A stretch of DNA of 64,000 nt, taken from Gemmatimonadaceae bacterium (lineage in GTDB: Bacteria; Gemmatimonadota; Gemmatimonadetes; Gemmatimonadales; Gemmatimonadaceae). Where the stretch lies: the NCBI GenBank assembly GCA_020846935.1, contig JADLCY010000013.1, positions 1 through 64,000 of the forward strand, given 5' to 3'. The position numbers and the translations under genes were made by a program. This document shows, piece after piece, positions 1 to 64,000 of this stretch (position 1 is its first letter; every line of letters begins with the position of its first letter). The notes under the pieces were generated by a model that saw only the letters and a list, made by a program, of their open reading frames with translations, was not told the origin of the DNA and made no database searches.

Positions 1-533
<533 letters not shown>

Positions 534-722
534 TTTGAAAAGGCTCTGTGTTCGATCCACCAGACCGAAGCCCGGTCGATCCGAATCACTTGTTGTACAG
601 TCAGACTTGTTCTCTCCCCGAGACCGTCTAAGTCCCGGATCGACGAGTCCGCCTCGCACATCCATGAACGCTCGAATTTCGATTTTCAATCAGCTTGTGC
701 CCCGCGTCTGCGGGAGCCTTCA
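534..722 (-). other. rRNA operon leader, no gene
   Basis: This is the untranslated leader between the predicted rRNA start site near 716 and mature 16S. It holds a small GC hairpin (GACCG/CGGTC arms, about 565-582). I see no clear boxA antitermination motif and no coding potential; open frames here are by-products of high GC. Confidence 0.7.
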
Positions 723-751
723 ATTATATCCGGGTCAGCTGCCCCCGTCAA
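723..751 (-). promoter_or_regulatory. rRNA operon promoter
   Basis: On the minus strand TTGACG (746-751) and TATAAT (723-728) are separated by exactly 17 bp, a near-consensus sigma-70 promoter. The predicted start is near 716, giving a leader of about 180 nt before 16S. It lies downstream of the tRNA-Lys terminator, so rRNA and the three tRNAs are probably separate units. Confidence 0.85.
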
Positions 752-896
752 CCCCTCCGTCGCCTCGCCTCCAGAACCACAAGACGTCCGACGGAGAACG
801 CCAATCCTACTCGCTTGCTCCGACACACGCAAGGCCGCGCCCCACGCCCCCCGGCCCCTCCCCCACCTCGCCCCACGCCTGCCTAACGACCCCCTC

Positions 897-932
897 CCAA
901 CGCAAACGAGGGCAGCCAACCGGGCCGCCCTC
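897..932 (-). terminator. terminator-like hairpin after tRNA-Lys
   Basis: On the minus strand a 10-bp GC-rich stem (arms 908-917 and 923-932, one G-U pair, 5-nt loop) is followed by a short T-containing tract (GTTTGCGTT). It lies 11 nt past tRNA-Lys. The weak T tract makes it a modest intrinsic terminator. Confidence 0.5.
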
Positions 933-942
933 GCTCACGTCA

Positions 943-1015
943 TGCTCCCTGTAGGAATCGAACCTACAACCTAGCGATTAAGAGTCGCTTGCTCTGCCAG
1001 TTGAGCTAAGGGAGC
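943..1015 (-). tRNA. tRNA-Lys (CUU)
   Basis: A 73-nt cloverleaf on the minus strand: acceptor GCTCCCT/AGGGAGC, D-arm with AGCTCAACTGGCAGAGC, anticodon loop CTCTTAA (anticodon CTT), T-arm GTAGGTTCGATTCCTAC, discriminator A. CCA is not encoded. It is the last of three tandem tRNAs. Confidence 0.97.
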
Positions 1016-1039
1016 GCTGTTGCACTCGGTTTGCCATGG

Positions 1040-1113
1040 TGCGCCAGGAGGGAATCGAACCCCCGACCCACAGCTTAGAAGGCTGTTGCTCTATCCAACT
1101 GAGCTACTGGCGC
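1040..1113 (-). tRNA. tRNA-Arg (UCU)
   Basis: A minus-strand cloverleaf with acceptor GCGCCAG/CTGGCGC, anticodon loop CTTCTAA (anticodon TCT, reads AGA) and T-loop GGTTCGATTCC. Discriminator A; CCA is not encoded. It lies 24 nt upstream of tRNA-Lys and is likely cotranscribed with it. Confidence 0.97.
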
Positions 1114-1158
1114 TTCAACCCAGGGCCACCCTCGCTGCCCAAGGACCATCATTGCGAG

Positions 1159-1232
1159 TCGGGGCGGCCGGATTCGAACCGGCGACCTCCTGCTCCCAAA
1201 GCAGGCGCGATACCGGGCTACGCTACGCCCCG
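1159..1232 (-). tRNA. tRNA-Pro (UGG)
   Basis: A minus-strand cloverleaf with acceptor CGGGGCG/CGCCCCG, anticodon loop TTTGGGA (anticodon TGG) and T-loop GGTTCGAATCC. Discriminator A. It is first of the Pro-Arg-Lys set and starts 37 nt past the end of rdgB. Confidence 0.97.
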
Positions 1233-1269
1233 CGAGGGAGACGGAAACGTAGTTTCGCCCCGTCGGATG

Positions 1270-1884
1270 TCAACGTCCGTGGCCAAGGCGCGTGAGCAGC
1301 GCGCGAATCGCCCGACCCCGATGGCTCACGGTCGCCTTTGCCTCACGCGATACCTCGGCAAACGTCCCCTGCACCTCGTCCGACCAGAAGTACGGATCGT
1401 AACCGAAGCCTCCACTTCCGCGTGGCGCTTCGAGGACGCGTCCCGGCGCTTCCCCGCGCGCGCAGGCCTCAGCCGCCCCATCGAGCCACGCCGCCACGCA
1501 CACGTAGCGCGCCGAGCGATCGGACTTCCCGCGAAGCGCTTGCTGGAGCCTGGCGTTGTTCGCCGCATCGAGCGCGTCGCCCTCGAGACCCTCGCGCCAA
1601 CCCCATCGCCGGGAGTGCACGCCAGGCTGGCCGCTCAGCGCCGTCACCTCGATGCCCGAGTCATCAGCGACCACGGCACGACCACCTGCACGCGCAAAGA
1701 AGTAGCGCGCCTTGGCAAGTGCATTGGCCTCGAAGGTCTCAAAGACCTCGATCGCGTCCTCTTCCGGAGCAACCGCCACACCGACGTCATGCAGGCCCAA
1801 CGTGCGGATCCCGAACTCCTCGAACAGGGGACCGAGTTCGCGCACCTTGCCCACGCTGCGCGTCGCGAGCACCACCTCCTTCAT
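1270..1884 (-). CDS. rdgB: XTP/dITP diphosphatase (RdgB/HAM1)
   Basis: A 204-aa protein of the HAM1 family, which hydrolyses non-canonical purine nucleoside triphosphates (dITP, XTP) to monophosphates and so cleans the nucleotide pool. The N-terminal phosphate-binding segment reads [10 protein letters not shown], where the family usually has ATRNxGK, so Asn is Ser here. The catalytic core shows [20 protein letters not shown], matching the family signature DDSGLEVdaLgGxPGVySAR. The C-terminus has the expected SHRGRAI motif. The ATG overlaps the rph stop by 4 nt, an ATGA coupling typical of this rph-rdgB pair. It is the last gene of the long minus-strand string. Confidence 0.95.
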
Positions 1885-2603
1885 GCGCCCAGGACCGCGG
1901 CCTGGCGTGCGAGCAGCTCGTGCACGCCGACGCCGGCGAGGTCCAGGAGCCGATCGAGTTCCGCGCGATCAAAGGACCCATGCTCTCCGGTTCCCTGCAC
2001 TTCGATGTAACGCCCTTCACTCGTCATCACGACGTTCATGTCGACGTCCGCGGCAACGTCCTCCTCGTACTCCAGATCGAGGCGCGGCTCTCCACCCACG
2101 ACGCCAACGCTCACGGCGGCCACGCGCCGCCGCACGGGAGACGAGGCGAGCTTGCCCTGGCGCACCATCCAGTCGAACGCGTCCACCACGGCGACGCAGG
2201 CGCCGGTGATTGCCGCCGTGCGCGTGCCGCCGTCAGCCTCCAGCGCGTCGCAATCGATGCGGATGGTGTGCTCCCCAAACGCGAAGTCATCGAGCATCGC
2301 CCGAATGCTGCGCCCGATGAGTCGCTGGATCTCCTGCGTTCGCCCTCCCACCTGGGATCGCTCCCGCGACGTTCGGGTGCGCGTCGAGCGCGGCAGCATG
2401 GAATACTCCGCCGTCAGCCAGCCCTGCCCGCTTCCCTTGCGCCAACCGGGCACCCCGGTCTCGACCGACGCGGCGCAGAGAATTCGCGTGTTGCCGAAAC
2501 TCACGAGGCACGAACCCTCGGCATTGCGGACCGCGCCGCGTTCGAGAATCACGGGGCGGAGCGCGTCGGAGCGCCTATGCTGTCTTGGACTGGCCTGGGT
2601 CAC
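1881..2603 (-). CDS. rph: ribonuclease PH
   Basis: RNase PH, a phosphorolytic 3'-5' exoribonuclease that trims tRNA 3' ends. The protein is about 240 aa, close to the family's usual 238-260. It shows the RPVILERG start segment, the [16 protein letters not shown] active-site region with the family arginines, and the [13 protein letters not shown] motif. I prefer the GTG at 2603, which places RPV about 15 residues in, as in E. coli. A TTG at 2615 is an alternative and would add four residues. Its 5' end overlaps the end of rfaE2 by about 30 nt, and its stop overlaps the rdgB start. Confidence 0.95.
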
Positions 2604-3078
2604 GGAGCCTGGCAATGGTGGAAGTGGTCGAGTGTCCCGGCGTCAGTGGCACGATGACCACTTCCCCGCCACGCGCGCGCACCTCGGCGGCACCGACGAC
2701 GGTGTCGGGAGTGTAATCACCACCCTTGACGATGACATCGGGCTGCAGGGCGAGAATCAGCTCGCGTGGCGTGTCTTCGTCGAACAGGGACACGGCATCG
2801 ACCATCTCGAGGGCAGCGAGGACGATGGCGCGCTCGGCCTCGCTGCGGACTGGCCGATCGGGGCCCTTGAGCCGGCGGACCGAAGCATCGGCATTGAGTC
2901 CGACCACCAAGGCATCGCCGCACGCGCGCGCGTGCCGCAACACGTCGAGGTGGCCCGGGTGCAGGAGGTCAAAGACGCCGTTGGTAAAGGCGATCCGTCC
3001 GGGCTGCGCGGCGCGCCATGCGACCAGCGCATCCCGGGTGAAGAGCTTGCGGGCGGGATCAAAGAGCGTGTGCGTCAC
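2575..3078 (-). CDS. rfaE2: D-glycero-beta-D-manno-heptose 1-phosphate adenylyltransferase
   Basis: A single-domain cytidylyltransferase-like protein of 167 aa corresponding to the C-terminal half of HldE. It makes ADP-heptose for the LPS inner core from heptose-1-phosphate and ATP. The nucleotide-binding motif [13 protein letters not shown] is near residues 29-41, with [13 protein letters not shown] later. There is no kinase domain, so the RfaE1/HldA function must be encoded elsewhere. The GTG at 3078 overlaps the upstream stop (GTGA coupling); a longer frame exists upstream but is non-homologous shadow sequence. The gene implies an LPS-bearing outer membrane. Confidence 0.92.
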
Positions 3079-3428
3079 AGGCCTTCGCTCACCGATGGCG
3101 CGAAGCGGAGGGTTCGCACGAACATCGGGAACTCGACGGTCTCGTGATACTCGGCGGAGATGGTGATGCGGTTGGCGCTGCGACGCACACGCACCTGACT
3201 GGCATCCTCCGGAAGGTCCAACGAGTCTGCGAGCGCTCGCAGGTGCTTGCGAATGTCGTCGTCGGAGTTCTGCCGGGCGAAGCGCGCTTCCTGCGCCATG
3301 GCGTCGCGGAACCGGTAGAAGCGGACGTAGACCTCCGCGACATTGGCGCCGAAGTAGGCCACCGCAGCGCCGATGAGCAGGGTGACGAGGCACCCGAGCT
3401 TGCTGGCGCCACCGCGCGGCGCTACCAC
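3075..3428 (-). CDS. small single-pass membrane protein, unknown function
   Basis: A 117-aa protein I do not recognise by name. It has one hydrophobic segment near residues 11-28 ([20 protein letters not shown]), then a charged region resembling the helical start of DUF4845-like proteins ([33 protein letters not shown]) and a short beta-rich end. The topology is probably N-in with the rest in the periplasm. It overlaps lptE upstream and rfaE2 downstream by a few bases, so it belongs to the same transcript. Its position suggests an envelope role, but nothing in the sequence proves that. Confidence 0.8.
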
Positions 3429-3919
3429 TGCGACTGCGCTCCTTCGATGATGTCACCGACGAGTCGCTGGATGGCCTGTTTGCGGCCCGCCGCCTCCTCA
3501 CGCTCGGCATATTCCGCCTCGGTGCTCACCCCCGTCTTTTCGAAGAGCGCCTTGCCGGTGGTCTGGTCGACGATGGCGACATCAACGACCAACTGCAGCT
3601 TGCGCCTCGCCGAAGTGGCGCGGGACGGGTCCGAGGAGAACGTCACGGGGACATCCACTTCGTAGCGCACGATCTTTCCGCGGACGATCGCCGAGGCGCG
3701 AGATTCCGGGGCCGCACGGAGGCCCAGGCGCGACGCGAGGCCCTTGCGCAGCTCGTCAGTGAACTCCTGCGACAGCTCAGCGCTCGGCGTGTCGTTGTCG
3801 AAGGGCAGGACAGCCACGCTCCGCACATGCGAAGGAAAGCCGCCGCCGCTCGACATGGAGTAGAGGCAACCCGTCAGCAGGAGCGCGAGGAGACTACGGG
3901 CGCCAGATGTCCTGCGCAT
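3422..3919 (-). CDS. lptE: LptE-like LPS-assembly lipoprotein
   Basis: A 165-aa predicted lipoprotein. From the ATG at 3919 it starts with a short basic segment and a hydrophobic stretch ending in the lipobox LLTGC. The mature part shows [20 protein letters not shown] and [11 protein letters not shown], the pattern of the LptE family, which plugs the LptD translocon that inserts LPS in the outer membrane. The longer frame upstream of 3919 is antisense-like shadow. It overlaps the preceding lipoprotein gene by 26 nt. Only the family-level pattern supports the LptE name; lptD is not in this window. Confidence 0.8.
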
Positions 3920-4544
3920 ACGGAGGGTCCTGGAATCGGCGCAGAGCCGAGAGGGTGAGACTGCGACGACCGGAAAAGTGGCGGTAGACGATGCTTGTCG
4001 CATCGCGGCGCACCTGCTCGCGCAGTCGGCCGCCTTCGATGCGGCCGAGGCTGACGAGCGCCGTGTCGCCAAAGGACGCACGAAACACGATTCCCTGTCC
4101 GATCTCCACCCGAAGGGTATCGCCATCCATCCTCGCGACGGTGTCGGATCCGGTCACGCGAAGCACCCCGAGCGCCGCCCACAGCAGCGGCACGGGAGGA
4201 AGATAGCGTCGTCCGTCGTCTCCCGCCGTACGGAGTGAGTCCGCGATGAGGATCGCGCCCCCGGATCCGACGCCCCCATCCACGAAGAAGTCGAGACGGA
4301 CGCTGTCGGGTGGCGCCAGTCGCGCCACCCCTTCGCCCCTGGCACCGAAGATCGGATCATCGTAGACCCATCGGAACACCAGCCTTGCGTGGCCCGCGGG
4401 GAGCGCGGTGCGCGGCAAGGGGCCGCTGAACGGCACACCCGCCATGGGTCGCACGCGAGGGGCGACACACGCCATGAGCAGCGTGGCGACTGCGGGCCAC
4501 ACCAGCCTAACGAATCGAATCGAGACCCATGGCAAGGCGTTCAC
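3894..4544 (-). CDS. putative lipoprotein, unknown function
   Basis: A 216-aa protein not assigned to a family. The N-terminus has a hydrophobic stretch ending in a lipobox-like LLMAC at residue 26. The rest is beta-rich with the pattern of a LolA/LolB-like or DUF4292-like outer-membrane lipoprotein (GHARLVFRWVYDD, DSVRLDFFVDGG, DTLRVEIGQGIVFRASFGD). That resemblance is weak. The ATG at 4544 lies 38 nt inside the end of the thioesterase gene; a TTG at 4535 is an alternative. It lies directly before lptE, which suggests work in lipid or LPS delivery to the outer membrane. Confidence 0.75.
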   Translation of the reverse strand: MNALPWVSIRFVRLVWPAVATLLMACVAPRVRPMAGVPFSGPLPRTALPAGHARLVFRWVYDDPIFGARGEGVARLAPPDSVRLDFFVDGGVGSGGAILIADSLRTAGDDGRRYLPPVPLLWAALGVLRVTGSDTVARMDGDTLRVEIGQGIVFRASFGDTALVSLGRIEGGRLREQVRRDATSIVYRHFSGRRSLTLSALRRFQDPPYAQDIWRP

Positions 4545-4917
4545 GCAGGGCGGGCGGGATAGCGGTGAGGCGGTTGCCGGGGTCGATGGCCACCAGATCG
4601 GTGCGCGCCGAGACGAGCCTGGCTCCGGTGGCCGCGTTACGGATCAGGTACTCGAAGCTAACGCCCCGGGAGCGCACGTCCGTGAGCCGGGTCTCGATAT
4701 CCAGAAGGTCGTCGTAGCGCGCCGGTGCGTGAAACCGCAGCGACGCGTCCGCCACGGCGAGGAGCACGCCCTGCCGCTCCATCTCAGCGTAGGGTAGCCC
4801 GAGGGTCCGAATCAGCTCGGTTCGCCCGATCTCACAGTAGGCGAGGTACTCGGCGTGATACACGACGCCCATCTGATCGGTTTCACCGTAGCGTACACGG
4901 ACCTGGGTCACGTGCAT
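4507..4917 (-). CDS. acyl-CoA thioesterase, YbgC/FadM (4HBT) family
   Basis: A 136-aa hot-dog-fold thioesterase. The active-site motif is complete: RYGETDQMGVVYHAEYLAYC, with the catalytic Asp in ETDQMG followed by VYHAEY. It hydrolyses acyl-CoA thioesters, but the chain-length preference cannot be read from sequence. It starts only 3 nt after the pduL stop and is almost certainly cotranscribed with the BMC genes. YbgC relatives usually sit beside tolQRA, so this placement is uncommon. It could return CoA from a BMC-derived acyl-CoA, or be an unrelated passenger gene. Confidence 0.9.
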   Translation of the reverse strand: MHVTQVRVRYGETDQMGVVYHAEYLAYCEIGRTELIRTLGLPYAEMERQGVLLAVADASLRFHAPARYDDLLDIETRLTDVRSRGVSFEYLIRNAATGARLVSARTDLVAIDPGNRLTAIPPALRERLAMGLDSIR

Positions 4918-4920
4918 GGC

Positions 4921-5964
4921 TCAGTCGCACGCCAGGCCGAGCGCCCTGGCGCGATCACGCGCCCCGGGCGTGAGCAGCGCCCCGCGCGGAATGGCCTCGC
5001 CGCGCGAGGCGAGCGCGAGCACATCGCGCTCAGTCACCAGCGGTCGTCGCGGCCTGGCGCCCGTTGCGCGATTCAGCACGACCGCCGAGTCGCCCTGCCT
5101 CACGCCCACAGCACGCGCCTCATCCACGTCGAGGTGCAGCTCGGTGGCGTGCGAGCTTCCGCAGCGCACGAGCACCCCTTCCAGCACAGCGGCTCGCGCG
5201 CCGCTCCCGCACCGAACGGAGATGACATCGCCATCGGCCAGGTGCCACCGGCGACCGTCGTCGAGCGAAAGGTGAAGGTGCCGTGCCGGGACGATCACGC
5301 CACCGTGCAGCGCGATGGTCGTCAGGGCGCCCTCGAGCGTGACGCCGCCGACGGAGGCGTCGAGGCGGCCCGAGTTGGCAACCGGCGCCGCGACACCAAT
5401 TCGCGCCGCATCGCCCGGCGAGAGTTCCACCTGGGTCGCAGCGCGCGCGGGCCCGACCACACGAACGCCGTCGATGCGACCCGTGGGACCGATCACGTTC
5501 ACGCGCTGATCGGCGGCGAACTCGCCGGGTTGAGAAAGCGGCCGATGCACGGTGAGGGAGCCGAACAAACGCTCGGCATCGCCGGCCGAAAGGTGGACGT
5601 GCCGGTTGGAGACGCCGATGGGCACCTTGATGGAGCCACCTCGCTGGCGCGAGGTCGTGATGTGTGCGCGCGAACCTTGTGGGACTCGCACCGGACCCTT
5701 GCCGGCTGCGGCGGCGCGAATGGAGGCGGCCGCAGAGCCGGGATCATCGCGGTGCGTGGACGGGCGCGCCGACTGGCCCGGCGCGACGTCATCGAGGGTG
5801 AGCGCGGCCGCCGACCAGACCGGTGCTTCCCTCGGACCTCGAGGCGGCGCCGGTCGCACGGGGATCGGGAGCCATGGGCCGCTTGCTGGCGATGGCGACG
5901 ACGTGACGCGCTCGATCTCGGCGGCGATCAGTGCGGCGAGGCGATCGAGTTCGTCCGATGTCAT
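4921..5964 (-). CDS. pduL: BMC-associated phosphotransacylase PduL
   Basis: PduL moves an acyl group between CoA and phosphate inside bacterial microcompartments, recycling CoA and giving an acyl-phosphate. The protein is 347 aa, longer than usual. An amphipathic N-terminal helix (SDELDRLAALIAAEIERV, residues 3-20) looks like an encapsulation peptide. A long Pro/Ala-rich linker follows, and the two PduL beta-barrel repeats start near residue 112. Zinc-ligand histidines are visible at SNRHVHLS (H122, H124), VPARHLHLS (H229, H231) and HATELHLD. The ATG at 5964 overlaps the aldehyde dehydrogenase stop (ATGA). A longer frame upstream is shadow. The N-terminal helix and the shell genes nearby support a luminal enzyme. 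Confidence 0.93.
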   Translation of the reverse strand: MTSDELDRLAALIAAEIERVTSSPSPASGPWLPIPVRPAPPRGPREAPVWSAAALTLDDVAPGQSARPSTHRDDPGSAAASIRAAAAGKGPVRVPQGSRAHITTSRQRGGSIKVPIGVSNRHVHLSAGDAERLFGSLTVHRPLSQPGEFAADQRVNVIGPTGRIDGVRVVGPARAATQVELSPGDAARIGVAAPVANSGRLDASVGGVTLEGALTTIALHGGVIVPARHLHLSLDDGRRWHLADGDVISVRCGSGARAAVLEGVLVRCGSSHATELHLDVDEARAVGVRQGDSAVVLNRATGARPRRPLVTERDVLALASRGEAIPRGALLTPGARDRARALGLACD

Positions 5965-7451
5965 TGACGAGCGGCGCGAAATGTGGCGAGGAAGTCGTCG
6001 ACGATTCGACCAACATCCAGCGAGTCCGCGGTCGGGCGTGCGGGTGGCGCATCGGGCCCCGTGGCGCGCGTCGAGATCGCGCTGCCACGCAGAGGATCGC
6101 GATAGGGCCGGATCTCCTCGCCCATGCGCTTGATGTTCATGAGGTGGAGCGGCGTGATGTTGTCGGAGGTGATGCTGCCACCCCACGATCCTGGGCCGAG
6201 CGTCATGGCCGGGGCGAAGCCGGTCGTGTAGCCGACCGCGCCGATCGCGGTGTTGGTGTTGACCACGATGCGAAACGCGGGCTTCTCTTCGAAGAACCGT
6301 TCGATGACCGCGCGGTCGCGGGAGTGGATCCCCAGCGTATGTCCGACGCCACCGTGGTGCAGGAGTTCGATGGCGCGTTCGCAGCAGGCCTCCCACCCAT
6401 GTTCGACATAGTAGCCGAGGACCGGGCAGAGCTTCTCGCGACTGAGCGGATCGGAGCGCCCAACGGTAGACAGCTCAACGATCATAAGGCGCGCCGATGC
6501 CGGGATCGCGAATCCGGCGGCGGCGGCGATGGCCTGCGGTTGAACTCCGACGACATCCGGGTTGATGCCCTTCCCCGATGGCGGAATCATGTATCGCTCG
6601 AGCAGCGCCTTCTCGCCTGACGAGCAGAACCAGGCGCCTTCTCTCACGAACAGATCGCGCACCGCCGCGGCGACCGGCGCATCGACGATCACCGAGTTCT
6701 CCGACGAGCAGAGGACGCCCGCATCGAACGTTTTGCCATCGACGACATCGGATACCGCCTTGGCGAGGTTGGCGGTGCGTTCGATGATCGCGGGGACGTT
6801 GCCCGGCCCGACGCCGTAGGCAGGTTTGCCCGCGGTGTACACGGCACGGACCATGTCGGAGCCACCGGTAGCGAGCAACACGGCGGTATCGCGGTGACGC
6901 ATGAGCGCATTGGTGCTCTCGAGCGTCGGTCGCGTGAGCACGTTCACGAGCCCCGGGGGCGCTCCCGCCTCGACCGCGGCCGCCTCGAGGAGGCGTCCCG
7001 CCTCGACCGTGCAGCGCACGGCACGCGGATGCGGCGACATCACGATGGCGTTGCGCGCCTTGAGCGAGATGAGGGCCTTGTAGATCGCCGTGGACGTCGG
7101 GTTGGTGGTCGGGATGATGGCACCGACGACCCCCATGGGCACGGCCAGTTCGCGCACCTTTCGCGCGCGATCCTCGCGCAGGACTCCAACGGTCTGCAGC
7201 GGGAGGATGTATTCGAGGAGCACGTCGGACGCGAAGCGGTTCTTGACGATCTTGTGTTCGTAGACGCCCATCCGGGTCTCGTCGACGGCGGCCCGCGCCA
7301 GCGCTTCGGCCGCGCGGCTGGCGGCATGGCCCATCGCCGCGACGATCGCGTCGACCTGCACCTGCGAGGCCCGGGCGAAGCGGCGCTGCGCGGCGGCCGC
7401 ACGCGCGACGAGATCCCGCGCCTCCTGGATGCTGAGCAGGTCGGCGTCCAC
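5961..7451 (-). CDS. CoA-acylating aldehyde dehydrogenase of a microcompartment (EutE/PduP-like)
   Basis: A 496-aa aldehyde dehydrogenase that oxidises an aldehyde to acyl-CoA with NAD+. The catalytic Cys is in AGVLCSSENSVIVD (C248); the NAD-binding region includes ATGGSDMVRAVYTAGKPAYG, and GAIIPTTNPTSTAIYK is typical of EutE/PduP. After the catalytic domain comes a Pro/Ala linker and a terminal amphipathic helix (DVGRIVDDFLATFRAARQ, about 477-496), which I read as a C-terminal encapsulation peptide. It pairs with PduL to form the core of a metabolosome: aldehyde to acyl-CoA to acyl-phosphate. No signature aldehyde-producing enzyme or alcohol dehydrogenase lies nearby, so the substrate is unknown. 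Confidence 0.95.
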   Translation of the reverse strand: MDADLLSIQEARDLVARAAAAQRRFARASQVQVDAIVAAMGHAASRAAEALARAAVDETRMGVYEHKIVKNRFASDVLLEYILPLQTVGVLREDRARKVRELAVPMGVVGAIIPTTNPTSTAIYKALISLKARNAIVMSPHPRAVRCTVEAGRLLEAAAVEAGAPPGLVNVLTRPTLESTNALMRHRDTAVLLATGGSDMVRAVYTAGKPAYGVGPGNVPAIIERTANLAKAVSDVVDGKTFDAGVLCSSENSVIVDAPVAAAVRDLFVREGAWFCSSGEKALLERYMIPPSGKGINPDVVGVQPQAIAAAAGFAIPASARLMIVELSTVGRSDPLSREKLCPVLGYYVEHGWEACCERAIELLHHGGVGHTLGIHSRDRAVIERFFEEKPAFRIVVNTNTAIGAVGYTTGFAPAMTLGPGSWGGSITSDNITPLHLMNIKRMGEEIRPYRDPLRGSAISTRATGPDAPPARPTADSLDVGRIVDDFLATFRAARQ

Positions 7452-7463
7452 GGACCCGAGGGC

Positions 7464-7937
7464 TCAGCCCTTGAGCGACCGGAAGGCGCTCAGCAGTTCG
7501 TCGCGCCCGGCGCGGGCGACGTCGCGGCCCTTGAGAGGGAAGTTCACGGTGCGTCGCGCGAGGGAACGCAGCTCGACGACCTTCAGTGATTCGAGGCGGG
7601 CGAAATCGATCCGGTCGCGCGACACGAGTGCGTCGGGAACCTCGTCGTCTTCAGCAACGGAGGCGATGTCGTCGTGGGGCCGAGGAATGACGTGGACCGC
7701 CACGAGCTGACCGACGCGCTGTGCGGCGGCCGCACCGGCGTCGCACGCCGCTTTGACGGCCGCGACGTCCCCGAGGAACTTGACCGTCACGAGGCCTGCG
7801 TCCGCGCGCTCAGTCCCCAGCAGCCGGACGTTCGCCGCCTTGGCGCCGGCGTCAGCGGCCTCGATCGCCCCGATGAGCCCGCGTGTTTCGATCAACCCGA
7901 GCGCGTCCTGGGACCAGCCTCGATCAGGCGCTGTCAC
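7464..7937 (-). CDS. BMC-H shell protein with C-terminal Rho_N/SAP-like extension
   Basis: A 157-aa shell protein. Residues 10-88 are a complete BMC domain ([19 protein letters not shown], then [20 protein letters not shown] and [10 protein letters not shown]), close to the neighbouring BMC-H gene. An acidic linker (about 89-105) leads to a basic C-terminal region. There [17 protein letters not shown] and [15 protein letters not shown] form a helix-loop-helix pattern resembling Rho N-terminal/SAP domains. EutK is a known shell protein with a C-terminal nucleic-acid-binding-like domain, so a parallel is possible; the extension could instead be a cargo-docking element. It overlaps the preceding shell gene by 14 nt and ends 12 nt before the dehydrogenase. 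Confidence 0.92.
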
Positions 7938-8217
7938 CGAGGGCGCCCTGCGGCAGGATCAGTTCGAGTTCGGCGTGCGGCCGCGGGATGACGTGCACCG
8001 AAACGAGTTCACCGACGCGTTCTGCGGCGGCGGCGCCCGCGTCCGTGGCCGCCTTGACGGCACCGACGTCACCGCGCACGAACACGGTCACGTAGCCACC
8101 GCCGACCTTTTCCTTGCCGATGAGCCGCACGTTGGCCGCCTTCACCATCGCGTCCGCGGCCTCGATGGCCCCGACCAGTCCTTTCGTCTCGATCAGGCCG
8201 AGCGCGCTCTGAGCCAT
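7924..8217 (-). CDS. BMC-H hexameric shell protein
   Basis: A canonical single-domain BMC protein of 97 aa (PduA/EutM/CcmK type). It starts [20 protein letters not shown], continues with [20 protein letters not shown], and ends after VHVIPRPH with a short tail. Such proteins form the hexagonal facets of microcompartment shells; the residues around the pore cannot be assigned safely by eye. The ATG at 8217 fits the family start; the longer frame to 8313 is intergenic. It is the first gene of the BMC string and stands divergent from lpxH. No pentameric vertex protein (BMC-P) or BMC-T gene is in the window. Confidence 0.96.
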
Positions 8218-8319
8218 AGTTGTGCGTCGCAGGTTGCAGGGAACCTCGGCATCGCGCCGAGTGATGACGCCGCGCACGGGTAGGCGGAGTCGTGGCGAAG
8301 ATGTGTGCTCCACCGGCCT

Positions 8320-8347
8320 TTGTAAAGCCTGCGGGAGCGCGTATACT
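8320..8347 (+). promoter_or_regulatory. lpxH promoter, probably leaderless transcript
   Basis: TTGTAA (8320-8325) and TATACT (8342-8347) with a 16-bp spacer form a good sigma-70 promoter. The expected start site is at about 8354, which is the G of the lpxH GTG start codon. No Shine-Dalgarno sequence precedes the GTG. Confidence 0.7.
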
Positions 8348-8353
8348 CGGCCC

Positions 8354-9130
8354 GTGCTCCCGGCCCCGTGCTACATCGTCTCCGATGCGCACCTTGGCGT
8401 TGCTCCGCGTGCTTCGGAGCACGGCCTCGTGTCATTTCTCCGGCACGCCCGACAGGACGCGAGGTCGCTGGTGATCAACGGCGACCTGTTCGACTTCTGG
8501 TTCGAGTGGCGCAGCGTCATCCCGCGGATCGGATATCGGGTGCTGGCCGAAGTGGCTGCGTTCGCCGACGCAGGCATCCCCGTCCTGTGGGTGGCCGGAA
8601 ACCATGACTGCTGGGGTGGCCAGTTCCTGCGCGACGATGCCGGGATCGACTACCGGTTTGGCCCATGGCGCGGGACGATCGGGGGCTGGCAGGTGCGGAT
8701 CGACCATGGCGACGGTCTCCGTGGTGCCGAGGACCGCCGGTACCGATTCGTCCGACCGCTGCTCCGCAATCGGGCGGCGATCTGGGCGTACCGGCATCTC
8801 CTTCACCCGGACTGGGCCAGCCGGATCGCGTTAGGCACTTCGGCGACGAGCCGCACCTACAGCGCCGCGGACAACGGGGAGGGTCTCAAGCGGGTGGCGT
8901 TCCGCGACCTTGCCGCCGACCGCGCACTGGACCTGATCGTGTTCGGGCACTCGCATGTGCCGGCGCTGGTCGCGTCGCCGACGGGTGGACTCTACGGCAA
9001 TGCCGGCACCTGGCTCGGCGACAGCACCTACCTACGGCTTGCCGACGAGCACGTCACGCTGCTGCGCTGGAAGGGGTCACACGGGGAGCCGATCGCGCAT
9101 CATTCCCGCCCGGCACCAGCCGAAGCCTGA
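8354..9130 (+). CDS. lpxH: UDP-2,3-diacylglucosamine hydrolase (LpxH)
   Basis: A calcineurin-like phosphoesterase of 258 aa that cleaves UDP-2,3-diacylglucosamine to lipid X in lipid A synthesis. All metal motifs are present: SDAHLG near the N-terminus, [18 protein letters not shown] and FGHSHVP near the C-terminus. The [10 protein letters not shown] segment is specific to the LpxH/LpxH2 group. The GTG at 8354 leaves the family-typical lead-in of about eight residues before the first metal motif; the open frame further upstream is intergenic. It is transcribed away from the BMC operon and converges with the next gene 18 nt after its stop. Confidence 0.92.
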
Positions 9131-9148
9131 GGCCGGGCTGGGTGCCGC

Positions 9149-9802
9149 CTATCGAAAGGTGACGCGGGCGCCGACCCCGGTGGCACCGGACGGCAGCCGC
9201 CGGAACTCGAGCTGGCCCGGCAGGTCCCAGAGGTGGGCGGAAACAAACGCGTCGGCGCCGGAGAACAGGTGTGTGAACGCGAGCATGGCCACCCAATCCT
9301 CATAGTGCAGCCGGCGCGCCTTGAGACGACTGCGCAGCTCGTTCCGGTCGTCGGTCGCGTAGCGATTGGGCACGAGCGATTTCACCTTGGGCCGTCCCTC
9401 GGCATCGAAGACCGGAAGGCCGGTGTTGGCGTCGATCTCGTACACGTCGACGATCCGTTCGCGCACCCGGCGCTTGGCGATGGCGAGGTCGTAGCGCGAC
9501 TTGACCAGCATCGTGATCGCGCTCATCTCGAACGCGACGTACACGGCACCGGCCGTCGGGCGCTGCAGTCGCGACTGGCCGAGTCCCGGAACGGCGAGTG
9601 AATAGAGAAACGCGCGCCTGGGCGAGATGGGTGGAGCCAGGCTGTCACGCACCGACGGCCGCGGGGCGACCCGATCCGGTCGCACCGGTACGACCCGAGC
9701 CGTGTCGCGAACCTGCGCGCCGGTGGGCCGCGCGACACCGACCAGCCACAACGCAACCGCGAGGTGCTGCGCGGCTCTGGCGAAGCTCGGAAAGGGCGTC
9801 AC
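9149..9802 (-). CDS. exported protein with DUF5683-like segment, unknown function
   Basis: A 217-aa protein from a GTG start. It has a signal peptide (hydrophobic about residues 10-28, likely cleaved after PTGAQ). A low-complexity Arg/Pro stretch leads to SPRRAFLYSLAVPGLGQ, a motif typical of DUF5683-like proteins of unknown function. Two further hydrophobic segments (AVYVAFEMSAITMLV and WVAMLAFTHLFSGADAFVSA) suggest membrane association. It lies between convergent lpxH and tRNA-Sec and shares no operon with either. No catalytic motif is visible. Confidence 0.8.
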   Translation of the reverse strand: MTPFPSFARAAQHLAVALWLVGVARPTGAQVRDTARVVPVRPDRVAPRPSVRDSLAPPISPRRAFLYSLAVPGLGQSRLQRPTAGAVYVAFEMSAITMLVKSRYDLAIAKRRVRERIVDVYEIDANTGLPVFDAEGRPKVKSLVPNRYATDDRNELRSRLKARRLHYEDWVAMLAFTHLFSGADAFVSAHLWDLPGQLEFRRLPSGATGVGARVTFR

Positions 9803-9835
9803 AGGCAGTGTCGCGTGTCGAGTCCCGGAGGTCGG

Positions 9836-9932
9836 TGGCGGGAGCGTGCGGGAATCGAACCCACCCGACCCGGCGATGCCGGGTCACGGCCGTTTTGAAG
9901 ACGACGGAAGCCACCAGGCCCCATCCGCTCCC
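9836..9932 (-). tRNA. selC: tRNA-Sec (UCA) with encoded CCA
   Basis: A long cloverleaf on the minus strand: 5' acceptor GGGAGCG pairing with CGCTCCC, a discriminator G, and an encoded CCA at 9838-9836. The anticodon loop is CTTCAAA (anticodon TCA, reads UGA). A long variable arm (GACCCGGC/GCCGGGTC hairpin) precedes the T-loop GGTTCGATTCC. The length of about 94 nt without CCA is normal for bacterial tRNA-Sec. It lies about 90 nt downstream of selD on the same strand. Confidence 0.97.
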
Positions 9933-10018
9933 ATACCCTGTTGGCATCCACGGCACGTGAGCCCAAAGCCTCGGCCATCGCCTCGGCGTCGTCCCGCCTT
10001 CGCGGGCGACGGACTCTC

Positions 10019-11056
10019 TTACTCCAGGACCAGCAGGTGTTCCCCGCGCTCGGTCACCTCACCAATCACGACCGACCCCGGGACGCGCGAAAGATAGTCG
10101 GCCACGCGTTCGCGGGGACAGGCAACGAGCAGACCACCCGACGTCTGCGGATCGATGGTGAGCGCGCGCTGTTCGACCGATGCCGCCCCCCAGTCCACGA
10201 GCGGCTCAAGATACGAGAGGTTGCGCTCGGCTCCCCCGGTGCGCACGCCGGCGCGGAGCGCTTCGCGAGTGCCGGGCAGCGTCGGGAGGCTCGTCAGGCG
10301 GATGCGCAAGGTGACACGACTGGCCCTGGCGATGTGCGACCCATGCCCGAGGAGTCCAAAACCAGTGACGTCAGTGGCGCAACGCAGCGCGAGGTCGACC
10401 GCCGCCGCTGCCGCAATGTCGTTCAGGCGTACCATGCTGTCGAGCATGGCCTGCTCGTCGCCCAGGCGCGCAGTGTCACGCTTGACGGCCGTGGCCACGA
10501 TCCCCGTGCCCAGCGGCTTCGTGAGGATGAGCACGTCTCCAGCGGTCGCGCCAGCATTGGTGAGCATCCGGTCGGGGTGCACGCGTCCGGTCACCGAGAG
10601 ACCGAACTTGAGCTCCTCGTCGTTGATGGTGTGACCTCCGATGAGCACCGCACCGGCTTCGTGCACCTTGTCCTGCCCACCGCGGACAATGTCGGTGAGC
10701 ACCTCCAGCGGCAGCGCGCCGGTGGGGAATCCGACGATGGACAACGCCGTCATGGGAACGCCGCCCATGGCGTAGACGTCGGAGAGTGCGTTGGCCGCCG
10801 CGACCTGACCAAAGACGTACGGGTCATCGACGATGGGCGCAAAGAAATCCACCGTCTGGACGAGTGCGAGCTCGCTCGTCAGGCGGTAGACGCCGGCGTC
10901 GTCGAACGACTCACGCCCCACGAGAATGGCAGGATCATCGCGCACGGGCAGCGGCGCGAGCGCTTTCGTCAGGTCTCCCGGACCCATCTTGGCGGCTCAA
11001 CCCGCACAGCGCGCAAACTGTGTGAGCCGGAAGATCCTGGCGCGTTCGTCGGTCAT
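10019..11056 (-). CDS. selD: selenophosphate synthetase SelD, itself a selenoprotein (in-frame UGA)
   Basis: SelD makes selenophosphate from selenide and ATP, the selenium donor for selenocysteine. The apparent frame begins at MGPGDL (10987), but reading upstream in the same frame gives 23 more codons from an ATG at 11056. They end in CAG-UGA-AAK, that is CAGUAAKMGPGDL. The UGA (10999-10997, residue 20) is at the catalytic Cys/Sec position of the family. The full product is therefore 345 aa with Sec20, Cys17 and the essential Lys23. Later motifs (FFAPIVDDPYVFGQVAAAN, ATDVTGFGLLGH, DPQTSGGLL) are all intact. tRNA-Sec lies downstream. An automatic caller would truncate this gene. Confidence 0.95.
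10972..10999 (-). promoter_or_regulatory. Sec UGA codon and candidate bacterial SECIS
   Basis: UGA is at 10999-10997. Twelve bases on, GGTC (10984-10981) can pair with GACC (10975-10972) around a CGGGA loop, with flanking G-U pairs. The loop begins about 17 nt after the UGA, within the spacing used by bacterial SECIS elements recognised by SelB. The stem is short, so the fold needs checking. Confidence 0.5.
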
Positions 11057-11073
11057 GGTGCGTGGTGTCGAAC

Positions 11074-11095
11074 CGGCCGATGCAGGTATCGGCCG
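11074..11095. repeat. 8-bp perfect inverted repeat between ridA and selD
   Basis: CGGCCGAT (11074-11081) and ATCGGCCG (11088-11095) with a 6-nt loop, 18 nt upstream of the selD start. It lacks a T-run in either direction, so it is not a convincing terminator. It could be a protein-binding palindrome or a weak terminator after ridA. Confidence 0.4.
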
Positions 11096-11147
11096 TGCAC
11101 CGAACCTTAGCGGGGCCGGCGAGGTTGCGTCTACCGGGGTGCGTCGA

Positions 11148-11528
11148 TCAGGGAACGCGGGCCACCGCTTCGATCTCGACCAGCACGCCGCGCGGCAGCG
11201 CGGACACCTGCACGGTGGACCGGGCGGGTCGCGCATCACCGAGCGCACGGGCGTAGACCTCGTTCACGCGCGGGAAGTCCGCCAGATCGTGAAGAAACAC
11301 CGTGGTCTTCACGACATCGCGCCAGCCGCAGCCCGCCTGGGCGAGCACCGCTTCGAGATTGGCGAGCACGCGCTCGGTCTGCGCCACGACGTCGCCGCTG
11401 ACGACGCTCATCGTGACCGGGTCGAGGGCGATCTGGCCGGCAGTGAACAGGAAGCCACCTGCAACGATGCCCTGGGAGTAGGGACCGATCGCAGCGGGCG
11501 CGTTTTCGGTGTGAATGTGACTGAGCAC
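11148..11528 (-). CDS. ridA: RidA family reactive intermediate deaminase
   Basis: A 126-aa RidA/YjgF/YER057c/UK114 protein. RidA hydrolyses enamine/imine intermediates, such as 2-aminoacrylate released by PLP enzymes. Family motifs are clear: APAAIGPYSQGIVAGGFLFT at the N-terminus, SGQIALDP-like AGQIALDPVT, and the C-terminal PARSTVQVSALPRGVLVEIE containing the substrate-binding Arg. Length is typical. It lies about 50 nt downstream of fhs in orientation and is likely its own or a trailing gene. The link with selD is only positional. Confidence 0.95.
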   Translation of the reverse strand: MLSHIHTENAPAAIGPYSQGIVAGGFLFTAGQIALDPVTMSVVSGDVVAQTERVLANLEAVLAQAGCGWRDVVKTTVFLHDLADFPRVNEVYARALGDARPARSTVQVSALPRGVLVEIEAVARVP

Positions 11529-11579
11529 GGTCAGGCGGATGACGGGTGGATGCTGCTGAGGTATGATCGCTGCCGGCTC

Positions 11580-13253
11580 CTAGGACAACCCCGAGATGGT
11601 CCCATCCGCGGTCACGTGCATCCGCTGCGCCGCCGGATCCTTTGGCAGTCCGGGCATCGTCATGATATCGCCGCATTGCGCCACCACGAATCCGGCGCCT
11701 GCGGACGGGTAGACCTCGTTGACCGTGATGGTGAATCCGGTCGGCCGTCCAAGCCTGGTGGCGTCGTCCGTGAGCGAGTACTGGGTCTTCGCCATGCACA
11801 CGGGTGTGTCATGGAGCCCGATGGACTCGAGGTAGTCGATGGTTCGCTCGGCTTTCGGCGAGAAGTCGACGCCATCGGCACCGTAGACCTTGCGCGCGAT
11901 GGTCGTGACTTTCTCCCGGATCGGCCGGCCCGCGTCGTAGATCGGCGCGAACCTGGAGCCGCCCTCGGCGAGCATCGCGATCACTTCGTGGGCGAGTTCC
12001 AGCCCGCCTTCCCCGCCCTTCGCGAACACTTCATTCATGGCAACGCGTACGCCGGCCTTCTTCGCGGCGTCGATCACCATCTTCAATTCCGCATCGGTAT
12101 CGGAGGCAAATCGGTTCACGGCCACGACGATTGGCGTGCCAAACTGCTTCACGTTGTCAATGTGGTGCTGAAGGTTCGGCAAACCACGTTCCAGGGCGCC
12201 GAGGTCTTCGCGCGCGAGGTCCTTTTTGCTGGCGCCACCGTTCATCTTGAGCGCGCGCACCGTGGCGACGAGTACCGAGGCTTCGGGGACGAGTCCCCCG
12301 GCGCGGCACTTGATGTCGAAGAACTTCTCGGCGCCCAGGTCGGAGCCAAAGCCCGCTTCGGTCACCACGATGTCGGCCAGCGCGAGACCCGCGCGCGTTG
12401 CGAGGATCGAGTTGCAGCCGTGGGCGATATTGCCGAACGGGCCCGCGTGCACGAAGGCCGGGCCTCCTTCGAGCGTCTGCACCAGGTTGGGGCGGATCGC
12501 GTCCTTGAGCAGCATCGCCATCGCGCCGGCCACGCCGATGTCGCCCGCTCGGACGGGGGTGCGTGCGGCGCCGTACGTGGAGCCGACGATGATGCGAGCG
12601 AGTCGCGCCTCGAGGTCGGCAAACGAAGTGGAGAGCGCGACGATCGCCATGACCTCCGACGCCGGGATGATGACCCAGCGCTCCTCGCGCACCACGCCTT
12701 CGGCGGGCCCTCCGAGGCCGATCACGGCGCGGCGAAGGGCGCGATCGTTCATGTCGATCGTGCGCGGCCACGTGATGCGCCGCGGATCGATGTTGAGGAC
12801 ATTCCCCTGTTGCAGGTGGTTGTCCGTCATCGCGGCCAGCAGCGCGTGTGCCGTCGAGATGGCGTGGAAATCACCGGTGAAATGGAGGTTGATGTCCTCC
12901 ATCGGCAGCACCTGCGAATATCCGCCTCCGGCCGCACCGCCCTTCATGCCAAAGACAGGGCCGAGGCTGGGCTCCCGGATGCAAAGGGCCGTCCGCTTGC
13001 CGATACGTCGCAGCGCCTGGGCGAGGCCGACGGACGTGGTCGTCTTGCCTTCACCCGCCGCGGTGGGATTGATCGCGGTGACGAGGACGAGGCGCCCGCG
13101 CGCGGGACGCTGCGTGACCTCGAGCGGGATCTTCGCCTTGTACTTGCCGTACAGGTCGAGATCATCGGGCGTGAGGTCCAGTTCGGCGGCGACGTCAGCG
13201 ATGGGACGGAGCTTTGCCTGCTGGGCGATCTCGATGTCGGTTGGAAAGGTCAT
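11580..13253 (-). CDS. fhs: formate-tetrahydrofolate ligase
   Basis: A 557-aa enzyme of the usual family length. It joins formate to tetrahydrofolate using ATP, giving 10-formyl-THF for purine and fMet-tRNA synthesis or C1 metabolism. The P-loop is AINPTAAGEGKTTTSVGL near residues 61-78. The conserved MKGGAAGGGYSQVLPMEDIN segment follows, as does GGPAFVHAGPFGNIAHGCNS, which is diagnostic. The C-terminus GDIMTMPGLPKDPAA is also conserved. It is a monocistronic-looking gene: 53 nt separate it from tatD upstream. A TACAAT -10-like hexamer (13297-13302) lies upstream, but its -35 is poor. Confidence 0.97.
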   Translation of the reverse strand: MTFPTDIEIAQQAKLRPIADVAAELDLTPDDLDLYGKYKAKIPLEVTQRPARGRLVLVTAINPTAAGEGKTTTSVGLAQALRRIGKRTALCIREPSLGPVFGMKGGAAGGGYSQVLPMEDINLHFTGDFHAISTAHALLAAMTDNHLQQGNVLNIDPRRITWPRTIDMNDRALRRAVIGLGGPAEGVVREERWVIIPASEVMAIVALSTSFADLEARLARIIVGSTYGAARTPVRAGDIGVAGAMAMLLKDAIRPNLVQTLEGGPAFVHAGPFGNIAHGCNSILATRAGLALADIVVTEAGFGSDLGAEKFFDIKCRAGGLVPEASVLVATVRALKMNGGASKKDLAREDLGALERGLPNLQHHIDNVKQFGTPIVVAVNRFASDTDAELKMVIDAAKKAGVRVAMNEVFAKGGEGGLELAHEVIAMLAEGGSRFAPIYDAGRPIREKVTTIARKVYGADGVDFSPKAERTIDYLESIGLHDTPVCMAKTQYSLTDDATRLGRPTGFTITVNEVYPSAGAGFVVAQCGDIMTMPGLPKDPAAQRMHVTADGTISGLS

Positions 13254-13306
13254 GGCGTGGACGGCGGGTCAGTTGAGGCAGGGGTCGGCGGCGCGGATTG
13301 TAGCGA

Positions 13307-14104
13307 TCAGGACATGGCGACCGCCAGACCGAAACAGGCGATCGCATTGCGCGAGACGGAGCGGCCGAGGGCGTCGGTGGTAACACCACGGGCGCGGGCC
13401 AGGTGCGCGAGCGTGTTGGGAATCAGCGACGGTTCGTTGCGGGTGCCGCGCACGGGCTCCGGTGCGAGGTACGGGGCGTCCGTTTCAACGAGGATGCGGT
13501 CCTCGGGTACGAGGCGAACCAGATCATCGTCGCGCCATCGCTTGAAGGTCACGACGCCGCTGAAGGAGACGTACCAGCCGGCCTCGACGGCGGTGTGCGC
13601 CAGTTCGACCGGCCCCGTGAAGCAATGCAGGATGCCGCGCACGCCGGCCTGGCCGGCCTCGCGCACCATCGCGACGGTCTCCGGCACGGCGTTGCGCGTG
13701 TGGACCACGATCGGTCGATTGACCTCGCGAGCGAGGGCCAACTGCTCCGCAAAGGCCCGGCGCTGCTGCGAAGGCGTCGAGTTGTCGTAGGTGCCATCGA
13801 GTCCACACTCACCGACCGCCACCGCGCCGCGATCGACGTGCGCCCGGATGAGTTCCACATCCCTCGCCGCGTCCCATGCGGCGGCATCGAACGGATGCAC
13901 GCCCGCGGTCCACACGACGAATCCGGGGTACGCTCGGGCAATGGCTTCGGCGCGATCGGCCTGAGGGATGGATTCTCCGATGCACACGAGAGCGAGCGCG
14001 CCGGCCTCGCGCGCCCGGATGACTACCGCGTCGCGATCATGGTCGAACTTTGGATCCGCGAGGTGCGAATGGCTGTCGATGAACGACGGCACGGGACGAA
14101 ACAC
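13307..14104 (-). CDS. tatD: TatD family metal-dependent DNase/hydrolase
   Basis: A 265-aa TIM-barrel hydrolase. The N-terminal metal motif is IDSHSHLADPKFDHD (H-x-H), with the metal-bridging Glu in VAVGECGLDG. Further ligands are in RPIVVHTRNA and GILHCFTG, and the final Asp is in ILVETDAPYLAPEP. TatD enzymes are reported as 3'-5' exodeoxyribonucleases/RNases involved in DNA repair and RNA quality control. The gene follows secF after 32 nt and may be cotranscribed with secDF. All catalytic residues seem intact. Confidence 0.95.
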   Translation of the reverse strand: MFRPVPSFIDSHSHLADPKFDHDRDAVVIRAREAGALALVCIGESIPQADRAEAIARAYPGFVVWTAGVHPFDAAAWDAARDVELIRAHVDRGAVAVGECGLDGTYDNSTPSQQRRAFAEQLALAREVNRPIVVHTRNAVPETVAMVREAGQAGVRGILHCFTGPVELAHTAVEAGWYVSFSGVVTFKRWRDDDLVRLVPEDRILVETDAPYLAPEPVRGTRNEPSLIPNTLAHLARARGVTTDALGRSVSRNAIACFGLAVAMS

Positions 14105-14136
14105 GGACCGCCGCGCGAGGCGGCGGTCCGGCTGGC

Positions 14137-15171
14137 TCAGCGGGTCGTTGCGCGCCGCGGAGCCGCACCCGAGGGTGCGGGCCGGGCCGGGCGTTCCTTT
14201 GCCGACTCCGCGAGCGCGGCCTGTCGCGAGACCTGCGCCTTGTCGCTGACCGCGCGCGGGAACTTGCGCTCGATCCAGAGGAGCACCGGCGACGCCACGT
14301 AGATCGACGAGAAGGTGGCGACGAAGATGCCAAAGGTCATGACGACGGCAAACGGCCGAAGGACTTCACCCGCAAACAGCAGCAACGCGAGCGTTGCCGC
14401 CATCGTGGTCGTGTGTGTCAGCACCGACCGCGGCAAAGTCTCGTTGATGGACTCGTTGAGCGTGTCGTACAACGGCTGCTTGCGTCCTTTGCGCAGGTTC
14501 TCGCGCACACGATCGAAGATGATGATCGTATCGTTGCCCGAGTAACCGAGGAGCGTCAGGATCGCGCCGACGACGACCAGCGAGACTTCGATGTGGAACA
14601 GCTTGATGAACGCGAGCGTGATGAGCACGTCGTGCGCCGTGGAGATCACGGCGGCGAGCCCGAATCGCCACTCGAATCGGAAGGCGAGATACACGAGGGT
14701 GACAAACGACGCGAGGACCATGGCGATCGCGGCGCCCGTGCGGAGTTCGGCACCAACCCTGGGGCCGACGACCTCCGTGCGTTCCGCCGTGTAGCTGCCA
14801 GCCCCGTACTTCGCGTCGAGCGCGGCCCGGATGGCCGTGGCCACGGCGCTCGTGGATGCGGAATCCGAGACCGCCGCGCCCTCCGCGCGGTTCTGGGCGC
14901 GGATCGTGTATTCGGTGGCGTCGCCAAACCGCTGGATCTCGGCGCCGTCCACGCCGCCGGCATCGAGGGCGGCGCGCAATTCGCCATCATCCACAGGTTT
15001 CGTAAACCGCACCTGCATCAGCGTCCCGCTGGTGAACTCGATGCTGTAGTTCACGCCACCGCGGAACACGTAACTGCCCACGCCGAGCATGATGAAGACG
15101 ACCGTGGCGACGGCTGCGTGTCGCCACCACTTGATGAAGTCGTAGCTGGTGTTGTGGAAGATGCGGATCAT
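14137..15171 (-). CDS. secF: protein translocase subunit SecF
   Basis: A 344-aa RND-type membrane protein that works with SecD to pull preproteins across the inner membrane using proton flow. It has one TM segment near residues 18-38, a periplasmic domain starting NYSIEFTSGTLMQVRF (family motif DFTGGt, here EFTSGT), and five more TM helices. It also has the conserved GYSGNDTIIIFDRVRENLRK, LNESINETLPRSVLTH and LLFAGEVLRPFAVVMTFGI segments. A basic, Ala/Pro-rich tail follows. The ATG at 15171 overlaps the secD stop; the longer upstream frame is shadow of secD. Confidence 0.96.
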   Translation of the reverse strand: MIRIFHNTSYDFIKWWRHAAVATVVFIMLGVGSYVFRGGVNYSIEFTSGTLMQVRFTKPVDDGELRAALDAGGVDGAEIQRFGDATEYTIRAQNRAEGAAVSDSASTSAVATAIRAALDAKYGAGSYTAERTEVVGPRVGAELRTGAAIAMVLASFVTLVYLAFRFEWRFGLAAVISTAHDVLITLAFIKLFHIEVSLVVVGAILTLLGYSGNDTIIIFDRVRENLRKGRKQPLYDTLNESINETLPRSVLTHTTTMAATLALLLFAGEVLRPFAVVMTFGIFVATFSSIYVASPVLLWIERKFPRAVSDKAQVSRQAALAESAKERPARPAPSGAAPRRATTR

Positions 15172-16829
15172 CAGATGCTCAGGGTCTGGGCGTTCCTGGT
15201 ACGCGACAGCCAGACCAGGTAGAAGGTGCGGGTGACAAACACCGCGCAGAAGAGCGAGGCCGCGATGCCGGCAATGAGGGTCACGGCAAAGCCACGCACG
15301 GGGCCCGTACCGTACTGGTACAGCACCGCGGCGGTGAGGATCGTGGCGACGGAGGTGTCGAGAATCGCCGACCACGCGTGCTTGAAGCCCTCGTCGATCG
15401 AGGTCCGCACGGTCTTCCCGCGATCGAGTTCCTCACGAATGCGCTCGAAGATCAGCACGTTCGCGTCGACCGCGATACCCACCGACAGCACGAGACCGGC
15501 AAGCCCCGGGAGCGTGAGTACCGCGTTGAACCCGGCGAGGACGGCCATCGTGAACAGCACGTAGAGCACCAGCGCGGCAACGGCGAGCGTGCCCGAGAAG
15601 CGGTAGTAGCCGATCATGATGACGATCACCGCGAGGACCGCGATCACCATCGCGGTGGTACCCTTGGAGATGGAATCCTGTCCGAGGGACGCGCCGATGG
15701 AACGCACTTCGGAGACCTTGAGCGGCACCGGGAGCGAACCCGCGCGCAACACGAGCGCAAGATCCTGCGCTTCCTGGAGGCTCCGGCCCTGGCCCATCGT
15801 GATCTGGCCGCGCGCGCCGATCGCCTGGATGATGACGGGCGGGCGGCCCATCACCTTGTCGTCGAGCACGATCGCCATGTAGTCCTGCACATGCTTGCCC
15901 GTCTCCGACCGGAAGCGCCGCCCGCCTTCGTTGTTGAAGCGGAACTCGACGATGGTGCCTTCGATCGGCGACTGGTTCGGCTTGGCGTCTTCGAGATACT
16001 CGCCGGTGATGATCGGGCGGGCATCGACGACATAGAGCGTCCGGTACGGTGCACCGCCGACGGAGAGCGTATCACTCCCCCACAGCAGCTCGCGGCCAGG
16101 TGGCAGCGCCGCCTGGATCTCCGGCATCGCGAGATACGTCTCGAGCGCGGGTGCGTTGGACTGCGCCACGTAGTACTCGCCGTTGATGCTTCCGCGCTCC
16201 AGCAACCGGGAGAACGGTCCGGCGCTCGCATTCAGTCCGGGGACGGCTGCGGTGTCGCGCCTGGTCGTGTCTCCGGGCGCCGCGGAATCCTTCTTCGTGA
16301 ACAGATCGAGGCCCTTCTGTACCGGCTGGTCGCCCGTGGTGCTCGTGGTCGCGACCGCAGCGCTCCCCTTGTCTCGCACGATCTGGTCGAGTCGCGAAAG
16401 CGCCTTGTCGAGCGAGCCCGTCTCGTCGGTGATCTGGAACTGCAGGAAGGCCTGCGCCTTCACGACGTCTTCAGCGCGCTTGGGATCGTCGATGCCCGGA
16501 AGCTCCACGATGATGCGGTCCGTGCCCACCTTCTGGACGACGGGTTCCGAGACACCAAACTGGTCGATGCGGCTCCGCACGACCTTGAGGGCCCGATCGA
16601 GCGCATCGCTCTTGTCGGCGACGGCCTGCTTGCTGTCGTCGACTTCGAGGGACAGGTGCATGCCACCCTGCAGGTCGAGCCCACGCTTGAGCGGCACACG
16701 GCGGACGGTGTCGTAGACGAAGGCGCCATCGCGCTTCACGCGCTCGACCACAGTCCGCGGGAACAGGGCCCAGACGGACGCGATCACGAGCGCCGCGATC
16801 AAACCCAGTCGGTACTTCAGGTTGGACAT
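15171..16829 (-). CDS. secD: protein translocase subunit SecD
   Basis: A 552-aa partner of SecF. It has an N-terminal TM helix (residues 7-24), the first periplasmic domain with [18 protein letters not shown], a variable insert of about 150 residues rich in Thr/Gly, and the head domain with [20 protein letters not shown]. The C-terminal five-TM RND core shows [29 protein letters not shown], the key SecD motif. The ATG at 16829 follows a consensus-like promoter by about 35 nt. It forms an operon with secF, possibly with tatD. Confidence 0.97.
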
Positions 16830-16870
16830 GCGGTGAAACTCGACCTGAGGGGTGGTTGGGGAAGCTTTGA

Positions 16871-16899
16871 AGGTTAGGGGTGCGTGTCAGGGGAGTCAA
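16871..16899 (-). promoter_or_regulatory. secDF promoter
   Basis: Minus strand: TTGACT (16894-16899), 17-bp spacer, TAACCT (16871-16876). The predicted start is near 16864, leaving a 35-nt leader before secD. The rest of the 217-nt gap to ribF shows no gene or clear terminator. Confidence 0.7.
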
Positions 16900-17046
16900 C
16901 CAACGCGCACGGTCCGTCGGGTCGATCTGCAACCCGTTCGGGTGACAGCATTTCCCACGGTGCAGCGCCCGTCACCACCGCCCGCCCTCACGATTCCCGG
17001 GACCTGCAGCCCCTGCCCCTTTCTCCCCGGCTGCGCCCTCGGGCGT

Positions 17047-17985
17047 TTACGTCCGGCCCGCGAGAGCGCGGCGGGCGTTCACCTCGTCCTGGCGCAGCTG
17101 CGCCACGAGCGCGTCCACGCCGTCGAACCGGGCCGTGTCTCGAAGGTGCGCCACGAAATCGACCCGGACGCGGAGGCCATAGAAGTCGGCCGACACATCG
17201 AAGAGATGGACCTCCAGGGACGTGGCCGCGTCGCCAAACGTGGGGCGCGGCCCCAGGTTCATCATGCCGCCAAAGGTGCCCCGCGCGGATTGCACCCGAA
17301 CCGCGTATACCCCCTGCGGCGGTATGAGCTTGCGCGAGGACTCGATCGGCACATTGATCGTGGGAAACCCGAGCAAGCGCCCGCGCGCCTCGCCGTGGCT
17401 GACGCGACCACCGATCGCGTAAGGACGCCCGAGGCCTTCCTCGGCGCGAAGCAGGTCGCCCCCGGCGACCGCACGTCGAATGAAGGTCGACGAGACCGGC
17501 TGTCCGCTCAGCGCGGTGACGGGCGCCAGGACCTCGACCGAGAAGCCTCGCGACCTGCCGAGCGCTCTGAGCACGTCCGGGTTTCCGGAGCGATTCTTTC
17601 CGAACGCGTGGTCGTGCCCCATGAGCAAGTGCGCCACGCGGAACCGGCCAACCAGCACCTGGTCGACGAACTGCGCCGCGTCGAGAGCGGCCAGGGACCG
17701 CGTGAAGGGAAGCAGCGCGACGTAGTCGACTCCGCTCTCCGCGATCACCTCCAGCTTCTCGTCACCCACGGTGAGCAGGTGCGGCGCGACGCTCGGATTC
17801 ACGACTTCGAGCGGATGAGGATCGAACGTCACCAGTACCGAACGCGTGTGTCGCTCCGCGGCCCGCTGCACGAGCTGGCCGAGCACGAGCTGATGTCCAC
17901 GGTGAACGCCGTCGAAGGATCCGACGGTGATCACGGTGTCGCGGACGTCAGGCGGAAGCCCGCTCGCGTCGAGGAGGTCACGCAT
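17047..17985 (-). CDS. ribF: bifunctional riboflavin kinase/FAD synthetase RibF
   Basis: A 312-aa two-domain enzyme that phosphorylates riboflavin to FMN and adenylylates FMN to FAD. The N-terminal FAD synthetase domain has TVGSFDGVHRGHQ, LVTFDPHP, LLMGHDHAFGKNRSG and SSTFIRRAV. The C-terminal kinase domain has GRPYAIGGRVSHGEARGRLLGFPTINV split over about 20 residues, and FGGMMNLGPRPTFG. Length is typical. It overlaps truB by 8 nt and is the last gene of the rimP-nusA-infB operon, a common bacterial order. Confidence 0.96.
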   Translation of the reverse strand: MRDLLDASGLPPDVRDTVITVGSFDGVHRGHQLVLGQLVQRAAERHTRSVLVTFDPHPLEVVNPSVAPHLLTVGDEKLEVIAESGVDYVALLPFTRSLAALDAAQFVDQVLVGRFRVAHLLMGHDHAFGKNRSGNPDVLRALGRSRGFSVEVLAPVTALSGQPVSSTFIRRAVAGGDLLRAEEGLGRPYAIGGRVSHGEARGRLLGFPTINVPIESSRKLIPPQGVYAVRVQSARGTFGGMMNLGPRPTFGDAATSLEVHLFDVSADFYGLRVRVDFVAHLRDTARFDGVDALVAQLRQDEVNARRALAGRT

Positions 17986-18841
17986 GGGAAAGCACCACCT
18001 CGGGCTGCCAGCGGTCTGCCTCGCGCCGCGCGATGGCGAGCAGCTGTCCCTCGGCGTCCACGAGGACGGCTCGAGGTCCGTCCGTCCGCGCGAGCACGGT
18101 CATGCCGTGACCCACCCGTGCGACATCGTCTGATTCCAGCTGTTCACGGATGGTGTCGCCAAGCGCGTCGCCAAGCGGCCGAGGACGTGCGTCACCGGCC
18201 TTGAGGGCCTCCCACGGGACGGCGTCCTCCACATGGAAGGCTCCGCAGCGTTCCCGACGCAGCGACTCCAGGTACGCGGCGCTACCAACGGCGCGACCGA
18301 GGTCACGCGCCAGGGCGCGAATGTAGGTGCCACCGCCACAGGTGATCCGCGCGACCAGTGTGTCCGCCTGCACGTGCAGCGGTTCCCACCGGTCGACGCG
18401 AACGTCGACCGGTGGCAAGGTGGGTGCATCACCCCGGCGGGCGAGGGCGTAGGCGCGGCGGCCATCGATCTTCTTGGCTGAATACGCCGGCGGCACCTGG
18501 GCGATGATTCCCTCGAAACGAGGGAGCGTCTCCAGGACGTCCTGCGTCGACGGGAGGGCCGCCTGACGCGTCACGTCGCCGGTGCGATCGTCGGTGTCGC
18601 GCTCCTCGCCGAACCGGATGGTCGCGAGGTAGACCTTGGGCTCGCCATTCACGAAGCGCAGGAGTCGCGTACCGCGGCCAGTCAGGATGATGAGGAGACC
18701 GGTCGCAAACGGGTCGAGCGTGCCGGCGTGGCCAGCCTTGCGAGTCCCGATGGCCCGTGTGACTGCGCGGACCGCATCGAACGAAGTGATCCCGACCGGC
18801 TTGTCGACGAGGACGAGCGCGTCAGTCGAGATCGTCGGCAT
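17978..18841 (-). CDS. truB: tRNA pseudouridine-55 synthase TruB
   Basis: A 287-aa enzyme that converts U55 in the tRNA T-loop to pseudouridine. The catalytic Asp is in the motif RKAGHAGTLDPFATGLL, preceded by VDKPVGITSFDAVR. The RNA-binding KVYLATIRFGEERDTDD and the substrate-loop VPPAYSAKKIDGRRAY are intact. A C-terminal PUA-like stretch is present. I chose the ATG at 18841 because it lies just before the conserved start; it overlaps rbfA by 20 nt. A longer frame to 18889 exists but adds no homologous residues. Confidence 0.96.
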   Translation of the reverse strand: MPTISTDALVLVDKPVGITSFDAVRAVTRAIGTRKAGHAGTLDPFATGLLIILTGRGTRLLRFVNGEPKVYLATIRFGEERDTDDRTGDVTRQAALPSTQDVLETLPRFEGIIAQVPPAYSAKKIDGRRAYALARRGDAPTLPPVDVRVDRWEPLHVQADTLVARITCGGGTYIRALARDLGRAVGSAAYLESLRRERCGAFHVEDAVPWEALKAGDARPRPLGDALGDTIREQLESDDVARVGHGMTVLARTDGPRAVLVDAEGQLLAIARREADRWQPEVVLSHA

Positions 18842-19208
18842 CACGCGTGTCCACGTTGCCCTCGCGGATCTGCGCCAGCAGCGATTCAATGCGCGCGGCG
18901 TGGGCGACGGAATGGTCGAGGCGGAACTCGATCTCCGGAGCGGCGTGGATACGCAGCGAGCGCCCGAGTTTGCTGCGCAGGTGTCCGGCGAGCGAGGTCA
19001 GTCCCTCGACGGTCGATGCGCGCTGGGTGTCGTCGCCCATGATGCTGACGAAGACCTTGGCGTGCCGGAGGTCGCGCGTGACTTCGACCGCCGTCACGGT
19101 GACGATCCCGGTGATGCGCGGATCCTTGACGCCCTCAGCGAGAAAGCGGGCGACCTGCTCGCGGATGGCCTCCGCGACGCGGTCCGGGCGTCGGCGGTCA
19201 ACGGGCAT
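18822..19208 (-). CDS. rbfA: 30S ribosome-binding factor A
   Basis: A 128-aa KH-like-fold protein that binds the 16S 5' region and aids late 30S maturation and cold adaptation. It shows the family start RPDRVAEAIREQVARFLAEG, VKDPRITGIVTVTAVEVTRD and LRHAKVFVSIMGDD, and the C-terminal LRIHAAPEIEFRLDHSVAHA. Length is normal. It lies between infB and truB, as in most bacteria, with a 63-nt gap after infB. Confidence 0.95.
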   Translation of the reverse strand: MPVDRRRPDRVAEAIREQVARFLAEGVKDPRITGIVTVTAVEVTRDLRHAKVFVSIMGDDTQRASTVEGLTSLAGHLRSKLGRSLRIHAAPEIEFRLDHSVAHAARIESLLAQIREGNVDTRDADDLD

Positions 19209-19271
19209 GTGACGCGAGGCGATGGGTGGATGCGTGGAGTGACGCGGCCCGTAGCGACCGGCGCCGCGGCG

Positions 19272-21983
19272 TCAGTTGGCCGCGGCCTCCGGCTGCAGGG
19301 TACGCGCGACTTCTTCCTTGCGGTAGCACTCGATCACGTCGCCGACCTTGATGTCGTTGAAGTTCTCGATGCCGATGCCGCACTCGTACCCTTCCTTCAC
19401 TTCCTTCACATCGTCCTTGAAGCGACGGAGCGAGGCGATCCCGCCCTCGAAGATCTCGGAGCCATCGCGCACGAGACGCACGCGGCCGGCGCGATTGATG
19501 ACGCCGCTCCGGACGGAGCACCCGGCGATGGTGCCGATGCGGGAGACCTTGAAGACCTCGCGTACCTCGGCTTCGCCGAGCACCACCTCGCGCTCTTCGG
19601 GTCGCAGCATGCCTTCGAGGGCGGCGCGGACGTCGGCGACGGCCTCGTAGATGATGCGATAGAGCTTGATCTCGACGCCTTCCTTTTCCGCGGCGGCACG
19701 AGCGTTGTTGTCTGGCCGCACGTGGAAGCCGATGATGACCGCCCTCGAGGCGCGCGCCAGGAGAATGTCGCCCTCGGTGATGGCGCCGACGCCGCGATGG
19801 ACCACCTCGACCTGCACTTCGTTGTTGGACAACTGCTGCAGCGCGTCGGCGAGCGCTTCGGCCGGTCCACCCTGGTCGGCCTTGATCACGATGCGCAGGT
19901 TCCGCTTCTGGCCCGCGGACGCCTGCGACATGAAGTCCTGGAGCGAGACGGCGCTCTTGCTGGTGCGACGGCTCTTGGCCTCGCGATCGAGGCGCTCGCG
20001 TCGCTGCGCAATCTCGCGCGCCTGCGTGGCGTCCTCGACGACGAGGAACTGATCGCCGGCCATCGGGACGCCTGCGAGGCCGAGCACCTGCACCGGAATG
20101 GCCGGCCCGGCCTGCTTGACCTGCTTGCCGCGTTCGTCGAGCAGCGCACGCACACGGCCCGAGAACAGGCCGCAGATGAAATTGTCGCCCACACGCAGCG
20201 TACCGCCCTGCACCAGCACGGTCGCGACCGGTCCCTTCCCTGCGTCGAGCTGCGCTTCGACGACGGAGCCGGTGGCGGCCTTGTCGGGGTTCGACTTGAG
20301 ATCGAGGACCTCGGCCTGCAGGAGGATCTGGTCGAGCAACTCGGCGACACCGGTGCCCTTCTTTGCGGAGATGGGCGTGGAAAGCGTCTGGCCACCGAAC
20401 TGCTCGAGCACGACCCCGTGTTGCAGGAGGTCTTGCGACACCCGCATCGGGTTGGCTTCGGGCAGGTCGACCTTGTTGATGGCGACGATGAGCGGCACGC
20501 CCGCGTTCTTTGCGTGCGAGATGGCCTCGATCGTTTGCGGCATCACGGAGTCGTTCGCCGCAACGACCAGCACGACGATGTCCGTGACCTGGGCACCACG
20601 CGCACGCATCGCGGTGAAGGCCTGGTGGCCCGGCGTGTCGAGGAACGTGATCGCGCGATCGCCCGGCAGCGACACGTGGTACGCGCCGATGTGCTGCGTG
20701 ATGCCGCCGGCTTCGCCCGCCACCACGTTTGCCTTGCGGATGTAGTCGAGCAGCGACGTCTTGCCGTGGTCGACGTGACCCATGATGGTGACGACCGGCG
20801 GACGCGCCCTGAGATCCTCGGCCTTGTCCTTTTCCACCGCGCCGATGTCGGCCTTGTACTCCTCCTCGCGCGCCGCTTCGAAGCCGAACTCCGTCGCGAT
20901 CAGTTCGATCTGGTCAAAATCCAGGCGCTGATTGATCGTGACCATCAGGCCGAGGTTCTTGAACGCAAAGCCAACGATCTGCGTCGCGGGCACCTTCAGA
21001 ATGTCCGCGAGCTCGGCGACCGTGATGAACTCGTTGACGCGGACGGTCTTTCTCTCGCGTTCCACTTCTTCGCGGCGCTGGGCTTCGAGATCGGCCCGCG
21101 ACTCATCCGGCCGACGCGTGCCGCGCTTGGCGACACCGCCGCGCATGTTCTGCATGACGCGCGTGATGTTTGCCGACACTTCTTCCTGGTCGACGCGGTC
21201 GCGTTTGCCCTTCTTCTTGCCCCGGGTGCCAGCGCTCGATGAGTCCGCGGGCTTGCGATCATCCCGCGCCGGAATGCTGACGCCACCACTCGGCGTCCCT
21301 GACGCAACGGGCCGAGGCGGCGGGTACGCCCCACCGGCCGCACCTGGCCGCTGCGCGCGCGGCGGAGCCGGCACGATCGGGCGCGGGCGCTGGCGGTTGA
21401 GCGCCGGAGGGGAAGCGCTCGCGACGGGGACGGAACGCGGCGGCACACTGGCCACGGGTACCGGAGTCGGCGCGGGAACAGGCGCGCGCTCGGGGGGCGC
21501 GTCTGCCTGGACCGGCTCAGCGTGAGGCTCCGGCGTTGCTACGGGTGCCGTGACGACTTCGGCCGGCGGCGGTGCGACGGCCTCCACGGTGACGCGCTCA
21601 GGCGCTTCCTCCGTCGGGGCGTCAAACGGTGCGGGCACGTCATCATCGGCGACGACGACTTCCGCTTCTGCCGGCGGGAGGTCGGCGGCCTTTCGGCGCC
21701 TCACACTCCCGCGCGCCGCGGCGGGCGCTTCGGCAGCCGCAGCCGGCTCGACAGCAGGCGTACCGCGCCGGCGACCGGTGCGCGTGGGCGGCGCGCTCGC
21801 CGGCTTCTCCTGGCGCGCGCGCTTTTCCCGCTCCCATCGCGCGCGAACCCGCGCGACCTGGTCGTCGGTCAGCAGACTCAAATGACTGCGAACCGGCACA
21901 TCCATCGCCTTGAGGAGTTGCATCACATCCTCGGCGGAGATGCCGAACTCACCAGCCATGTCGTGTACGCGCAGCTTGCTCAA
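19272..21983 (-). CDS. infB: translation initiation factor IF-2
   Basis: A 903-aa GTPase that brings fMet-tRNA to the 30S subunit. The N-terminal IF2_N domain starts SKLRVHDMAGEFGISAEDV, then a Pro/Ala/Glu-rich linker of some 270 residues. A second IF2_N motif (INEFITVAELADILKVPATQ type) precedes the G domain with VTIMGHVDHGKTSLLD (G1), DTPGHQAF (G3) and NKVD (G4). Domains II-IV follow. The start is TTG at 21983: a perfect AGGAGG lies 6 nt upstream and the family N-terminus begins there, whereas the longer frame upstream is shadow of the L7Ae gene. The linker is unusually rich in Ala/Pro/Val-Glu. Confidence 0.97.
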   Translation of the reverse strand: MSKLRVHDMAGEFGISAEDVMQLLKAMDVPVRSHLSLLTDDQVARVRARWEREKRARQEKPASAPPTRTGRRRGTPAVEPAAAAEAPAAARGSVRRRKAADLPPAEAEVVVADDDVPAPFDAPTEEAPERVTVEAVAPPPAEVVTAPVATPEPHAEPVQADAPPERAPVPAPTPVPVASVPPRSVPVASASPPALNRQRPRPIVPAPPRAQRPGAAGGAYPPPRPVASGTPSGGVSIPARDDRKPADSSSAGTRGKKKGKRDRVDQEEVSANITRVMQNMRGGVAKRGTRRPDESRADLEAQRREEVERERKTVRVNEFITVAELADILKVPATQIVGFAFKNLGLMVTINQRLDFDQIELIATEFGFEAAREEEYKADIGAVEKDKAEDLRARPPVVTIMGHVDHGKTSLLDYIRKANVVAGEAGGITQHIGAYHVSLPGDRAITFLDTPGHQAFTAMRARGAQVTDIVVLVVAANDSVMPQTIEAISHAKNAGVPLIVAINKVDLPEANPMRVSQDLLQHGVVLEQFGGQTLSTPISAKKGTGVAELLDQILLQAEVLDLKSNPDKAATGSVVEAQLDAGKGPVATVLVQGGTLRVGDNFICGLFSGRVRALLDERGKQVKQAGPAIPVQVLGLAGVPMAGDQFLVVEDATQAREIAQRRERLDREAKSRRTSKSAVSLQDFMSQASAGQKRNLRIVIKADQGGPAEALADALQQLSNNEVQVEVVHRGVGAITEGDILLARASRAVIIGFHVRPDNNARAAAEKEGVEIKLYRIIYEAVADVRAALEGMLRPEEREVVLGEAEVREVFKVSRIGTIAGCSVRSGVINRAGRVRLVRDGSEIFEGGIASLRRFKDDVKEVKEGYECGIGIENFNDIKVGDVIECYRKEEVARTLQPEAAAN

Positions 21984-21989
21984 ACGAAG

Positions 21990-21995
21990 CCTCCT
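21990..21995 (-). promoter_or_regulatory. Shine-Dalgarno site that fixes the infB TTG start
   Basis: AGGAGG on the minus strand, 6 nt before TTG 21983. It lies in the last codons of the L7Ae gene. Its match to the anti-SD decides the non-AUG start. Confidence 0.85.
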
Positions 21996-22395
21996 AACGA
22001 GTCCTTCGCGGACCCGGTGTCCGTCCTGCCCGTGCGGTAGGGTCCACCAACCTGCGGACCCCGGCCGCCAGCGATGCGTCGGTGATCCCGACGACCGCGG
22101 TCGACGCCTTGCCCACCGCCCCACCCAGCGCGTCTGCGGTCGACCCTTCGACCGTCCGAACCCGCCGCGCCTGCAGGAGCGGCAGCACCTTCTCCCGGCT
22201 GTGTCGCGATGCGTCTGGTGCAACGATCGCGAGGATCACCTTGTTGCGCCGCACCGCGTCCCGCACGCGATCGACGCCCACCACCACGTTCCGCGCCCTC
22301 GCCCCGAGTCCCAGGAGGCCGAGCACCTGACGCTCGACCGCGGGGTCGAGCGCAATCGGTGCGCGCTCAGCCCTCTCCACCACCCTCGTCGCCAT
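21994..22395 (-). CDS. ribosomal L7Ae/L30e-like RNA-binding protein (YlxQ type)
   Basis: A 133-aa protein with the L7Ae fold pattern: QVLGLLGLGARARNVVVGVDRVRDAVRRNKVILAIVA-like segments, split here as GLGARARNVVVGVDRV and NKVILAIVAPDAS, followed by HSREKVLPLLQA. YlxQ-like proteins bind kink-turn RNA and often lie between nusA and infB. The usual ylxR gene before it is missing: this gene overlaps the end of nusA by 29 nt. The exact role is not established. The C-terminus is basic and Pro/Arg-rich. Confidence 0.88.
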   Translation of the reverse strand: MATRVVERAERAPIALDPAVERQVLGLLGLGARARNVVVGVDRVRDAVRRNKVILAIVAPDASRHSREKVLPLLQARRVRTVEGSTADALGGAVGKASTAVVGITDASLAAGVRRLVDPTARAGRTPGPRRTR

Positions 22396-23683
22396 CCTCC
22401 GTAGTCAGCTCCGAGAGCATGACCATGATGCGATCGGCCTCTTCCGGCGCAATGCCCGGGAGCTTGAGGAAGTCCTCGCGCTCCAGGTCGATGATGTCGT
22501 TGAGCGTGCGATAGCCAGCGTCCTCGAGTACCGCCACAGTGGCGGGCGAGAGCCCCTGGATTTCGGAAAGCTTCACGTCGGCACCGCCATCCTGTTCCTC
22601 GGGCAGCGGAGCGAAGTTCGGCCCGTCGGCCCGCTCCATCCACTCGCGGCTGGAGTACAGGTCGATCTTCCAGCCCGTGAGCTCCGAGGCAAGCCGCACG
22701 TTCTGGCCATTGCGGCCGATCGCCAGCGACAACTGGTCCTCGTCGACGACGGCCTGGATCGTCCGGTTCTCCGGATCCGAAAAGACGCGGGCCACGCGGG
22801 CCGGCGCCAGCGCCAGGCGGGCGAACCGCTCCGGATCGTTGGACCAGGGCACGATGTCGATGCGCTCGCCATTCAGCTCGTTGACCACCGCCTGCACACG
22901 GGCGCCCTTGAGTCCCACGCAGGCGCCCACGGGATCGATCGATTCGTCGCGCGACCACACAGCGATCTTGGTGCGACTGCCAACCTCCCGGGCCGAGGCA
23001 CGAATCTCGACGATGCCCTGCTGGATCTCGGGCACCTCGAGCTTGAACAGGGCCTGCACAAAGACCGGATCCCCACGGGTGAGGATCAGGCGCGGGCCCT
23101 TGGGCGTCTCCTCGACGCGCTTGAGCACGGCCCGGATCGGATCGCCCTGGTGGAAATGCTCGCGGTGGTTCTGCTCGCGGTAGGGCATGATCGCCTCCGC
23201 CTCGCGGAACTTGCTGAGCATGAGCACGAGCTTCCCGCGCTCGATCTGCTGGACCTCGCCGGACAGCAACTCGCCCACGCGCGAGGAGAACTCGTCGCGA
23301 ATGCGCGTGCGTTCACCCTCGCGCACGCGCTGGATGATGCGCTGCTTGGCCGCCTGCACCGCGCTGCGCCCGAACTCCGAGTAGTCGACGGGAATCTCCA
23401 TCACGTCGCCCGGCTGGAACTCGGGATCCTCGTATTGCGCCTCCTCCACGGAGACCTCGGCGCCCGGGTCCACGACCTCGGCCACCACGGTCTTGAGGAG
23501 CACGATCCGGATCTCGCCGCGGACTTCGTCGATCTCGATCTCGGCCTTGACGTTGGGGCCGTGCTTCTTTGCCAGGGCGGCATGAATGCCGTCCTGGAGG
23601 AGTCCGTGCAGTTCCGTGCGGTCGAGCTGCTTGAGGTGCGACAGCTCGCGAATGGCACTCAGGATTTCAGCGGTACCGGTCAT
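22367..23683 (-). CDS. nusA: transcription termination/antitermination protein NusA
   Basis: A 438-aa RNA polymerase-associated factor that modulates pausing, termination and antitermination. Domain order is complete: NusA N-domain (1-130), S1 domain (VGELLSGEVQQIERGKLVL), KH1 with RDESIDPVGACVGLKGARVQ (about 250), and KH2 with LSLAIGRNGQNVRLASELTG. A single C-terminal helix-hairpin-helix repeat follows (LSEIQGLSPATVAVLEDAGY), then an acidic tail. It starts 10 nt after rimP. In other bacteria NusA represses its own operon, relevant to the leader hairpin upstream. Confidence 0.97.
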   Translation of the reverse strand: MTGTAEILSAIRELSHLKQLDRTELHGLLQDGIHAALAKKHGPNVKAEIEIDEVRGEIRIVLLKTVVAEVVDPGAEVSVEEAQYEDPEFQPGDVMEIPVDYSEFGRSAVQAAKQRIIQRVREGERTRIRDEFSSRVGELLSGEVQQIERGKLVLMLSKFREAEAIMPYREQNHREHFHQGDPIRAVLKRVEETPKGPRLILTRGDPVFVQALFKLEVPEIQQGIVEIRASAREVGSRTKIAVWSRDESIDPVGACVGLKGARVQAVVNELNGERIDIVPWSNDPERFARLALAPARVARVFSDPENRTIQAVVDEDQLSLAIGRNGQNVRLASELTGWKIDLYSSREWMERADGPNFAPLPEEQDGGADVKLSEIQGLSPATVAVLEDAGYRTLNDIIDLEREDFLKLPGIAPEEADRIMVMLSELTTEDGDEGGGEG

Positions 23684-23693
23684 GCCAGCATCC

Positions 23694-24158
23694 TCATGTA
23701 TTCCACACGAACACGAGCCGCGCCTCCTTGATGTCGGAGAGCGCCACCCGGTGTTCTGTCCCTTTGAGATCGCGAACCACCGCGACCTCGGAGCCTTCTG
23801 AACTCTCGATCCCCACCACTTCGACGTCGATCCGTCCGCCCAGCGCAGGACTCAGCACCCGCGCCCGTCGACCTGCGAACCGCCGCCAGTCCGCCGCGTG
23901 GCGCAACGGACGCTCCACGCCCGGCGATGACACTTCGAGCACATACGACTCACCCACGAGCCTCGAGCTCTCGAGCCGGGGTTCGAGGGCACGCGACACG
24001 TGGGCGCAATCGTCCACCGTGACCTTGGTTCCGTCCCGGCGGTCGATCCGGACGTCGAGCACCGGCCGCCGTGACGTGCCCCCGCGCCTCAGCTCCACGA
24101 GATCGAATCCCATCGCGTCAAGCTCTTGTTGGACAAGATCTTCAAGCGCCGGGTTCAT
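23694..24158 (-). CDS. rimP: ribosome maturation factor RimP
   Basis: A 154-aa factor for 30S assembly. The start MNPALEDLVQQELDAMGFDL is typical, followed by RPVLDVRIDRRDGTKVTVDD, the family signature CAHVSRALEPRLE, and YVLEVSSPGVERPL. The ATG at 24158 fits the family; the longer frame crosses the leader hairpin and is not coding. It is the first gene of the operon leading to ribF. Confidence 0.95.
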   Translation of the reverse strand: MNPALEDLVQQELDAMGFDLVELRRGGTSRRPVLDVRIDRRDGTKVTVDDCAHVSRALEPRLESSRLVGESYVLEVSSPGVERPLRHAADWRRFAGRRARVLSPALGGRIDVEVVGIESSEGSEVAVVRDLKGTEHRVALSDIKEARLVFVWNT

Positions 24159-24182
24159 ATCCCTTCGAGCCCCCCTTAGAAC

Positions 24183-24213
24183 AAAAAAATGCGGGGGAAC
24201 CTCCCCCACATTT
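24183..24213 (-). terminator. intrinsic terminator in the rimP leader (possible attenuator)
   Basis: On the minus strand TGTGGGGG-AGGTT-CCCCCGCA folds into a stem with a run of seven T (24189-24183), a textbook intrinsic terminator. It lies after pgeF, but also between the rimP promoter (24245-24273) and the rimP ATG, so rimP transcripts must pass it. A CCCGG/CCGGG stem lies just upstream in the leader. Confidence 0.85.
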
Positions 24214-24244
24214 CAACACCCGGTGGCATTCCGGGCGACGCAGC

Positions 24245-24273
24245 AATGTAGATCACGCGAGACATCCGTGCAA
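24245..24273 (-). promoter_or_regulatory. rimP-nusA-infB operon promoter
   Basis: Minus strand: TTGCAC (24268-24273), 17-bp spacer, TACATT (24245-24250). The start site is expected near 24238, about 80 nt before the rimP ATG and upstream of the terminator hairpin. Confidence 0.75.
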
Positions 24274-24310
24274 GCCGACGAATCCGCCGCCCCGGACGCG
24301 ACTGCGCCTC

Positions 24311-25012
24311 CTAGCGCGTGCGAAGCACGCCGAGCTGGCGCCCGAGGTCACCGCACCGATGCGAGTAGAACCGATCGTTGTCGCACCGGGTGCAGCTCGT
24401 GCTCACGCTCACCGCCCTGACGCCCGCGGCGCGCGCGCAGTCGGCAATCAATGCGCGGAGGTCGACGGGCGTTGGCTGCTCAGCTCGGCGACCGGTGAGC
24501 CTACTATATACCTCAGGCCCCACCTCGTAGCAGCGCCCGCAGATGCCCGGGCCCGCGTGCACGCGCAGGTCCGCCGCGCGGTACCCCACCGCGTCCAGCG
24601 CTGTGATGGCGACCTGAGTTATGCCGGCCGCGGTTCCCTTCCATCCGGAGTGGACGATCGCGCCGACCCCGGCCGGGTGGCCGATGAACACCGGGATGCA
24701 GTCCGCCAGCGTGACGGCCATGGCGGTCGAACCGGACCACGCCATGTGGCCGTCGGCCTCGCTCGCGCGCAGGATCCCGGACCACTCGCCGGTGTGGCTC
24801 AGCACCTTGACGCCGTGCACCTGGTGCGCCGAAATCAGGCGCTCCGCGCCGAGCGCCTGGGCAAGCGCGATCCAGCGATCCCACACGACCGCGCTTGGCT
24901 CGTCGCCGTGCAGCGCGAAACTGCCCGCCTGGCGCTGGGTGGTAAAGGCGACGAGCCCGAGCGCCTCGAAGTCCGGGACGGTCTCGGCGACGGGCAGTGG
25001 CGGTCGCGTCAC
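24311..25012 (-). CDS. pgeF: YfiH/PgeF (laccase-domain, purine nucleoside phosphorylase) protein
   Basis: A 233-aa member of the DUF152/multicopper polyphenol oxidase-like family. Members act as purine nucleoside phosphorylases/adenosine deaminases and as peptidoglycan editing factors. Diagnostic motifs are AHQVHGVKV, the metal-site Cys/His in ADCIPVFIGHP, HSGWKGTAAGI, GPGICGRCYEVGPEV and the C-terminal SCTRCDNDRFYSHR. It overlaps no neighbour but follows murA by one base, so the two are probably one transcript with cell-wall roles. Confidence 0.92.
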   Translation of the reverse strand: MTRPPLPVAETVPDFEALGLVAFTTQRQAGSFALHGDEPSAVVWDRWIALAQALGAERLISAHQVHGVKVLSHTGEWSGILRASEADGHMAWSGSTAMAVTLADCIPVFIGHPAGVGAIVHSGWKGTAAGITQVAITALDAVGYRAADLRVHAGPGICGRCYEVGPEVYSRLTGRRAEQPTPVDLRALIADCARAAGVRAVSVSTSCTRCDNDRFYSHRCGDLGRQLGVLRTR

Positions 25013-26302
25013 TCAGCGCGCGGGCACTCGCGTGATGCGGGCGCCTAACGCGTTCAGGCGCTCATCCACGCGTTCGTAGCCGCGCTCGATCTGCCCGGCG
25101 TTGTTGATGGTGCTGTTTCCGTCGGCGCACAACGCGGCCAGCAGCATGGCCATGCCCGCGCGAATGTCCGGCGACTCCACTTTGGCACCCCGCAGCCTCG
25201 ACGGCCCGGAGACGATCACGCGGTGCGGATCGCACAGCACGATCCGCGCGCCCATCGAGATGAGCTTGTCGACGAAGAACATCCGCGACTCGAACATCTT
25301 CTCGAACATGAGGATCAGGCCCTCGCACTGCGTGGCGGTGACGATGGCGATCGACATGACATCGGCCGGGAACGCGGGCCAGGGCTGGTCCTCGAGCTTG
25401 GGGACGTGGCCCCCCAGATCTTCGCGGATGCGGCGACTCTGCTCGGCCGGGACGACCAAGTCCTCGCCATCGATCCGACAGGTGATGCCGAGCCGCTCGA
25501 ACCCCATGAGAATACTGCGCAGGTGTTCCACGCCCGCCCGCGTGATCCTCAGTTCGGAGCGTGTGACGGCCGCCAGCCCGATGAACGAGCCGACCTCGAT
25601 GTGGTCAGGCCCGATGCGGTGGGTCGCGGCGCCAAGCGCGGCACCGCCGTGGATGGTGAGCGTGTTGGTGCCGATGCCGTCGATCCGGGCGCCCAGGGCG
25701 ACGAGGAAGTTGGCGAGATCCTGCACATGCGGTTCACTCGCCGCATTGCGCAGCAGGGTGGTCCCCTCGGCGGCCACGGCCGCCATCAGGGCGTTTTCGG
25801 TGGCCGTCACGCTGGGCTCATCGAGAAAGACGTCCGCACCTCGCAGTTTGGGCGCGCGAAACTCGTATCGGTCACCGGCGGAAACCGTGGCGCCGAGCTG
25901 TTCGAAGGCAAGGAAGTGCGTGTCGACGCGACGGCGGCCGATCACGTCGCCGCCAGGCGGTGGCAGCACGGCGTGTCCTCGGCGGGCGAGCAGCGGGCCG
26001 GCAAGAAGGATCGACGCGCGGATCTTTGCGCAGATCTCCGGATCGAGGTCATCGGAGGTGAGTCGCCGTGCCGCGACGTGCAGCTCGTTGTGGCCCGTCC
26101 AGTCGGCCTCGGCGCCGACGCTCCGCACCAGGTCGACGAGCGTTTCGGTGTCGCGAATGCGCGGCACGTTGCGCAGGATCACCGGATGTTCGGTAAGCAG
26201 GCACGCCGCAATGATGGGGAGCGCGGCGTTCTTGTTGCCCGCCGGCTCGATGGAGCCCGAGAGCGTGTGGCCGCCTTCGACGATGTATTGAACGGGTGCC
26301 AT
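25013..26302 (-). CDS. murA: UDP-N-acetylglucosamine 1-carboxyvinyltransferase, Cys-to-Asp type
   Basis: A 429-aa enzyme for the first committed step of peptidoglycan synthesis, transferring enolpyruvate from PEP to UDP-GlcNAc. It starts with a family-type N-terminus ([20 protein letters not shown], with the catalytic Lys), and has [15 protein letters not shown] and [12 protein letters not shown]-like ends. The active-site loop reads [16 protein letters not shown]: residue 119 is Asp where E. coli has Cys115. Asp at this position is known from fosfomycin-resistant MurA (for example mycobacteria, chlamydiae), so this enzyme should resist fosfomycin. It is otherwise intact. Confidence 0.96.
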
Positions 26303-26324
26303 GCGATGCGTGGGAGGTTCGCGA

Positions 26325-26354
26325 ATAATGCCCGGAGGCAGGGGCCGATCTCAA
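26325..26354 (-). promoter_or_regulatory. putative murA promoter
   Basis: Minus strand: TTGAGA (26349-26354), 18-bp spacer, CATTAT (26325-26330), start expected about 16 nt before the murA ATG. On the plus strand a TATAGA hexamer (26394-26399) could serve the divergent gene at 26440, but its -35 is poor. Confidence 0.5.
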
Positions 26355-26439
26355 GCGTCTTCCCCGCGTCTCTGCGACCGGCGGCTTCCGGGATATAGAT
26401 TGCTCGCGTCGTCCGGGAACCTTCCCCACCTCACCTTCG

Positions 26440-27054
26440 ATGCTCCACTCTTTCGACCTGCCCTTCGCCCTCCAGGTGGCCCCCACGGTCCAGCACGTGA
26501 TCATTGAGCGCACGTGGCTCGACCAGGTGGCTACTGTGGGCCAGAGCCTCGTGTCCCTGCTGGTGCTGTTCATGCTCGTGGCGGCGACGTTCACGCTGTT
26601 CGCATTGCGTCGCGCCCTCGACGAGTTGTCGCGACTGGTCAAGTCGACCTCGGCGGACATCACCGGTGCGGTCCACGATGCGCGCGTGGTGGTGGAAGAG
26701 ATCCGCAACCTGTCGGGCCGCGTGCGCGGCACCGCGGACGTGGTGCGCGCCGGCGTGCGGCGGGCGCGCGGTTTCGTCGAGAAGAAGGTGCGCGAAGACG
26801 CGGACGACCCGGACCAGCCGCGCGAGAGAGTGGAGCGTCGCGAACGCGAAGACAGACCGCCACGCGTGTACGAGGAGCAGTCGATGGCGGAGATGAATCG
26901 CGACGAGCGCGCGCTCCGCAAGCGACGGCGGCGCCGCCGTGGTGGCGAACGGGGCGAACGGGGCGAGCGGGGTGAGCGCTCGCGCCCGCCTGGCGAGGGC
27001 GGGGGCAGCGAGCGTGGCGGTGGAGATGGCGGATCAGGCGAGGGTGGCGAGTAG
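26440..27054 (+). CDS. membrane-anchored protein with Arg/Gly-rich tail, unknown function
   Basis: A 204-aa protein that I cannot assign firmly. It has one TM segment (residues 33-53, SLVSLLVLFMLVAATFTLFAL). A helical region follows (LDELSRLVKSTSADITGAV, VVVEEIRNLSGRVRGTADV) that resembles DUF948-type membrane proteins. The C-terminal third is highly charged and ends in repeats of Gly-Glu-Arg and Gly-rich sequence (26938-27050), likely disordered and possibly RNA- or anion-binding. It is divergent from murA and 3 nt ahead of the next gene, so the two form a unit. Confidence 0.8.
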   Translation: MLHSFDLPFALQVAPTVQHVIIERTWLDQVATVGQSLVSLLVLFMLVAATFTLFALRRALDELSRLVKSTSADITGAVHDARVVVEEIRNLSGRVRGTADVVRAGVRRARGFVEKKVREDADDPDQPRERVERREREDRPPRVYEEQSMAEMNRDERALRKRRRRRRGGERGERGERGERSRPPGEGGGSERGGGDGGSGEGGE

Positions 27055-27057
27055 CGC

Positions 27058-27963
27058 GTGCGGCTGCTCCTTGCCGCGGTAGCGCTGATCTGCCTGACGC
27101 CAGACATCGCCTGGGCGTGGACGCCGGGCACACACGTGTACCTCGGTGACGCGGTTCTCCGCTCGCTCCACCTCCTGCCGGGATCCGTGGCCGAGCTGCT
27201 GAACGCGTTTCCGTTCGACTTCCTCTACGGATCGATCGCGGCCGACACCAGCATCGCCAAGAAGTACGCTGCCGCCGGGCGGCACTGTCATTCCTGGAGC
27301 GTGGGGATGGAGATTCTCGATCGGGCGCGCGACGAGGCGATGCGCGCCTTCGCGTTCGGATATCTCGCCCACCTGGCGGCCGACGCCATTGCCCACAACT
27401 ACTTCGTTCCACGACAGCTCGCGGTGACCTCGGCGACCGCCGCCCTGGGGCACAGCTACTGGGAGATCCGCTTCGAGACGCATCTCGGTGACAGCTCCGC
27501 GCACCGGGCAAGGGAGCTGATCCTGCTCGATCACTCGCGGGCCGATGGGCACCTCGATCGCATCCTGAGCCCGACGATCTTTTCCACGCCAACCAACCGC
27601 CGGATCTTTCGGGGCATGGTGCGCGTGACGGACATGGAGTCGTGGCAACGCGCGTTCCGGCTCGCCAAGGTCCATTCGCGCTTCGACCTGCCGGGGGCGC
27701 AGGTGGGGACCTACCTCGACCGTGCCTTCGACTTCATCGTGGACCTGTACCAGCGCATGGACGCCTCCGACCCATGGCAGCTGGACCCGTCCGGAGAAGA
27801 CCAGCTCCGGCTCGCAAAACGCGTCCGGCGCGAGACGCTGCGGGTTGGGGGCGAAGACGCGCTGCTGGCCGAGGCCGACCGACGGTTCGGCCTGCCGCAG
27901 ACGCGACTGGCCTTTGCCGGCCACCTGACGCCCCCGCTCTTCCTCGGCGCTGCGGGCCGTTAG
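27058..27963 (+). CDS. zinc-dependent phospholipase C-like exported protein
   Basis: A 301-aa protein from GTG 27058. It has a signal peptide (hydrophobic residues 3-20, likely cut after WA) with mature start WTPGTHVYLGDAVL. The N-terminal Trp and the spaced histidines (WTPGTHVYLG, HCHSWSVG, FGYLAHLAADAIAHNYFVP) match the alpha-helical zinc-dependent phospholipase C / S1-P1 nuclease-like fold. Activity on lipids is not proven. The C-terminal half has no known motif. It starts 3 nt after the previous gene and converges with gatB. Confidence 0.82.
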   Translation: MRLLLAAVALICLTPDIAWAWTPGTHVYLGDAVLRSLHLLPGSVAELLNAFPFDFLYGSIAADTSIAKKYAAAGRHCHSWSVGMEILDRARDEAMRAFAFGYLAHLAADAIAHNYFVPRQLAVTSATAALGHSYWEIRFETHLGDSSAHRARELILLDHSRADGHLDRILSPTIFSTPTNRRIFRGMVRVTDMESWQRAFRLAKVHSRFDLPGAQVGTYLDRAFDFIVDLYQRMDASDPWQLDPSGEDQLRLAKRVRRETLRVGGEDALLAEADRRFGLPQTRLAFAGHLTPPLFLGAAGR

Positions 27964-27969
27964 GCAGTC

Positions 27970-29406
27970 TCAGCGCGCCGCACGCTCGCTGACAAGCGCG
28001 CTCACGCGACGCGGGTCCGCGCGGCCTCCCGAGGCCTTCATGACGGCACCCACGAGCGGGCCGAGGAGCTTCTTCTCCCCTGCGACAAGGCGACGGACCT
28101 CGTCGGGGTGGGCAGCGATCACCGCGTCGACCCACGAAACGAGGGCGCCGTCGTCGCTCACCTGGACGAGTCCCTCGCGCTCGGCCACCATGCGCGAGGA
28201 AGCGCCGGGCTCGCGCAGCAGTACGTCAAAGACCTTCCGCGCCGCAGTCCGGCTGAGCGTGCCCGTCTTCACGAGTTCCAGCAGCGAGGCCAGCTCCCCC
28301 GGCGGTATCGGGAAGTCGGCGATGAACGCCCGGGACGTGTTGAGCCACGCCAGCACCTCGCCCATGACCCATGTCGCCACAGCCTTGCCGTCGCCGAGCT
28401 GCCCCGCGGCGGCCTCGTAGTAGTCGGCCAGCGCCCGGCTCGCCGTCAGCACACCAGCATCGTATTCACTGATGCCAAACGCGCGCTGCAGCCGCTCACG
28501 TCGCGCCAGTGGCAGCTCCGGGAGGTCCGACCGTCGCGCCTCGATCCATGCGGCCTCGAGAACCAGCGGGGGCAGGTCCGGCTCCGGAAAGTACCGGTAG
28601 TCGTGGCTCTCCTCCTTGGACCTCTGCGGCCGCACCTCGTTGCGCGCCGCGTCCCACAGGAGCGTCTCCGACACCACGCGCTCCCCACGTTCGAGCGTCG
28701 CCACCTGGCGCTCGAACTCCACCTCGATCGCCCGCTCGACGGCGGAGAACGAGTTCATGTTCTTGATCTCGGCCTTCATGCCAAGCGTCGCGGCGCCGCG
28801 CGGGCGCACACTCACGTTGGCGTCGACCCGAAGGCTTCCCTCCTCCATGTTGGCATCGCTCACCTCGGTGTACTCGAGGATGGCCTTGAGGCGCAGGAGG
28901 TATTCGCGTGCGTCAGAGGCGCTGCGAAGGTCGGGGTCGCTTACGATCTCGACGAGGGGAGTGCCGGCGCGATTGAGGTCGATGGCGGAGGCTCCGGGGA
29001 AGCGGTCATGGATCGACTTGCCCGCGTCCTCCTCCATGTGAACGCGCGTGATGCCCACCGCCCCACCACCGGGCAGGGGAATGGCGCCACCGGTGGCCAG
29101 CGGACGATCGAACTGCGAGATCTGGTAGCCCTTGGGCAGGTCGGGATAGAAGTAATTCTTGCGCGCGAAGAGGGAGACTGGATGCACCGTGCAACCCAGG
29201 GCGAGCGACGTCCGCGTCGCCAGTTCCACCGCGCGCTCATTGAGCACCGGCAGCGCTCCCGGGAGCCCGAGGCACACCGGGCACGTGTTGCGATTCGGTG
29301 CGTCCCCAAACGACGTGGAGCAACCGCAGAAGATCTTGGTCTGCGTCTTGAGCTGCACGTGCACCTCGAGCCCGACGACGAGCTCCCATCGATCATGCGC
29401 GCTCAT
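27970..29406 (-). CDS. gatB: Asp-tRNA(Asn)/Glu-tRNA(Gln) amidotransferase subunit B
   Basis: A 478-aa subunit that binds misacylated Glu-tRNA-Gln or Asp-tRNA-Asn and the kinase step. N-terminal GLEVHVQLKTQTKIFCGCST, CPVCLGLPGALPVLN and the catalytic-base region are canonical (KNYFYPDLPKGYQISQFDRP split by a typical gap). The C-terminal YqeY-like tRNA-binding tail ends in PRRVSALVSERAAR. It overlaps gatA by 4 nt; gene order is gatC-gatA-gatB. The presence of GatCAB implies indirect charging of Gln and/or Asn tRNA. Confidence 0.97.
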   Translation of the reverse strand: MSAHDRWELVVGLEVHVQLKTQTKIFCGCSTSFGDAPNRNTCPVCLGLPGALPVLNERAVELATRTSLALGCTVHPVSLFARKNYFYPDLPKGYQISQFDRPLATGGAIPLPGGGAVGITRVHMEEDAGKSIHDRFPGASAIDLNRAGTPLVEIVSDPDLRSASDAREYLLRLKAILEYTEVSDANMEEGSLRVDANVSVRPRGAATLGMKAEIKNMNSFSAVERAIEVEFERQVATLERGERVVSETLLWDAARNEVRPQRSKEESHDYRYFPEPDLPPLVLEAAWIEARRSDLPELPLARRERLQRAFGISEYDAGVLTASRALADYYEAAAGQLGDGKAVATWVMGEVLAWLNTSRAFIADFPIPPGELASLLELVKTGTLSRTAARKVFDVLLREPGASSRMVAEREGLVQVSDDGALVSWVDAVIAAHPDEVRRLVAGEKKLLGPLVGAVMKASGGRADPRRVSALVSERAAR

Positions 29407-30860
29407 GCTGCCTCGAGGCGCGCGCGCTCGATGGTGTACCCGGCGGCGAGCATACGCACCTCGTCGAACGGTGCGGCCATCAGCTGCACTCCGATCGGCA
29501 AGCCGTCGACGTGCCCCGCCGGCACCGACATGGCCGGCAGGCCGGCGAGGTTCGCGGTGACCGTGAAGATGTCGCTCAGGTACATCTCGTAGGGGTCGCT
29601 CATCGCGCCGAGGGCAAACGCCGGCGATGGCGTGGTGGGTGTGAGCAGGACGTGGACCCCTTCGGCAAACACACGCGCGAAGTCGTCAGCGATGAGACGG
29701 CGCACCTGCATGGCCTTTCCATAGTACGCGTCGTAGTAGCCGGCAGAGAGCGCGTAGGTGCCGAGCAGGATCCGACGCGTGACTTCGGGCCCGAAGCCGA
29801 CGGATCGTGTGCCCTCGTACATGCCGCGCAGCCCGCCCGGGCCTTCCACCCGCGCGCCGTACCGCACCCCATCGAACCGCGACAGGTTGGACGATGCCTC
29901 GGCGGGGGCGAGCACGTAGTACGCGGGGATGGCGAGGTCCGTGTGCGGGAGCGACACCTCGCGCACCTGCGCACCTTGTTCGCGGAGGTGGTCGAGTGCA
30001 ACCTCGCATGCTTCGGCGATGCGCGGGTCCAGCGACGCGGGGAAGTACTCGCGTGGCCGTCCAACGACAACGCCAAGGAGCGGCGCGTCCCCGGCCGCAC
30101 GCAACGACGGTACCGGATGCACGGCGGACGTCGCATCGCGCAGGTCGTGGCCAGCGATCACCTGCAGCCCAAGCGCCGCGTCATCGACCGAGGCGCCGAA
30201 CACGCCCACCTGATCGAGCGACGAGGCGAATGCCACGAGTCCGTACCGAGAGACGCGTCCGTACGTCGGTTTCACCCCGACCACGCCGCAGAACGCCGCG
30301 GGCTGACGTACCGAGCCTCCCGTTTCCGAGCCAAGCGCAATGCGACACAAACCGGCGGCGACAGCCGCGGCGCTCCCGCCTGACGAGCCTCCGGGTACCC
30401 GCGTGGGGTCGACAGGGTTGCGCGTGGGTCCGAATGCGCTGTGTTCGGTGGACGAACCCATCGCGAACTCGTCGAGGTTTGTCTTGCCGAGAATCACGGC
30501 GCCCTGCGCTCGGAGGCGTCGCACGGCCGTGGCCTCGAACGGACTGACGTAACCCTCGAGCACCCGCGATGCGCAGGTCGTGGGCAGGTGCTCGGTCACC
30601 AGGTTGTCCTTGATCGCGACCGGCACGCCGGCCAACGCGCCAGCGACGCCACGCGCGGCATCAGCATCCACCGCCTCAGCCTGCGCCCGCGTCCACGCGC
30701 GATCGCAGCCGAGCAGGATGTTGAGTCCGTCGCGGTCGTTCGCGCCGATCATGTCGGCAAGGGCAAACGCTTCATTGGCGGCGACGAGTGCGCTCACCTC
30801 GCCGGCCGCGACGCGCTCGCGCTGCGACGCCGCCGATCCCTGTGCCCGATCCGGTGTCAC
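29403..30860 (-). CDS. gatA: Asp-tRNA(Asn)/Glu-tRNA(Gln) amidotransferase subunit A
   Basis: A 485-aa amidase-signature enzyme supplying ammonia from glutamine. The catalytic Lys lies in GVPVAIKDNLVTE, and the Ser pair in PGGSSGGSAAAVAAGLCRIA and LGSETGGSVRQPAAFCG. The conserved KPTYGRVSRYGLVAFASSLD and the C-terminal LPAMSVPAGHVDGLPIGVQL follow. Length is typical. It overlaps gatC and gatB by 4 nt at each end. Confidence 0.97.
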   Translation of the reverse strand: MTPDRAQGSAASQRERVAAGEVSALVAANEAFALADMIGANDRDGLNILLGCDRAWTRAQAEAVDADAARGVAGALAGVPVAIKDNLVTEHLPTTCASRVLEGYVSPFEATAVRRLRAQGAVILGKTNLDEFAMGSSTEHSAFGPTRNPVDPTRVPGGSSGGSAAAVAAGLCRIALGSETGGSVRQPAAFCGVVGVKPTYGRVSRYGLVAFASSLDQVGVFGASVDDAALGLQVIAGHDLRDATSAVHPVPSLRAAGDAPLLGVVVGRPREYFPASLDPRIAEACEVALDHLREQGAQVREVSLPHTDLAIPAYYVLAPAEASSNLSRFDGVRYGARVEGPGGLRGMYEGTRSVGFGPEVTRRILLGTYALSAGYYDAYYGKAMQVRRLIADDFARVFAEGVHVLLTPTTPSPAFALGAMSDPYEMYLSDIFTVTANLAGLPAMSVPAGHVDGLPIGVQLMAAPFDEVRMLAAGYTIERARLEAA

Positions 30861-31162
30861 GCGTCCGTGCCCTCATGCGCGGCGAGGCGCGGCACGAGGA
30901 AGAACCCGTCGCGCGAGGACGGCGCAAATGCGTCCAGCGGGCAGCGCAATGGATCGGCCGAAGGCTCGTCACTGCGCAGCAGGCGGCTCGCCCCCGGAGG
31001 GCCGGCCATGGGCGCGATGCCGGTGGTGTCCACGGCGCGCAGCACCTCCATGTGCGCCAGGATCCCATTGAGCTCCTGCGCGAGGGCCGCGGTGCGCGAC
31101 GGGTCGAGCCCAAGTCGCGCCAGCGCCGCCACGTGGCGCACGTCACGTTCGTCGACCGACAT
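30857..31162 (-). CDS. gatC: Asp-tRNA(Asn)/Glu-tRNA(Gln) amidotransferase subunit C
   Basis: A 101-aa small subunit that stabilises GatA and links it to GatB. It begins VDERDVRHVAALARLGLDPS, the family start, and includes LNGILAHMEVLRAVDTTGIAP, PLRCPLDAFAPSSRDGFFLV and a short C-terminal end. It starts directly after pcrA's stop on the same strand (adjacent at 31162/31163), so helicase and amidotransferase genes probably share a transcript. Confidence 0.95.
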   Translation of the reverse strand: MSVDERDVRHVAALARLGLDPSRTAALAQELNGILAHMEVLRAVDTTGIAPMAGPPGASRLLRSDEPSADPLRCPLDAFAPSSRDGFFLVPRLAAHEGTDA

Positions 31163-33469
31163 TCAGTCCATTCCTCGCGTGAGGCTGGCGTGTGCGACGA
31201 CGAGGCGCTTGCGCCCGACCTCCTCGTCATCGAAATCGATGGTGACCTTGGCATCGCGGCCGTGGCCGGACACTTCGGCGATCGCGCCACCGCCGAACTT
31301 TGCATGCTGCACACGCTCGCCAACGACATAGCGCGGCGCGTCCTGCGACTCGTCCTCGATCGTGGGGACGCTGGCCACGCGGACCGGTGACCCCTGCCGT
31401 CTCGGTGTGGGAGCGGCTGGCGCGAAGTCGTCATCGAACCAGGGTCGCGCCGCGCGTCCCCAGGAGGCCTCGCCGTCACCAGCGGGCGCCGACGAGCGCA
31501 AGCGCGGTGTGGAGCGTGCCACCAGGAGCGCCGGTGGAATCTCCCGGAGAAAACTGGACGGCATTGATGGCATGAACTCGCCGTTTCGCCGGCGCCCACG
31601 GGCGTGCGTGATGAACAGCGTATCCTCGGCGCGGGTGATGCCCACATAGAACAAGCGTCGCTCTTCCTCGAGAGCCGAGAGCTGCTCGCGCGAGCGAGCG
31701 AGCGGGAAGAGTCCTTCTTCGACGCCGGTCACGTAGACGACGGGGAACTCCAGTCCCTTCGCGTTATGCATCGTCATGAGGGTCACGGCATCGGCACCGG
31801 CGGCCAGGCCATCGAGGCCGGTGACGAGCGACGCGCGCTGAAGGAAGAGGTCGAGTGGCGTGAGTCCGACTTCCCCTCCCTCATCCACCACGGTCTCCGC
31901 GGCGCCCGCCACCAGTTCGCGGACGTTCTCAACGCGTTCGACGCCCTCCGGGCCTTCGGCACGCAGGTGATCCAGGTATCCGACGCTTTCGATGACCTCT
32001 CGCAGGACCGCATCGACGGACGCATCCTTTGCCAATTCGCGCACGCGAAGGATGAGGCGGGCAAAGGCCTCGAGTGCGTTGCGCGCGGCCGGGCGAAACG
32101 GCGTGACGGCGAACGGATCGAGCGCCATTTCCAGCAGCGGACGTTTGGCGTCGAAAGCCGCGGTGGCCAGGGCTTCGATGGTCGTATCGCCAACCCCCCG
32201 TCGGGGCACGGTGACCGCGCGACGAAACGCCTCATCGTCGGCGGGATTCGCGATGAGCTTGAGGTACGCCATCAGGTCGCGGATCTCGCGCCGATCGTAG
32301 AAGCGCACGGCGCCAACGAGCCGGTACGGCATGCCCTGACGCCGCAGCGACTCTTCCATCGCGCGGCTCTGCGCATTGGTGCGGTAGAGGATCGCAAAGT
32401 CGCGGAGCGGCCGACTTCGTGAGGCGTAGCGACGCGCCTGAATGTCGCCCATCACGAAGTCGGCCTCGTCGCGCTCGTCGAGGCACGCCACCGTGACGAC
32501 CGCGTCGCCGGCGGCCCGCGTGGTGCGCAGCGTCTTGCCGCGTCGTTCGGTGTTCGCCAGGATGGCGCAATTCGCCACGGCGAGAATCTGCGGCGTCGAG
32601 CGGTAGTTCTCCTCGAGGCGCACGACGTGGGCGCCGGGGAAGTCGTGCTCGAAGTCCAGGATGTTCCGCACGTCGGCACCGCGCCATCCGTAGATCGACT
32701 GATCGTCGTCACCGACCACCACCAGATTGCCTCGCGGTCCGGCCACCTGCACGGCGAACTGATACTGCGCCGAGTTTGTGTCCTGGTATTCGTCGATGAG
32801 GATGTAGCGGAAGCGCTCACGAATCGCGTGGAGCACGTGGTCGTGCCGCGTCAGCAGTTCGACCGGCAAGGTCAGCAGGTGGTCGAATGTGACGGCGTTG
32901 GCCTGGCGCATCGCCGGTTCCAACTCGCGGTAGACGGCGGCGACATCCCTGGAGAACGGGTCCGCGGCTGACGTGGCAAACGCCTCCGGCGAGACGAGCC
33001 GGTTCATCGCATCGGACATCGCGTGGGCGATGGCCTGCGGGGGGCGCTCCTTTGGCGCGATGCGCAGACGCTCCATGATGCGCTTGATCGCTCCAAGCGT
33101 ATCGTCTTCGTCGTAGATCGTGAAGCTGGACGTGCGCCCCACGAGACTGGCGTAGTTGCGCACGAGCCGTGCGCCCACCGAGTGAAAGGTGCCGCACCAC
33201 ATGCCGACCGGATCGCGACCGAGGAGGCGCCCGATCCTGCCCTTCATCTCGTTGGCCGCCTTGTTGGTGAACGTGACCGCGAGAACGGACCCCGGATGCA
33301 CGCCCCGCTGGCGGATGAGATGCGCGATCCGCGTGGTGAGCACTCGTGTCTTGCCCGAGCCGGCGCCGGCGAGCACGAGGAGCGCGCCGTCACCGTACAG
33401 CACCGCCTCGCGCTGCGCCGGATTCAATCCATCGAGGTACGACGTCTCGCGGGGTGGGGCAACCGTCAT
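31163..33469 (-). CDS. pcrA: ATP-dependent DNA helicase PcrA/UvrD
   Basis: A 768-aa SF1A 3'-5' helicase for nucleotide excision and mismatch repair and for removing RecA filaments. It shows the N-terminal LNPAQREAVLYGDGALLVLA, Walker A AGAGSGKTRVL (residues 34-44), motif Ia TFTNKAANEMKGR, motif II DEYQDTNSAQYQ, GDDDQSIYGWRGA (III), and VTLMTMHNAKGLEFPVVYVT (V) with RRLFYVGITRAED (VI). The C-terminal VGERVQHAKFGGGAI is the Tudor-like RNA polymerase-binding domain of the PcrA branch. The ATG at 33469 overlaps the kinase gene stop; the longer frame is shadow. Confidence 0.97.
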   Translation of the reverse strand: MTVAPPRETSYLDGLNPAQREAVLYGDGALLVLAGAGSGKTRVLTTRIAHLIRQRGVHPGSVLAVTFTNKAANEMKGRIGRLLGRDPVGMWCGTFHSVGARLVRNYASLVGRTSSFTIYDEDDTLGAIKRIMERLRIAPKERPPQAIAHAMSDAMNRLVSPEAFATSAADPFSRDVAAVYRELEPAMRQANAVTFDHLLTLPVELLTRHDHVLHAIRERFRYILIDEYQDTNSAQYQFAVQVAGPRGNLVVVGDDDQSIYGWRGADVRNILDFEHDFPGAHVVRLEENYRSTPQILAVANCAILANTERRGKTLRTTRAAGDAVVTVACLDERDEADFVMGDIQARRYASRSRPLRDFAILYRTNAQSRAMEESLRRQGMPYRLVGAVRFYDRREIRDLMAYLKLIANPADDEAFRRAVTVPRRGVGDTTIEALATAAFDAKRPLLEMALDPFAVTPFRPAARNALEAFARLILRVRELAKDASVDAVLREVIESVGYLDHLRAEGPEGVERVENVRELVAGAAETVVDEGGEVGLTPLDLFLQRASLVTGLDGLAAGADAVTLMTMHNAKGLEFPVVYVTGVEEGLFPLARSREQLSALEEERRLFYVGITRAEDTLFITHARGRRRNGEFMPSMPSSFLREIPPALLVARSTPRLRSSAPAGDGEASWGRAARPWFDDDFAPAAPTPRRQGSPVRVASVPTIEDESQDAPRYVVGERVQHAKFGGGAIAEVSGHGRDAKVTIDFDDEEVGRKRLVVAHASLTRGMD

Positions 33470-34602
33470 CCGGGAAAGGTAATCTGGAACGTCGCGCCGC
33501 GATCCGTGGGCAGCAGCACGATGGTGCCGCGATGCGACTCCTGCACGATGCGACGCGTGAGTGCGAGTCCGAGCCCCCACCCGTTCTGCTTCGTGGAGAA
33601 CCCGGCGTCGAAGATGCGACGTCGGAGTTCACGCGGCACGCCCGGCCCATCGTCGGCCACGACCAGCCGCACGGCCTCGGGCGTGCGCTCGACGGTGACC
33701 TGCACGCGCCCGCCTCGCCCGGCAAGCGCGTCGATCGCGTTCTTGAGCAGCGACTCGAGCGCCCACTCGAGCAACACGCTGTCGCCCTGGATCGTCGCGC
33801 CGCCGGCGTCCAGCTTGGTCTCGATCGAGACGGAGTGCGCAAGCGACGGGACCCGCGCGCGAAAGTAGTTGGCGACCTGCTCGGCGATGTGCGCCAGGTC
33901 CACCGTCTCCGAGCGCGGCGGCCGCCCGATGCGTTCGAAGCGATGGGCCACGCGCTCGAGGCGCACGAGGTCGCCCTCCATGTGCTCCAGCGCGCGCCCG
34001 GTCATCGCATCACCGTCGCGCTCGCGGAGCAGCTCGATCCAGCCGGCGAGCGAGGAGAGCGGCGTCCCGAGCTGGTGCGCCGACTCACGCGCCATGCCCG
34101 CCCAGACCCGCTCGCGATCGGCGTGGGCGCGCGTGCGGAATGCGTACACGGCGGCGAGCAGAATCAGCGCGAGAAACGCGGCCTGCAGGATCGGCACCAC
34201 GCGCAGTTCCTTCACGAGCGGCGTGACGCCGAAATGCAGCAGGCCGACGCCGGGCAGGATGATGGGTTCGTTCTCCAGGTCGAGTGCCGCGGCAAACTCG
34301 ATCAGGCGTGCGTCGTTGGGCTCGCGGTCGAATGGCGTGTTGACACTGGCCGTTGGCCGGCCGCGCACGTCGGTGATGACCACGGGCACGCCGGCCTCGC
34401 GGATGTGCTCCAGGATGTCGAAGAGCGCCGGCGTCGGATCGGCAGCCGTGTCCGAGATGGCCCGGTACACGCGCGCATAGATGCGCCCCTCACGCTCGGC
34501 CTCCCGGCGCAGGCTGGACACGACGCGCTGCGTGTAGAGCACGTACGATCCCAGCACGAGCGCCACCACGACGGCGATCACCACCGTGGCGCGCTGACGC
34601 AT
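33466..34602 (-). CDS. sensor histidine kinase, two TM helices
   Basis: A 378-aa kinase. TM1 is about residues 5-22 and TM2 about 136-155, flanking a periplasmic sensor of about 110 residues. The phosphoacceptor H176 is in ARESAHQLGTPLSSLAGW, an unusual HisKA variant seen in short kinases of this type. The ATPase domain has an N-box (SLLKNAIDAL), DDGPGVP and GWGLGLALTRRIV. No response regulator lies beside it, so the partner is unknown. It starts 3 nt after the serS stop and overlaps pcrA, hence is likely co-transcribed. The much longer upstream frame is shadow of serS. Confidence 0.93.
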   Translation of the reverse strand: MRQRATVVIAVVVALVLGSYVLYTQRVVSSLRREAEREGRIYARVYRAISDTAADPTPALFDILEHIREAGVPVVITDVRGRPTASVNTPFDREPNDARLIEFAAALDLENEPIILPGVGLLHFGVTPLVKELRVVPILQAAFLALILLAAVYAFRTRAHADRERVWAGMARESAHQLGTPLSSLAGWIELLRERDGDAMTGRALEHMEGDLVRLERVAHRFERIGRPPRSETVDLAHIAEQVANYFRARVPSLAHSVSIETKLDAGGATIQGDSVLLEWALESLLKNAIDALAGRGGRVQVTVERTPEAVRLVVADDGPGVPRELRRRIFDAGFSTKQNGWGLGLALTRRIVQESHRGTIVLLPTDRGATFQITFPG

Positions 34603-34604
34603 GG

Positions 34605-35879
34605 CTACTTCAGCACGTCCGTCCCGAGGTACGGGCGCAGCACCTCCGGGACCGTCACGCTGCCATCCGGCTGCTGGTACACCTCCAGGAGGCACGCGAT
34701 GACGCGTGGAAAGGCGAGGCCGGAGCCATTCAGCGTGTGAATGAAGCGCGGCTTTTCGCCCGGCGCGGGACGGAAGCGGATGTTTGCGCGCCGGGCCTGA
34801 TAGTCCGTGAAGGTGCTGCACGACGACACCTCGAGCCACTTGCCGACGCCGGGCGCCCACGCCTCGAGGTCCCAGGTCTTGGCGCTGCTCTGCCCCGTGT
34901 CTCCGGCGGCGAGGAGTACGCGCCGATACGCGAGGCCGAGCCGCTCGAGCAGCGTTTCCGCGTGTCGCGTGAGCTGCTCGTGTTCGTGCGGTGACTGTTC
35001 CGGCGTCGTGTAGCGCACGATCTCGACCTTGTCGAACTCGTGCAGCCGGAGGAGCCCGCGCGTGTCCTTCCCCGCCGATCCAGCCTCGCGACGAAAGCAC
35101 GGCGTGTACGCCACGAACCCGCGCGGCAGCTGCGCCGCGTCGAGCATCTCGTCGCGATACAGGTTCGTCACCGGCACTTCGGCGGTCGGCACGAGGTACA
35201 TCCCTTCCTCGCGGAGCGCGTACATGTCCTCCTCGAACTTCGGGAGTTGCCCGGTGCCGATCATCGTCTGCCGGTTCACGACCACGGGCACCCACACCTC
35301 TTCGTAGCCGTGCTCGCGGGTGTGCACATCGATGAAGAAGTTCATCAGCGCGCGCACCAGGCGGGCGCCCTGCCCGCGGAGCACGACGAAACCGGAGCCC
35401 GAGATCTTGGCGCCGCGCTCGAGGTCGAGGATGCCGAGGGCGGACGCGAGATCCCAATGCGGCTTGCAGCCCGCGGCGTCACGGGGAGTCCCCCACGACT
35501 TCTCCGTGCGGTTCGCCGTCTCGTCCCCGGCGGGCACTTCGTCGAGCGTAACGTTGGGCAGCTCGAGCAGTATCTCGTGCAGCTCCGTCTCCGACGCGGC
35601 CAGCTCGGACTCGAGTCGCGCGATCTCTTCGCCCAGCGCACGACCGGCGCCAATGAGCGCCTCGGCGTCTTCCTTGTTCTTCTTGCGGCGGGCGACTTCC
35701 TGGCTGTTCTGATTGCGTGACGCCTTGCGCTCTTCCACCGCCTGGATCATGGCGCGACGTTCGACGTCCAGCTCGACCCCACGATCGATCAGCGACGCGA
35801 GGGAATCGAGCTTGCCACGGCGCTGCATCGCGCTCCGCAACAGGTCGACCTGGTCGCGGAGCACGCGGAAGTCATGCAT
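34605..35879 (-). CDS. serS: seryl-tRNA synthetase
   Basis: A 424-aa class II synthetase charging tRNA-Ser and tRNA-Sec with serine. The N-terminal coiled-coil arm is about residues 25-105 (EERKASRNQNSQEVARRKKN and following), motif 2 is in TPCFRREAGSAGKDTRGLLR, and motif 3 is in NGSGLAFPRVIACLLEVYQQ. Length is normal. In this genome it also supplies Ser-tRNA-Sec, the substrate for selenocysteine synthesis implied by tRNA-Sec. It overlaps no gene; the histidine kinase follows in 2 nt. Confidence 0.97.
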   Translation of the reverse strand: MHDFRVLRDQVDLLRSAMQRRGKLDSLASLIDRGVELDVERRAMIQAVEERKASRNQNSQEVARRKKNKEDAEALIGAGRALGEEIARLESELAASETELHEILLELPNVTLDEVPAGDETANRTEKSWGTPRDAAGCKPHWDLASALGILDLERGAKISGSGFVVLRGQGARLVRALMNFFIDVHTREHGYEEVWVPVVVNRQTMIGTGQLPKFEEDMYALREEGMYLVPTAEVPVTNLYRDEMLDAAQLPRGFVAYTPCFRREAGSAGKDTRGLLRLHEFDKVEIVRYTTPEQSPHEHEQLTRHAETLLERLGLAYRRVLLAAGDTGQSSAKTWDLEAWAPGVGKWLEVSSCSTFTDYQARRANIRFRPAPGEKPRFIHTLNGSGLAFPRVIACLLEVYQQPDGSVTVPEVLRPYLGTDVLK

Positions 35880-35883
35880 GGGT

Positions 35884-36504
35884 TCAGTCCTTGGGGACGC
35901 CTGGTTGGAAGGAGCGAAAACCGCAGTTCGGGTTCCGGGTCGCCCGGAAGAAGATCTGACGCGTCGTGGCGTTGACGGAGTCGACGACGACCTTCGCGTA
36001 GAGGAGCGAGGCCAGCGAGAACTGGCACGCGTCGCTGTTGGTCTGTATCACCACCGGTTGGCCCACACCCACCACGACCACGGAGTCCTGCTTGTAGCCA
36101 TTGTTCGGCGCCTTGGTCACTGCATCGAAGGCGCCCGACGGCGACTGCAACCCCACCGCCTGCGTCGGAACGACCGACCCGAAGGTTGACCGGACAGCGC
36201 TGATCAGCCGGGCGGGAATGAGCCGAACCTTGTTATCCGGCGTCAGGTCAAAGGCCACGTCGAACGCGAGGTCTGGCGCCACGCGGATGACGGCCCCCGT
36301 GGCAGCGTTGAAGCCCGAGGGAAAGGCTGCCGTCGTGCCGGTCATGGCAAAGGCGACCGAGGTGTCCGTGGCGACGGCCACCGTTGCCTTGAGTCCGAAT
36401 GGATCGTCGCAACCCGAGGCTCCGCCCACGGCGGCGGCCGTGAGCACGATGGCGAGGGCGCGACGCCGTTTGTGCTGTGCTGACAACGAGTTCCTGTGCG
36501 TCAT
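35884..36504 (-). CDS. putative lipoprotein, unknown function
   Basis: A 206-aa protein from the ATG at 36504. A basic start (KRRR) leads to a hydrophobic signal and a lipobox GGASGC near residue 32, followed by DDPFGLKA. The mature part is beta-rich, with Cys in DACQF and NPNCGF that could form a disulfide. No family recognised. It ends 5 nt before serS. The frame upstream to 36948 is shadow of the divergent gene. Confidence 0.75.
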   Translation of the reverse strand: MTHRNSLSAQHKRRRALAIVLTAAAVGGASGCDDPFGLKATVAVATDTSVAFAMTGTTAAFPSGFNAATGAVIRVAPDLAFDVAFDLTPDNKVRLIPARLISAVRSTFGSVVPTQAVGLQSPSGAFDAVTKAPNNGYKQDSVVVVGVGQPVVIQTNSDACQFSLASLLYAKVVVDSVNATTRQIFFRATRNPNCGFRSFQPGVPKD

Positions 36505-36591
36505 GGGCGTGCGTGGAAGGTTACCGACCGCGTGTTTCCAGTTCAAGCGAGCCTCCAGAATCTCCCCTCCCTTCGACACCTCGAGACCGTT

Positions 36592-36975
36592 ATGCTTGGT
36601 CCCACCATGGCCAATGGCCGGTTGCCCACCATTCGAGAACTCGTCGCCACGCTGGCCCAGCGCGATGGCGTGGATGCAGTCGTACTCCTCGGCCGCGACG
36701 GGATGGTGATCGACGGCCGGGCACACGGCGGCGCCGACCTGGATCCGCTCGCCGCGCACGTACCACCCCTGGTGGCCACAGCGGCGGACCTCAGTGCCAC
36801 GAGCGGTCGCGGCGGACTGGTGACCGCCGTGCTCGAGTATGAGCGCGGATACGCGGTGGTGACCACGCTCGCGGCCGACACGATGCTGCTGGTGCTGGTG
36901 CATCCGATGGCCAACCTCGGTGCGCTCATCGCCGACCTGCGGCGGCACCGCGGAAACATCGCGTCCATCATCTGA
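36592..36975 (+). CDS. roadblock/LC7 domain protein
   Basis: A 127-aa protein with the roadblock/LC7 pattern: TIRELVATLAQRDGVDAVVLLGRDGMVIDG, written here as two parts (TIRELVATLAQRDGVDAV and VLLGRDGMVIDG). It then has VTAVLEYERGYAVVTTLAAD and LLVLVHPMANLGALIADLRR. Roadblock proteins act as GTPase partners or scaffolds (for example MglB with MglA). No Ras-like GTPase is beside it. The start is 36592 (ATG) or 36607 (ATG); neither has a good RBS. It is 58 nt upstream of the mannose-1-phosphate guanylyltransferase. Confidence 0.82.
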   Translation: MLGPTMANGRLPTIRELVATLAQRDGVDAVVLLGRDGMVIDGRAHGGADLDPLAAHVPPLVATAADLSATSGRGGLVTAVLEYERGYAVVTTLAADTMLLVLVHPMANLGALIADLRRHRGNIASII

Positions 36976-37033
36976 TCGTGGCGGCGTGGCCGCCCCCGGT
37001 GACGCGCGCGTCCCCGGTCACGAAGGAAGCCTC

Positions 37034-38065
37034 ATGAGTCGTTGGGTCGTCGTTCTCGCTGGCGGGGTCGGTTCGCGTTTCTGGCCCCTGAGCACACCGG
37101 CGCGCCCCAAACAGCTGTTGCCGCTCGTCACCGCGACGCCGTTGCTGCGCGAGACCCTCGATCGACTCCGCGAGGTCGCCGACGCGGCGCACACACTGAT
37201 CCTCACCAACGCGTCGCTCGTGCCCGCGATCCGGGAACTCGCCAGCGAGATTCCCACCGACAACATCATCGCCGAGCCGCGACCGGCCGGTACCGCGGGC
37301 GCGCTGACGTGGGCAGCGAACCACATCGCCCGTCGCGATCCGGACGGAACGATGATCAGCGTGCATGCCGACTGGTCGGTCGGCGATCCCGCGAGCTTTT
37401 GTCGCGCGCTTCAGCGCGCCGCCGACCTGGCCGAGCAGCAGGGAGCGCTCATCACCGTAGGTATCGTCCCGTCGCGGCCCGAGACCGGCTTCGGCTACAT
37501 CGCACCGGGCGCTGTGGTCGAAGGCGACGCTCGTCGCGTCGATCGCTTCGTCGAGAAACCGGACGCGGCTACGGCCGAGCTCATGGTCGCGAAGGGCTAC
37601 CTGTGGAACTCGGGCATTTTCGTCTGGCGGGTCGGCGACTTTCTGGATGAAGTCAGGGCGCTCACGCCGGAAGTCGCCCCCGCGCTCGCGGCGCATCCGA
37701 ACGACATCGGCACGTTCTTTGGCGCCGTGCAGTCCATCGCGGTGGACGTGGGGGTGCTCGAGCGCAGCAGACGCGTGCTGGTGATTCCCGGTGAGTTCGG
37801 GTGGGACGACGTGGGCACGTGGGCCGCCCTGCGGCGCGTCCGCGCGCTCGATGCGCACGGCAATGCGGCGGTAGGGCCCGCATTCGCTGTCGACGCCGCC
37901 GGCAACGTGGTGCACGCCGAAGGCGGTGATGTCGTACTGTTCGGGGTGAGCAACCTGATCGTTGTTTCACGACCCGGACTGACACTGGTCACCACCATGG
38001 AAGACGCGGCCAATCTGAAGACCCTGATCGAGCGCCTGCCGGCTGAGGTTCGGGAGCGAGCGTGA
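37034..38065 (+). CDS. mannose-1-phosphate guanylyltransferase
   Basis: A 343-aa nucleotidyltransferase making GDP-mannose from GTP and mannose-1-phosphate. It has the pyrophosphorylase signature AGGVGSRFWPLSTPARPKQL at residues 9-28, then EPRPAGTAGALTWAANHI, FVEKPDAATAELMVAKGYLW, NSGIFVWRV and GEFGWDDVGTWAAL. It lacks a C-terminal isomerase domain, so it is the short (monofunctional) type. The ATG at 37034 has AAGGAAG upstream. The stop overlaps the GTG of the next gene by 4 nt. Confidence 0.95.
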   Translation: MSRWVVVLAGGVGSRFWPLSTPARPKQLLPLVTATPLLRETLDRLREVADAAHTLILTNASLVPAIRELASEIPTDNIIAEPRPAGTAGALTWAANHIARRDPDGTMISVHADWSVGDPASFCRALQRAADLAEQQGALITVGIVPSRPETGFGYIAPGAVVEGDARRVDRFVEKPDAATAELMVAKGYLWNSGIFVWRVGDFLDEVRALTPEVAPALAAHPNDIGTFFGAVQSIAVDVGVLERSRRVLVIPGEFGWDDVGTWAALRRVRALDAHGNAAVGPAFAVDAAGNVVHAEGGDVVLFGVSNLIVVSRPGLTLVTTMEDAANLKTLIERLPAEVRERA

Positions 38066-39249
38066 CGGACCTGGTCCTGTGGGACGACGCGCAGGCGCGC
38101 CGCTTCGAACCGTTCAGCCTGACGCGCCCCGTTGCCGCGATTCGGGCCGGCGCGCTCATGATGCACGAGCGCTGGGCGCGGGCCCTCGGCGCTCACGTGA
38201 CCGGGACCGTGACGTCCGCGCACCTGCAGGACTTCGGCGAGTTTGACGCGCCGCCCTGCCTGACGAGTGGAACCCTCGCGGCGGGTACCATCCTCGCCAA
38301 TTCGCGGTTTGCTCCGGCGGTGTCAGCCTACCCCGCCGGAGATGCGTGGCAGTGCGAGGGTCGCCTCGTCGCAGTCCGTCTCTCCGCGCCGATCGACGTG
38401 TCTGCGTTGCATGCGGGTGACCTGCGGCTCGAATCCCTGGCCTCTGCCGGATCGACCACCGACGTCGCCGGGTGGTGGCTCGAACGTCCGTGGGATCTCA
38501 TCCGCCATCTCCCGGTCATGCTGGCGAGCGACATCGCAGCGTTGGCCCCGACGATCGAACCGGCGCCCGCCAGCACGCTGACCCTGCTTGGCGACCATCT
38601 GGTCACCCTCGAGGCCGGGTGCCGGGTCGAGCCGATGGTGGTGTTGGACGCGAGCGCGGGGCCCATTCTCATTCATCGCGGCGCAACCATCTCGGCCTTC
38701 ACCAGACTGGTGGGCCCGTGCGTGATCGGGCGCGATTCGCAGGTGCTCGGCGGTCGCGTGGCGACGTCGTCGATCGGTGAAACCTGTCGCGTCCATGGCG
38801 AAGTGAGCTCGACCATCTTCATCGGGCACGCCAACAAGGGCCATGACGGTTTTGTCGGCCACAGCGTGCTTGGCCGCTGGACCAACCTCGGCGCAGCGAC
38901 GGTGACGAGCAACCTGAAGAACACGTACGGCATGGTCCACGCGTGGGCGCCCGACGGCGAGCAGAACACGGGGCTGCAGTTCCTCGGGACGCTGCTCGGT
39001 GATCACGCCAGGACCGGTATTGGCACCCGCCTGACGACCGGGAGTGTGGTCGGCGCCGGCGCCAACGTCGTGAACGACGGCATGCCCCCGCGGGTGATCG
39101 CACCCTTCGCGTTTGGCGGCGGCACGTATCGCCTGGAGAAGTTCCTCGAGGTCGCGGCGCGCGTGATGTCGCGTCGACAGGTTACCCTCGGTGATCGTGA
39201 GCGTTTGCATCTTGCCCGCGCGCACGGCGCTCGCTGGAGCGTCGGGTGA
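38062..39249 (+). CDS. GlmU-like sugar nucleotidyltransferase with left-handed beta-helix
   Basis: A 395-aa protein from a GTG start. The N-terminus (LVLWDDAQARRFEPFSLTRP) matches the putative sugar nucleotidyltransferase family related to GlmU but lacks the canonical GxGTRM loop. The C-terminal part is a hexapeptide-repeat helix (IGRDSQVLGGRVATSSIGET, GHANKGHDGFVGHSVLGRW, NLGAATVTSNLKN). That last piece strongly resembles GlmU and acetyltransferase sites. Its substrate is unknown; it may process another sugar phosphate. It overlaps the previous gene by 4 nt and the next by 4 nt. Confidence 0.85.
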   Translation: MTDLVLWDDAQARRFEPFSLTRPVAAIRAGALMMHERWARALGAHVTGTVTSAHLQDFGEFDAPPCLTSGTLAAGTILANSRFAPAVSAYPAGDAWQCEGRLVAVRLSAPIDVSALHAGDLRLESLASAGSTTDVAGWWLERPWDLIRHLPVMLASDIAALAPTIEPAPASTLTLLGDHLVTLEAGCRVEPMVVLDASAGPILIHRGATISAFTRLVGPCVIGRDSQVLGGRVATSSIGETCRVHGEVSSTIFIGHANKGHDGFVGHSVLGRWTNLGAATVTSNLKNTYGMVHAWAPDGEQNTGLQFLGTLLGDHARTGIGTRLTTGSVVGAGANVVNDGMPPRVIAPFAFGGGTYRLEKFLEVAARVMSRRQVTLGDRERLHLARAHGARWSVG

Positions 39250-40055
39250 ACGTCACCATCCTCGGAACCGGGAGCCGAGGCAACGCGATCGTGGTCGAGT
39301 GTGATGGCGACCGCGTCCTCGTGGACGCCGGGTTCCCGGCGCGCACCCTGGCCCAACGCCTGCGGGCGACGGGCCACCCGCCCGAATCGATCTCGGCGCT
39401 GATCCTCACGCACGCGCACGGCGATCACGCGTGTGGCGCGCGCGTCGCGGCCCGACGCTATGGCTGGACCGTGTACGCGACGCCCGGGACCATCCACGAG
39501 CTGCCGGAACTCGCGGTGACGAAGCCTGTCCCGATCTCTCCGCGCGAGACGCTGCTGCTGGATACGATGGTCGTGTCGAGCGTTCGCATTCCGCACGACT
39601 GTCTCGAGCCCGTGGCGGTGGCGATCGAGAGCCGCCGCACGGGCGCACGGTGCGGAATCGCGTATGACCTGGGGCACGCCCCGGCCTCGGTGGAGCGCGC
39701 GCTCTCGCAGGTCGATGCACTGGTCCTGGAGAGCAACCACGACGAGGACATGCTGCGCAACGGCCCGTATCCGAGGTCGGTGCAGCGACGCATCAGCGGG
39801 GGACGCGGCCATCTGAGCAACCGGGCCGCGGCGCGGATGGCGCGCAACCTCGCGCACCACGGGCTGCGCCACGTGGTGCTGGCCCACGTGAGTGCGCAGA
39901 ACAACACCGCCGCAGCGGCTCACGGGGCCGTGTCGGCCGCGCTCCATCGCACGCCGTTCCGTGGCGACCTCACGGTGGCCGGTCAGGATGCGGCCACGTC
40001 CTTCACCGTGGAGCGGGCACGACGCGCGGAACAGATGAACCTCTTCGGGCGGTAA
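39246..40055 (+). CDS. MBL-fold metallohydrolase (YycJ/WalJ-like)
   Basis: A 269-aa metallo-beta-lactamase fold protein. It starts VTILGTGSRGNAIVVECDGD, then has the zinc motif LTHAHGDHACGARVAAR, GTIHELPEL, AYDLGHAPASVERAL, and ESNHDEDMLRNGPYP. The C-terminal part includes LSNRAAARMARNLA and VVLAHVSAQNNT, characteristic of the YycJ/WalJ family. These are reported to be 5'-exonucleases or cell-wall related. The activity here is unproven. It overlaps the GlmU-like gene by 4 nt. Confidence 0.9.
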   Translation: MNVTILGTGSRGNAIVVECDGDRVLVDAGFPARTLAQRLRATGHPPESISALILTHAHGDHACGARVAARRYGWTVYATPGTIHELPELAVTKPVPISPRETLLLDTMVVSSVRIPHDCLEPVAVAIESRRTGARCGIAYDLGHAPASVERALSQVDALVLESNHDEDMLRNGPYPRSVQRRISGGRGHLSNRAAARMARNLAHHGLRHVVLAHVSAQNNTAAAAHGAVSAALHRTPFRGDLTVAGQDAATSFTVERARRAEQMNLFGR

Positions 40056-40151
40056 GCCGAGCGCAGCAGACGGCACCCGGGCTTCGGCGTTAGGCATCCC
40101 GGCGGTGCGAGAGCGCAAGAAATCTCGATGCGACGGCAAGGAAATTGTTGG

Positions 40152-40180
40152 TTGTCGTTCGATACCGACGACCCTAGCAT
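40152..40180 (+). promoter_or_regulatory. putative promoter of the SulP gene
   Basis: TTGTCG (40152-40157), 17-bp spacer, TAGCAT (40175-40180). The start site is expected near 40187, 34 nt before the ATG at 40221. The rest of the 165-nt gap shows nothing else. Confidence 0.55.
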
Positions 40181-40220
40181 TGGTCCCCGTCGCTCCTGCG
40201 CCATCCTTCCACCCGCCCGC

Positions 40221-41813
40221 ATGTCTCCGACTCCCCACGTGACGCTGGACGAACGCAGCGCCAACTGGACGCCACGCTTTCGCGATTCATGGCGCTCGGA
40301 CGTCGGGGCGTCGGTCGTCGTGCTTCTCGTCGCCCTTCCCCTCTGCCTCGGCATCGCGCTGGCGTCCGGGGCCCCGCTCTTCGCTGGCATCGTGACCGGC
40401 GTGGTCGGGGGCCTGGTCGTCGGCTTCGCCTCGGGTTCACACCTGATGGTCAGTGGGCCGGCCGCGGGCCTCACCGCCATCGTGCTGGGGGCGATCAGCA
40501 CGCTCGGTTCGTTCCAGGCCTTTCTCACCGCGGTGGTCATCGCCGGCGTCCTGCAGATCGCGCTTGGCCTGCTGCGCGCCGGGGTCATCGGCTACTACTT
40601 CCCGAATGCCGTGATCCGCGGAATGCTCTGCGGCATCGGCGTCATCATCATCCTCAAGCAGCTGCCACACGCCGTCGGCTACGACGCAGACTTCGAGGGC
40701 GACCAGGCGTTCCAGCAGGCCAACAACGAGAACACGTTCTCCGCAATCGGCCATGCGCTCAGTCGCATCGAGACCGGGGCCCTGCTGCTGAGCCTCCTCG
40801 CCCTGGGCATCCTGATCGTGTGGGATCGCCCCTTCATGAAGCGGTTCGCCCTCGTCCCGGGTGCGCTGGTCGCGGTGATCCTTGGCGTGGTCATCAACGC
40901 GGTCTTCATCGCCAACGGCTCGGACATGGCGCTGGGCGCCGAGCGCCTGGTGACGCTCCCGGTGATCTCGTCGATGGCCGACCTGCGCGCCGCGCTGAGC
41001 GCGCCGGACTGGTCGATTCTTGGCTCGGCGGCCGTGTGGACGGCCGGCGGCACCATCGCGGTGATCGCTTCACTGGAAACGCTGCTCAGCCTCGAGGCGA
41101 CGGACCGCATGGACCCGCTCAAGCGCGAAGCGCCGGCGAACCGGGAACTCGTGGCTCAGGGTATCGGCAACACCATCTGCGGCCTCGTAGGTGGGATCCC
41201 GATGACCGGAGTCATCGTGCGCAGTTCGGCTAACGTGTACGCCGGCGCGAAGACGCGCGCCTCGGCGATCCTCCACGGTGGGCTGTTGGTCATCGCGGTC
41301 CTCGCGATTCCCATGGTCCTGAATCGGATCCCGCTGGCCGTGCTTGCAGCGATCCTCGTGCACACGGGCGTCAAGCTGGCGCACCCTCGACAGCTCAGGT
41401 ACTTCCTCTCGAAGGGATTTCATCAGTGGCTGCCGTTCCTTGCCACGACCATTGGCATCCTGCTCACCGACCTGCTGGTCGGCATCTCCATCGGCCTTGC
41501 CACGAGCCTGGTGTTCATCCTGCTCGAGCACCTGCAATCGCCGAGTTTTGCCGTGGTCGCCGAAGAGGGAACGGTCACGCGACTGCGCCTGAATGAGCAC
41601 CTGACGTTCCTGTCGAAGGCGAATCTCTCGACCCGCCTGCAGCAGGTTCCGCCAGGGAGCACGCTCGAGATCGACGGAAGCGGCGTGAAGCGACTGGACC
41701 ACGACGCCGCCGAAGTGCTCCGCGAGTTCCACGCGTCGGCAAAGGAACGACGCATCGACGTCCGGCTCATCGGGCTGGACGGAGCCCTCAGCACCGGTGG
41801 CCTGGCGCACTAG
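40221..41813 (+). CDS. SulP family anion transporter with STAS domain
   Basis: A 530-aa inner-membrane transporter of the SLC26/SulP family (sulfate, bicarbonate or another anion). The membrane part (about residues 25-425) shows the N-terminal LVALPLCLGIALASGAPLFA, GLVVGFASGSHLMVSGPAAG and AVIRGMLCGIGVIIILKQLP. The diagnostic CGLVGGIPMTGVIVRSSANV follows. A C-terminal STAS domain includes TLEIDGSGVKRLDHDAAEVL. Substrate is not predictable. The ATG at 40221 removes a shadow N-terminus. It is monocistronic, and a gap of 219 nt follows with no gene seen. Confidence 0.94.
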   Translation: MSPTPHVTLDERSANWTPRFRDSWRSDVGASVVVLLVALPLCLGIALASGAPLFAGIVTGVVGGLVVGFASGSHLMVSGPAAGLTAIVLGAISTLGSFQAFLTAVVIAGVLQIALGLLRAGVIGYYFPNAVIRGMLCGIGVIIILKQLPHAVGYDADFEGDQAFQQANNENTFSAIGHALSRIETGALLLSLLALGILIVWDRPFMKRFALVPGALVAVILGVVINAVFIANGSDMALGAERLVTLPVISSMADLRAALSAPDWSILGSAAVWTAGGTIAVIASLETLLSLEATDRMDPLKREAPANRELVAQGIGNTICGLVGGIPMTGVIVRSSANVYAGAKTRASAILHGGLLVIAVLAIPMVLNRIPLAVLAAILVHTGVKLAHPRQLRYFLSKGFHQWLPFLATTIGILLTDLLVGISIGLATSLVFILLEHLQSPSFAVVAEEGTVTRLRLNEHLTFLSKANLSTRLQQVPPGSTLEIDGSGVKRLDHDAAEVLREFHASAKERRIDVRLIGLDGALSTGGLAH

Positions 41814-42032
41814 AGTCGCACCACCCCGCGCAGGTTCCCGCCGCGCCGAGCGATGCCACGCTCGAACCGGCGCGAGGTATTCTGCCGGATCAGGGACCGC
41901 CCGGTACTCCGGTCAGGCTCGCCGCGCCCAACCTGCCGCCGAGCGAACGCTGGACCGTGTCTCGCGCTCCTCGCTCGGCTTCTCGTGGTGGTACTTCTGC
42001 CCATCCCCTCGTCGGAGCGTCGAGCGCACTCT

Positions 42033-43013
42033 TCAGCCCCCGGGCTTCCGAGCAGCGAGCGGGTTTTCCCAGCCCCGACGCCCGAGCAGGAACGGCACGC
42101 GGGCGTCATAGGTGTGATGGGCGCGTACGAACGCCTCTCCTGAGGCACGAATGGCCGCGCGACGCTCGATGTCTGGCAGGAGGCGACCCATGCGCGCAAT
42201 GCAGTCGTCGATGTCGTCGTACCAGACGCAGTGCTCCTCGTCGAGCAAAAACGCATCCAACCCGGGTGTGCGTGGACCGAGGTAGAGGCCGCCGGCGAGC
42301 ATCACCATCCACATCCGGTCCGACGCATACGTCGTGGTTCCTGCGGCGATCTTTGGCAGGATGCCAAGGGAGAACGCCGCGCTGGTGCACGCGCGGGAGA
42401 ACGCGTCGCCCGCCACTTCTCCCCCATTCCACGCCAGCTGGTCGCGCCACGGTTCCCACCCCGGACCGTACACGCGCACACCGTGGACCTTGGCAAGGCG
42501 CATGAGGAACTCCGCGCGGGAAGTGTCATACCCCGCGCCAATGAACGATGCGTCCGTGCGCCACGCCGGATCCGCCGGCACCGGAGTGATCTCGAGTGCG
42601 CCTGCCGAGGGAAGAAAGGCCGCAGGAAGCCCGTGTGCGCGCCATTCCTCGACGAAGCCTGTCACGAAAAACACCTCGGACAAGCGACCGACAGCGGCAT
42701 AGTGCGCGATCTCCGGACGGTGCAGCTCGGTGTGGTACGGCGCGTCGTGGAACCACATTGCGTTCGGGACCCCGGCAATGATCGCCGCCACCGTCTCCAG
42801 CGCGAGCCGATGGCACTTGGAGAGGAAGACGAAATCCGGGCGGAACCGCTTGGCGGCCCGCAGGGCGCGGCGCTGCGTGAGCCGGTGACCGACCATCCGC
42901 GCAGATCGCCGGTCATCGAAGACCTCCACCTGATGACCGGCACGAACGAGTGCGTGCTGGACGGCCACTTCCATGCGCCACGGATGGCGGGATCCCAGAA
43001 TCAGGACGCGCAA
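42033..43013 (-). CDS. glycosyltransferase, CgeB-like
   Basis: A 326-aa GT-B type protein. From the TTG at 43013 (AGGAGG lies 4 nt upstream) it reads RVLILGSRHPWRMEVAVQHA, then KCHRLALETVAAIIAG, PNAMWFHDAPYH, and EVFFVTGFVEEW. The C-terminal YGPGWEPWRDQLAW and APRTPGLDAFLLDEEHCVWY-like segment (here GPRTPGLDAFLLDEEHCVWY) matches CgeB/Glyco_trans_1_2 proteins. The donor and acceptor are unknown. It is isolated on the minus strand, opposed to the sigma factor. The longer frame to 43322 has no homologous content. Confidence 0.85.
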   Translation of the reverse strand: MRVLILGSRHPWRMEVAVQHALVRAGHQVEVFDDRRSARMVGHRLTQRRALRAAKRFRPDFVFLSKCHRLALETVAAIIAGVPNAMWFHDAPYHTELHRPEIAHYAAVGRLSEVFFVTGFVEEWRAHGLPAAFLPSAGALEITPVPADPAWRTDASFIGAGYDTSRAEFLMRLAKVHGVRVYGPGWEPWRDQLAWNGGEVAGDAFSRACTSAAFSLGILPKIAAGTTTYASDRMWMVMLAGGLYLGPRTPGLDAFLLDEEHCVWYDDIDDCIARMGRLLPDIERRAAIRASGEAFVRAHHTYDARVPFLLGRRGWENPLAARKPGG

Positions 43014-43475
43014 ACCCCCTCCTGTCGGAGCGCATCGTCGCTCCGGTACGGGTCGCGCGAACGCTAGCACGGCCGGGCACCGACCGGCAGGACCACACCC
43101 GGTGCTCAACCACCTCGGGCGCGTGCGCTCGTCCGCAGGTAGGGACTCGGGGAGACGCCAGCCGGGGCGCCCTGCTCGGCGATCCGGCGACCGAGGCGTA
43201 CGCGTCCACCCGCACATGCAGGCCGATGCGATCGAATCCCTGGTTGGTCGTCGGGGCGCCGCCGCGTGCTGCGCCCCCAGGTTCTGTGCACCGTGCCGTC
43301 GACCGGTGAGAAAGAGCGGCACCTCTCTCCGTTGATATCGGTGATGCGCGCCACACTCGCTGCCCAGTCCCTGTCGACCCCCCGGCCCATGTCAGTGCGG
43401 CGGGCCGCCGTTCGCGTTCGTGGGAGGGCGCAAGCCGGCTCCCCGGTCGCGGTTGTGGGGCCTAACTTTGTGGGC
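43014..43475. other. divergent intergenic region, no gene seen
   Basis: The 462-nt gap between the TTG-started glycosyltransferase and the sigma factor holds only GC-rich open frames on both strands with no recognisable protein. There is a hairpin with GGAGCG/CGCTCC arms (about 43030-43046). No convincing promoter was found for either flank; a TAACTT hexamer at 43463-43468 precedes the sigma gene. Confidence 0.6.
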
Positions 43476-44021
43476 ATGTCCCTGCCCGGCGGGCGCCCCG
43501 CCACCGCTCCAACAGACAGTCCGGCTCGCGCCCTCTCCGAACGCATCGAGGCCCTCGTCGTTCGGTGGGGTGGTGTCATTCAGCGCGCCGCTCGCCAGTA
43601 CGGCCTCTCGGCCCACGACCTGGACGAGGTGACGCAGGATGTGCGCGTGCGCCTGTGGAACCTGATCGAGCGCGACGGCATGGGCGCGGATGTCAACGCG
43701 ACCTACGCCTGGCGGGCCGCCTCGTCGGCGGCGATCGATCTCGTCAGGCGGGATCGACTCTCGAGATCCGCGGCGACCGTCGCGATCGACGAAACCGTGC
43801 TGCCGCACGCGCCTGACGACAGCGACCTGCTCGAGCGCCTCGACATCGCCATCGCTTCGCTGCCACGGTCGCGCCGGGTAGCCGTGCGCCTGCACCTGGA
43901 CGGCGCCTCGCTGGCCGAGGTGGCGGTAACACTCGGTTGGACCAGCGCCCAGGCGCGCAATCAGGTGTACCGCGGCCTCGCGGACCTCAAGCGCATCCTC
44001 ACCTCCGACGGGAGCCCGTGA
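43476..44021 (+). CDS. ECF-type RNA polymerase sigma factor
   Basis: A 181-aa sigma-70 family protein. Sigma-2 region: GVIQRAARQYGLSAHDLDEV and TQDVRVRLWNLIERDG; sigma-4 region: SLPRSRRVAVRLHLDGASLA, EVAVTLGWTSAQARNQVYRG and LADLKRILTS. The ATG at 43476 follows CTTTGTGGGC; the 70 residues upstream in the open frame are not homologous. It overlaps the next gene by 1 nt, and that gene probably encodes its membrane partner. Confidence 0.92.
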   Translation: MSLPGGRPATAPTDSPARALSERIEALVVRWGGVIQRAARQYGLSAHDLDEVTQDVRVRLWNLIERDGMGADVNATYAWRAASSAAIDLVRRDRLSRSAATVAIDETVLPHAPDDSDLLERLDIAIASLPRSRRVAVRLHLDGASLAEVAVTLGWTSAQARNQVYRGLADLKRILTSDGSP

Positions 44022-44635
44022 TGAAGTGGGATGATGTCACCTTGGCAGATCTGTACACCCGGCGGCGTGCGCAGCGCCGCGCCAGCGCCGGCGCGGCGAC
44101 GGTCCCCGTCGACACGGTTCATGCGCTGGCCACCGGCAGTTATGTCGGTTCGGACCGCGAAGCGCTGGTGGACGCGGTCCTCGCCGACGAAGGAATGCGC
44201 GCGGAGTTTCTGTTCTTTCGCGACACGTCGCGTGGGCGACCCGCGCGGGGGCACTCCGTGTTTCGGCTCGGGGTGCCCCTCGCGCTCGCCGCGTCGGTCG
44301 TGGTGGCGATCGCCCTGAGCACCCGCACGGGCGGCGAGGACGCCGGACCACTCCGGGGCGGAGACACCGCCATCGTGGCCCTCACACCTGGCGTCAGCGC
44401 ACCGGCCGGACCGATCACGTTTGCGTGGCGTCCCGTTGCGGGTGCCGTTGGTTACGAGCTCGAAGTCACGCGCGACGACGGGACGTCCGTCGTCAGTGAG
44501 CGCGTGGCCGATACGACCGTCACCGCGATGATTCCGGCGAGCGCGGGCTCGTTGCAGTGGTGGATTACCGTGCGATACGACGACGGTCGACGGCAGCGGA
44601 GCGAAGTCCATCGGCTGACGCCGCGGACGCCCTGA
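44021..44635 (+). CDS. single-pass membrane protein with fibronectin-like domain, likely anti-sigma partner
   Basis: A 204-aa protein. The cytoplasmic part (about 1-85) contains LADLYTRRRAQRR and EALVDAVLADEGMRAEFLFF, a helical region as in anti-sigma proteins, but no zinc finger. A TM helix (FRLGVPLALAASVVVAIALS, about 87-106) follows. The external part has a fibronectin type III-like pattern (ITFAWRPVAGAVGYELEVTR, then SLQWWITVRYDDGRR). Anti-sigma function is inferred from the start that overlaps the sigma stop. The C-terminal codons overlap the convergent CHAT gene by 71 bp. Confidence 0.75.
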   Translation: MKWDDVTLADLYTRRRAQRRASAGAATVPVDTVHALATGSYVGSDREALVDAVLADEGMRAEFLFFRDTSRGRPARGHSVFRLGVPLALAASVVVAIALSTRTGGEDAGPLRGGDTAIVALTPGVSAPAGPITFAWRPVAGAVGYELEVTRDDGTSVVSERVADTTVTAMIPASAGSLQWWITVRYDDGRRQRSEVHRLTPRTP

Positions 44636-47393
44636 CGAGCGGTCGCAGGGTCCCGTCGCCAACGAGACTCACGGACGCCCACACCGTCGGCGAATCCCCG
44701 CGCCGCATCGACGACCGCTTGGCCCGCGCCAGGGCCTCGCTCGTGGTCATGCCGGCGGCGAGTCCTCGGTACAGATCCTCCATGAGGGCGATCAACGAGC
44801 GGTCGCGGATGTCCCAGTGCGTCACGACGACGGCGCCGACGCCGGCCTCCAGCAACGGCGCCACGAGTCCCTGAACGCCTTCACCGGTGGCCACGAGTCC
44901 GCCGACGGTTCGACAGCCGCTGAGCACGACGAGTCCCACGCCGAGGGACATCGAGGCCAGATCGTCGGCGCCGATCCGCCCGTCGTCGTCCGACGTGGCG
45001 CCCAGAAACACCGCGTTGTCGATCAGCCCCCAGTCCTGCACTCGCGCATGGGTCGCGAGATGCAGCACCCCGACGCCGTCGAAGCGGTCCTCGCGAAAGG
45101 CGGGCGCCCGTGCGTCGAGGCGAAGTCGTGCTTCACCGCGGCCGCCGCCGGCGCGGACGACGGCGCGCGCCTCGTCGGCCGATCCCGGAAGGCGAGCAAG
45201 GTGATAGCGCGAATCGAAGATCGGGTCGCCATAGGCCACGATACGCCCTCCGGCCACCGGGCGCGACGGCGCGACGGCCAGTCGTGCGGACGGCGAGCGG
45301 CTGATCGCCACGTGATCGAGGAGCCTCGACCCATCGGCCAGCATGAGGGCGTCAAACGGCAGGTGGTGGAGCGGCCCGTCGGGCACGAGCCGGAGTTCGC
45401 GCACGCCGGCGGGCAAGGCGCGCATCACGGAATCGAGCAGGCGCTTGCCGAGTGACCGCGCGAGTGCGGTGGCGGGACTGCCGCCTTCGAGCAATGCGAC
45501 GAAGCGCTCGACATCGGAGGTCATCGAGTCGATGGGCGGCAGCACGACGGCACGCAGCTGCGTCGCCGAGATCACGAAGGCGGTCGTTGGCTCGCCACCA
45601 CGCCCGGTCACGTATGACACGACCACGGTCCGCGGTTCCAGCGCGGCCTGCACGTCGCGTGCATCGATCATCCGGTCGTCCAGGGGTCCGCGATCCGGTT
45701 TCGTGCGGGCCATGGCGTCGCGTCGCGCGCGCTGCGTCCACAGCCAGCGCGCGCGCTCCGATTCGGCGATTCTGAAGGCGGCCTCGAGCCGGCCAACACG
45801 AACGAACTCGGCGACCGTGGTCGCGATGCCGAGGTCCGTGTCGGTGTCGTAGCGCTGGCCGGTGAGGAGTCGAAGGACGTCGCCCCGGGAGGCGGCGCGG
45901 CCCCGCATGCGGTCCAGTGATGCGCTGCCGCGCGTAAACACCGATTCCGCGGCCTCGAAACGTCCAGAGCGGGCAAAGGCCTCGGCGATGCGGAGGTCAG
46001 CATCGAGGTTCAGGTGGGACGCCTGCGGCCCGACGCCGCGCTTGAACTGCAGGAAGCGCTCGATGGCGGCATCGTAGCGCCCGCGACGTGACTCGATCAG
46101 CCCGCGCCAGTAATGCTGGGAACTCACGACGATCCCCTGCACGCCGGTCGACGTGGCCAGCGCCACCGACGAATCGACCAGGCGCTCTGCTCGCGACAGG
46201 TTGCCGAGTTCGATGTGGCCCGCCGCCTGCCGCAGAAGGTTAGGGCTCAGCGCGTTGGTCCCACCCATCTGCGCGATCTGGCGCGCCACGGCTTCGTAGG
46301 TTGCCAGCGCGGCCGGCACGTCGCCCGCGAGCATGAGGGCATCCGCGAGGATGCCTCGCGAAGCCAGTTCTCCCTGGCGATCACCCAGGCGGCCGAACGC
46401 CGCCTGAGCGTCGAGCGCGGCACGACGGGCAGCGACCGCGTCCCCCACACGGAGCGCCACCTGCGCGAGGTTGAGACCCGCCCAGGCCACCACGAGCGGC
46501 GCCTGGGCCTGCCGGCCGTTGGCGATGGCCTGCTCCGCCAGGCGGCGGCCCGATCCGAACTCCTGGGCGTATTGAATGAGCGTGTAGGCCATCCATTGCT
46601 GCGCGGAACCCAGGCCCTCGAGGTCCTTCGAGGCACGCAGCAGGGCGATGGCCTCGCCGATCGGGCCACTGCTGCGCGTGATGGATCCCTGCGCCTCGTC
46701 CAGCGTGCCGCGGACCAGCAGGCAGCGCGCGAGCACGAGCGTGTCGCCGAGGGATCGCGCGAGCGCGGTTCCCTCGGTGACGAGTGTGTCAGCCGTCCGC
46801 AGGGCTTCCCCGCGCAGGAACGAGGCTTCGGTGCACTTGAAGAGCGCGGCCTGTGAGGAGCCGGCCGACACGCGTGCGACGGCGTCGCGCATCAGACGAC
46901 GCACCGAATCGCGATGGCCGGAACGGGCGGCGAACGTGGCCATGATCGCCAGCACTTCGCCTTCGGTCACGGAATCGCCGATCTGGATCGCGCCCCGTCG
47001 CGTGGCCTCGAGCGCCGCCCCCGCCTCGACAGGCCGCCAGCGCGTAACGAGAGATGCGGCCCGCGCAAGCGACGCCTGCACGCCGATGGCGTCGAGCGTC
47101 GCACCACGCGGGAGCAGCGAGGCCAGGAGCGCGTCGGACTCCGGGTAGCGATACGTGCGCCGTGCGAGCGTGGCAACGCCCAACGTCGCGAGTCTTGCGA
47201 CGACGGGGTCGGCCGACCGCATCTCGCGCCGCCAGGCGCGTTCACGAATCGCGCTCGAGTCATGACGCACCGCGTCGACGGCCGCCTGTACCCGAGCTCG
47301 CGCCAACACGGTGAGCGGCTGCGCCGCGAGCCGCCGTGACCCGGCGGCGAGGCCCACGACCACCAGGAGCCACACCATAACTCGCATGCGCAC
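44565..47393 (-). CDS. TPR-CHAT domain protein (caspase-like), exported
   Basis: A 942-aa protein from a GTG start (an ATG at 47387 is an alternative). A signal peptide (residues about 6-24) precedes many helical TPR-like repeats spanning about 30-530. The C-terminal CHAT domain keeps the caspase-type dyad: H782 in LHLATHARV and C827 in VLSGCRTVGG. The segment TGEGVQGLVAPLLEAGVGAV follows. CHAT proteins are caspase-family proteases, often in signalling; the signal peptide suggests a periplasmic or secreted form. It is convergent with the sigma/membrane pair, overlapping by 71 bp. No substrate is evident. Confidence 0.9.
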   Translation of the reverse strand: MRMRVMVWLLVVVGLAAGSRRLAAQPLTVLARARVQAAVDAVRHDSSAIRERAWRREMRSADPVVARLATLGVATLARRTYRYPESDALLASLLPRGATLDAIGVQASLARAASLVTRWRPVEAGAALEATRRGAIQIGDSVTEGEVLAIMATFAARSGHRDSVRRLMRDAVARVSAGSSQAALFKCTEASFLRGEALRTADTLVTEGTALARSLGDTLVLARCLLVRGTLDEAQGSITRSSGPIGEAIALLRASKDLEGLGSAQQWMAYTLIQYAQEFGSGRRLAEQAIANGRQAQAPLVVAWAGLNLAQVALRVGDAVAARRAALDAQAAFGRLGDRQGELASRGILADALMLAGDVPAALATYEAVARQIAQMGGTNALSPNLLRQAAGHIELGNLSRAERLVDSSVALATSTGVQGIVVSSQHYWRGLIESRRGRYDAAIERFLQFKRGVGPQASHLNLDADLRIAEAFARSGRFEAAESVFTRGSASLDRMRGRAASRGDVLRLLTGQRYDTDTDLGIATTVAEFVRVGRLEAAFRIAESERARWLWTQRARRDAMARTKPDRGPLDDRMIDARDVQAALEPRTVVVSYVTGRGGEPTTAFVISATQLRAVVLPPIDSMTSDVERFVALLEGGSPATALARSLGKRLLDSVMRALPAGVRELRLVPDGPLHHLPFDALMLADGSRLLDHVAISRSPSARLAVAPSRPVAGGRIVAYGDPIFDSRYHLARLPGSADEARAVVRAGGGRGEARLRLDARAPAFREDRFDGVGVLHLATHARVQDWGLIDNAVFLGATSDDDGRIGADDLASMSLGVGLVVLSGCRTVGGLVATGEGVQGLVAPLLEAGVGAVVVTHWDIRDRSLIALMEDLYRGLAAGMTTSEALARAKRSSMRRGDSPTVWASVSLVGDGTLRPLVRASAASADGLRSAAVDRRRIAR

Positions 47394-47483
47394 AATGGAG
47401 CACGCGCGCCGAATCGGGTCAACCGTTCAATGGCGTGCCGTTGCCGCGGCGGACCATCGAAGGGGCGGCGTGCCCCAATGCGA

Positions 47484-47517
47484 GAGCGGGGCCCGGGCAC
47501 ATGCCCGGACCCCGCTC
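47484..47517 (-). terminator. strong hairpin after groEL
   Basis: GAGCGGGG (47484-47491) pairs with CCCCGCTC (47510-47517), extended by an inner CCGGGC/GCCCGG stem. It starts 32 nt past the groEL stop. There is no T-run, so it may act as a transcript end stabiliser or factor-assisted terminator. Confidence 0.6.
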
Positions 47518-47548
47518 AGCCTTCGAAAACCGGTAACGAGCGCCGGGT

Positions 47549-49186
<1,638 letters not shown>

Positions 49187-49200
49187 TTATCCCTGATTGG

Positions 49201-49509
49201 TCAGTTGATCACCGCGAGCACGTCGCTCTCGCGGAGGATGAGGTACTGTTCGCCTTCGACCGCGACTTCGGTGCCGGAGTACTTCCCGTACAGCACCTTG
49301 TCCCCGACCTTGCAATCGAGCGGCACACGCTTGCCGTCTTCGAAGCGGCCCGGCCCGACGGCCACGATCTCACCCTGCTGCGGCTTCTCCTTGGCGGTGT
49401 CCGGGATGTACAAGCCACCCCGCATCGTCTCGGTCTCCTCCAGTGCCCTCACCACCACGCGGTCAGCGAGCGGCGCAATCTTCGTCGCTGCGGCGTTCTT
49501 CGTCGCCAT
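49201..49509 (-). CDS. groES: co-chaperonin GroES
   Basis: A 102-aa heptamer-forming lid for GroEL. It shows [20 protein letters not shown], the mobile loop [15 protein letters not shown], and [20 protein letters not shown]. The ATG at 49509 is the family start; the longer frame covers the promoter/leader. It is the first gene of the operon controlled by CIRCE. Confidence 0.97.
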
Positions 49510-49559
49510 AGACGTCGTTCCTCCTGCCTGTGCGAAAGGTTGTGCTGAATGGTCCTCCA

Positions 49560-49586
49560 TTGGCACTCAATCACCATGAGTGCTAA
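49560..49586 (-). promoter_or_regulatory. CIRCE operator (HrcA binding site)
   Basis: TTGGCACTC (49560-49568), nine bases, GAGTGCTAA (49578-49586). This matches CIRCE TTAGCACTC-N9-GAGTGCTAA with one mismatch. It lies right after the predicted start site at about 49588, so HrcA would block transcription of groESL until heat shock. hrcA is not in this window. Confidence 0.95.
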
Positions 49587-49594
49587 CAAACCCA

Positions 49595-49623
49595 AAGCTA
49601 GCCGACGATCGCCACGGAGTCAA
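49595..49623 (-). promoter_or_regulatory. groESL promoter
   Basis: Minus strand: TTGACT (49618-49623), 17-bp spacer, TAGCTT (49595-49600). The start site is at about 49588, immediately upstream of CIRCE, giving a leader of about 80 nt. Confidence 0.8.
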
Positions 49624-49723
49624 TCGAACCATGACACGCGCTAACCCATTCGCACACCAGCGGTTAGCCGGTTGGACCTGCGCCGTCATCCCGACCTCTG
49701 CGATCAACCCGGCCGGTGGGGAT

Positions 49724-50506
49724 TCAGCCCCCTGACCCCGACAGCAGCTCGAACGCGAGCGACAGTCCCTGAAGCGTCAGGAACGGCTCGACCCGATCCA
49801 CCGTGCGACAGATCGGGGCGATCATCGGCGCGAGCCCGCCCGTCGCGACCACCAGCGGCTCCCGGCCCGTTGGCCACTCGGCCCTGATCCGGTCGACGAT
49901 CCCATCCAGCGCGGCGGCGGCGCCGAACACCACCCCCGAGCGGATGCAGTCTTCGGTGCGGCGCCCGATGACCCGCTCGGGGGACAGGAGTTCCGTGGCC
50001 GGCAGCTTCGACGTGCGGCGAAACAGCGTTTCCGCCGACGTCCGGATCCCCGGCGCGATCACGCCGCCAAGAAACACCCCATCGCGCGTGATGCAGTCGT
50101 ACGTGGTGGCCGTGCCGAGATCGACCACGATCGTGTCGGCCGCAAACAAACGCGACGCAGCAAGCGTGTTGATCAGGCGATCGGCGCCGACGGTCATGGG
50201 CTCGAGCACGTCGAGCGTGATCGGGAGCGGCGACCGTGCATCCACCATGAGTGGCTTCCGCCCGAACAGGTCCGTGCATCCGGCGATCAGTGACTCGTTC
50301 ATGCCAGGCACCACGGACCCGATCGCCACGCCGTGCACATCCGGCACCGCAACCCCTCGGGCCGCCAGCAGACCTCGCAGGACGAGGCCAACTTCGTCCG
50401 GCGTCCGCGCGGTATCCGTCACGATGCGCCAGTGTGCGCGCAGGTTCGACGCGTCGAACAGTCCCAGGGTGCTCTCGGTATTCCCCACGTCAAACACGAG
50501 CAGCAT
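49724..50506 (-). CDS. coaX: type III pantothenate kinase
   Basis: A 260-aa enzyme for the first step of CoA synthesis. It begins MLLVFDVGNTESTLGLFD, has GADRLINTLAASRLF and IVVDLGTATTYDCITRDG, and ends with the GGVIAPGI segment. The ATG at 50506 overlaps no gene but lies 4 nt after the birA stop; the RBS GGAGGAG is inside birA's last codons. The longer frame is shadow. CoaX is insensitive to CoA feedback in other organisms. Confidence 0.95.
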   Translation of the reverse strand: MLLVFDVGNTESTLGLFDASNLRAHWRIVTDTARTPDEVGLVLRGLLAARGVAVPDVHGVAIGSVVPGMNESLIAGCTDLFGRKPLMVDARSPLPITLDVLEPMTVGADRLINTLAASRLFAADTIVVDLGTATTYDCITRDGVFLGGVIAPGIRTSAETLFRRTSKLPATELLSPERVIGRRTEDCIRSGVVFGAAAALDGIVDRIRAEWPTGREPLVVATGGLAPMIAPICRTVDRVEPFLTLQGLSLAFELLSGSGG

Positions 50507-50510
50507 GTAC

Positions 50511-51251
50511 TCACTCCTCCATGAAAACGAGGGATCCGGTCGCGCACGACACGAGGCCATCGACCGTCTCCACGAGCAACGCGCCGCCCGCCGACACACC
50601 GTGCGCGATTCCGCGCGCCGGCTCGACGATGCGGCGACCCCGCGCGCGGTCCCGGCGCGCGAACGCCGCCACCTCATCCGGAGCCAGGCCGCCCGTGCGC
50701 GCGACGGCCTCGCGCACCGCAGTCACCAGGGCGGGGAGAATCTCCAGACGCGACACCCCGGGCGCGAGCCCCGCGCTACCCGCGAGCGTCGGACGCACCA
50801 CGTTGATGCCCAGTCCGATGGCCACCCACTCCGGTCGCTGGTTTCGCCACCGCGCCTCGACCAGAATGCCTCCGAGCTTGCCGTCGCCCACGAACACGTC
50901 GTTCGGCCATTTGAGTCGCACGGGACCGTCCGTCCACTGCTCGAGCGCAGGGGCCACGGCAAGCCCGAGGCGGAGCGACAGCACGGCGATGGCGGCGTCG
51001 TCGATCGGGCGCTCGATCAGCGTCATCGTGAGACTCCCGCCAGCGGCCGACTGCCAGCTCTTCCCTCCCCGCCCCCGTCCCTCGGTCTGGCGATCGGTCA
51101 GCACCAGCGTCCCGGGCGGGGCGCCGGCTTCGCCCTCCGCATGTGCGATGTCCATGGTGCTGGGGACGGCCTCGAGCAGGACGACGCGCGGGACGCCACA
51201 TCGCCGCGCCAGTCCGTCCGCCGTTTCGCCGTCGTAGCGTCCCGCGGTCAC
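50511..51251 (-). CDS. birA: biotin-[acetyl-CoA-carboxylase] ligase
   Basis: A 246-aa monofunctional biotin protein ligase that attaches biotin to BCCP. The biotin/ATP motif is GRGRGGKSWQSAAGGS, followed by RLKWPNDVFVGDGKLGGILV and GLGINVVRPTLAG. There is no N-terminal DNA-binding domain, so it is a class I enzyme without repressor function. It is followed by coaX, a common pairing of cofactor genes. Confidence 0.93.
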   Translation of the reverse strand: MTAGRYDGETADGLARRCGVPRVVLLEAVPSTMDIAHAEGEAGAPPGTLVLTDRQTEGRGRGGKSWQSAAGGSLTMTLIERPIDDAAIAVLSLRLGLAVAPALEQWTDGPVRLKWPNDVFVGDGKLGGILVEARWRNQRPEWVAIGLGINVVRPTLAGSAGLAPGVSRLEILPALVTAVREAVARTGGLAPDEVAAFARRDRARGRRIVEPARGIAHGVSAGGALLVETVDGLVSCATGSLVFMEE

Positions 51252-51255
51252 GCGC

Positions 51256-52059
51256 CTAACGCCTCGCGTACCACAGCGCGAGGATGCCGAGCCCGGCGAT
51301 CACGCGGTAGAGGGCGAAGATGCCGTAGCTGCGCCGACTCACGTACCGCAACAGGATCGCGATGGCGGCCCCGGAACTCAACGCCGCCGCGACGATCCCC
51401 GCGACCAATGGCGCCGAGAGCCCGCCGGTTCGCAGGGCGTCTGGCACCTTGACCACGACCGCTGCGGCCGTGATCGGAAAGCTGAGCAGGAACGAGAAGC
51501 GGGCCGCCGATGCGCGATCGAACCCGAGCGCGCGTCCCGCGGTTATCGTGGCCCCGCTCCGCGATACTCCCGGGATCAGCGCAAAGGCCTGGGCCACGCC
51601 GATCATCGCGGCGTCCAGCCAGCGCATCTGCCCGAGCGAGCGATCACGGGGACCGGCGCGGTCGGCCTGCCACAGCAGGATGCCCATCACGATCAGCGTC
51701 GTGGCGATGAGTCGAGGCGCACGAAGCGTGCTCTCGGCGGCATCCGCCAGCACCACGCCGGTGATCGCGGCCGGAATTGTCCCGAGCGCGATGAAGATCA
51801 CGCGCCGTGCCTCTTCGCCTTCCACACGACGCGTGCGGAGCACGCCCCACCCGGAACGCGCCAACGCGATCCAGTCGTGGCGAAAGAACCAGAGGAGCGC
51901 GAGCAGCGTGCCAAGGTGGAGCGCGACGTCGAAGGCGAGACCAGGATCCTCCCAGCCGAGCACCCACGGGGCCAGCGCCAGGTGGGCGCTGGAACTGATC
52001 GGCAGAAACTCTGCGAGGCCCTGAACCAGGCCGAGGACGATGGCTTCGAAGACCGTCAT
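51256..52059 (-). CDS. uppP: undecaprenyl-diphosphatase UppP (BacA)
   Basis: A 267-aa inner-membrane enzyme that dephosphorylates undecaprenyl diphosphate for cell-wall carrier recycling. It has the family motifs QGLAEFLPISSSAHLALAP and LIPGVSRSGATITAGRALGF. About eight TM helices are visible. The ATG at 52059 overlaps the bshA stop by 4 nt; the longer frame is shadow. BacA-type enzymes confer bacitracin tolerance when overproduced. Confidence 0.95.
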   Translation of the reverse strand: MTVFEAIVLGLVQGLAEFLPISSSAHLALAPWVLGWEDPGLAFDVALHLGTLLALLWFFRHDWIALARSGWGVLRTRRVEGEEARRVIFIALGTIPAAITGVVLADAAESTLRAPRLIATTLIVMGILLWQADRAGPRDRSLGQMRWLDAAMIGVAQAFALIPGVSRSGATITAGRALGFDRASAARFSFLLSFPITAAAVVVKVPDALRTGGLSAPLVAGIVAAALSSGAAIAILLRYVSRRSYGIFALYRVIAGLGILALWYARR

Positions 52060-53213
52060 GCCCCACCGGTGATGGAGCGACGCGGCTCGCGCGCCAGGGC
52101 GCGCGCGTAGAGATCCTCGTATTGCGTGACGATCGCGTCCCGGGAAAAGCGCTCGCGGGCATCCCGTGCGGCGAGGGCCGACGCGGCGCCCCACGTGGCG
52201 TCGTCCTGGAGAAAGGCGAGTCCGCCGGCCGCCATGTCCTCGATGTCGCCAACATCGCGCAACGCACCCGTCTCGCCGTCGCGCACGACCTCGGGCAGGC
52301 CGCCGGTGCGACACCCGACCACGGGAACGCCGGTGGCGAGCGCCTCCAGCGCACTCAGTCCAAAGGACTCCTTCTCCGACGGCAGCAGGAAGAGATCGGC
52401 GCTGGCGAGCAGCGGGGCGACGGAATCGATCTTCCCGAGGAACTGCACGTGCTCCGCGACGCCCTGGATGCGCGCTTCGTCCTCGGCCTCGGTGCGCTCC
52501 GGACCGTCACCGACCATGACGAGCACGGAGGGCACCGTGCGATTGATCGCCGAAAAGACACGCACGACGTCCCGCACGCGCTTCACCGGCCGGAAGTTGG
52601 AGATGTGCATCAGGATCCGTCGCCCGGCGAGACGATCGCGAAGGAGCGGCGTGTAGCGCGCTCGATCGTAGATGCGTGGATCCACGAAGTTGTGGATCAC
52701 CTCCACCTCGCACCCGGCGCACCCGAAGGCGTGGAACGTTTCGTCGCGGAGATAGCGGGACACCGCGGTGATGCGATCCGACTTCTCGATCGAGAACTTG
52801 GTGATCGCGTGGAACGAGCGGTCCTGCCCGACGATCGTGATGTCCGTGCCGTGGAGCGTGGTGATCACCGTAACGTCGTGGCCGTTCTCGCGCAGCATCT
52901 CGCGCGCAATCCAGGCACTGGTGGCGTGCGGGATCGCGTAGTGCACGTGCAGCAGGTCGAGTTCGTGGGACCGCACCACCTCGTGCATGCGTACGGCGAG
53001 CGCGAGGTCATAGGGCGGGTACTCAAACAGCGGATAGCGGCCCACGTCCACCTCGTGGAAGTACACGCCGGGCAGGAACGACGGCAGCCGGAACGGCTGC
53101 TGATAGGTGATGAAATGGACCTCGTGGCCGCGCTGGGCGAGCGCGATGCCGAGCTCCGTGGCCATGGCGCCGGAGCCTCCGTACGTCGGGTAGCAGGTGA
53201 TGCCGATTCTCAC
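52056..53213 (-). CDS. bshA: N-acetyl-alpha-D-glucosaminyl L-malate synthase BshA
   Basis: A 385-aa GT4 glycosyltransferase that makes GlcNAc-malate, the first step to bacillithiol. It begins RIGITCYPTYGGSGAMATEL, a BshA-specific start, with HVHYAIPHATSAWIA, TLHGTDITIVGQD and HISNFRPVKRVRDVV. The sugar-nucleotide Glu region is LLPSEKESFGLSALEALATG. The GTG at 53213 has GGAG 5 nt upstream and overlaps the miaA stop. bshB and bshC are not seen here, so a full bacillithiol route is not established. Confidence 0.9.
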   Translation of the reverse strand: MRIGITCYPTYGGSGAMATELGIALAQRGHEVHFITYQQPFRLPSFLPGVYFHEVDVGRYPLFEYPPYDLALAVRMHEVVRSHELDLLHVHYAIPHATSAWIAREMLRENGHDVTVITTLHGTDITIVGQDRSFHAITKFSIEKSDRITAVSRYLRDETFHAFGCAGCEVEVIHNFVDPRIYDRARYTPLLRDRLAGRRILMHISNFRPVKRVRDVVRVFSAINRTVPSVLVMVGDGPERTEAEDEARIQGVAEHVQFLGKIDSVAPLLASADLFLLPSEKESFGLSALEALATGVPVVGCRTGGLPEVVRDGETGALRDVGDIEDMAAGGLAFLQDDATWGAASALAARDARERFSRDAIVTQYEDLYARALAREPRRSITGGA

Positions 53214-54127
53214 GTGGACTCCTGCGCACGCCACCATCGGCGCACGTGTTCGGACGCATCGTCGTGTTCGAGGTCGACCGCCGTCACCGCGTCCGGCGGC
53301 AGCTGGTGCCGGAACCAGGTGCGCTGCCGCTTCGCGTACTGCCGCGTACGAACGACGATCTCGTGGCGCGCCGCGGCAAGGGTCGTCTCGCCCCGGACGA
53401 CCTGACGAACCGCATCATAGCCGGTTGCGTTCCACGCGGGGGCCCCTTCGGGCACCGACGAGACGAGATGCCGAACCTCCTCGATCCACCCGGCGTCGAA
53501 CATCGCCGCGGTGCGCGCAACCAACCGTGCGCCGAGCGCCACACCACGCTCCACTACCAGGTAGGCGGGCGCAAAGCGGGCCTGACCAGGCGACTCACGG
53601 TGCCACGCGGAAATGGGGCGGCCGGTCAGGCGCGCGATCTCGATCGCGCGCAACAGCTGCGTGCGGCCGAGGTGTGCGCGCTCCGGATCCAGGGCGGCCA
53701 CTTCACGGCGGAGGTCTTCGGTGGATCGGAGGGCGAGTTCGCCTTCGAGCTGGGCGCGCGCCGCGGGCTCGAGCGCCGGCTCCCGGAACAGGGGCTCGAA
53801 GAGCGCCCGCAGGTAGAGTCCCGTGCCCCCAACCACGAGCGGCGTGCGGCCCGCGCGCCGGGCCGCGTCGATGGCTTCCGTGGCCGCGGCGACCCATCGC
53901 GCCGCGCTGATCCGCTCGTCGGCATCGGCCATGTCGATGCACGCATGCGGCACGGCCGCGCGCTCGGCGGCGCTCGGCTTGGCGGTACCAATGTCGAAGC
54001 CACGGTAGACCTGGCGCGAATCGGCGCTCACGACCGTGACGGGCCCTTGCGCTGCCAGGGTCATCGCGACGGCGGACTTTCCCGCGCCGGTCGGGCCGGT
54101 GATCACCGCCAGCCTAACGACGGCCAA
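53210..54127 (-). CDS. miaA: tRNA dimethylallyltransferase MiaA
   Basis: A 305-aa enzyme adding an isoprenyl group to A37 of tRNAs reading U-first codons. The P-loop is VITGPTGAGKSAVAMTLA, followed by DSRQVYRGFDIGTAKPSAAE and VVGGTGLYLRALFEP. The C-terminal RHEIVVRTRQYAKRQRTWFR is the family signature. The start is TTG at 54127 with GGAG 7 nt upstream, overlapping the mutL end by 14 nt; a GTG at 54106 is possible. The longer frame upstream is shadow of mutL. Confidence 0.93.
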   Translation of the reverse strand: MAVVRLAVITGPTGAGKSAVAMTLAAQGPVTVVSADSRQVYRGFDIGTAKPSAAERAAVPHACIDMADADERISAARWVAAATEAIDAARRAGRTPLVVGGTGLYLRALFEPLFREPALEPAARAQLEGELALRSTEDLRREVAALDPERAHLGRTQLLRAIEIARLTGRPISAWHRESPGQARFAPAYLVVERGVALGARLVARTAAMFDAGWIEEVRHLVSSVPEGAPAWNATGYDAVRQVVRGETTLAAARHEIVVRTRQYAKRQRTWFRHQLPPDAVTAVDLEHDDASEHVRRWWRAQEST

Positions 54128-55853
54128 ACCGGCGCTCCAGTTCGTCCCATGACAGCCGCACGATCGTCGAGCGCCCGTGGACATCGTGCGCCGGGAGCGC
54201 CACGCCCGCGAGCGCCCTGAAGAGGGCCTGCATCTCGGCCTGGGACAGCGCGTCCCCGGCCTTGATCGCCGCCTTGCACGCGACCGTGGCCGCCAGCTGC
54301 TCGTGTCGCGCATGCGTCGCGGCCTCGCGTCCACCACTCAGCGCGGCCAGCGATTCGCGAAGGCATCGGATCGCATCAAACCGCGGATGCGGCACCGGGA
54401 CGGCGTGAACGATCAGCGTGTGACCGCCAAAACTCTCGACCTCATACCCGACCCGCCGCAGCAGCTCCGCATTCTCCTCGAACACGTCGGCGTCTTCGGG
54501 GGCGAGGTGCACCGTCTCCGGAAACAGCAGGCGCTGCGACGGCGCCAAACCGTCCCGGATCGCGCCGAGAAAGCGCTCGTACAGCACACGCTCGTGCGCG
54601 GAGTGCTGGTCGACGAGGATCACGCCCTCTTCGTGTTCGTAGAGCATCCACGTGCGGCGGAGCTGCACCAGGTCGGGAACGTCGAGGCGATCATTCGTGG
54701 CCGCATGGTCCGAGGCGTTGGCGGGCGACGCCGCGACGTCGTGCTCCCGCTCAACCGCAAACAGGCCATCGGCATCCCCGGTGCGCGACGGCATGGGCAG
54801 TGATGAAGGGGGCGGCAACATGGCACCCTGGCCGGGCGCCCATGGCCGCCCAACCCATGGCGCGGCGTCCGACGTGCCCAGCGCCCGCTGCACGACGTGT
54901 TCGATGGCCCGTTCGATCGCCCATCGGTTGTGAAAGCGCACCTCCGCCTTCGCCGGGTGCACGTTGACGTCGACCTCCTGCGCCGGCACGGTGAGTTCGA
55001 GGATGAACGACGGTCGCAGGCCGGCCGGCAAGGTGGAGCGATAGGCGCCCTCGACCGCACGCGCCACGCCGGTGTCGCGTACCGGCCGGCCGTTGACGAT
55101 GACGAACGCCCGCCTGGACGCCATGCCCGCGTCGGCCGGTCGTTCCACGAGGCCCCGCACGTGCACCGTCCCCGACACGCCGTCCACGTCGACGAACCGC
55201 TCTACGTACGGCGCCCCCCAGATCGAACCGACGCGCGCACGCAGACTCGGGGCCGGCGCCAGCGTGAGCGCGTCACGACCGTCAGACCGCACGCGAAAGC
55301 GCACGTCGCGTCGCACGAGCGCCATGGTCACGATGGTATCGGCGATCGCGCGCCACTCCGAGCGCGCACTGCGCAAGAACTTCTGCCGGGCCGGTGTGTT
55401 GAAGAAGAGCTGCGAGACGCTCACCGTCGTGCCACGCCTCCGAGCCGCCTGCGTGACCGCGTCGATCACTCCGCCTGACGAGCGCACGGTCGTTCCTTCG
55501 CCATCCGCCGTGGCCGTGGACAGCTCGAGACGGGACACCGAGGCGATCGCTGGCAGGGCCTCGCCGCGAAAGCCGTACGACGCCACGCCAACCAGGTCGC
55601 TCGCTTGCACGATTTTCGAGGTCGCATGACGCGACAACGCCAGCACGGCATCGCCGTCATCCATCCCGATGCCGTCATCACTGACGCGGATCAGCGCGCG
55701 CCCGCCATCCTCGACATCGATATCGACGTCGGTGGCCCCGGCGTCCAGCGCATTCTCCACAAGTTCCTTCACCGCCGAGGCTGGACGCTCGACGACTTCA
55801 CCCGCCGCGATCTGGTCGGCGACGGTGCTGGCGAGAACGGCGATGCGGGGCAC
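54114..55853 (-). CDS. mutL: DNA mismatch repair protein MutL
   Basis: A 579-aa GHL ATPase coordinating mismatch repair. The N-terminal ATPase has AAGEVVERPASAVKELVENA, LDAGATDVDIDVEDGG, and YGFRGEALPAIASVS. The C-terminal endonuclease motif DQHA(X)2E(X)4E reads DQHSAHERVLYE (Ala to Ser), and ACKAAIKAG is intact. The usual CPHGRP motif appears as VHGRST, missing the Cys and first Pro. It is thus an endonuclease-type MutL with an altered zinc site. It lies upstream of miaA with a 14-nt overlap. Confidence 0.95.
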   Translation of the reverse strand: MPRIAVLASTVADQIAAGEVVERPASAVKELVENALDAGATDVDIDVEDGGRALIRVSDDGIGMDDGDAVLALSRHATSKIVQASDLVGVASYGFRGEALPAIASVSRLELSTATADGEGTTVRSSGGVIDAVTQAARRRGTTVSVSQLFFNTPARQKFLRSARSEWRAIADTIVTMALVRRDVRFRVRSDGRDALTLAPAPSLRARVGSIWGAPYVERFVDVDGVSGTVHVRGLVERPADAGMASRRAFVIVNGRPVRDTGVARAVEGAYRSTLPAGLRPSFILELTVPAQEVDVNVHPAKAEVRFHNRWAIERAIEHVVQRALGTSDAAPWVGRPWAPGQGAMLPPPSSLPMPSRTGDADGLFAVEREHDVAASPANASDHAATNDRLDVPDLVQLRRTWMLYEHEEGVILVDQHSAHERVLYERFLGAIRDGLAPSQRLLFPETVHLAPEDADVFEENAELLRRVGYEVESFGGHTLIVHAVPVPHPRFDAIRCLRESLAALSGGREAATHARHEQLAATVACKAAIKAGDALSQAEMQALFRALAGVALPAHDVHGRSTIVRLSWDELERRFGRR

Positions 55854-55916
55854 GAAGGGCGGCGCAGGTCCGGAGTGGTCTCCCGCCGGCGTGGCGCGCA
55901 GCGGACGCGCCGGAAT

Positions 55917-58037
55917 CTAGGGCGTCGACGGTACTTCCAGCGATTCCACGCGCCGCGCGTCGAGCCACCCGATGCGATCGTCGCCAAACCGCACGCGCGT
56001 CCATGCCCCCTGCGTGGCCACGACGCGACCGGTTTCGCCGGGATCGAGCGATGCCCCGCGTCGCGCGGACATGGCCGGCGCGTCGCGGAGCACGTCCGGA
56101 CTGACCACGACGACCTGCCGTCTCCCGCGCTGCACGTCGGCCGCCCAGACCGTCGCCAGTCCCAGCAGGATCCCGCTCGTGATGAGCCCATGCGCGAACG
56201 ACCAGGCCCGCGTTCGTCGTGACCGGGCCAGCAGCAGCCAGCCCGCCACCCAGCACAGCGCGCCTAACGCCGCGGTGGCATTCACCGGGACGGGCGGCAC
56301 GTCGCCGTCGAGGCCGCCGCGGAACGACGGGGTGCCGCCGAGTCGCTTCCGCACGTCTTCGGCCAGCGGTTGCAGCCGAAGCGCGCGCTGCCACCCGATC
56401 GCGGCGCCGGCCGTGTCGCCCAGCTCCCACGATGCGGTGCCCAGGTTGGCCCACACGTCAGGGGCACGCGGCCGCTGGAGCGCGAGCGCGTGGAAGCCCT
56501 GTCGCGCCAACGACACGTCGCCCTCGTCATAGGCCGACACCGCGACCTGGAACGCGTCGCGTGCTCCCGCGCCCTGCGCGCTCAGGGCAACCCCGACGCC
56601 GGCTCCGACGATGAGCAGGCCGATGGCCGGCCAGTGATGGGCAGGGGTCGAAGGCCGATCGACGGGCACGGCCTCTTCGTCGATCCGATCGAGCAGCGAT
56701 GTCGCGCGCGCGGCGAGGTCGGCGTCGACCGCAGGCGGGCGTCCCGCCCATGACGCCTCGTCGAGCATCGAGAGCAAGCGCCGCGCATCCCTGGCGGTGG
56801 CCACGCTGACGCCGGCGCGCCGCAGGATCCGTTCGACGCGGCTCACGTCACCACCGGGTGCTCGCAGCGTTGGTATGCGCGCGGAGAGTGCATCATGCAC
56901 AACCCGTCGGACGTGACGGACATCGACGCTCCCCGCACGCGCCAGCGCATCGAGCGCGTGGCGGGGCGTGGGCCGCGGCGTCTCGTGGACCCGTCGGCGA
57001 CGCCAGCGAGCGACGGCCGCCGGAATCGGTGCGAACGCCACGCCCACCCAAAAAAGCGGATGCGCTGGCCACGGGAGGGCGACGTCGCCTCGATCCACGC
57101 GTCGCAGGCCCAGTCGCGATTCGCCGCCTCCGCTGCCGCCCGCGTCCGGCGCCGCCAGTGTCCCCGTCCGCACCACGATGCCTAACGGCGGCGTGATCGC
57201 CACCTCGTACCGTTCGGTGTAGGGGTTGAAGTAAGGATAACGGATCCCCGGGATCGACTGCGCGCCCGCCACGCGCGGCGTCAGTACCCATTCGAACTCC
57301 TTGTCACCGGCGATGAGCGTGGCGGACGAGTCGACGCGGACCCGCTCGGTCCCGGCGACGACGTGGCCCCAGGGCAACACGAGCGCCGGTCGCGGAAAGA
57401 GCCCCACATTGCCGATGCCGGACACCGTGAGCGTGAGCAGCACGGGATCGCCGACGCGCGTGTATGGCGTGTCCACACGCGCGCGCACCGCGAGTCGACC
57501 CACCGCGCCAAGGTAGCCGGCCGGGCGATCGGCCACCGGTGGTTCGAGTACCGTCAGGGTCTGGGGCGCCGAACGCGCCGAATGGCTCTCCTCGCGCGAG
57601 AAGATGGAGTTCGAGAGGGGCACCGAATACGTCAGCCGAGCCGGAGGGACGACCTGCGTCCCGGGCGACAGGGGAAAGAGCGCGCGGGAGAACACGTGCA
57701 CATCCCACGTGCGATCCGCCTCGCGACGCTGGAAGAGCCGCGCCGGGACCGGCAGGTCGTAGGCGATCATCGATCGCACGTCGGGAGGCACAAACTGCGG
57801 GTTGCTCCTCAGGCGGCTGCGCATCGCCTCGCTGAGGAAGATCCCGATCTGGTACGTGGCCTGCTGACCCACGTAGAGCCGCGCGGGCCAGACCCCCGAC
57901 GCGAAGTTGATCTCGCGCGACGGATCGAGCCGCGCCGCCTCGACGATCTCGGGCGGCGTGCCCGACGAACGGCCCTGCGCGCCAACGCTCACGGCCATCG
58001 CCGCCAGCGCGCCAGCCACCACGACGCAGCCCCTCAC
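55917..58037 (-). CDS. BatD-like protein with TPR and SH3-like C-terminal parts
   Basis: A 706-aa membrane protein from GTG 58037 (a signal peptide follows: CVVVAGALAAMAVSVGAQ). The periplasmic part has BatD-type beta domains with RLYVGQQATYQIGIFLSEAM, VGDPVLLTLTVSGIGNVGLF, and FEWVLTPRVAGAQSIPGIRY. A TM region is near residue 435; helices with TPR-like PRAPDVWANLGTASWELGDT follow, with further TM segments. A small SH3-like end has GETGRVVATQGAWTRVRFGD. It overlaps the VWA/TPR gene by 4 nt. The domain order is unusual for BatD, which commonly ends after the TM part. Confidence 0.85.
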   Translation of the reverse strand: MRGCVVVAGALAAMAVSVGAQGRSSGTPPEIVEAARLDPSREINFASGVWPARLYVGQQATYQIGIFLSEAMRSRLRSNPQFVPPDVRSMIAYDLPVPARLFQRREADRTWDVHVFSRALFPLSPGTQVVPPARLTYSVPLSNSIFSREESHSARSAPQTLTVLEPPVADRPAGYLGAVGRLAVRARVDTPYTRVGDPVLLTLTVSGIGNVGLFPRPALVLPWGHVVAGTERVRVDSSATLIAGDKEFEWVLTPRVAGAQSIPGIRYPYFNPYTERYEVAITPPLGIVVRTGTLAAPDAGGSGGGESRLGLRRVDRGDVALPWPAHPLFWVGVAFAPIPAAVARWRRRRVHETPRPTPRHALDALARAGSVDVRHVRRVVHDALSARIPTLRAPGGDVSRVERILRRAGVSVATARDARRLLSMLDEASWAGRPPAVDADLAARATSLLDRIDEEAVPVDRPSTPAHHWPAIGLLIVGAGVGVALSAQGAGARDAFQVAVSAYDEGDVSLARQGFHALALQRPRAPDVWANLGTASWELGDTAGAAIGWQRALRLQPLAEDVRKRLGGTPSFRGGLDGDVPPVPVNATAALGALCWVAGWLLLARSRRTRAWSFAHGLITSGILLGLATVWAADVQRGRRQVVVVSPDVLRDAPAMSARRGASLDPGETGRVVATQGAWTRVRFGDDRIGWLDARRVESLEVPSTP

Positions 58038-59725
58038 CAGTCCTTGCCCCCGGGCGGTGGCTTGGGACGCGCGTCCTTCTGCTTGCGCCCCTGCACGCCC
58101 CGCTCCTCGCGGGCTGCCGCGTTCAGCAATTGCTCCGCCTGTTGCTGACCCAGTCCACCGGCCGGCTGCTGCGACTGCGGCGTGTCGGGCTCGGATTCGC
58201 TCTGGTCCGCGTCGCTGTTGCCGCCTCCACCACCGCCGCCGCCTCCGCCACCTCCACCGGCCTGATCCTCCTTGCGCAGGGCCAGTTCGTAGTTCCACTT
58301 GGCGTCGACATCCGACGACCGAAGGAGCAACGCCTCCTTGTAGGTCGCCACGGCGGCCGAAAATGATGCTCGCGCCGACGAATCCTGCAGGGCCTCCGCG
58401 GCCAGCCCGCGCTTGAGGTGTGCGAGCCCACTGTTGAACAAGGCCCGAAAGCGCAGCTCCGCGTTGTCGCTGGTTCGCACGCGCTCCAGCGCTTCGATGC
58501 CGTTGAGGGTCGAATCCGCGGCCACGAGGGCCGTGCCAAAGTTGTAGGCCATCGACGGCCTCGCGTCGCCCCGCGCAATGGCCCGGCGGTACAGCGCGCT
58601 GGAGGCTGCGTACCGCCCGGCGTTGAATTCGCGCGCGGCGTCACGCGGCACGTTGCTCGCGAGTGAACACGACGCCGTCACGAGCGCCCCGGCCGCGACC
58701 CCCGTGAGCGCGGCCGCTCGCCGCCGGCGCCTCACCTGCATCCACGAGTCCAGCCCAAGCAGCAACAAGGCCGGCCACAGGAACCACTGGAAGCGCGGCG
58801 TGCGACTCGTGCCACCGGCCAGCGAACGCTGGGACGTTCGGAGGCCCTGCAAAGCGCCGCGAATGCGCGCGGCCTTGTCCGTCGCTCCCGCATCAATGAA
58901 GGTGCCCTGCGCTCCCTCGGCCACCGCGCGCAGCGTTTCGGGATGATAGCGCGAGATGACGACGTCGCCGTTCTCGTCGCGCTTCACCTCGCCACGATCG
59001 CCAGCCAGCGGAATCGTGCTGCCCTCGGTCGTGCCGAAGCCCACCGTCACGACGTACACGCCGTTGTCCTTCGCGCGCTGCGCCGCCTGGGCAATATCCT
59101 CGGCGGGCTCGAAGGCCTCGCCATCGCTCAGGATCACGAGCGCGCGATCCGATGCCGTGCGCGTGGCCAGCAACAGGTCCGTGCCCTGTGCGATCGTGCG
59201 CGCGAGCGAGCTCCCGGCCTGTCCCACGACCGAGGGGTCGAGGTTGTCCAGGAACAGCTCGATGGCACCCTCATCCACGGTCAGCGGGGTCAGGATGTAG
59301 CTCCGTCCGGCGAAGGCGAGGAGCGCGACACGATCGCCGCGCGAGAGGTCGCGGTAGCGGCGCACCTCCTGCTTCATACGCTCCAGACGATTGGGGCGCT
59401 CGTCGGTCGCCATCATGGACAGCGACGCGTCGAGCGCCAGGACCACGTCGACCCCTTCTCCTCGCATGGCGGTGGGCTCCTCGCCCCAGCGCGGGCCGGC
59501 GAGCGCGAGCCCGCCGAACACGGCCACGAGACCGAGCCGAATCGCACGCGCACCGGCGCGACCGGCATCCAGGGGAACGAGTCGGGGAAGCAGGTGCGCC
59601 TCGGCGAGTGCCAGCAATCGACGCCGGCGGCGTGCGTGTCCACCGATCACCAGCCAGCCCGTCAACGCGCCAAGGAATACGGCCACGGCAACCAGCAGCA
59701 GCGAGTCGAAGACGCGTGTGGTCAT
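58034..59725 (-). CDS. VWA-domain protein fused to TPR (BatB/BatC-like)
   Basis: A 563-aa protein with TM helices near residues 8-28 and 62-80, and a von Willebrand A domain with the MIDAS motif DVVLALDASLSMMATDERPN. Then comes LVILSDGEAFEPAEDIAQAA and a TM near 320. The C-terminal half holds a lipobox-like TASCSLASN and TPR-like repeats (AREFNAGRYAASSALYRRAI, YNFGTALVAADS), then a Gly13 run and a charged Gln/Pro tail. It thus fuses BatB-like and BatC-like parts. The ATG at 59725 overlaps the previous gene's stop. Confidence 0.88.
   Translation of the reverse strand: MTTRVFDSLLLVAVAVFLGALTGWLVIGGHARRRRRLLALAEAHLLPRLVPLDAGRAGARAIRLGLVAVFGGLALAGPRWGEEPTAMRGEGVDVVLALDASLSMMATDERPNRLERMKQEVRRYRDLSRGDRVALLAFAGRSYILTPLTVDEGAIELFLDNLDPSVVGQAGSSLARTIAQGTDLLLATRTASDRALVILSDGEAFEPAEDIAQAAQRAKDNGVYVVTVGFGTTEGSTIPLAGDRGEVKRDENGDVVISRYHPETLRAVAEGAQGTFIDAGATDKAARIRGALQGLRTSQRSLAGGTSRTPRFQWFLWPALLLLGLDSWMQVRRRRRAAALTGVAAGALVTASCSLASNVPRDAAREFNAGRYAASSALYRRAIARGDARPSMAYNFGTALVAADSTLNGIEALERVRTSDNAELRFRALFNSGLAHLKRGLAAEALQDSSARASFSAAVATYKEALLLRSSDVDAKWNYELALRKEDQAGGGGGGGGGGGGGNSDADQSESEPDTPQSQQPAGGLGQQQAEQLLNAAAREERGVQGRKQKDARPKPPPGGKDW
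58220..58258 (-). repeat. glycine-codon run (13 Gly)
   Basis: Thirteen consecutive glycine codons (mix of GGC and GGT/GGA) inside the VWA/TPR gene, between TPR region and tail. It is imperfect at the nucleotide level, so slippage is less likely than in a pure repeat. Confidence 0.9.
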
Positions 59726-60636
59726 GCCGCCTTCGCCGCCGTCGCTGCCTGCCGGGCCTCGTGCACCGACGTGACGATGGCCCGGCACTCACCCGCGAGT
59801 TCGACCGCCCGTGCCTCGGTGACCGGCAGTCGGGCAAACTTCACGAGGTCGATGTCGTGCAGCACCCGCGCGAGTCGGGGCAACGAGACCCGCGACTCGC
59901 CACGAAGCGCCCACGCGACCTCCGAGGTCGTCAACGAGACCCTGGCGACCGGGACGACGCGCGCGAGATACCCGCGAACGACCTCGGCGTTGAGCGCCAG
60001 GTAGTGGCCGGTCTCACCGGCCGCAACGAGGCCTAACGATTCGACGTGCGCAAAGGCAGCGAGGGCGTCGTCGTAGGGGTCGCGCGCGATCGAGGGGGCC
60101 CGCTTTCGTCGTCGCCACCACCACCACAGGAGACCGACGAGGGCCAGCCCGATCAGGGCAACGACTACCCAGTACCACCATGGCGGGCCAAACTCGAACA
60201 CCGGCCGCACGGGCTTCGGCACGCGCAGCGCGCTGTCCGCGGGCAGCACGCTCGTGACCACGATGGCAAGGTCACGACCGACGGCGATGCGACGCTCCTG
60301 TCCGTCGAGGCGCAGGAGCACGTCGGCGAAACGGAGCGGCAGCCGGCCCACGTCCCAGGCAACCAACCGGTAGGTCGCGGTGTGATCGACCACTGTCGTG
60401 TCGGCCCCCGGTGTCACGCTGACCCGATCGAGCGCCTCCACCCCGCCCGCGGAGTCGGGCATGTCGGGAAACTCGAGCACGGCGCCCCTGGGTGCCCGGA
60501 TCCGGATCGTGACGTGGAATGGGTCGCCCACCGTGACCGATTCCGGCTGCACGGCCACCCCGCGCTGGATCGACACGTCCTGGGCCGCGGCAACAACAGG
60601 CGCGAGGAGCGCGCACATCAGAACCGCGGGCCTCAT
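59722..60636 (-). CDS. signal-bearing membrane protein of the Bat operon (BatD/DUF4381-like)
   Basis: A 304-aa protein. It has a signal peptide (residues 1-18), a beta-rich N-terminal domain like BatD (VSIQRGVAVQPESVTVGDPF, then HVTIRIRAPRGAVLEFPDMP), and a TM helix (WWYWVVVALIGLALVGLLWW). A cytoplasmic helical end follows with DDALAAFAHVESLGLVAAGE, as in DUF4381-like proteins. It starts 4 nt inside the DUF58 gene's stop and overlaps the VWA gene by 4 nt. It probably works with MoxR and the VWA protein in envelope stress or metal-insertion-like chaperoning. Confidence 0.83.
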   Translation of the reverse strand: MRPAVLMCALLAPVVAAAQDVSIQRGVAVQPESVTVGDPFHVTIRIRAPRGAVLEFPDMPDSAGGVEALDRVSVTPGADTTVVDHTATYRLVAWDVGRLPLRFADVLLRLDGQERRIAVGRDLAIVVTSVLPADSALRVPKPVRPVFEFGPPWWYWVVVALIGLALVGLLWWWWRRRKRAPSIARDPYDDALAAFAHVESLGLVAAGETGHYLALNAEVVRGYLARVVPVARVSLTTSEVAWALRGESRVSLPRLARVLHDIDLVKFARLPVTEARAVELAGECRAIVTSVHEARQAATAAKAA

Positions 60637-61637
60637 CCGCGCGCCACCCGCCGCTCGCGGGCCCTGAAGAAGCGCAGCAGCGGCTCGATGAAGCTCTCGC
60701 GCGTCGATATCGGAATCTCGTCGATGGCCAGTCGGCGGAGCATCTGACGCACCGCCGCGCGATCGGCGACCATGGCCGACTCAAAGGCGCGGCGTACCTT
60801 CGGATCGCTTGTGTCGACGTCCACCAGGTCACCCGTCTCCGGGTCCACAAACCGCGCGAGCCCGAGATCGGGCAGGGAGGACTCCGTGGGATCTTCGATA
60901 CGCACCACGACCACATCGTGTCGCTGGGCCAGCAGCTTGAGCGGCCGTTCGATCGCCTCGTCGGCAAGGTCTGAGATCAGGAACACGATCGTGTGCTGCC
61001 GGAGCAGCTGGCGCAGAAAGTCGAGCGCGGCCCCGATGTCGGTCCCGGTTCCCCTCGGTTGATGCACGAGCACGTCGCGGAGGATTCGCAGCGCGTGCCG
61101 CCGGCCCTTGCGCGGCGGCACGAAGTGCTCAACGCGATCGGTGAACAACAACGCGCCCACGCGGTCGTTGTTGCGCACCGCGCTCATCGTGAGGACCGCG
61201 GCCAGTTCGGTGGCCATCTCCGCCTTGAAACGCGACACGGTGCCAAACTGCTCCGAGCCGGAGACGTCCAGCGCCACGACCAGCGTGAGTTCGCGCTCCT
61301 CGATGTAGCGCTTCACGAACGGCCGCCGCATCCGCGCGGTGACGTTCCAGTCGATTGACCGCACTTCGTCGCCGGGCTGATACTCGCGCACCTCGGCGAA
61401 CTCCATGCCCTGCCCCTTGAAGATCGAGCGGTACTCCCCGGAGAACAGCGAGTTCACGAGCCGGCGCGTGCGGAGCTCGATGCGCTTCACCTGACGCAGC
61501 ACATCCGGCGAGATCCCCAGCGCCGATGACGAGCGACCCGCGGGCGTGAACGACTCGTGCGAAAACGCGTTCGGCGAGGTGCCCGAGCCGGCACGGCCAG
61601 GCGTCTTCGCCGTCGCCGCCCGCCGCCAGAACCGCAC
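60633..61637 (-). CDS. DUF58 domain protein (VWA-like)
   Basis: A 334-aa protein from a GTG start directly after the moxR stop. It shows the DUF58 hallmark GMEFAEVREYQPGDEVRSID, followed by WNVTARMRRPFVKRYIEERE. A VWA-like pattern follows: LVVALDVSGSEQFGTVSRFK and VFLISDLADE. DUF58 proteins pair with MoxR AAA+ ATPases. No TM segment is visible. A likely cytoplasmic partner of the neighbours. Confidence 0.93.
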   Translation of the reverse strand: MRFWRRAATAKTPGRAGSGTSPNAFSHESFTPAGRSSSALGISPDVLRQVKRIELRTRRLVNSLFSGEYRSIFKGQGMEFAEVREYQPGDEVRSIDWNVTARMRRPFVKRYIEERELTLVVALDVSGSEQFGTVSRFKAEMATELAAVLTMSAVRNNDRVGALLFTDRVEHFVPPRKGRRHALRILRDVLVHQPRGTGTDIGAALDFLRQLLRQHTIVFLISDLADEAIERPLKLLAQRHDVVVVRIEDPTESSLPDLGLARFVDPETGDLVDVDTSDPKVRRAFESAMVADRAAVRQMLRRLAIDEIPISTRESFIEPLLRFFRARERRVARG

Positions 61638-62612
61638 CTACGGCGCCTCGACCGTGTCCAGGATGCGCTTCACGATCTCATCGCTCGTGACCTCTTCGGC
61701 TTCGGCCTCATAGGTCGTCAGCACCCGGTGCCGTAGCACATCGGGCGCGATGGCCTTCACGTCGTCAGGCGTCACGTACGTCCGCCCGCGCAGGAACGCA
61801 TGGGCCCGCGACGCCTGCGCGAGCGCGATCGTCGCGCGGGGCGAGGCACCAAACTCGATCAACCCAGTCAGGTCCTTCAGGCCCGCTTCCGCCGGCACGC
61901 GCGTGGCGTGGACGATGTCGACCACGTAGTCGACGATGCGGTCGTCCATGTACAGCTCGGTGATCCGCTTGCGCGCCTCGAGGATCGCCGCTGGATGCGC
62001 CACGGGCGTGATGGGGATGGGTTCGCCACCTGCCATGCGCCGCATGATCTCCTTCTCTTCATCGCGCGACGGATAGCCCACCCGCAGCTTGAGCATGAAG
62101 CGGTCCACCTGCGCCTCGGGGAGTGGGTAGGTCCCCTCCTGCTCGATCGGGTTCTGTGTCGCGAGCACGAGGAACGGTTCTTCGAGGACGAACGTCTGGC
62201 CGCCAAGCGTGACCTGCTTCTCCTGCATCGCCTCGAGCAGCGCGGCCTGCACCTTGGCCGGCGCGCGATTGATTTCGTCGGCGAGCACGATGTTGGCGAA
62301 GATCGGGCCGTGCTTGACGCTGAACGACCCGGTGGACTGATCGAAGATCTGCGTGCCAAGCACGTCGGCCGGGAGCAGATCCGGCGTGAACTGGATGCGT
62401 TGGAACGCCGTGTGGATCGTCTCGGCCAGCGTGCGCACCGTCAGGGTCTTGGCGAGCCCCGGCACACCTTCGAGGAGCACATGTCCGCCGGTGAGAAGCG
62501 AGATGAGCAGCCGCTCGACCATGTACTCCTGACCCACCACGCGTTTTCCGACTTCGCGTGTCACCCCCTGCACGAGGGCCATGTCTGTACTGCTGGCTAC
62601 CGCTGTCGTCAC
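61638..62612 (-). CDS. MoxR-family AAA+ ATPase
   Basis: A 324-aa ATPase. Walker A: VLLEGVPGLAKTLTVRTLAE; Walker B: IVLADEINRAPAKVQAALLE; sensor 1: VLATQNPIEQEGTYPLPEAQ. The C-terminal lid shows TGLIEFGASPRATIALAQAS. MoxR proteins act as chaperone-like ATPases with VWA partners. The start MTTAVA at 62612 is used; MALVQG at 62582 is an alternative. It heads the five-gene Bat cluster. Confidence 0.95.
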   Translation of the reverse strand: MTTAVASSTDMALVQGVTREVGKRVVGQEYMVERLLISLLTGGHVLLEGVPGLAKTLTVRTLAETIHTAFQRIQFTPDLLPADVLGTQIFDQSTGSFSVKHGPIFANIVLADEINRAPAKVQAALLEAMQEKQVTLGGQTFVLEEPFLVLATQNPIEQEGTYPLPEAQVDRFMLKLRVGYPSRDEEKEIMRRMAGGEPIPITPVAHPAAILEARKRITELYMDDRIVDYVVDIVHATRVPAEAGLKDLTGLIEFGASPRATIALAQASRAHAFLRGRTYVTPDDVKAIAPDVLRHRVLTTYEAEAEEVTSDEIVKRILDTVEAP

Positions 62613-62714
62613 GAAGCGCTCCGTCGCACGTAGTCGTCGAGTCCCTGGCCCCGGGGCCGAGGGCCACGCATCACGCTACCGCCCTACCCCCTCGCGAAGG
62701 TCGCGGTTCCCCGC

Positions 62715-63440
62715 TCACCCTTCGTCGAACGCGTCCCCGAGGGCCAGAATCTCGCGACGTGTCAGCGGACGTGACACCCCCGACGCCAGCTTCCCGAGCT
62801 TGACCGGCCCGAACTGCGTGCGCACGAGCTGCTCCACCTCGAGGCCTAACGCGGCGCAGATGCGACGCACTTCGCGATTGCGGCCTTCGCGCAGCGCAAT
62901 CTCGAACGCCCAGCGCCGCTGGCCGAGCGGCCGCACCTGGACCCACGCCGGCCTGACCGGGCCGTCGTCGAGATCGAGCCCGGCGCGTGCCTGCTCCATC
63001 GCGGCCTTCGCATTCCCGCGGACCGTGGCCACGTACACCCGCTCGACGCGCGCACTCGGGTGTGTCAGGCGGTGCGCTGCCTCGCCATCGGTGGTCAGCA
63101 GCACCACACCTTCCGTGAGGTAGTCGAGCCGACCGACGTAGGTGAGCCCCGGGACCTTCGGCACCAGATCGAACACCGTGCGGCGCCCCTCGGGATCGCG
63201 CCGTGTCGTGACCACGCCCGCCGGCTTGTGCAGCACGAACCAGCTCGCCTCCGATGGCGCCGGTTCGATCGGCGCGCCGTCGACGACGATGCGATCCCGC
63301 GAGGGATCGACGGACTGGCCGGTCCGCGCGACTGCTCCGTTGACCATCACGCGTCCGGCGGCGACGAGTTCCTCGGCGCCGCGTCGGGATGCGACTCCAG
63401 CGCGCGCGAGGGCGCGTTGGATCCGCATGGTCTCGCCCAT
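62715..63440 (-). CDS. rRNA pseudouridine synthase (RsuA/RluB family)
   Basis: A 241-aa enzyme with an N-terminal S4 RNA-binding domain (IQRALARAGVASRRGAEELV). The catalytic motif is GRLDYLTEGVVLLTTDGEAA, with Asp in RLDYLTEG, and KPAGVVTTRRDPEGR precedes it. RluB/RsuA/RluE relatives modify 23S U2605 or 16S U516; which one applies is not decidable by eye. It overlaps the scpB stop by 1 nt, a frequent scpA-scpB-rluB arrangement, which favours rluB. Confidence 0.93.
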   Translation of the reverse strand: MGETMRIQRALARAGVASRRGAEELVAAGRVMVNGAVARTGQSVDPSRDRIVVDGAPIEPAPSEASWFVLHKPAGVVTTRRDPEGRRTVFDLVPKVPGLTYVGRLDYLTEGVVLLTTDGEAAHRLTHPSARVERVYVATVRGNAKAAMEQARAGLDLDDGPVRPAWVQVRPLGQRRWAFEIALREGRNREVRRICAALGLEVEQLVRTQFGPVKLGKLASGVSRPLTRREILALGDAFDEG

Positions 63441-63982
63441 CAGAGCGCCCGGGGCTCGGCGCGCAGGGCCACGGCGAGCTCGTCGGCCCGTGGCAACTCC
63501 TCGAGGTGACGGAGGGCGAACTGTTCGAGGAACAGTGGCGTGGTGCCGTAAAGGAGCGGGCGACCGAGCCCTTCACCGCGACCGATCACGTCGATCAGGC
63601 CGCGCTCGTGCAGGGACTTGAGCACGCCTCCGACGTTCACGCCCCGGATCTCCTCGATCTCGGCGCGGCCGATCGGCTGACGGTAGGCGATGATCGCCAG
63701 GGTCTCGAGCGACGCGGCTGAGAGTCGGTGCGGGCGCGCCGCGAGCTGGGCGCGCTCGATGGCCTCGGTGTACTCCGGACGTGTGAGCACCTGATAGCCC
63801 TCGCCCAGCTCCACCAGCTCGATGCCGTGGCCGTTGACGTCGTACGCTTCACGCAATTCGTCGAGCGCGGCGCGCACGGCGGCAGGCGACGCCTCGGGGT
63901 CGAGGGAGGCCAGCTCTTCGACCGGAACGGGCCGCGCGCTGGAGAACAGCGCGGCCTCAAGCAGCTTCGCTAGGGGACTCAC
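63440..63982 (-). CDS. scpB: segregation and condensation protein B
   Basis: A 180-aa protein from a GTG start. It has the typical start PLAKLLEAALFSSARPVPVE, paired winged-helix domains with YQVLTRPEYTEAIERAQLAA, ETLAIIAYRQPIGRAEIEEI and RGVNVGGVLKSLHERGLIDV. It is a kleisin-binding subunit of the Smc-ScpA-ScpB condensin. The upstream scpA would lie beyond position 64000. Confidence 0.95.
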   Translation of the reverse strand: MSPLAKLLEAALFSSARPVPVEELASLDPEASPAAVRAALDELREAYDVNGHGIELVELGEGYQVLTRPEYTEAIERAQLAARPHRLSAASLETLAIIAYRQPIGRAEIEEIRGVNVGGVLKSLHERGLIDVIGRGEGLGRPLLYGTTPLFLEQFALRHLEELPRADELAVALRAEPRAL

Positions 63983-64000
63983 GACGGATGTGGACGTTGG

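Follow-up and report, generated by a model that had tools for sequence, protein, structure and literature searches.

The window, the whole stretch of 64,000 nucleotides that was analyzed, contains a three-gene locus in which an ECF sigma factor gene and a gene for a single-pass anti-sigma-like protein lie on the forward strand and face a convergent TPR-CHAT gene on the reverse strand. The sigma gene (43476..44021, + strand; ATG at 43476, TGA at 44019-44021) encodes a protein of 181 aa that scores above the cut-off for Pfam Sigma70_r2 and Sigma70_r4_2 and for NCBIfam TIGR02937. It shows the short sigma2 and sigma4 architecture, without sigma3, by which ECF sigma factors are recognized, and its closest PDB relatives are ECF sigma factors, including SigE and SigW. 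The sigma stop codon and the start of the anti-sigma gene share 1 nt (TGATG; ATG at 44021), and the coding end of the 204-aa anti-sigma-like protein (44021..44635, + strand) overlaps that of the TPR-CHAT gene (44565..47393, - strand) by 71 bp (44565..44635, from the ORF ends). This arrangement had been proposed in a preliminary description of the locus and is borne out by the coordinates, the Pfam and NCBIfam matches, and the structure models.

The membrane protein is predicted to consist of a cytoplasmic helical domain (residues 5-72; 44033..44236, + strand), one transmembrane segment (about residues 83-100; 44267..44320, + strand), a disordered stalk, and an extracytoplasmic FN3 β-sandwich (about residues 114-204; 44360..44632, + strand). 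The transmembrane segment is a hydrophobic stretch for which the model gives a helix at residues 90-102 with low pLDDT, and the FN3 part of the model matches human FN3 domains with Z about 10, in keeping with the external FN3-like domain and cytoplasmic helical part described earlier. The structural search with this model returned matches to the FN3 part only and none to solved anti-sigma domains. In the alignment, the HxxxCxxC zinc motif is absent from the window's protein; the zinc Cys columns are occupied in 51-52 of the 72 aligned relatives, the ligands being lost in the window's protein, and 4 of 12 relatives match zf-HC2 in Pfam. The alignments, together with the four-helix N-terminal part of the model, indicate homology to zinc-domain anti-sigma members, and on the relatives' Pfam matches, the Cys columns, and the predicted helices the domain is assigned as a degenerate zf-HC2 anti-sigma domain. 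The order of sigma gene followed by anti-sigma gene, seen at 69 of 72 loci, suggests that the membrane protein may bind and inhibit the adjacent sigma factor.

The TPR-CHAT protein is 942 aa long if read from its GTG codon, though an ATG two codons in is an equally possible start. Its N terminus (about residues 1-25; 47319..47393, - strand) resembles by eye a signal peptide ending in LAAQ, and is followed by a TPR-like helical solenoid (about residues 48-560; 45714..47252, - strand), placed by the model and structural matches, and by a CHAT domain (about residues 585-915; 44649..45641, - strand), placed by Pfam, alignment, and model. The PF12770 match covers residues 643-913 (E 2.4e-48), and the best Foldseek relatives of the CHAT model are DdvA, Csx29, and separase. 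The catalytic-type residues H782 (45048..45050, - strand) and C827 (44913..44915, - strand; alignment numbering), said to be intact in the preliminary description, are both invariant in a 16-row alignment and correspond to the His-Cys dyad of CHAT peptidases. Both residues are retained in the window, in those convergent relatives whose CHAT domain could be read, and in all CHAT proteins read from Myxococcia (18/18) and Acidobacteria (15/15). Among Gemmatimonadota, the Cys is kept in 57/57 CHATs and the catalytic His is missing in 18/57, where Tyr, Phe, Ser, Ala, or Gln replaces it, always in collinear loci. At a further locus (L023), the CHAT domain appears to be split over two frames.

A search for relatives with the membrane protein yielded 72 loci in 57 Gemmatimonadota genomes, with a sigma gene within 5 kb at 69 loci and a CHAT gene at 62. 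A CHAT gene also lies beside the membrane-protein relative at 18/20 loci in Myxococcia and 15/20 in Acidobacteria, and at 13/18 of a weaker-match set of anti-sigma loci, versus 1/20 for control zinc-finger-only anti-sigma relatives without FN3. Since the window's genome holds five CHAT matches in 4.5 Mb, a random gene would by our own estimate lie within 5 kb of one about 1% of the time, as against the 62/72 observed. Frozen gene order does not account for this co-occurrence, a flanking homologue being common to only 97 of 962 between-genus locus pairs. The CHAT gene is absent from the stretch read, with the stalk arginine present, at 2/20 Myxococcia, 5/20 Acidobacteria, and 10/72 Gemmatimonadota loci (L027, L040, L044, L048, L052, L066, L076, L080, L081, and L090). 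Some of these lack a visible CHAT gene because the contig ends, less than 800 bases downstream of the anti-sigma gene in L066, L076, and L081, and within 2.6, 4.2, and 2.5 kb in L040, L048, and L052, respectively. The three genes form a real conserved unit; finding them apart in relatives would have counted against the earlier proposal of a proteolytic cascade, and they mostly occur together.

At one locus (L094), anti-sigma domain, stalk arginine, FN3, TPR, and CHAT are fused in a single reading frame, with the CHAT domain beyond the transmembrane segment. Export-type N termini (signal peptides, lipoboxes, or signal anchors, read by eye) are present on 46/58 CHAT partners. The suggestion that the CHAT protein is exported, rather than cytoplasmic, is favored by both observations, and the protein is probably located outside the cytoplasm. 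From its genomic association, the TPR-CHAT protein is very probably a dedicated partner of the membrane anti-sigma protein.

The overlap of the convergent genes had also been taken to permit antisense control of one gene by the other. Stop-to-stop spacing ranges from -104 to +3520 bp across convergent relatives, 14 of 24 convergent pairs overlap, and in most of the distant relatives the genes are collinear rather than convergent. With no constant overlap length among relatives, antisense control has little support and can be set aside as a conserved feature. As the window's CHAT gene sits outside the sigma operon, its expression level could be independent of that of the sigma gene.

The stalk of the membrane protein holds what is new here, one arginine kept in an otherwise variable outer segment, which is a candidate cleavage (P1) site. 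This residue, R112 in the window (44354..44356, + strand), falls in a segment modeled with pLDDT <50 and has counterparts in 71/72 Gemmatimonadota, 20/20 Myxococcia, and 20/20 Acidobacteria sequences; the profile alignment scores it in 69/72, the arginines of L086, L087, and L088 being present in sequence but displaced by alignment slips. Its entropy is 0.11 bits, compared with 2.4 to 3.6 bits at 16 neighboring positions, and its spacing floats, from 18 to 28 residues to the start of the transmembrane segment and from 20 to 34 residues to the FN3 Trp. Such low entropy and floating spacing would fit a linear motif carried by a flexible linker.

The explanation that we prefer, at somewhat better than even probability as a whole, is that the three genes form one transmembrane signaling unit in which the CHAT protein cuts the stalk at the arginine and the sigma factor is freed. 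To judge from its family, the membrane protein would hold the sigma factor by means of the helical domain in the cytoplasm, and the exported TPR-CHAT protein would serve beyond the membrane as a partner dedicated to it, a role for which the genomic evidence is strong. An envelope signal, perhaps sensed by the TPR and FN3 parts, would lead the CHAT protease to cut the stalk, most likely at or beside the invariant arginine, and release of the sigma factor would follow once the remaining stub had been processed by the intramembrane site-2 protease together with cytoplasmic proteases. The genome does contain matches to the site-2 protease family M50 (best E 1.5e-59), which is weak evidence because M50 is near-universal. 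The cascade proposed in the preliminary description is supported in part: invariance of the stalk arginine favors cleavage of the membrane partner, and the 18/57 partners without a catalytic His disfavor cleavage as a universal step. For the window's own version, with its complete dyad, cutting at R112 appears about evenly balanced. Counting against such cutting, Csx29 is not known to recognize its substrate by an arginine, no separase-like S1 aspartate could be assigned, and some loci have the stalk arginine but no CHAT gene in the stretch read. The broader proposition that the exported TPR-CHAT protein is an arginine-directed, trans-acting site-1 protease dedicated to the anti-sigma protein and cutting it at the one invariant stalk arginine, in a widespread split module for envelope signaling in Gemmatimonadota, Acidobacteria, and Myxococcota that is related to the fused DdvA and the CRISPR-linked Csx29-Csx30-sigma system and perhaps older than both, is put forward tentatively, at somewhat less than even probability.

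The His-less partners lend weight to a different reading, possible though rather unlikely, in which the CHAT protein is a dedicated extracytoplasmic partner that does not cut; as a pseudo-protease bound to the stalk arginine and the FN3 domain, it would clamp or release the anti-sigma protein by conformation. His-less CHATs keep the Cys and a W-x-x-x-D motif, the stalk arginine still faces them in the same loci, and the CHAT domain of DdvA, too, reportedly has an incomplete dyad. Retention of both His and Cys in the window, in the readable convergent relatives, and in every Myxococcia and Acidobacteria member read speaks for cutting instead, and strict retention of the Cys suggests chemistry. 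ECF sigma factors often control neighboring genes, and the CHAT gene is collinear with the sigma and anti-sigma genes in many relatives, as would be expected if the CHAT protein were a sigma-controlled output that acted on some other substrate and its gene lay nearby for regulatory reasons only. This reading is improbable given that L094 carries CHAT and the anti-sigma ectodomain in one fused protein, that the stalk arginine is invariant, and that the gene order in the window is convergent; moreover, a shared two-block promoter motif sought upstream of the sigma and CHAT genes at convergent loci scored no better than in three shuffles. Very improbable is a purely structural or topological arginine, at the FN3 edge or membrane interface, with the anti-sigma protein cut by a protease like DegS or PrsW, the site-1 proteases of RseA/RsiW-type systems, and CHAT acting elsewhere: the arginine does lie just a few residues ahead of the FN3 fold in the model, but its distances to the FN3 Trp and transmembrane segment vary, positive charge is not favored on the outer side of the membrane, and zinc-finger-only anti-sigma relatives, which have no FN3 Trp, carry it in only 6/20 sequences.

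The W-x-x-x-D motif is invariant in the CHATs of the module and aligns with separase, but its Asp is also found in 21/30 readable CHATs outside the module, and the motif is therefore non-discriminating. As a separase-type S1 aspartate it was considered and dropped, Asp2151 of separase lying four residues further on in the aligned sequence, a count that depends on the residue number taken for the separase catalytic Cys. By our own count on the alignment, the P1-Arg ligand position is hydrophobic in the window's CHAT, which leaves no aspartate there to match the S1 residue of separase. Asp2151 is named as the P1-Arg ligand of separase (PMC10317155).

CHAT proteins number 4 to 27 per genome across six Myxococcia genomes, next to the five in the window's genome. 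Few substrates of bacterial CHAT proteins are known to us, and for one large group the module described here points to a probable substrate and a probable scissile residue, with sigma activity as the readout. To our knowledge, the signals of ECF sigma factors in Gemmatimonadota and Acidobacteria are mostly unknown, and the module offers a possible envelope-signaling route for both phyla. The strategy by which Craspase and DdvA release a sigma factor would also gain a broader, non-CRISPR setting.

Release of an ECF sigma factor by cutting its anti-sigma factor is described for regulated proteolysis of the RseA/RsiW type (PMC10028731) and for CalpL-CalpT-CalpS, where the site-1 protease is a SAVED-Lon protein and not a CHAT protein (PMC11229360). 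Proteolytic control has been proposed for ECF54 sigma factors on account of nearby CHAT, subtilase, and carboxypeptidase genes; these are said to have no anti-sigma factor (PMC8999054), whereas the window's locus has an anti-sigma-like protein. Separase, described as cutting after Arg within unstructured segments (PMC10317155), shares with the window's CHAT protein a caspase-like fold and a TPR-like arm (5fc2_B, Z 24.1), but is eukaryotic and intracellular, and its S1 aspartate is absent at the aligned place. Closer still is the Craspase system of type III-E CRISPR (Csx29, Csx30, and CASP-sigma), in which a TPR-CHAT protease is described as cutting an ECF sigma inhibitor (PMC10028731), and Csx29 matches the window's CHAT model with Z 28.5 (7y9x_B). 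Craspase, however, is cytoplasmic and RNA-triggered, whereas the window's CHAT protein has an export-type N terminus, and its inhibitor Csx30 differs from the FN3 membrane protein; no CRISPR/Cas protein, including type III-E Cas7-11, was found in a PADLOC scan of 10 neighboring proteins. DdvA reportedly controls a CBASS-CRISPR island, but the same scan found nothing convincing of a defense-island setting, its three weak matches, to a metallo-β-lactamase-fold protein and a MutL-like protein, looking generic. No description of the split module was found in the literature searched, and we make no claim of its absence from print.

The DdvS-DdvA pair of Myxococcus xanthus (PDB 8rot, 8rw5, 8rlz) likewise combines an ECF sigma factor with a transmembrane anti-sigma protein whose outer part is TPR-CHAT, and DdvS is described as active once DdvA is inactivated (PMC4374960). 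DdvA is the best Foldseek match of the window's CHAT model (E 1.4e-14), and among anti-sigma sequences in the PDB its anti-sigma domain comes closest to the membrane-protein family, though weakly so (E 0.068). In contrast to the single polypeptide of DdvA, the window encodes anti-sigma and TPR-CHAT in two separate convergent genes, and its anti-sigma protein has, unlike DdvA, an FN3 domain with a stalk arginine; in DdvA-like fused proteins of Myxococcia genomes, the transmembrane segment leads into TPR-CHAT, with no FN3-type profile match. As read from sequence and models, the window's unit is of the DdvA kind but split, and cleavage by CHAT is a candidate step in it.

The ECF sigma gene of the window runs from 43476 (ATG) to 44021 (TGA) on the forward strand and shares one base with the membrane (anti-sigma-like) gene, which extends from 44021 (ATG) to 44635 on the same strand. 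Convergent with this pair, the TPR-CHAT gene occupies 47393 (GTG) to 44565 on the reverse strand, its end overlapping that of the membrane gene by 71 bp. The sigma protein scores above the Pfam and NCBIfam cut-offs as an ECF-type sigma factor, and residues 643-913 of the TPR-CHAT protein form a clear CHAT domain (Pfam); the membrane protein by itself matches no Pfam family above cut-off. Five CHAT matches are present in the window's own genome, and the gene calls around the other four include no sigma homologue of the module type. Elsewhere in the window, a predicted selenocysteine tRNA (9836-9932, reverse strand) adjoins an AIR-synthase-type protein (10019-10987), whose fold is that of selenophosphate synthase, and an aldehyde dehydrogenase is encoded beside two microcompartment shell (BMC) proteins (5961-8313, reverse strand).

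The sigma, membrane and CHAT genes are one unit. A profile of the membrane protein, searched in 395 Gemmatimonadota genomes, finds a match at E 1e-6 in 154 of them, and 72 loci from 57 genomes (60 further strong matches, 11 earlier loci and the window) were scored against sigma, anti-sigma and CHAT profiles. This survey, proposed in the preliminary description, finds the three genes mostly kept together, with a CHAT gene within 5 kb in 62/72 loci and a sigma gene preceding the anti-sigma in 69/72. The 62 CHAT genes are convergent as in the window (24), collinear (36), divergent (1) or upstream on the same strand (1). CHAT also accompanies 13 of 18 weaker anti-sigma matches, most of which reach into the FN3 part, and 1 of 20 control matches confined to the zinc-finger part. 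Conserved gene order is not the reason for the association, since flanking genes are common to 97 of 962 between-genus pairs among the 45 CHAT-carrying loci of 10 kb or more. Scanned from the CHAT side, named genomes yield 46 CHAT loci, 23 of them with an anti-sigma match as well, including contigs whose titles name Acidobacteria, Thermoanaerobaculia, Myxococcaceae and Pseudomonadota; one that bears the name Kuenenia (locus L107) may be mis-binned. The profile matches 30/78 Myxococcia genomes (CHAT at 18 of the 20 loci taken) and 12/119 genomes of the phylum to which an Acidobacteria contig belongs (CHAT at 15 of 20). Extra FN3-like proteins, two lipoprotein-like and two larger and secreted-looking, adjoin some modules (L058 3025-4101 -, L080 7780-8937 -, L023 7170-8594 -, L041 7476-9065 +) and are possibly further ligands or substrates.

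Among twelve aligned relatives of the membrane protein, four match zf-HC2, a zinc-binding anti-sigma domain (best E 6e-8), and the zinc columns are filled in 51 to 52 of 72 relatives; the cytoplasmic part of the window protein, which has lost the zinc-motif cysteines and kept the helical part, is therefore a degenerate zinc anti-sigma domain that would bind the sigma factor. Its AlphaFold model (19 sequences, mean pLDDT 78.6) predicts helices at 5-72, a low-confidence helix at 90-102 in the transmembrane (TM) region, a disordered segment at 98-114 and, beyond residue 130, a beta-sandwich of high confidence. The external domain had been called FN3-like, rightly so, as VIA-align matches this sandwich to fibronectin type III domains with Z about 10 and rmsd about 2.3 over about 85 residues.

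In the stalk that joins the TM segment to the FN3 domain, a single arginine (R112 in the window) is present in 71/72 sequences, the exception having Gln and then Arg, in an otherwise highly variable stretch (0.11 bits of entropy, against 2.4 to 3.6 for the eight positions on each flank). It lies at a variable distance from the TM start (18-28 residues) and from the FN3 Trp (20-34). Only four residues are invariant when 19 sequences whose contig titles name several phyla are aligned, and this arginine is among them. It recurs in 20/20 Myxococcia and 20/20 Acidobacteria sequences, sets in which mild selection for Arg is possible as the search profile itself contained it, and in 19/23 loci from the CHAT-side scan at the aligned column, as does the FN3 Trp (19/23); zinc-finger-only controls have Arg there in 6/20 and the Trp in 0/20. 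FN3-type loci with no CHAT gene in reach also retain the arginine, so its presence does not by itself indicate an adjacent CHAT gene. Several caspase-fold families are described as cleaving after Arg (PMC4357240; PMC10317155), and a floating one-residue motif in a disordered extracytoplasmic linker suggests a candidate processing site.

The CHAT protein is probably exported, judging from N termini that by eye are signal-peptide-like, lipobox-like or signal-anchor-like in 46/58 cases; of the other 12, six lack a usable N terminus (start not picked, or cut off at a contig end), five have an internal or poor candidate only, and one is a fusion. This fusion, L094 (G038:C36, 4223-8548, reverse strand), is a single open frame of 1442 codons encoding two zinc-finger motifs, a TM segment, the stalk Arg, FN3, TPR and CHAT, which places CHAT and the FN3 ectodomain in one protein on the same side of the membrane.

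The catalytic-type His and Cys, noted earlier as intact in the window CHAT (H782, C827), are indeed both present, and both are kept in the 18/18 Myxococcia and 15/15 Acidobacteria CHATs read. Among readable Gemmatimonadota CHAT domains, Cys is kept in 57/57 and His in 39/57, with 13 Tyr, 2 Phe, 1 Ser, 1 Ala and 1 Gln in the remaining 18. All 18 belong to collinear loci (L057, L064, L065, L070, L071, L072, L075, L077, L079, L082, L086, L087, L088, L091, L092, L094, L095 and L097) and may be a clade of pseudo-proteases or of proteins with an altered catalytic mechanism; of all the evidence, this loss argues most strongly against proteolysis as a universal step. In L023 (12583-13631 +), the CHAT domain appears split over two frames by a frameshift or assembly error.

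The exported TPR-CHAT protein is very probably a dedicated outer-side regulator of the anti-sigma, acting on a presumed signal. In the window, a cut in the stalk at or beside R112 is the likeliest mode of action, at about even odds; such a cut would be followed by ordinary site-2 and cytoplasmic proteolysis, releasing the sigma factor.

Control of an ECF sigma factor by TPR-CHAT is known in a fused form, DdvA. With the CHAT model (16 sequences, mean pLDDT 84.8, pTM 0.82), Foldseek gives the transmembrane anti-sigma factor DdvA as best match (E 1.4e-14), with Csx29 and separases next; in VIA-align, the top ranks go to TPR-only proteins because of the model's long solenoid, with Csx29 (7y9x_B) at Z 28.5, separase (5fc2_B) at 24.1 and DdvA (8rw5) at 22.6. 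DdvA-type proteins, single chains that combine a zinc motif, a TM segment and TPR-CHAT and are mostly encoded beside an ECF sigma gene, occur in 13/20 CHAT loci from six Myxococcia genomes (L243, L246-L250, L253-L256, L258, L259 and L261, several per genome), and a post-TM stretch of R-x-L-E-A-R type is common to them. They do not match the FN3-type profile, and Myxococcia thus carry both fused and split modules. L094 is a DdvA-like fusion that retains FN3. A CRISPR-linked form, Csx29, and CHAT genes near ECF54 sigma genes are described in earlier reports (PMC10028731; PMC8999054). The split, exported, FN3-stalk form with the invariant Arg was not found in the literature searched, whose coverage missed key papers. 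The split form is best regarded as a further variant of this ECF sigma control, beside the fused and CRISPR-linked forms already known.
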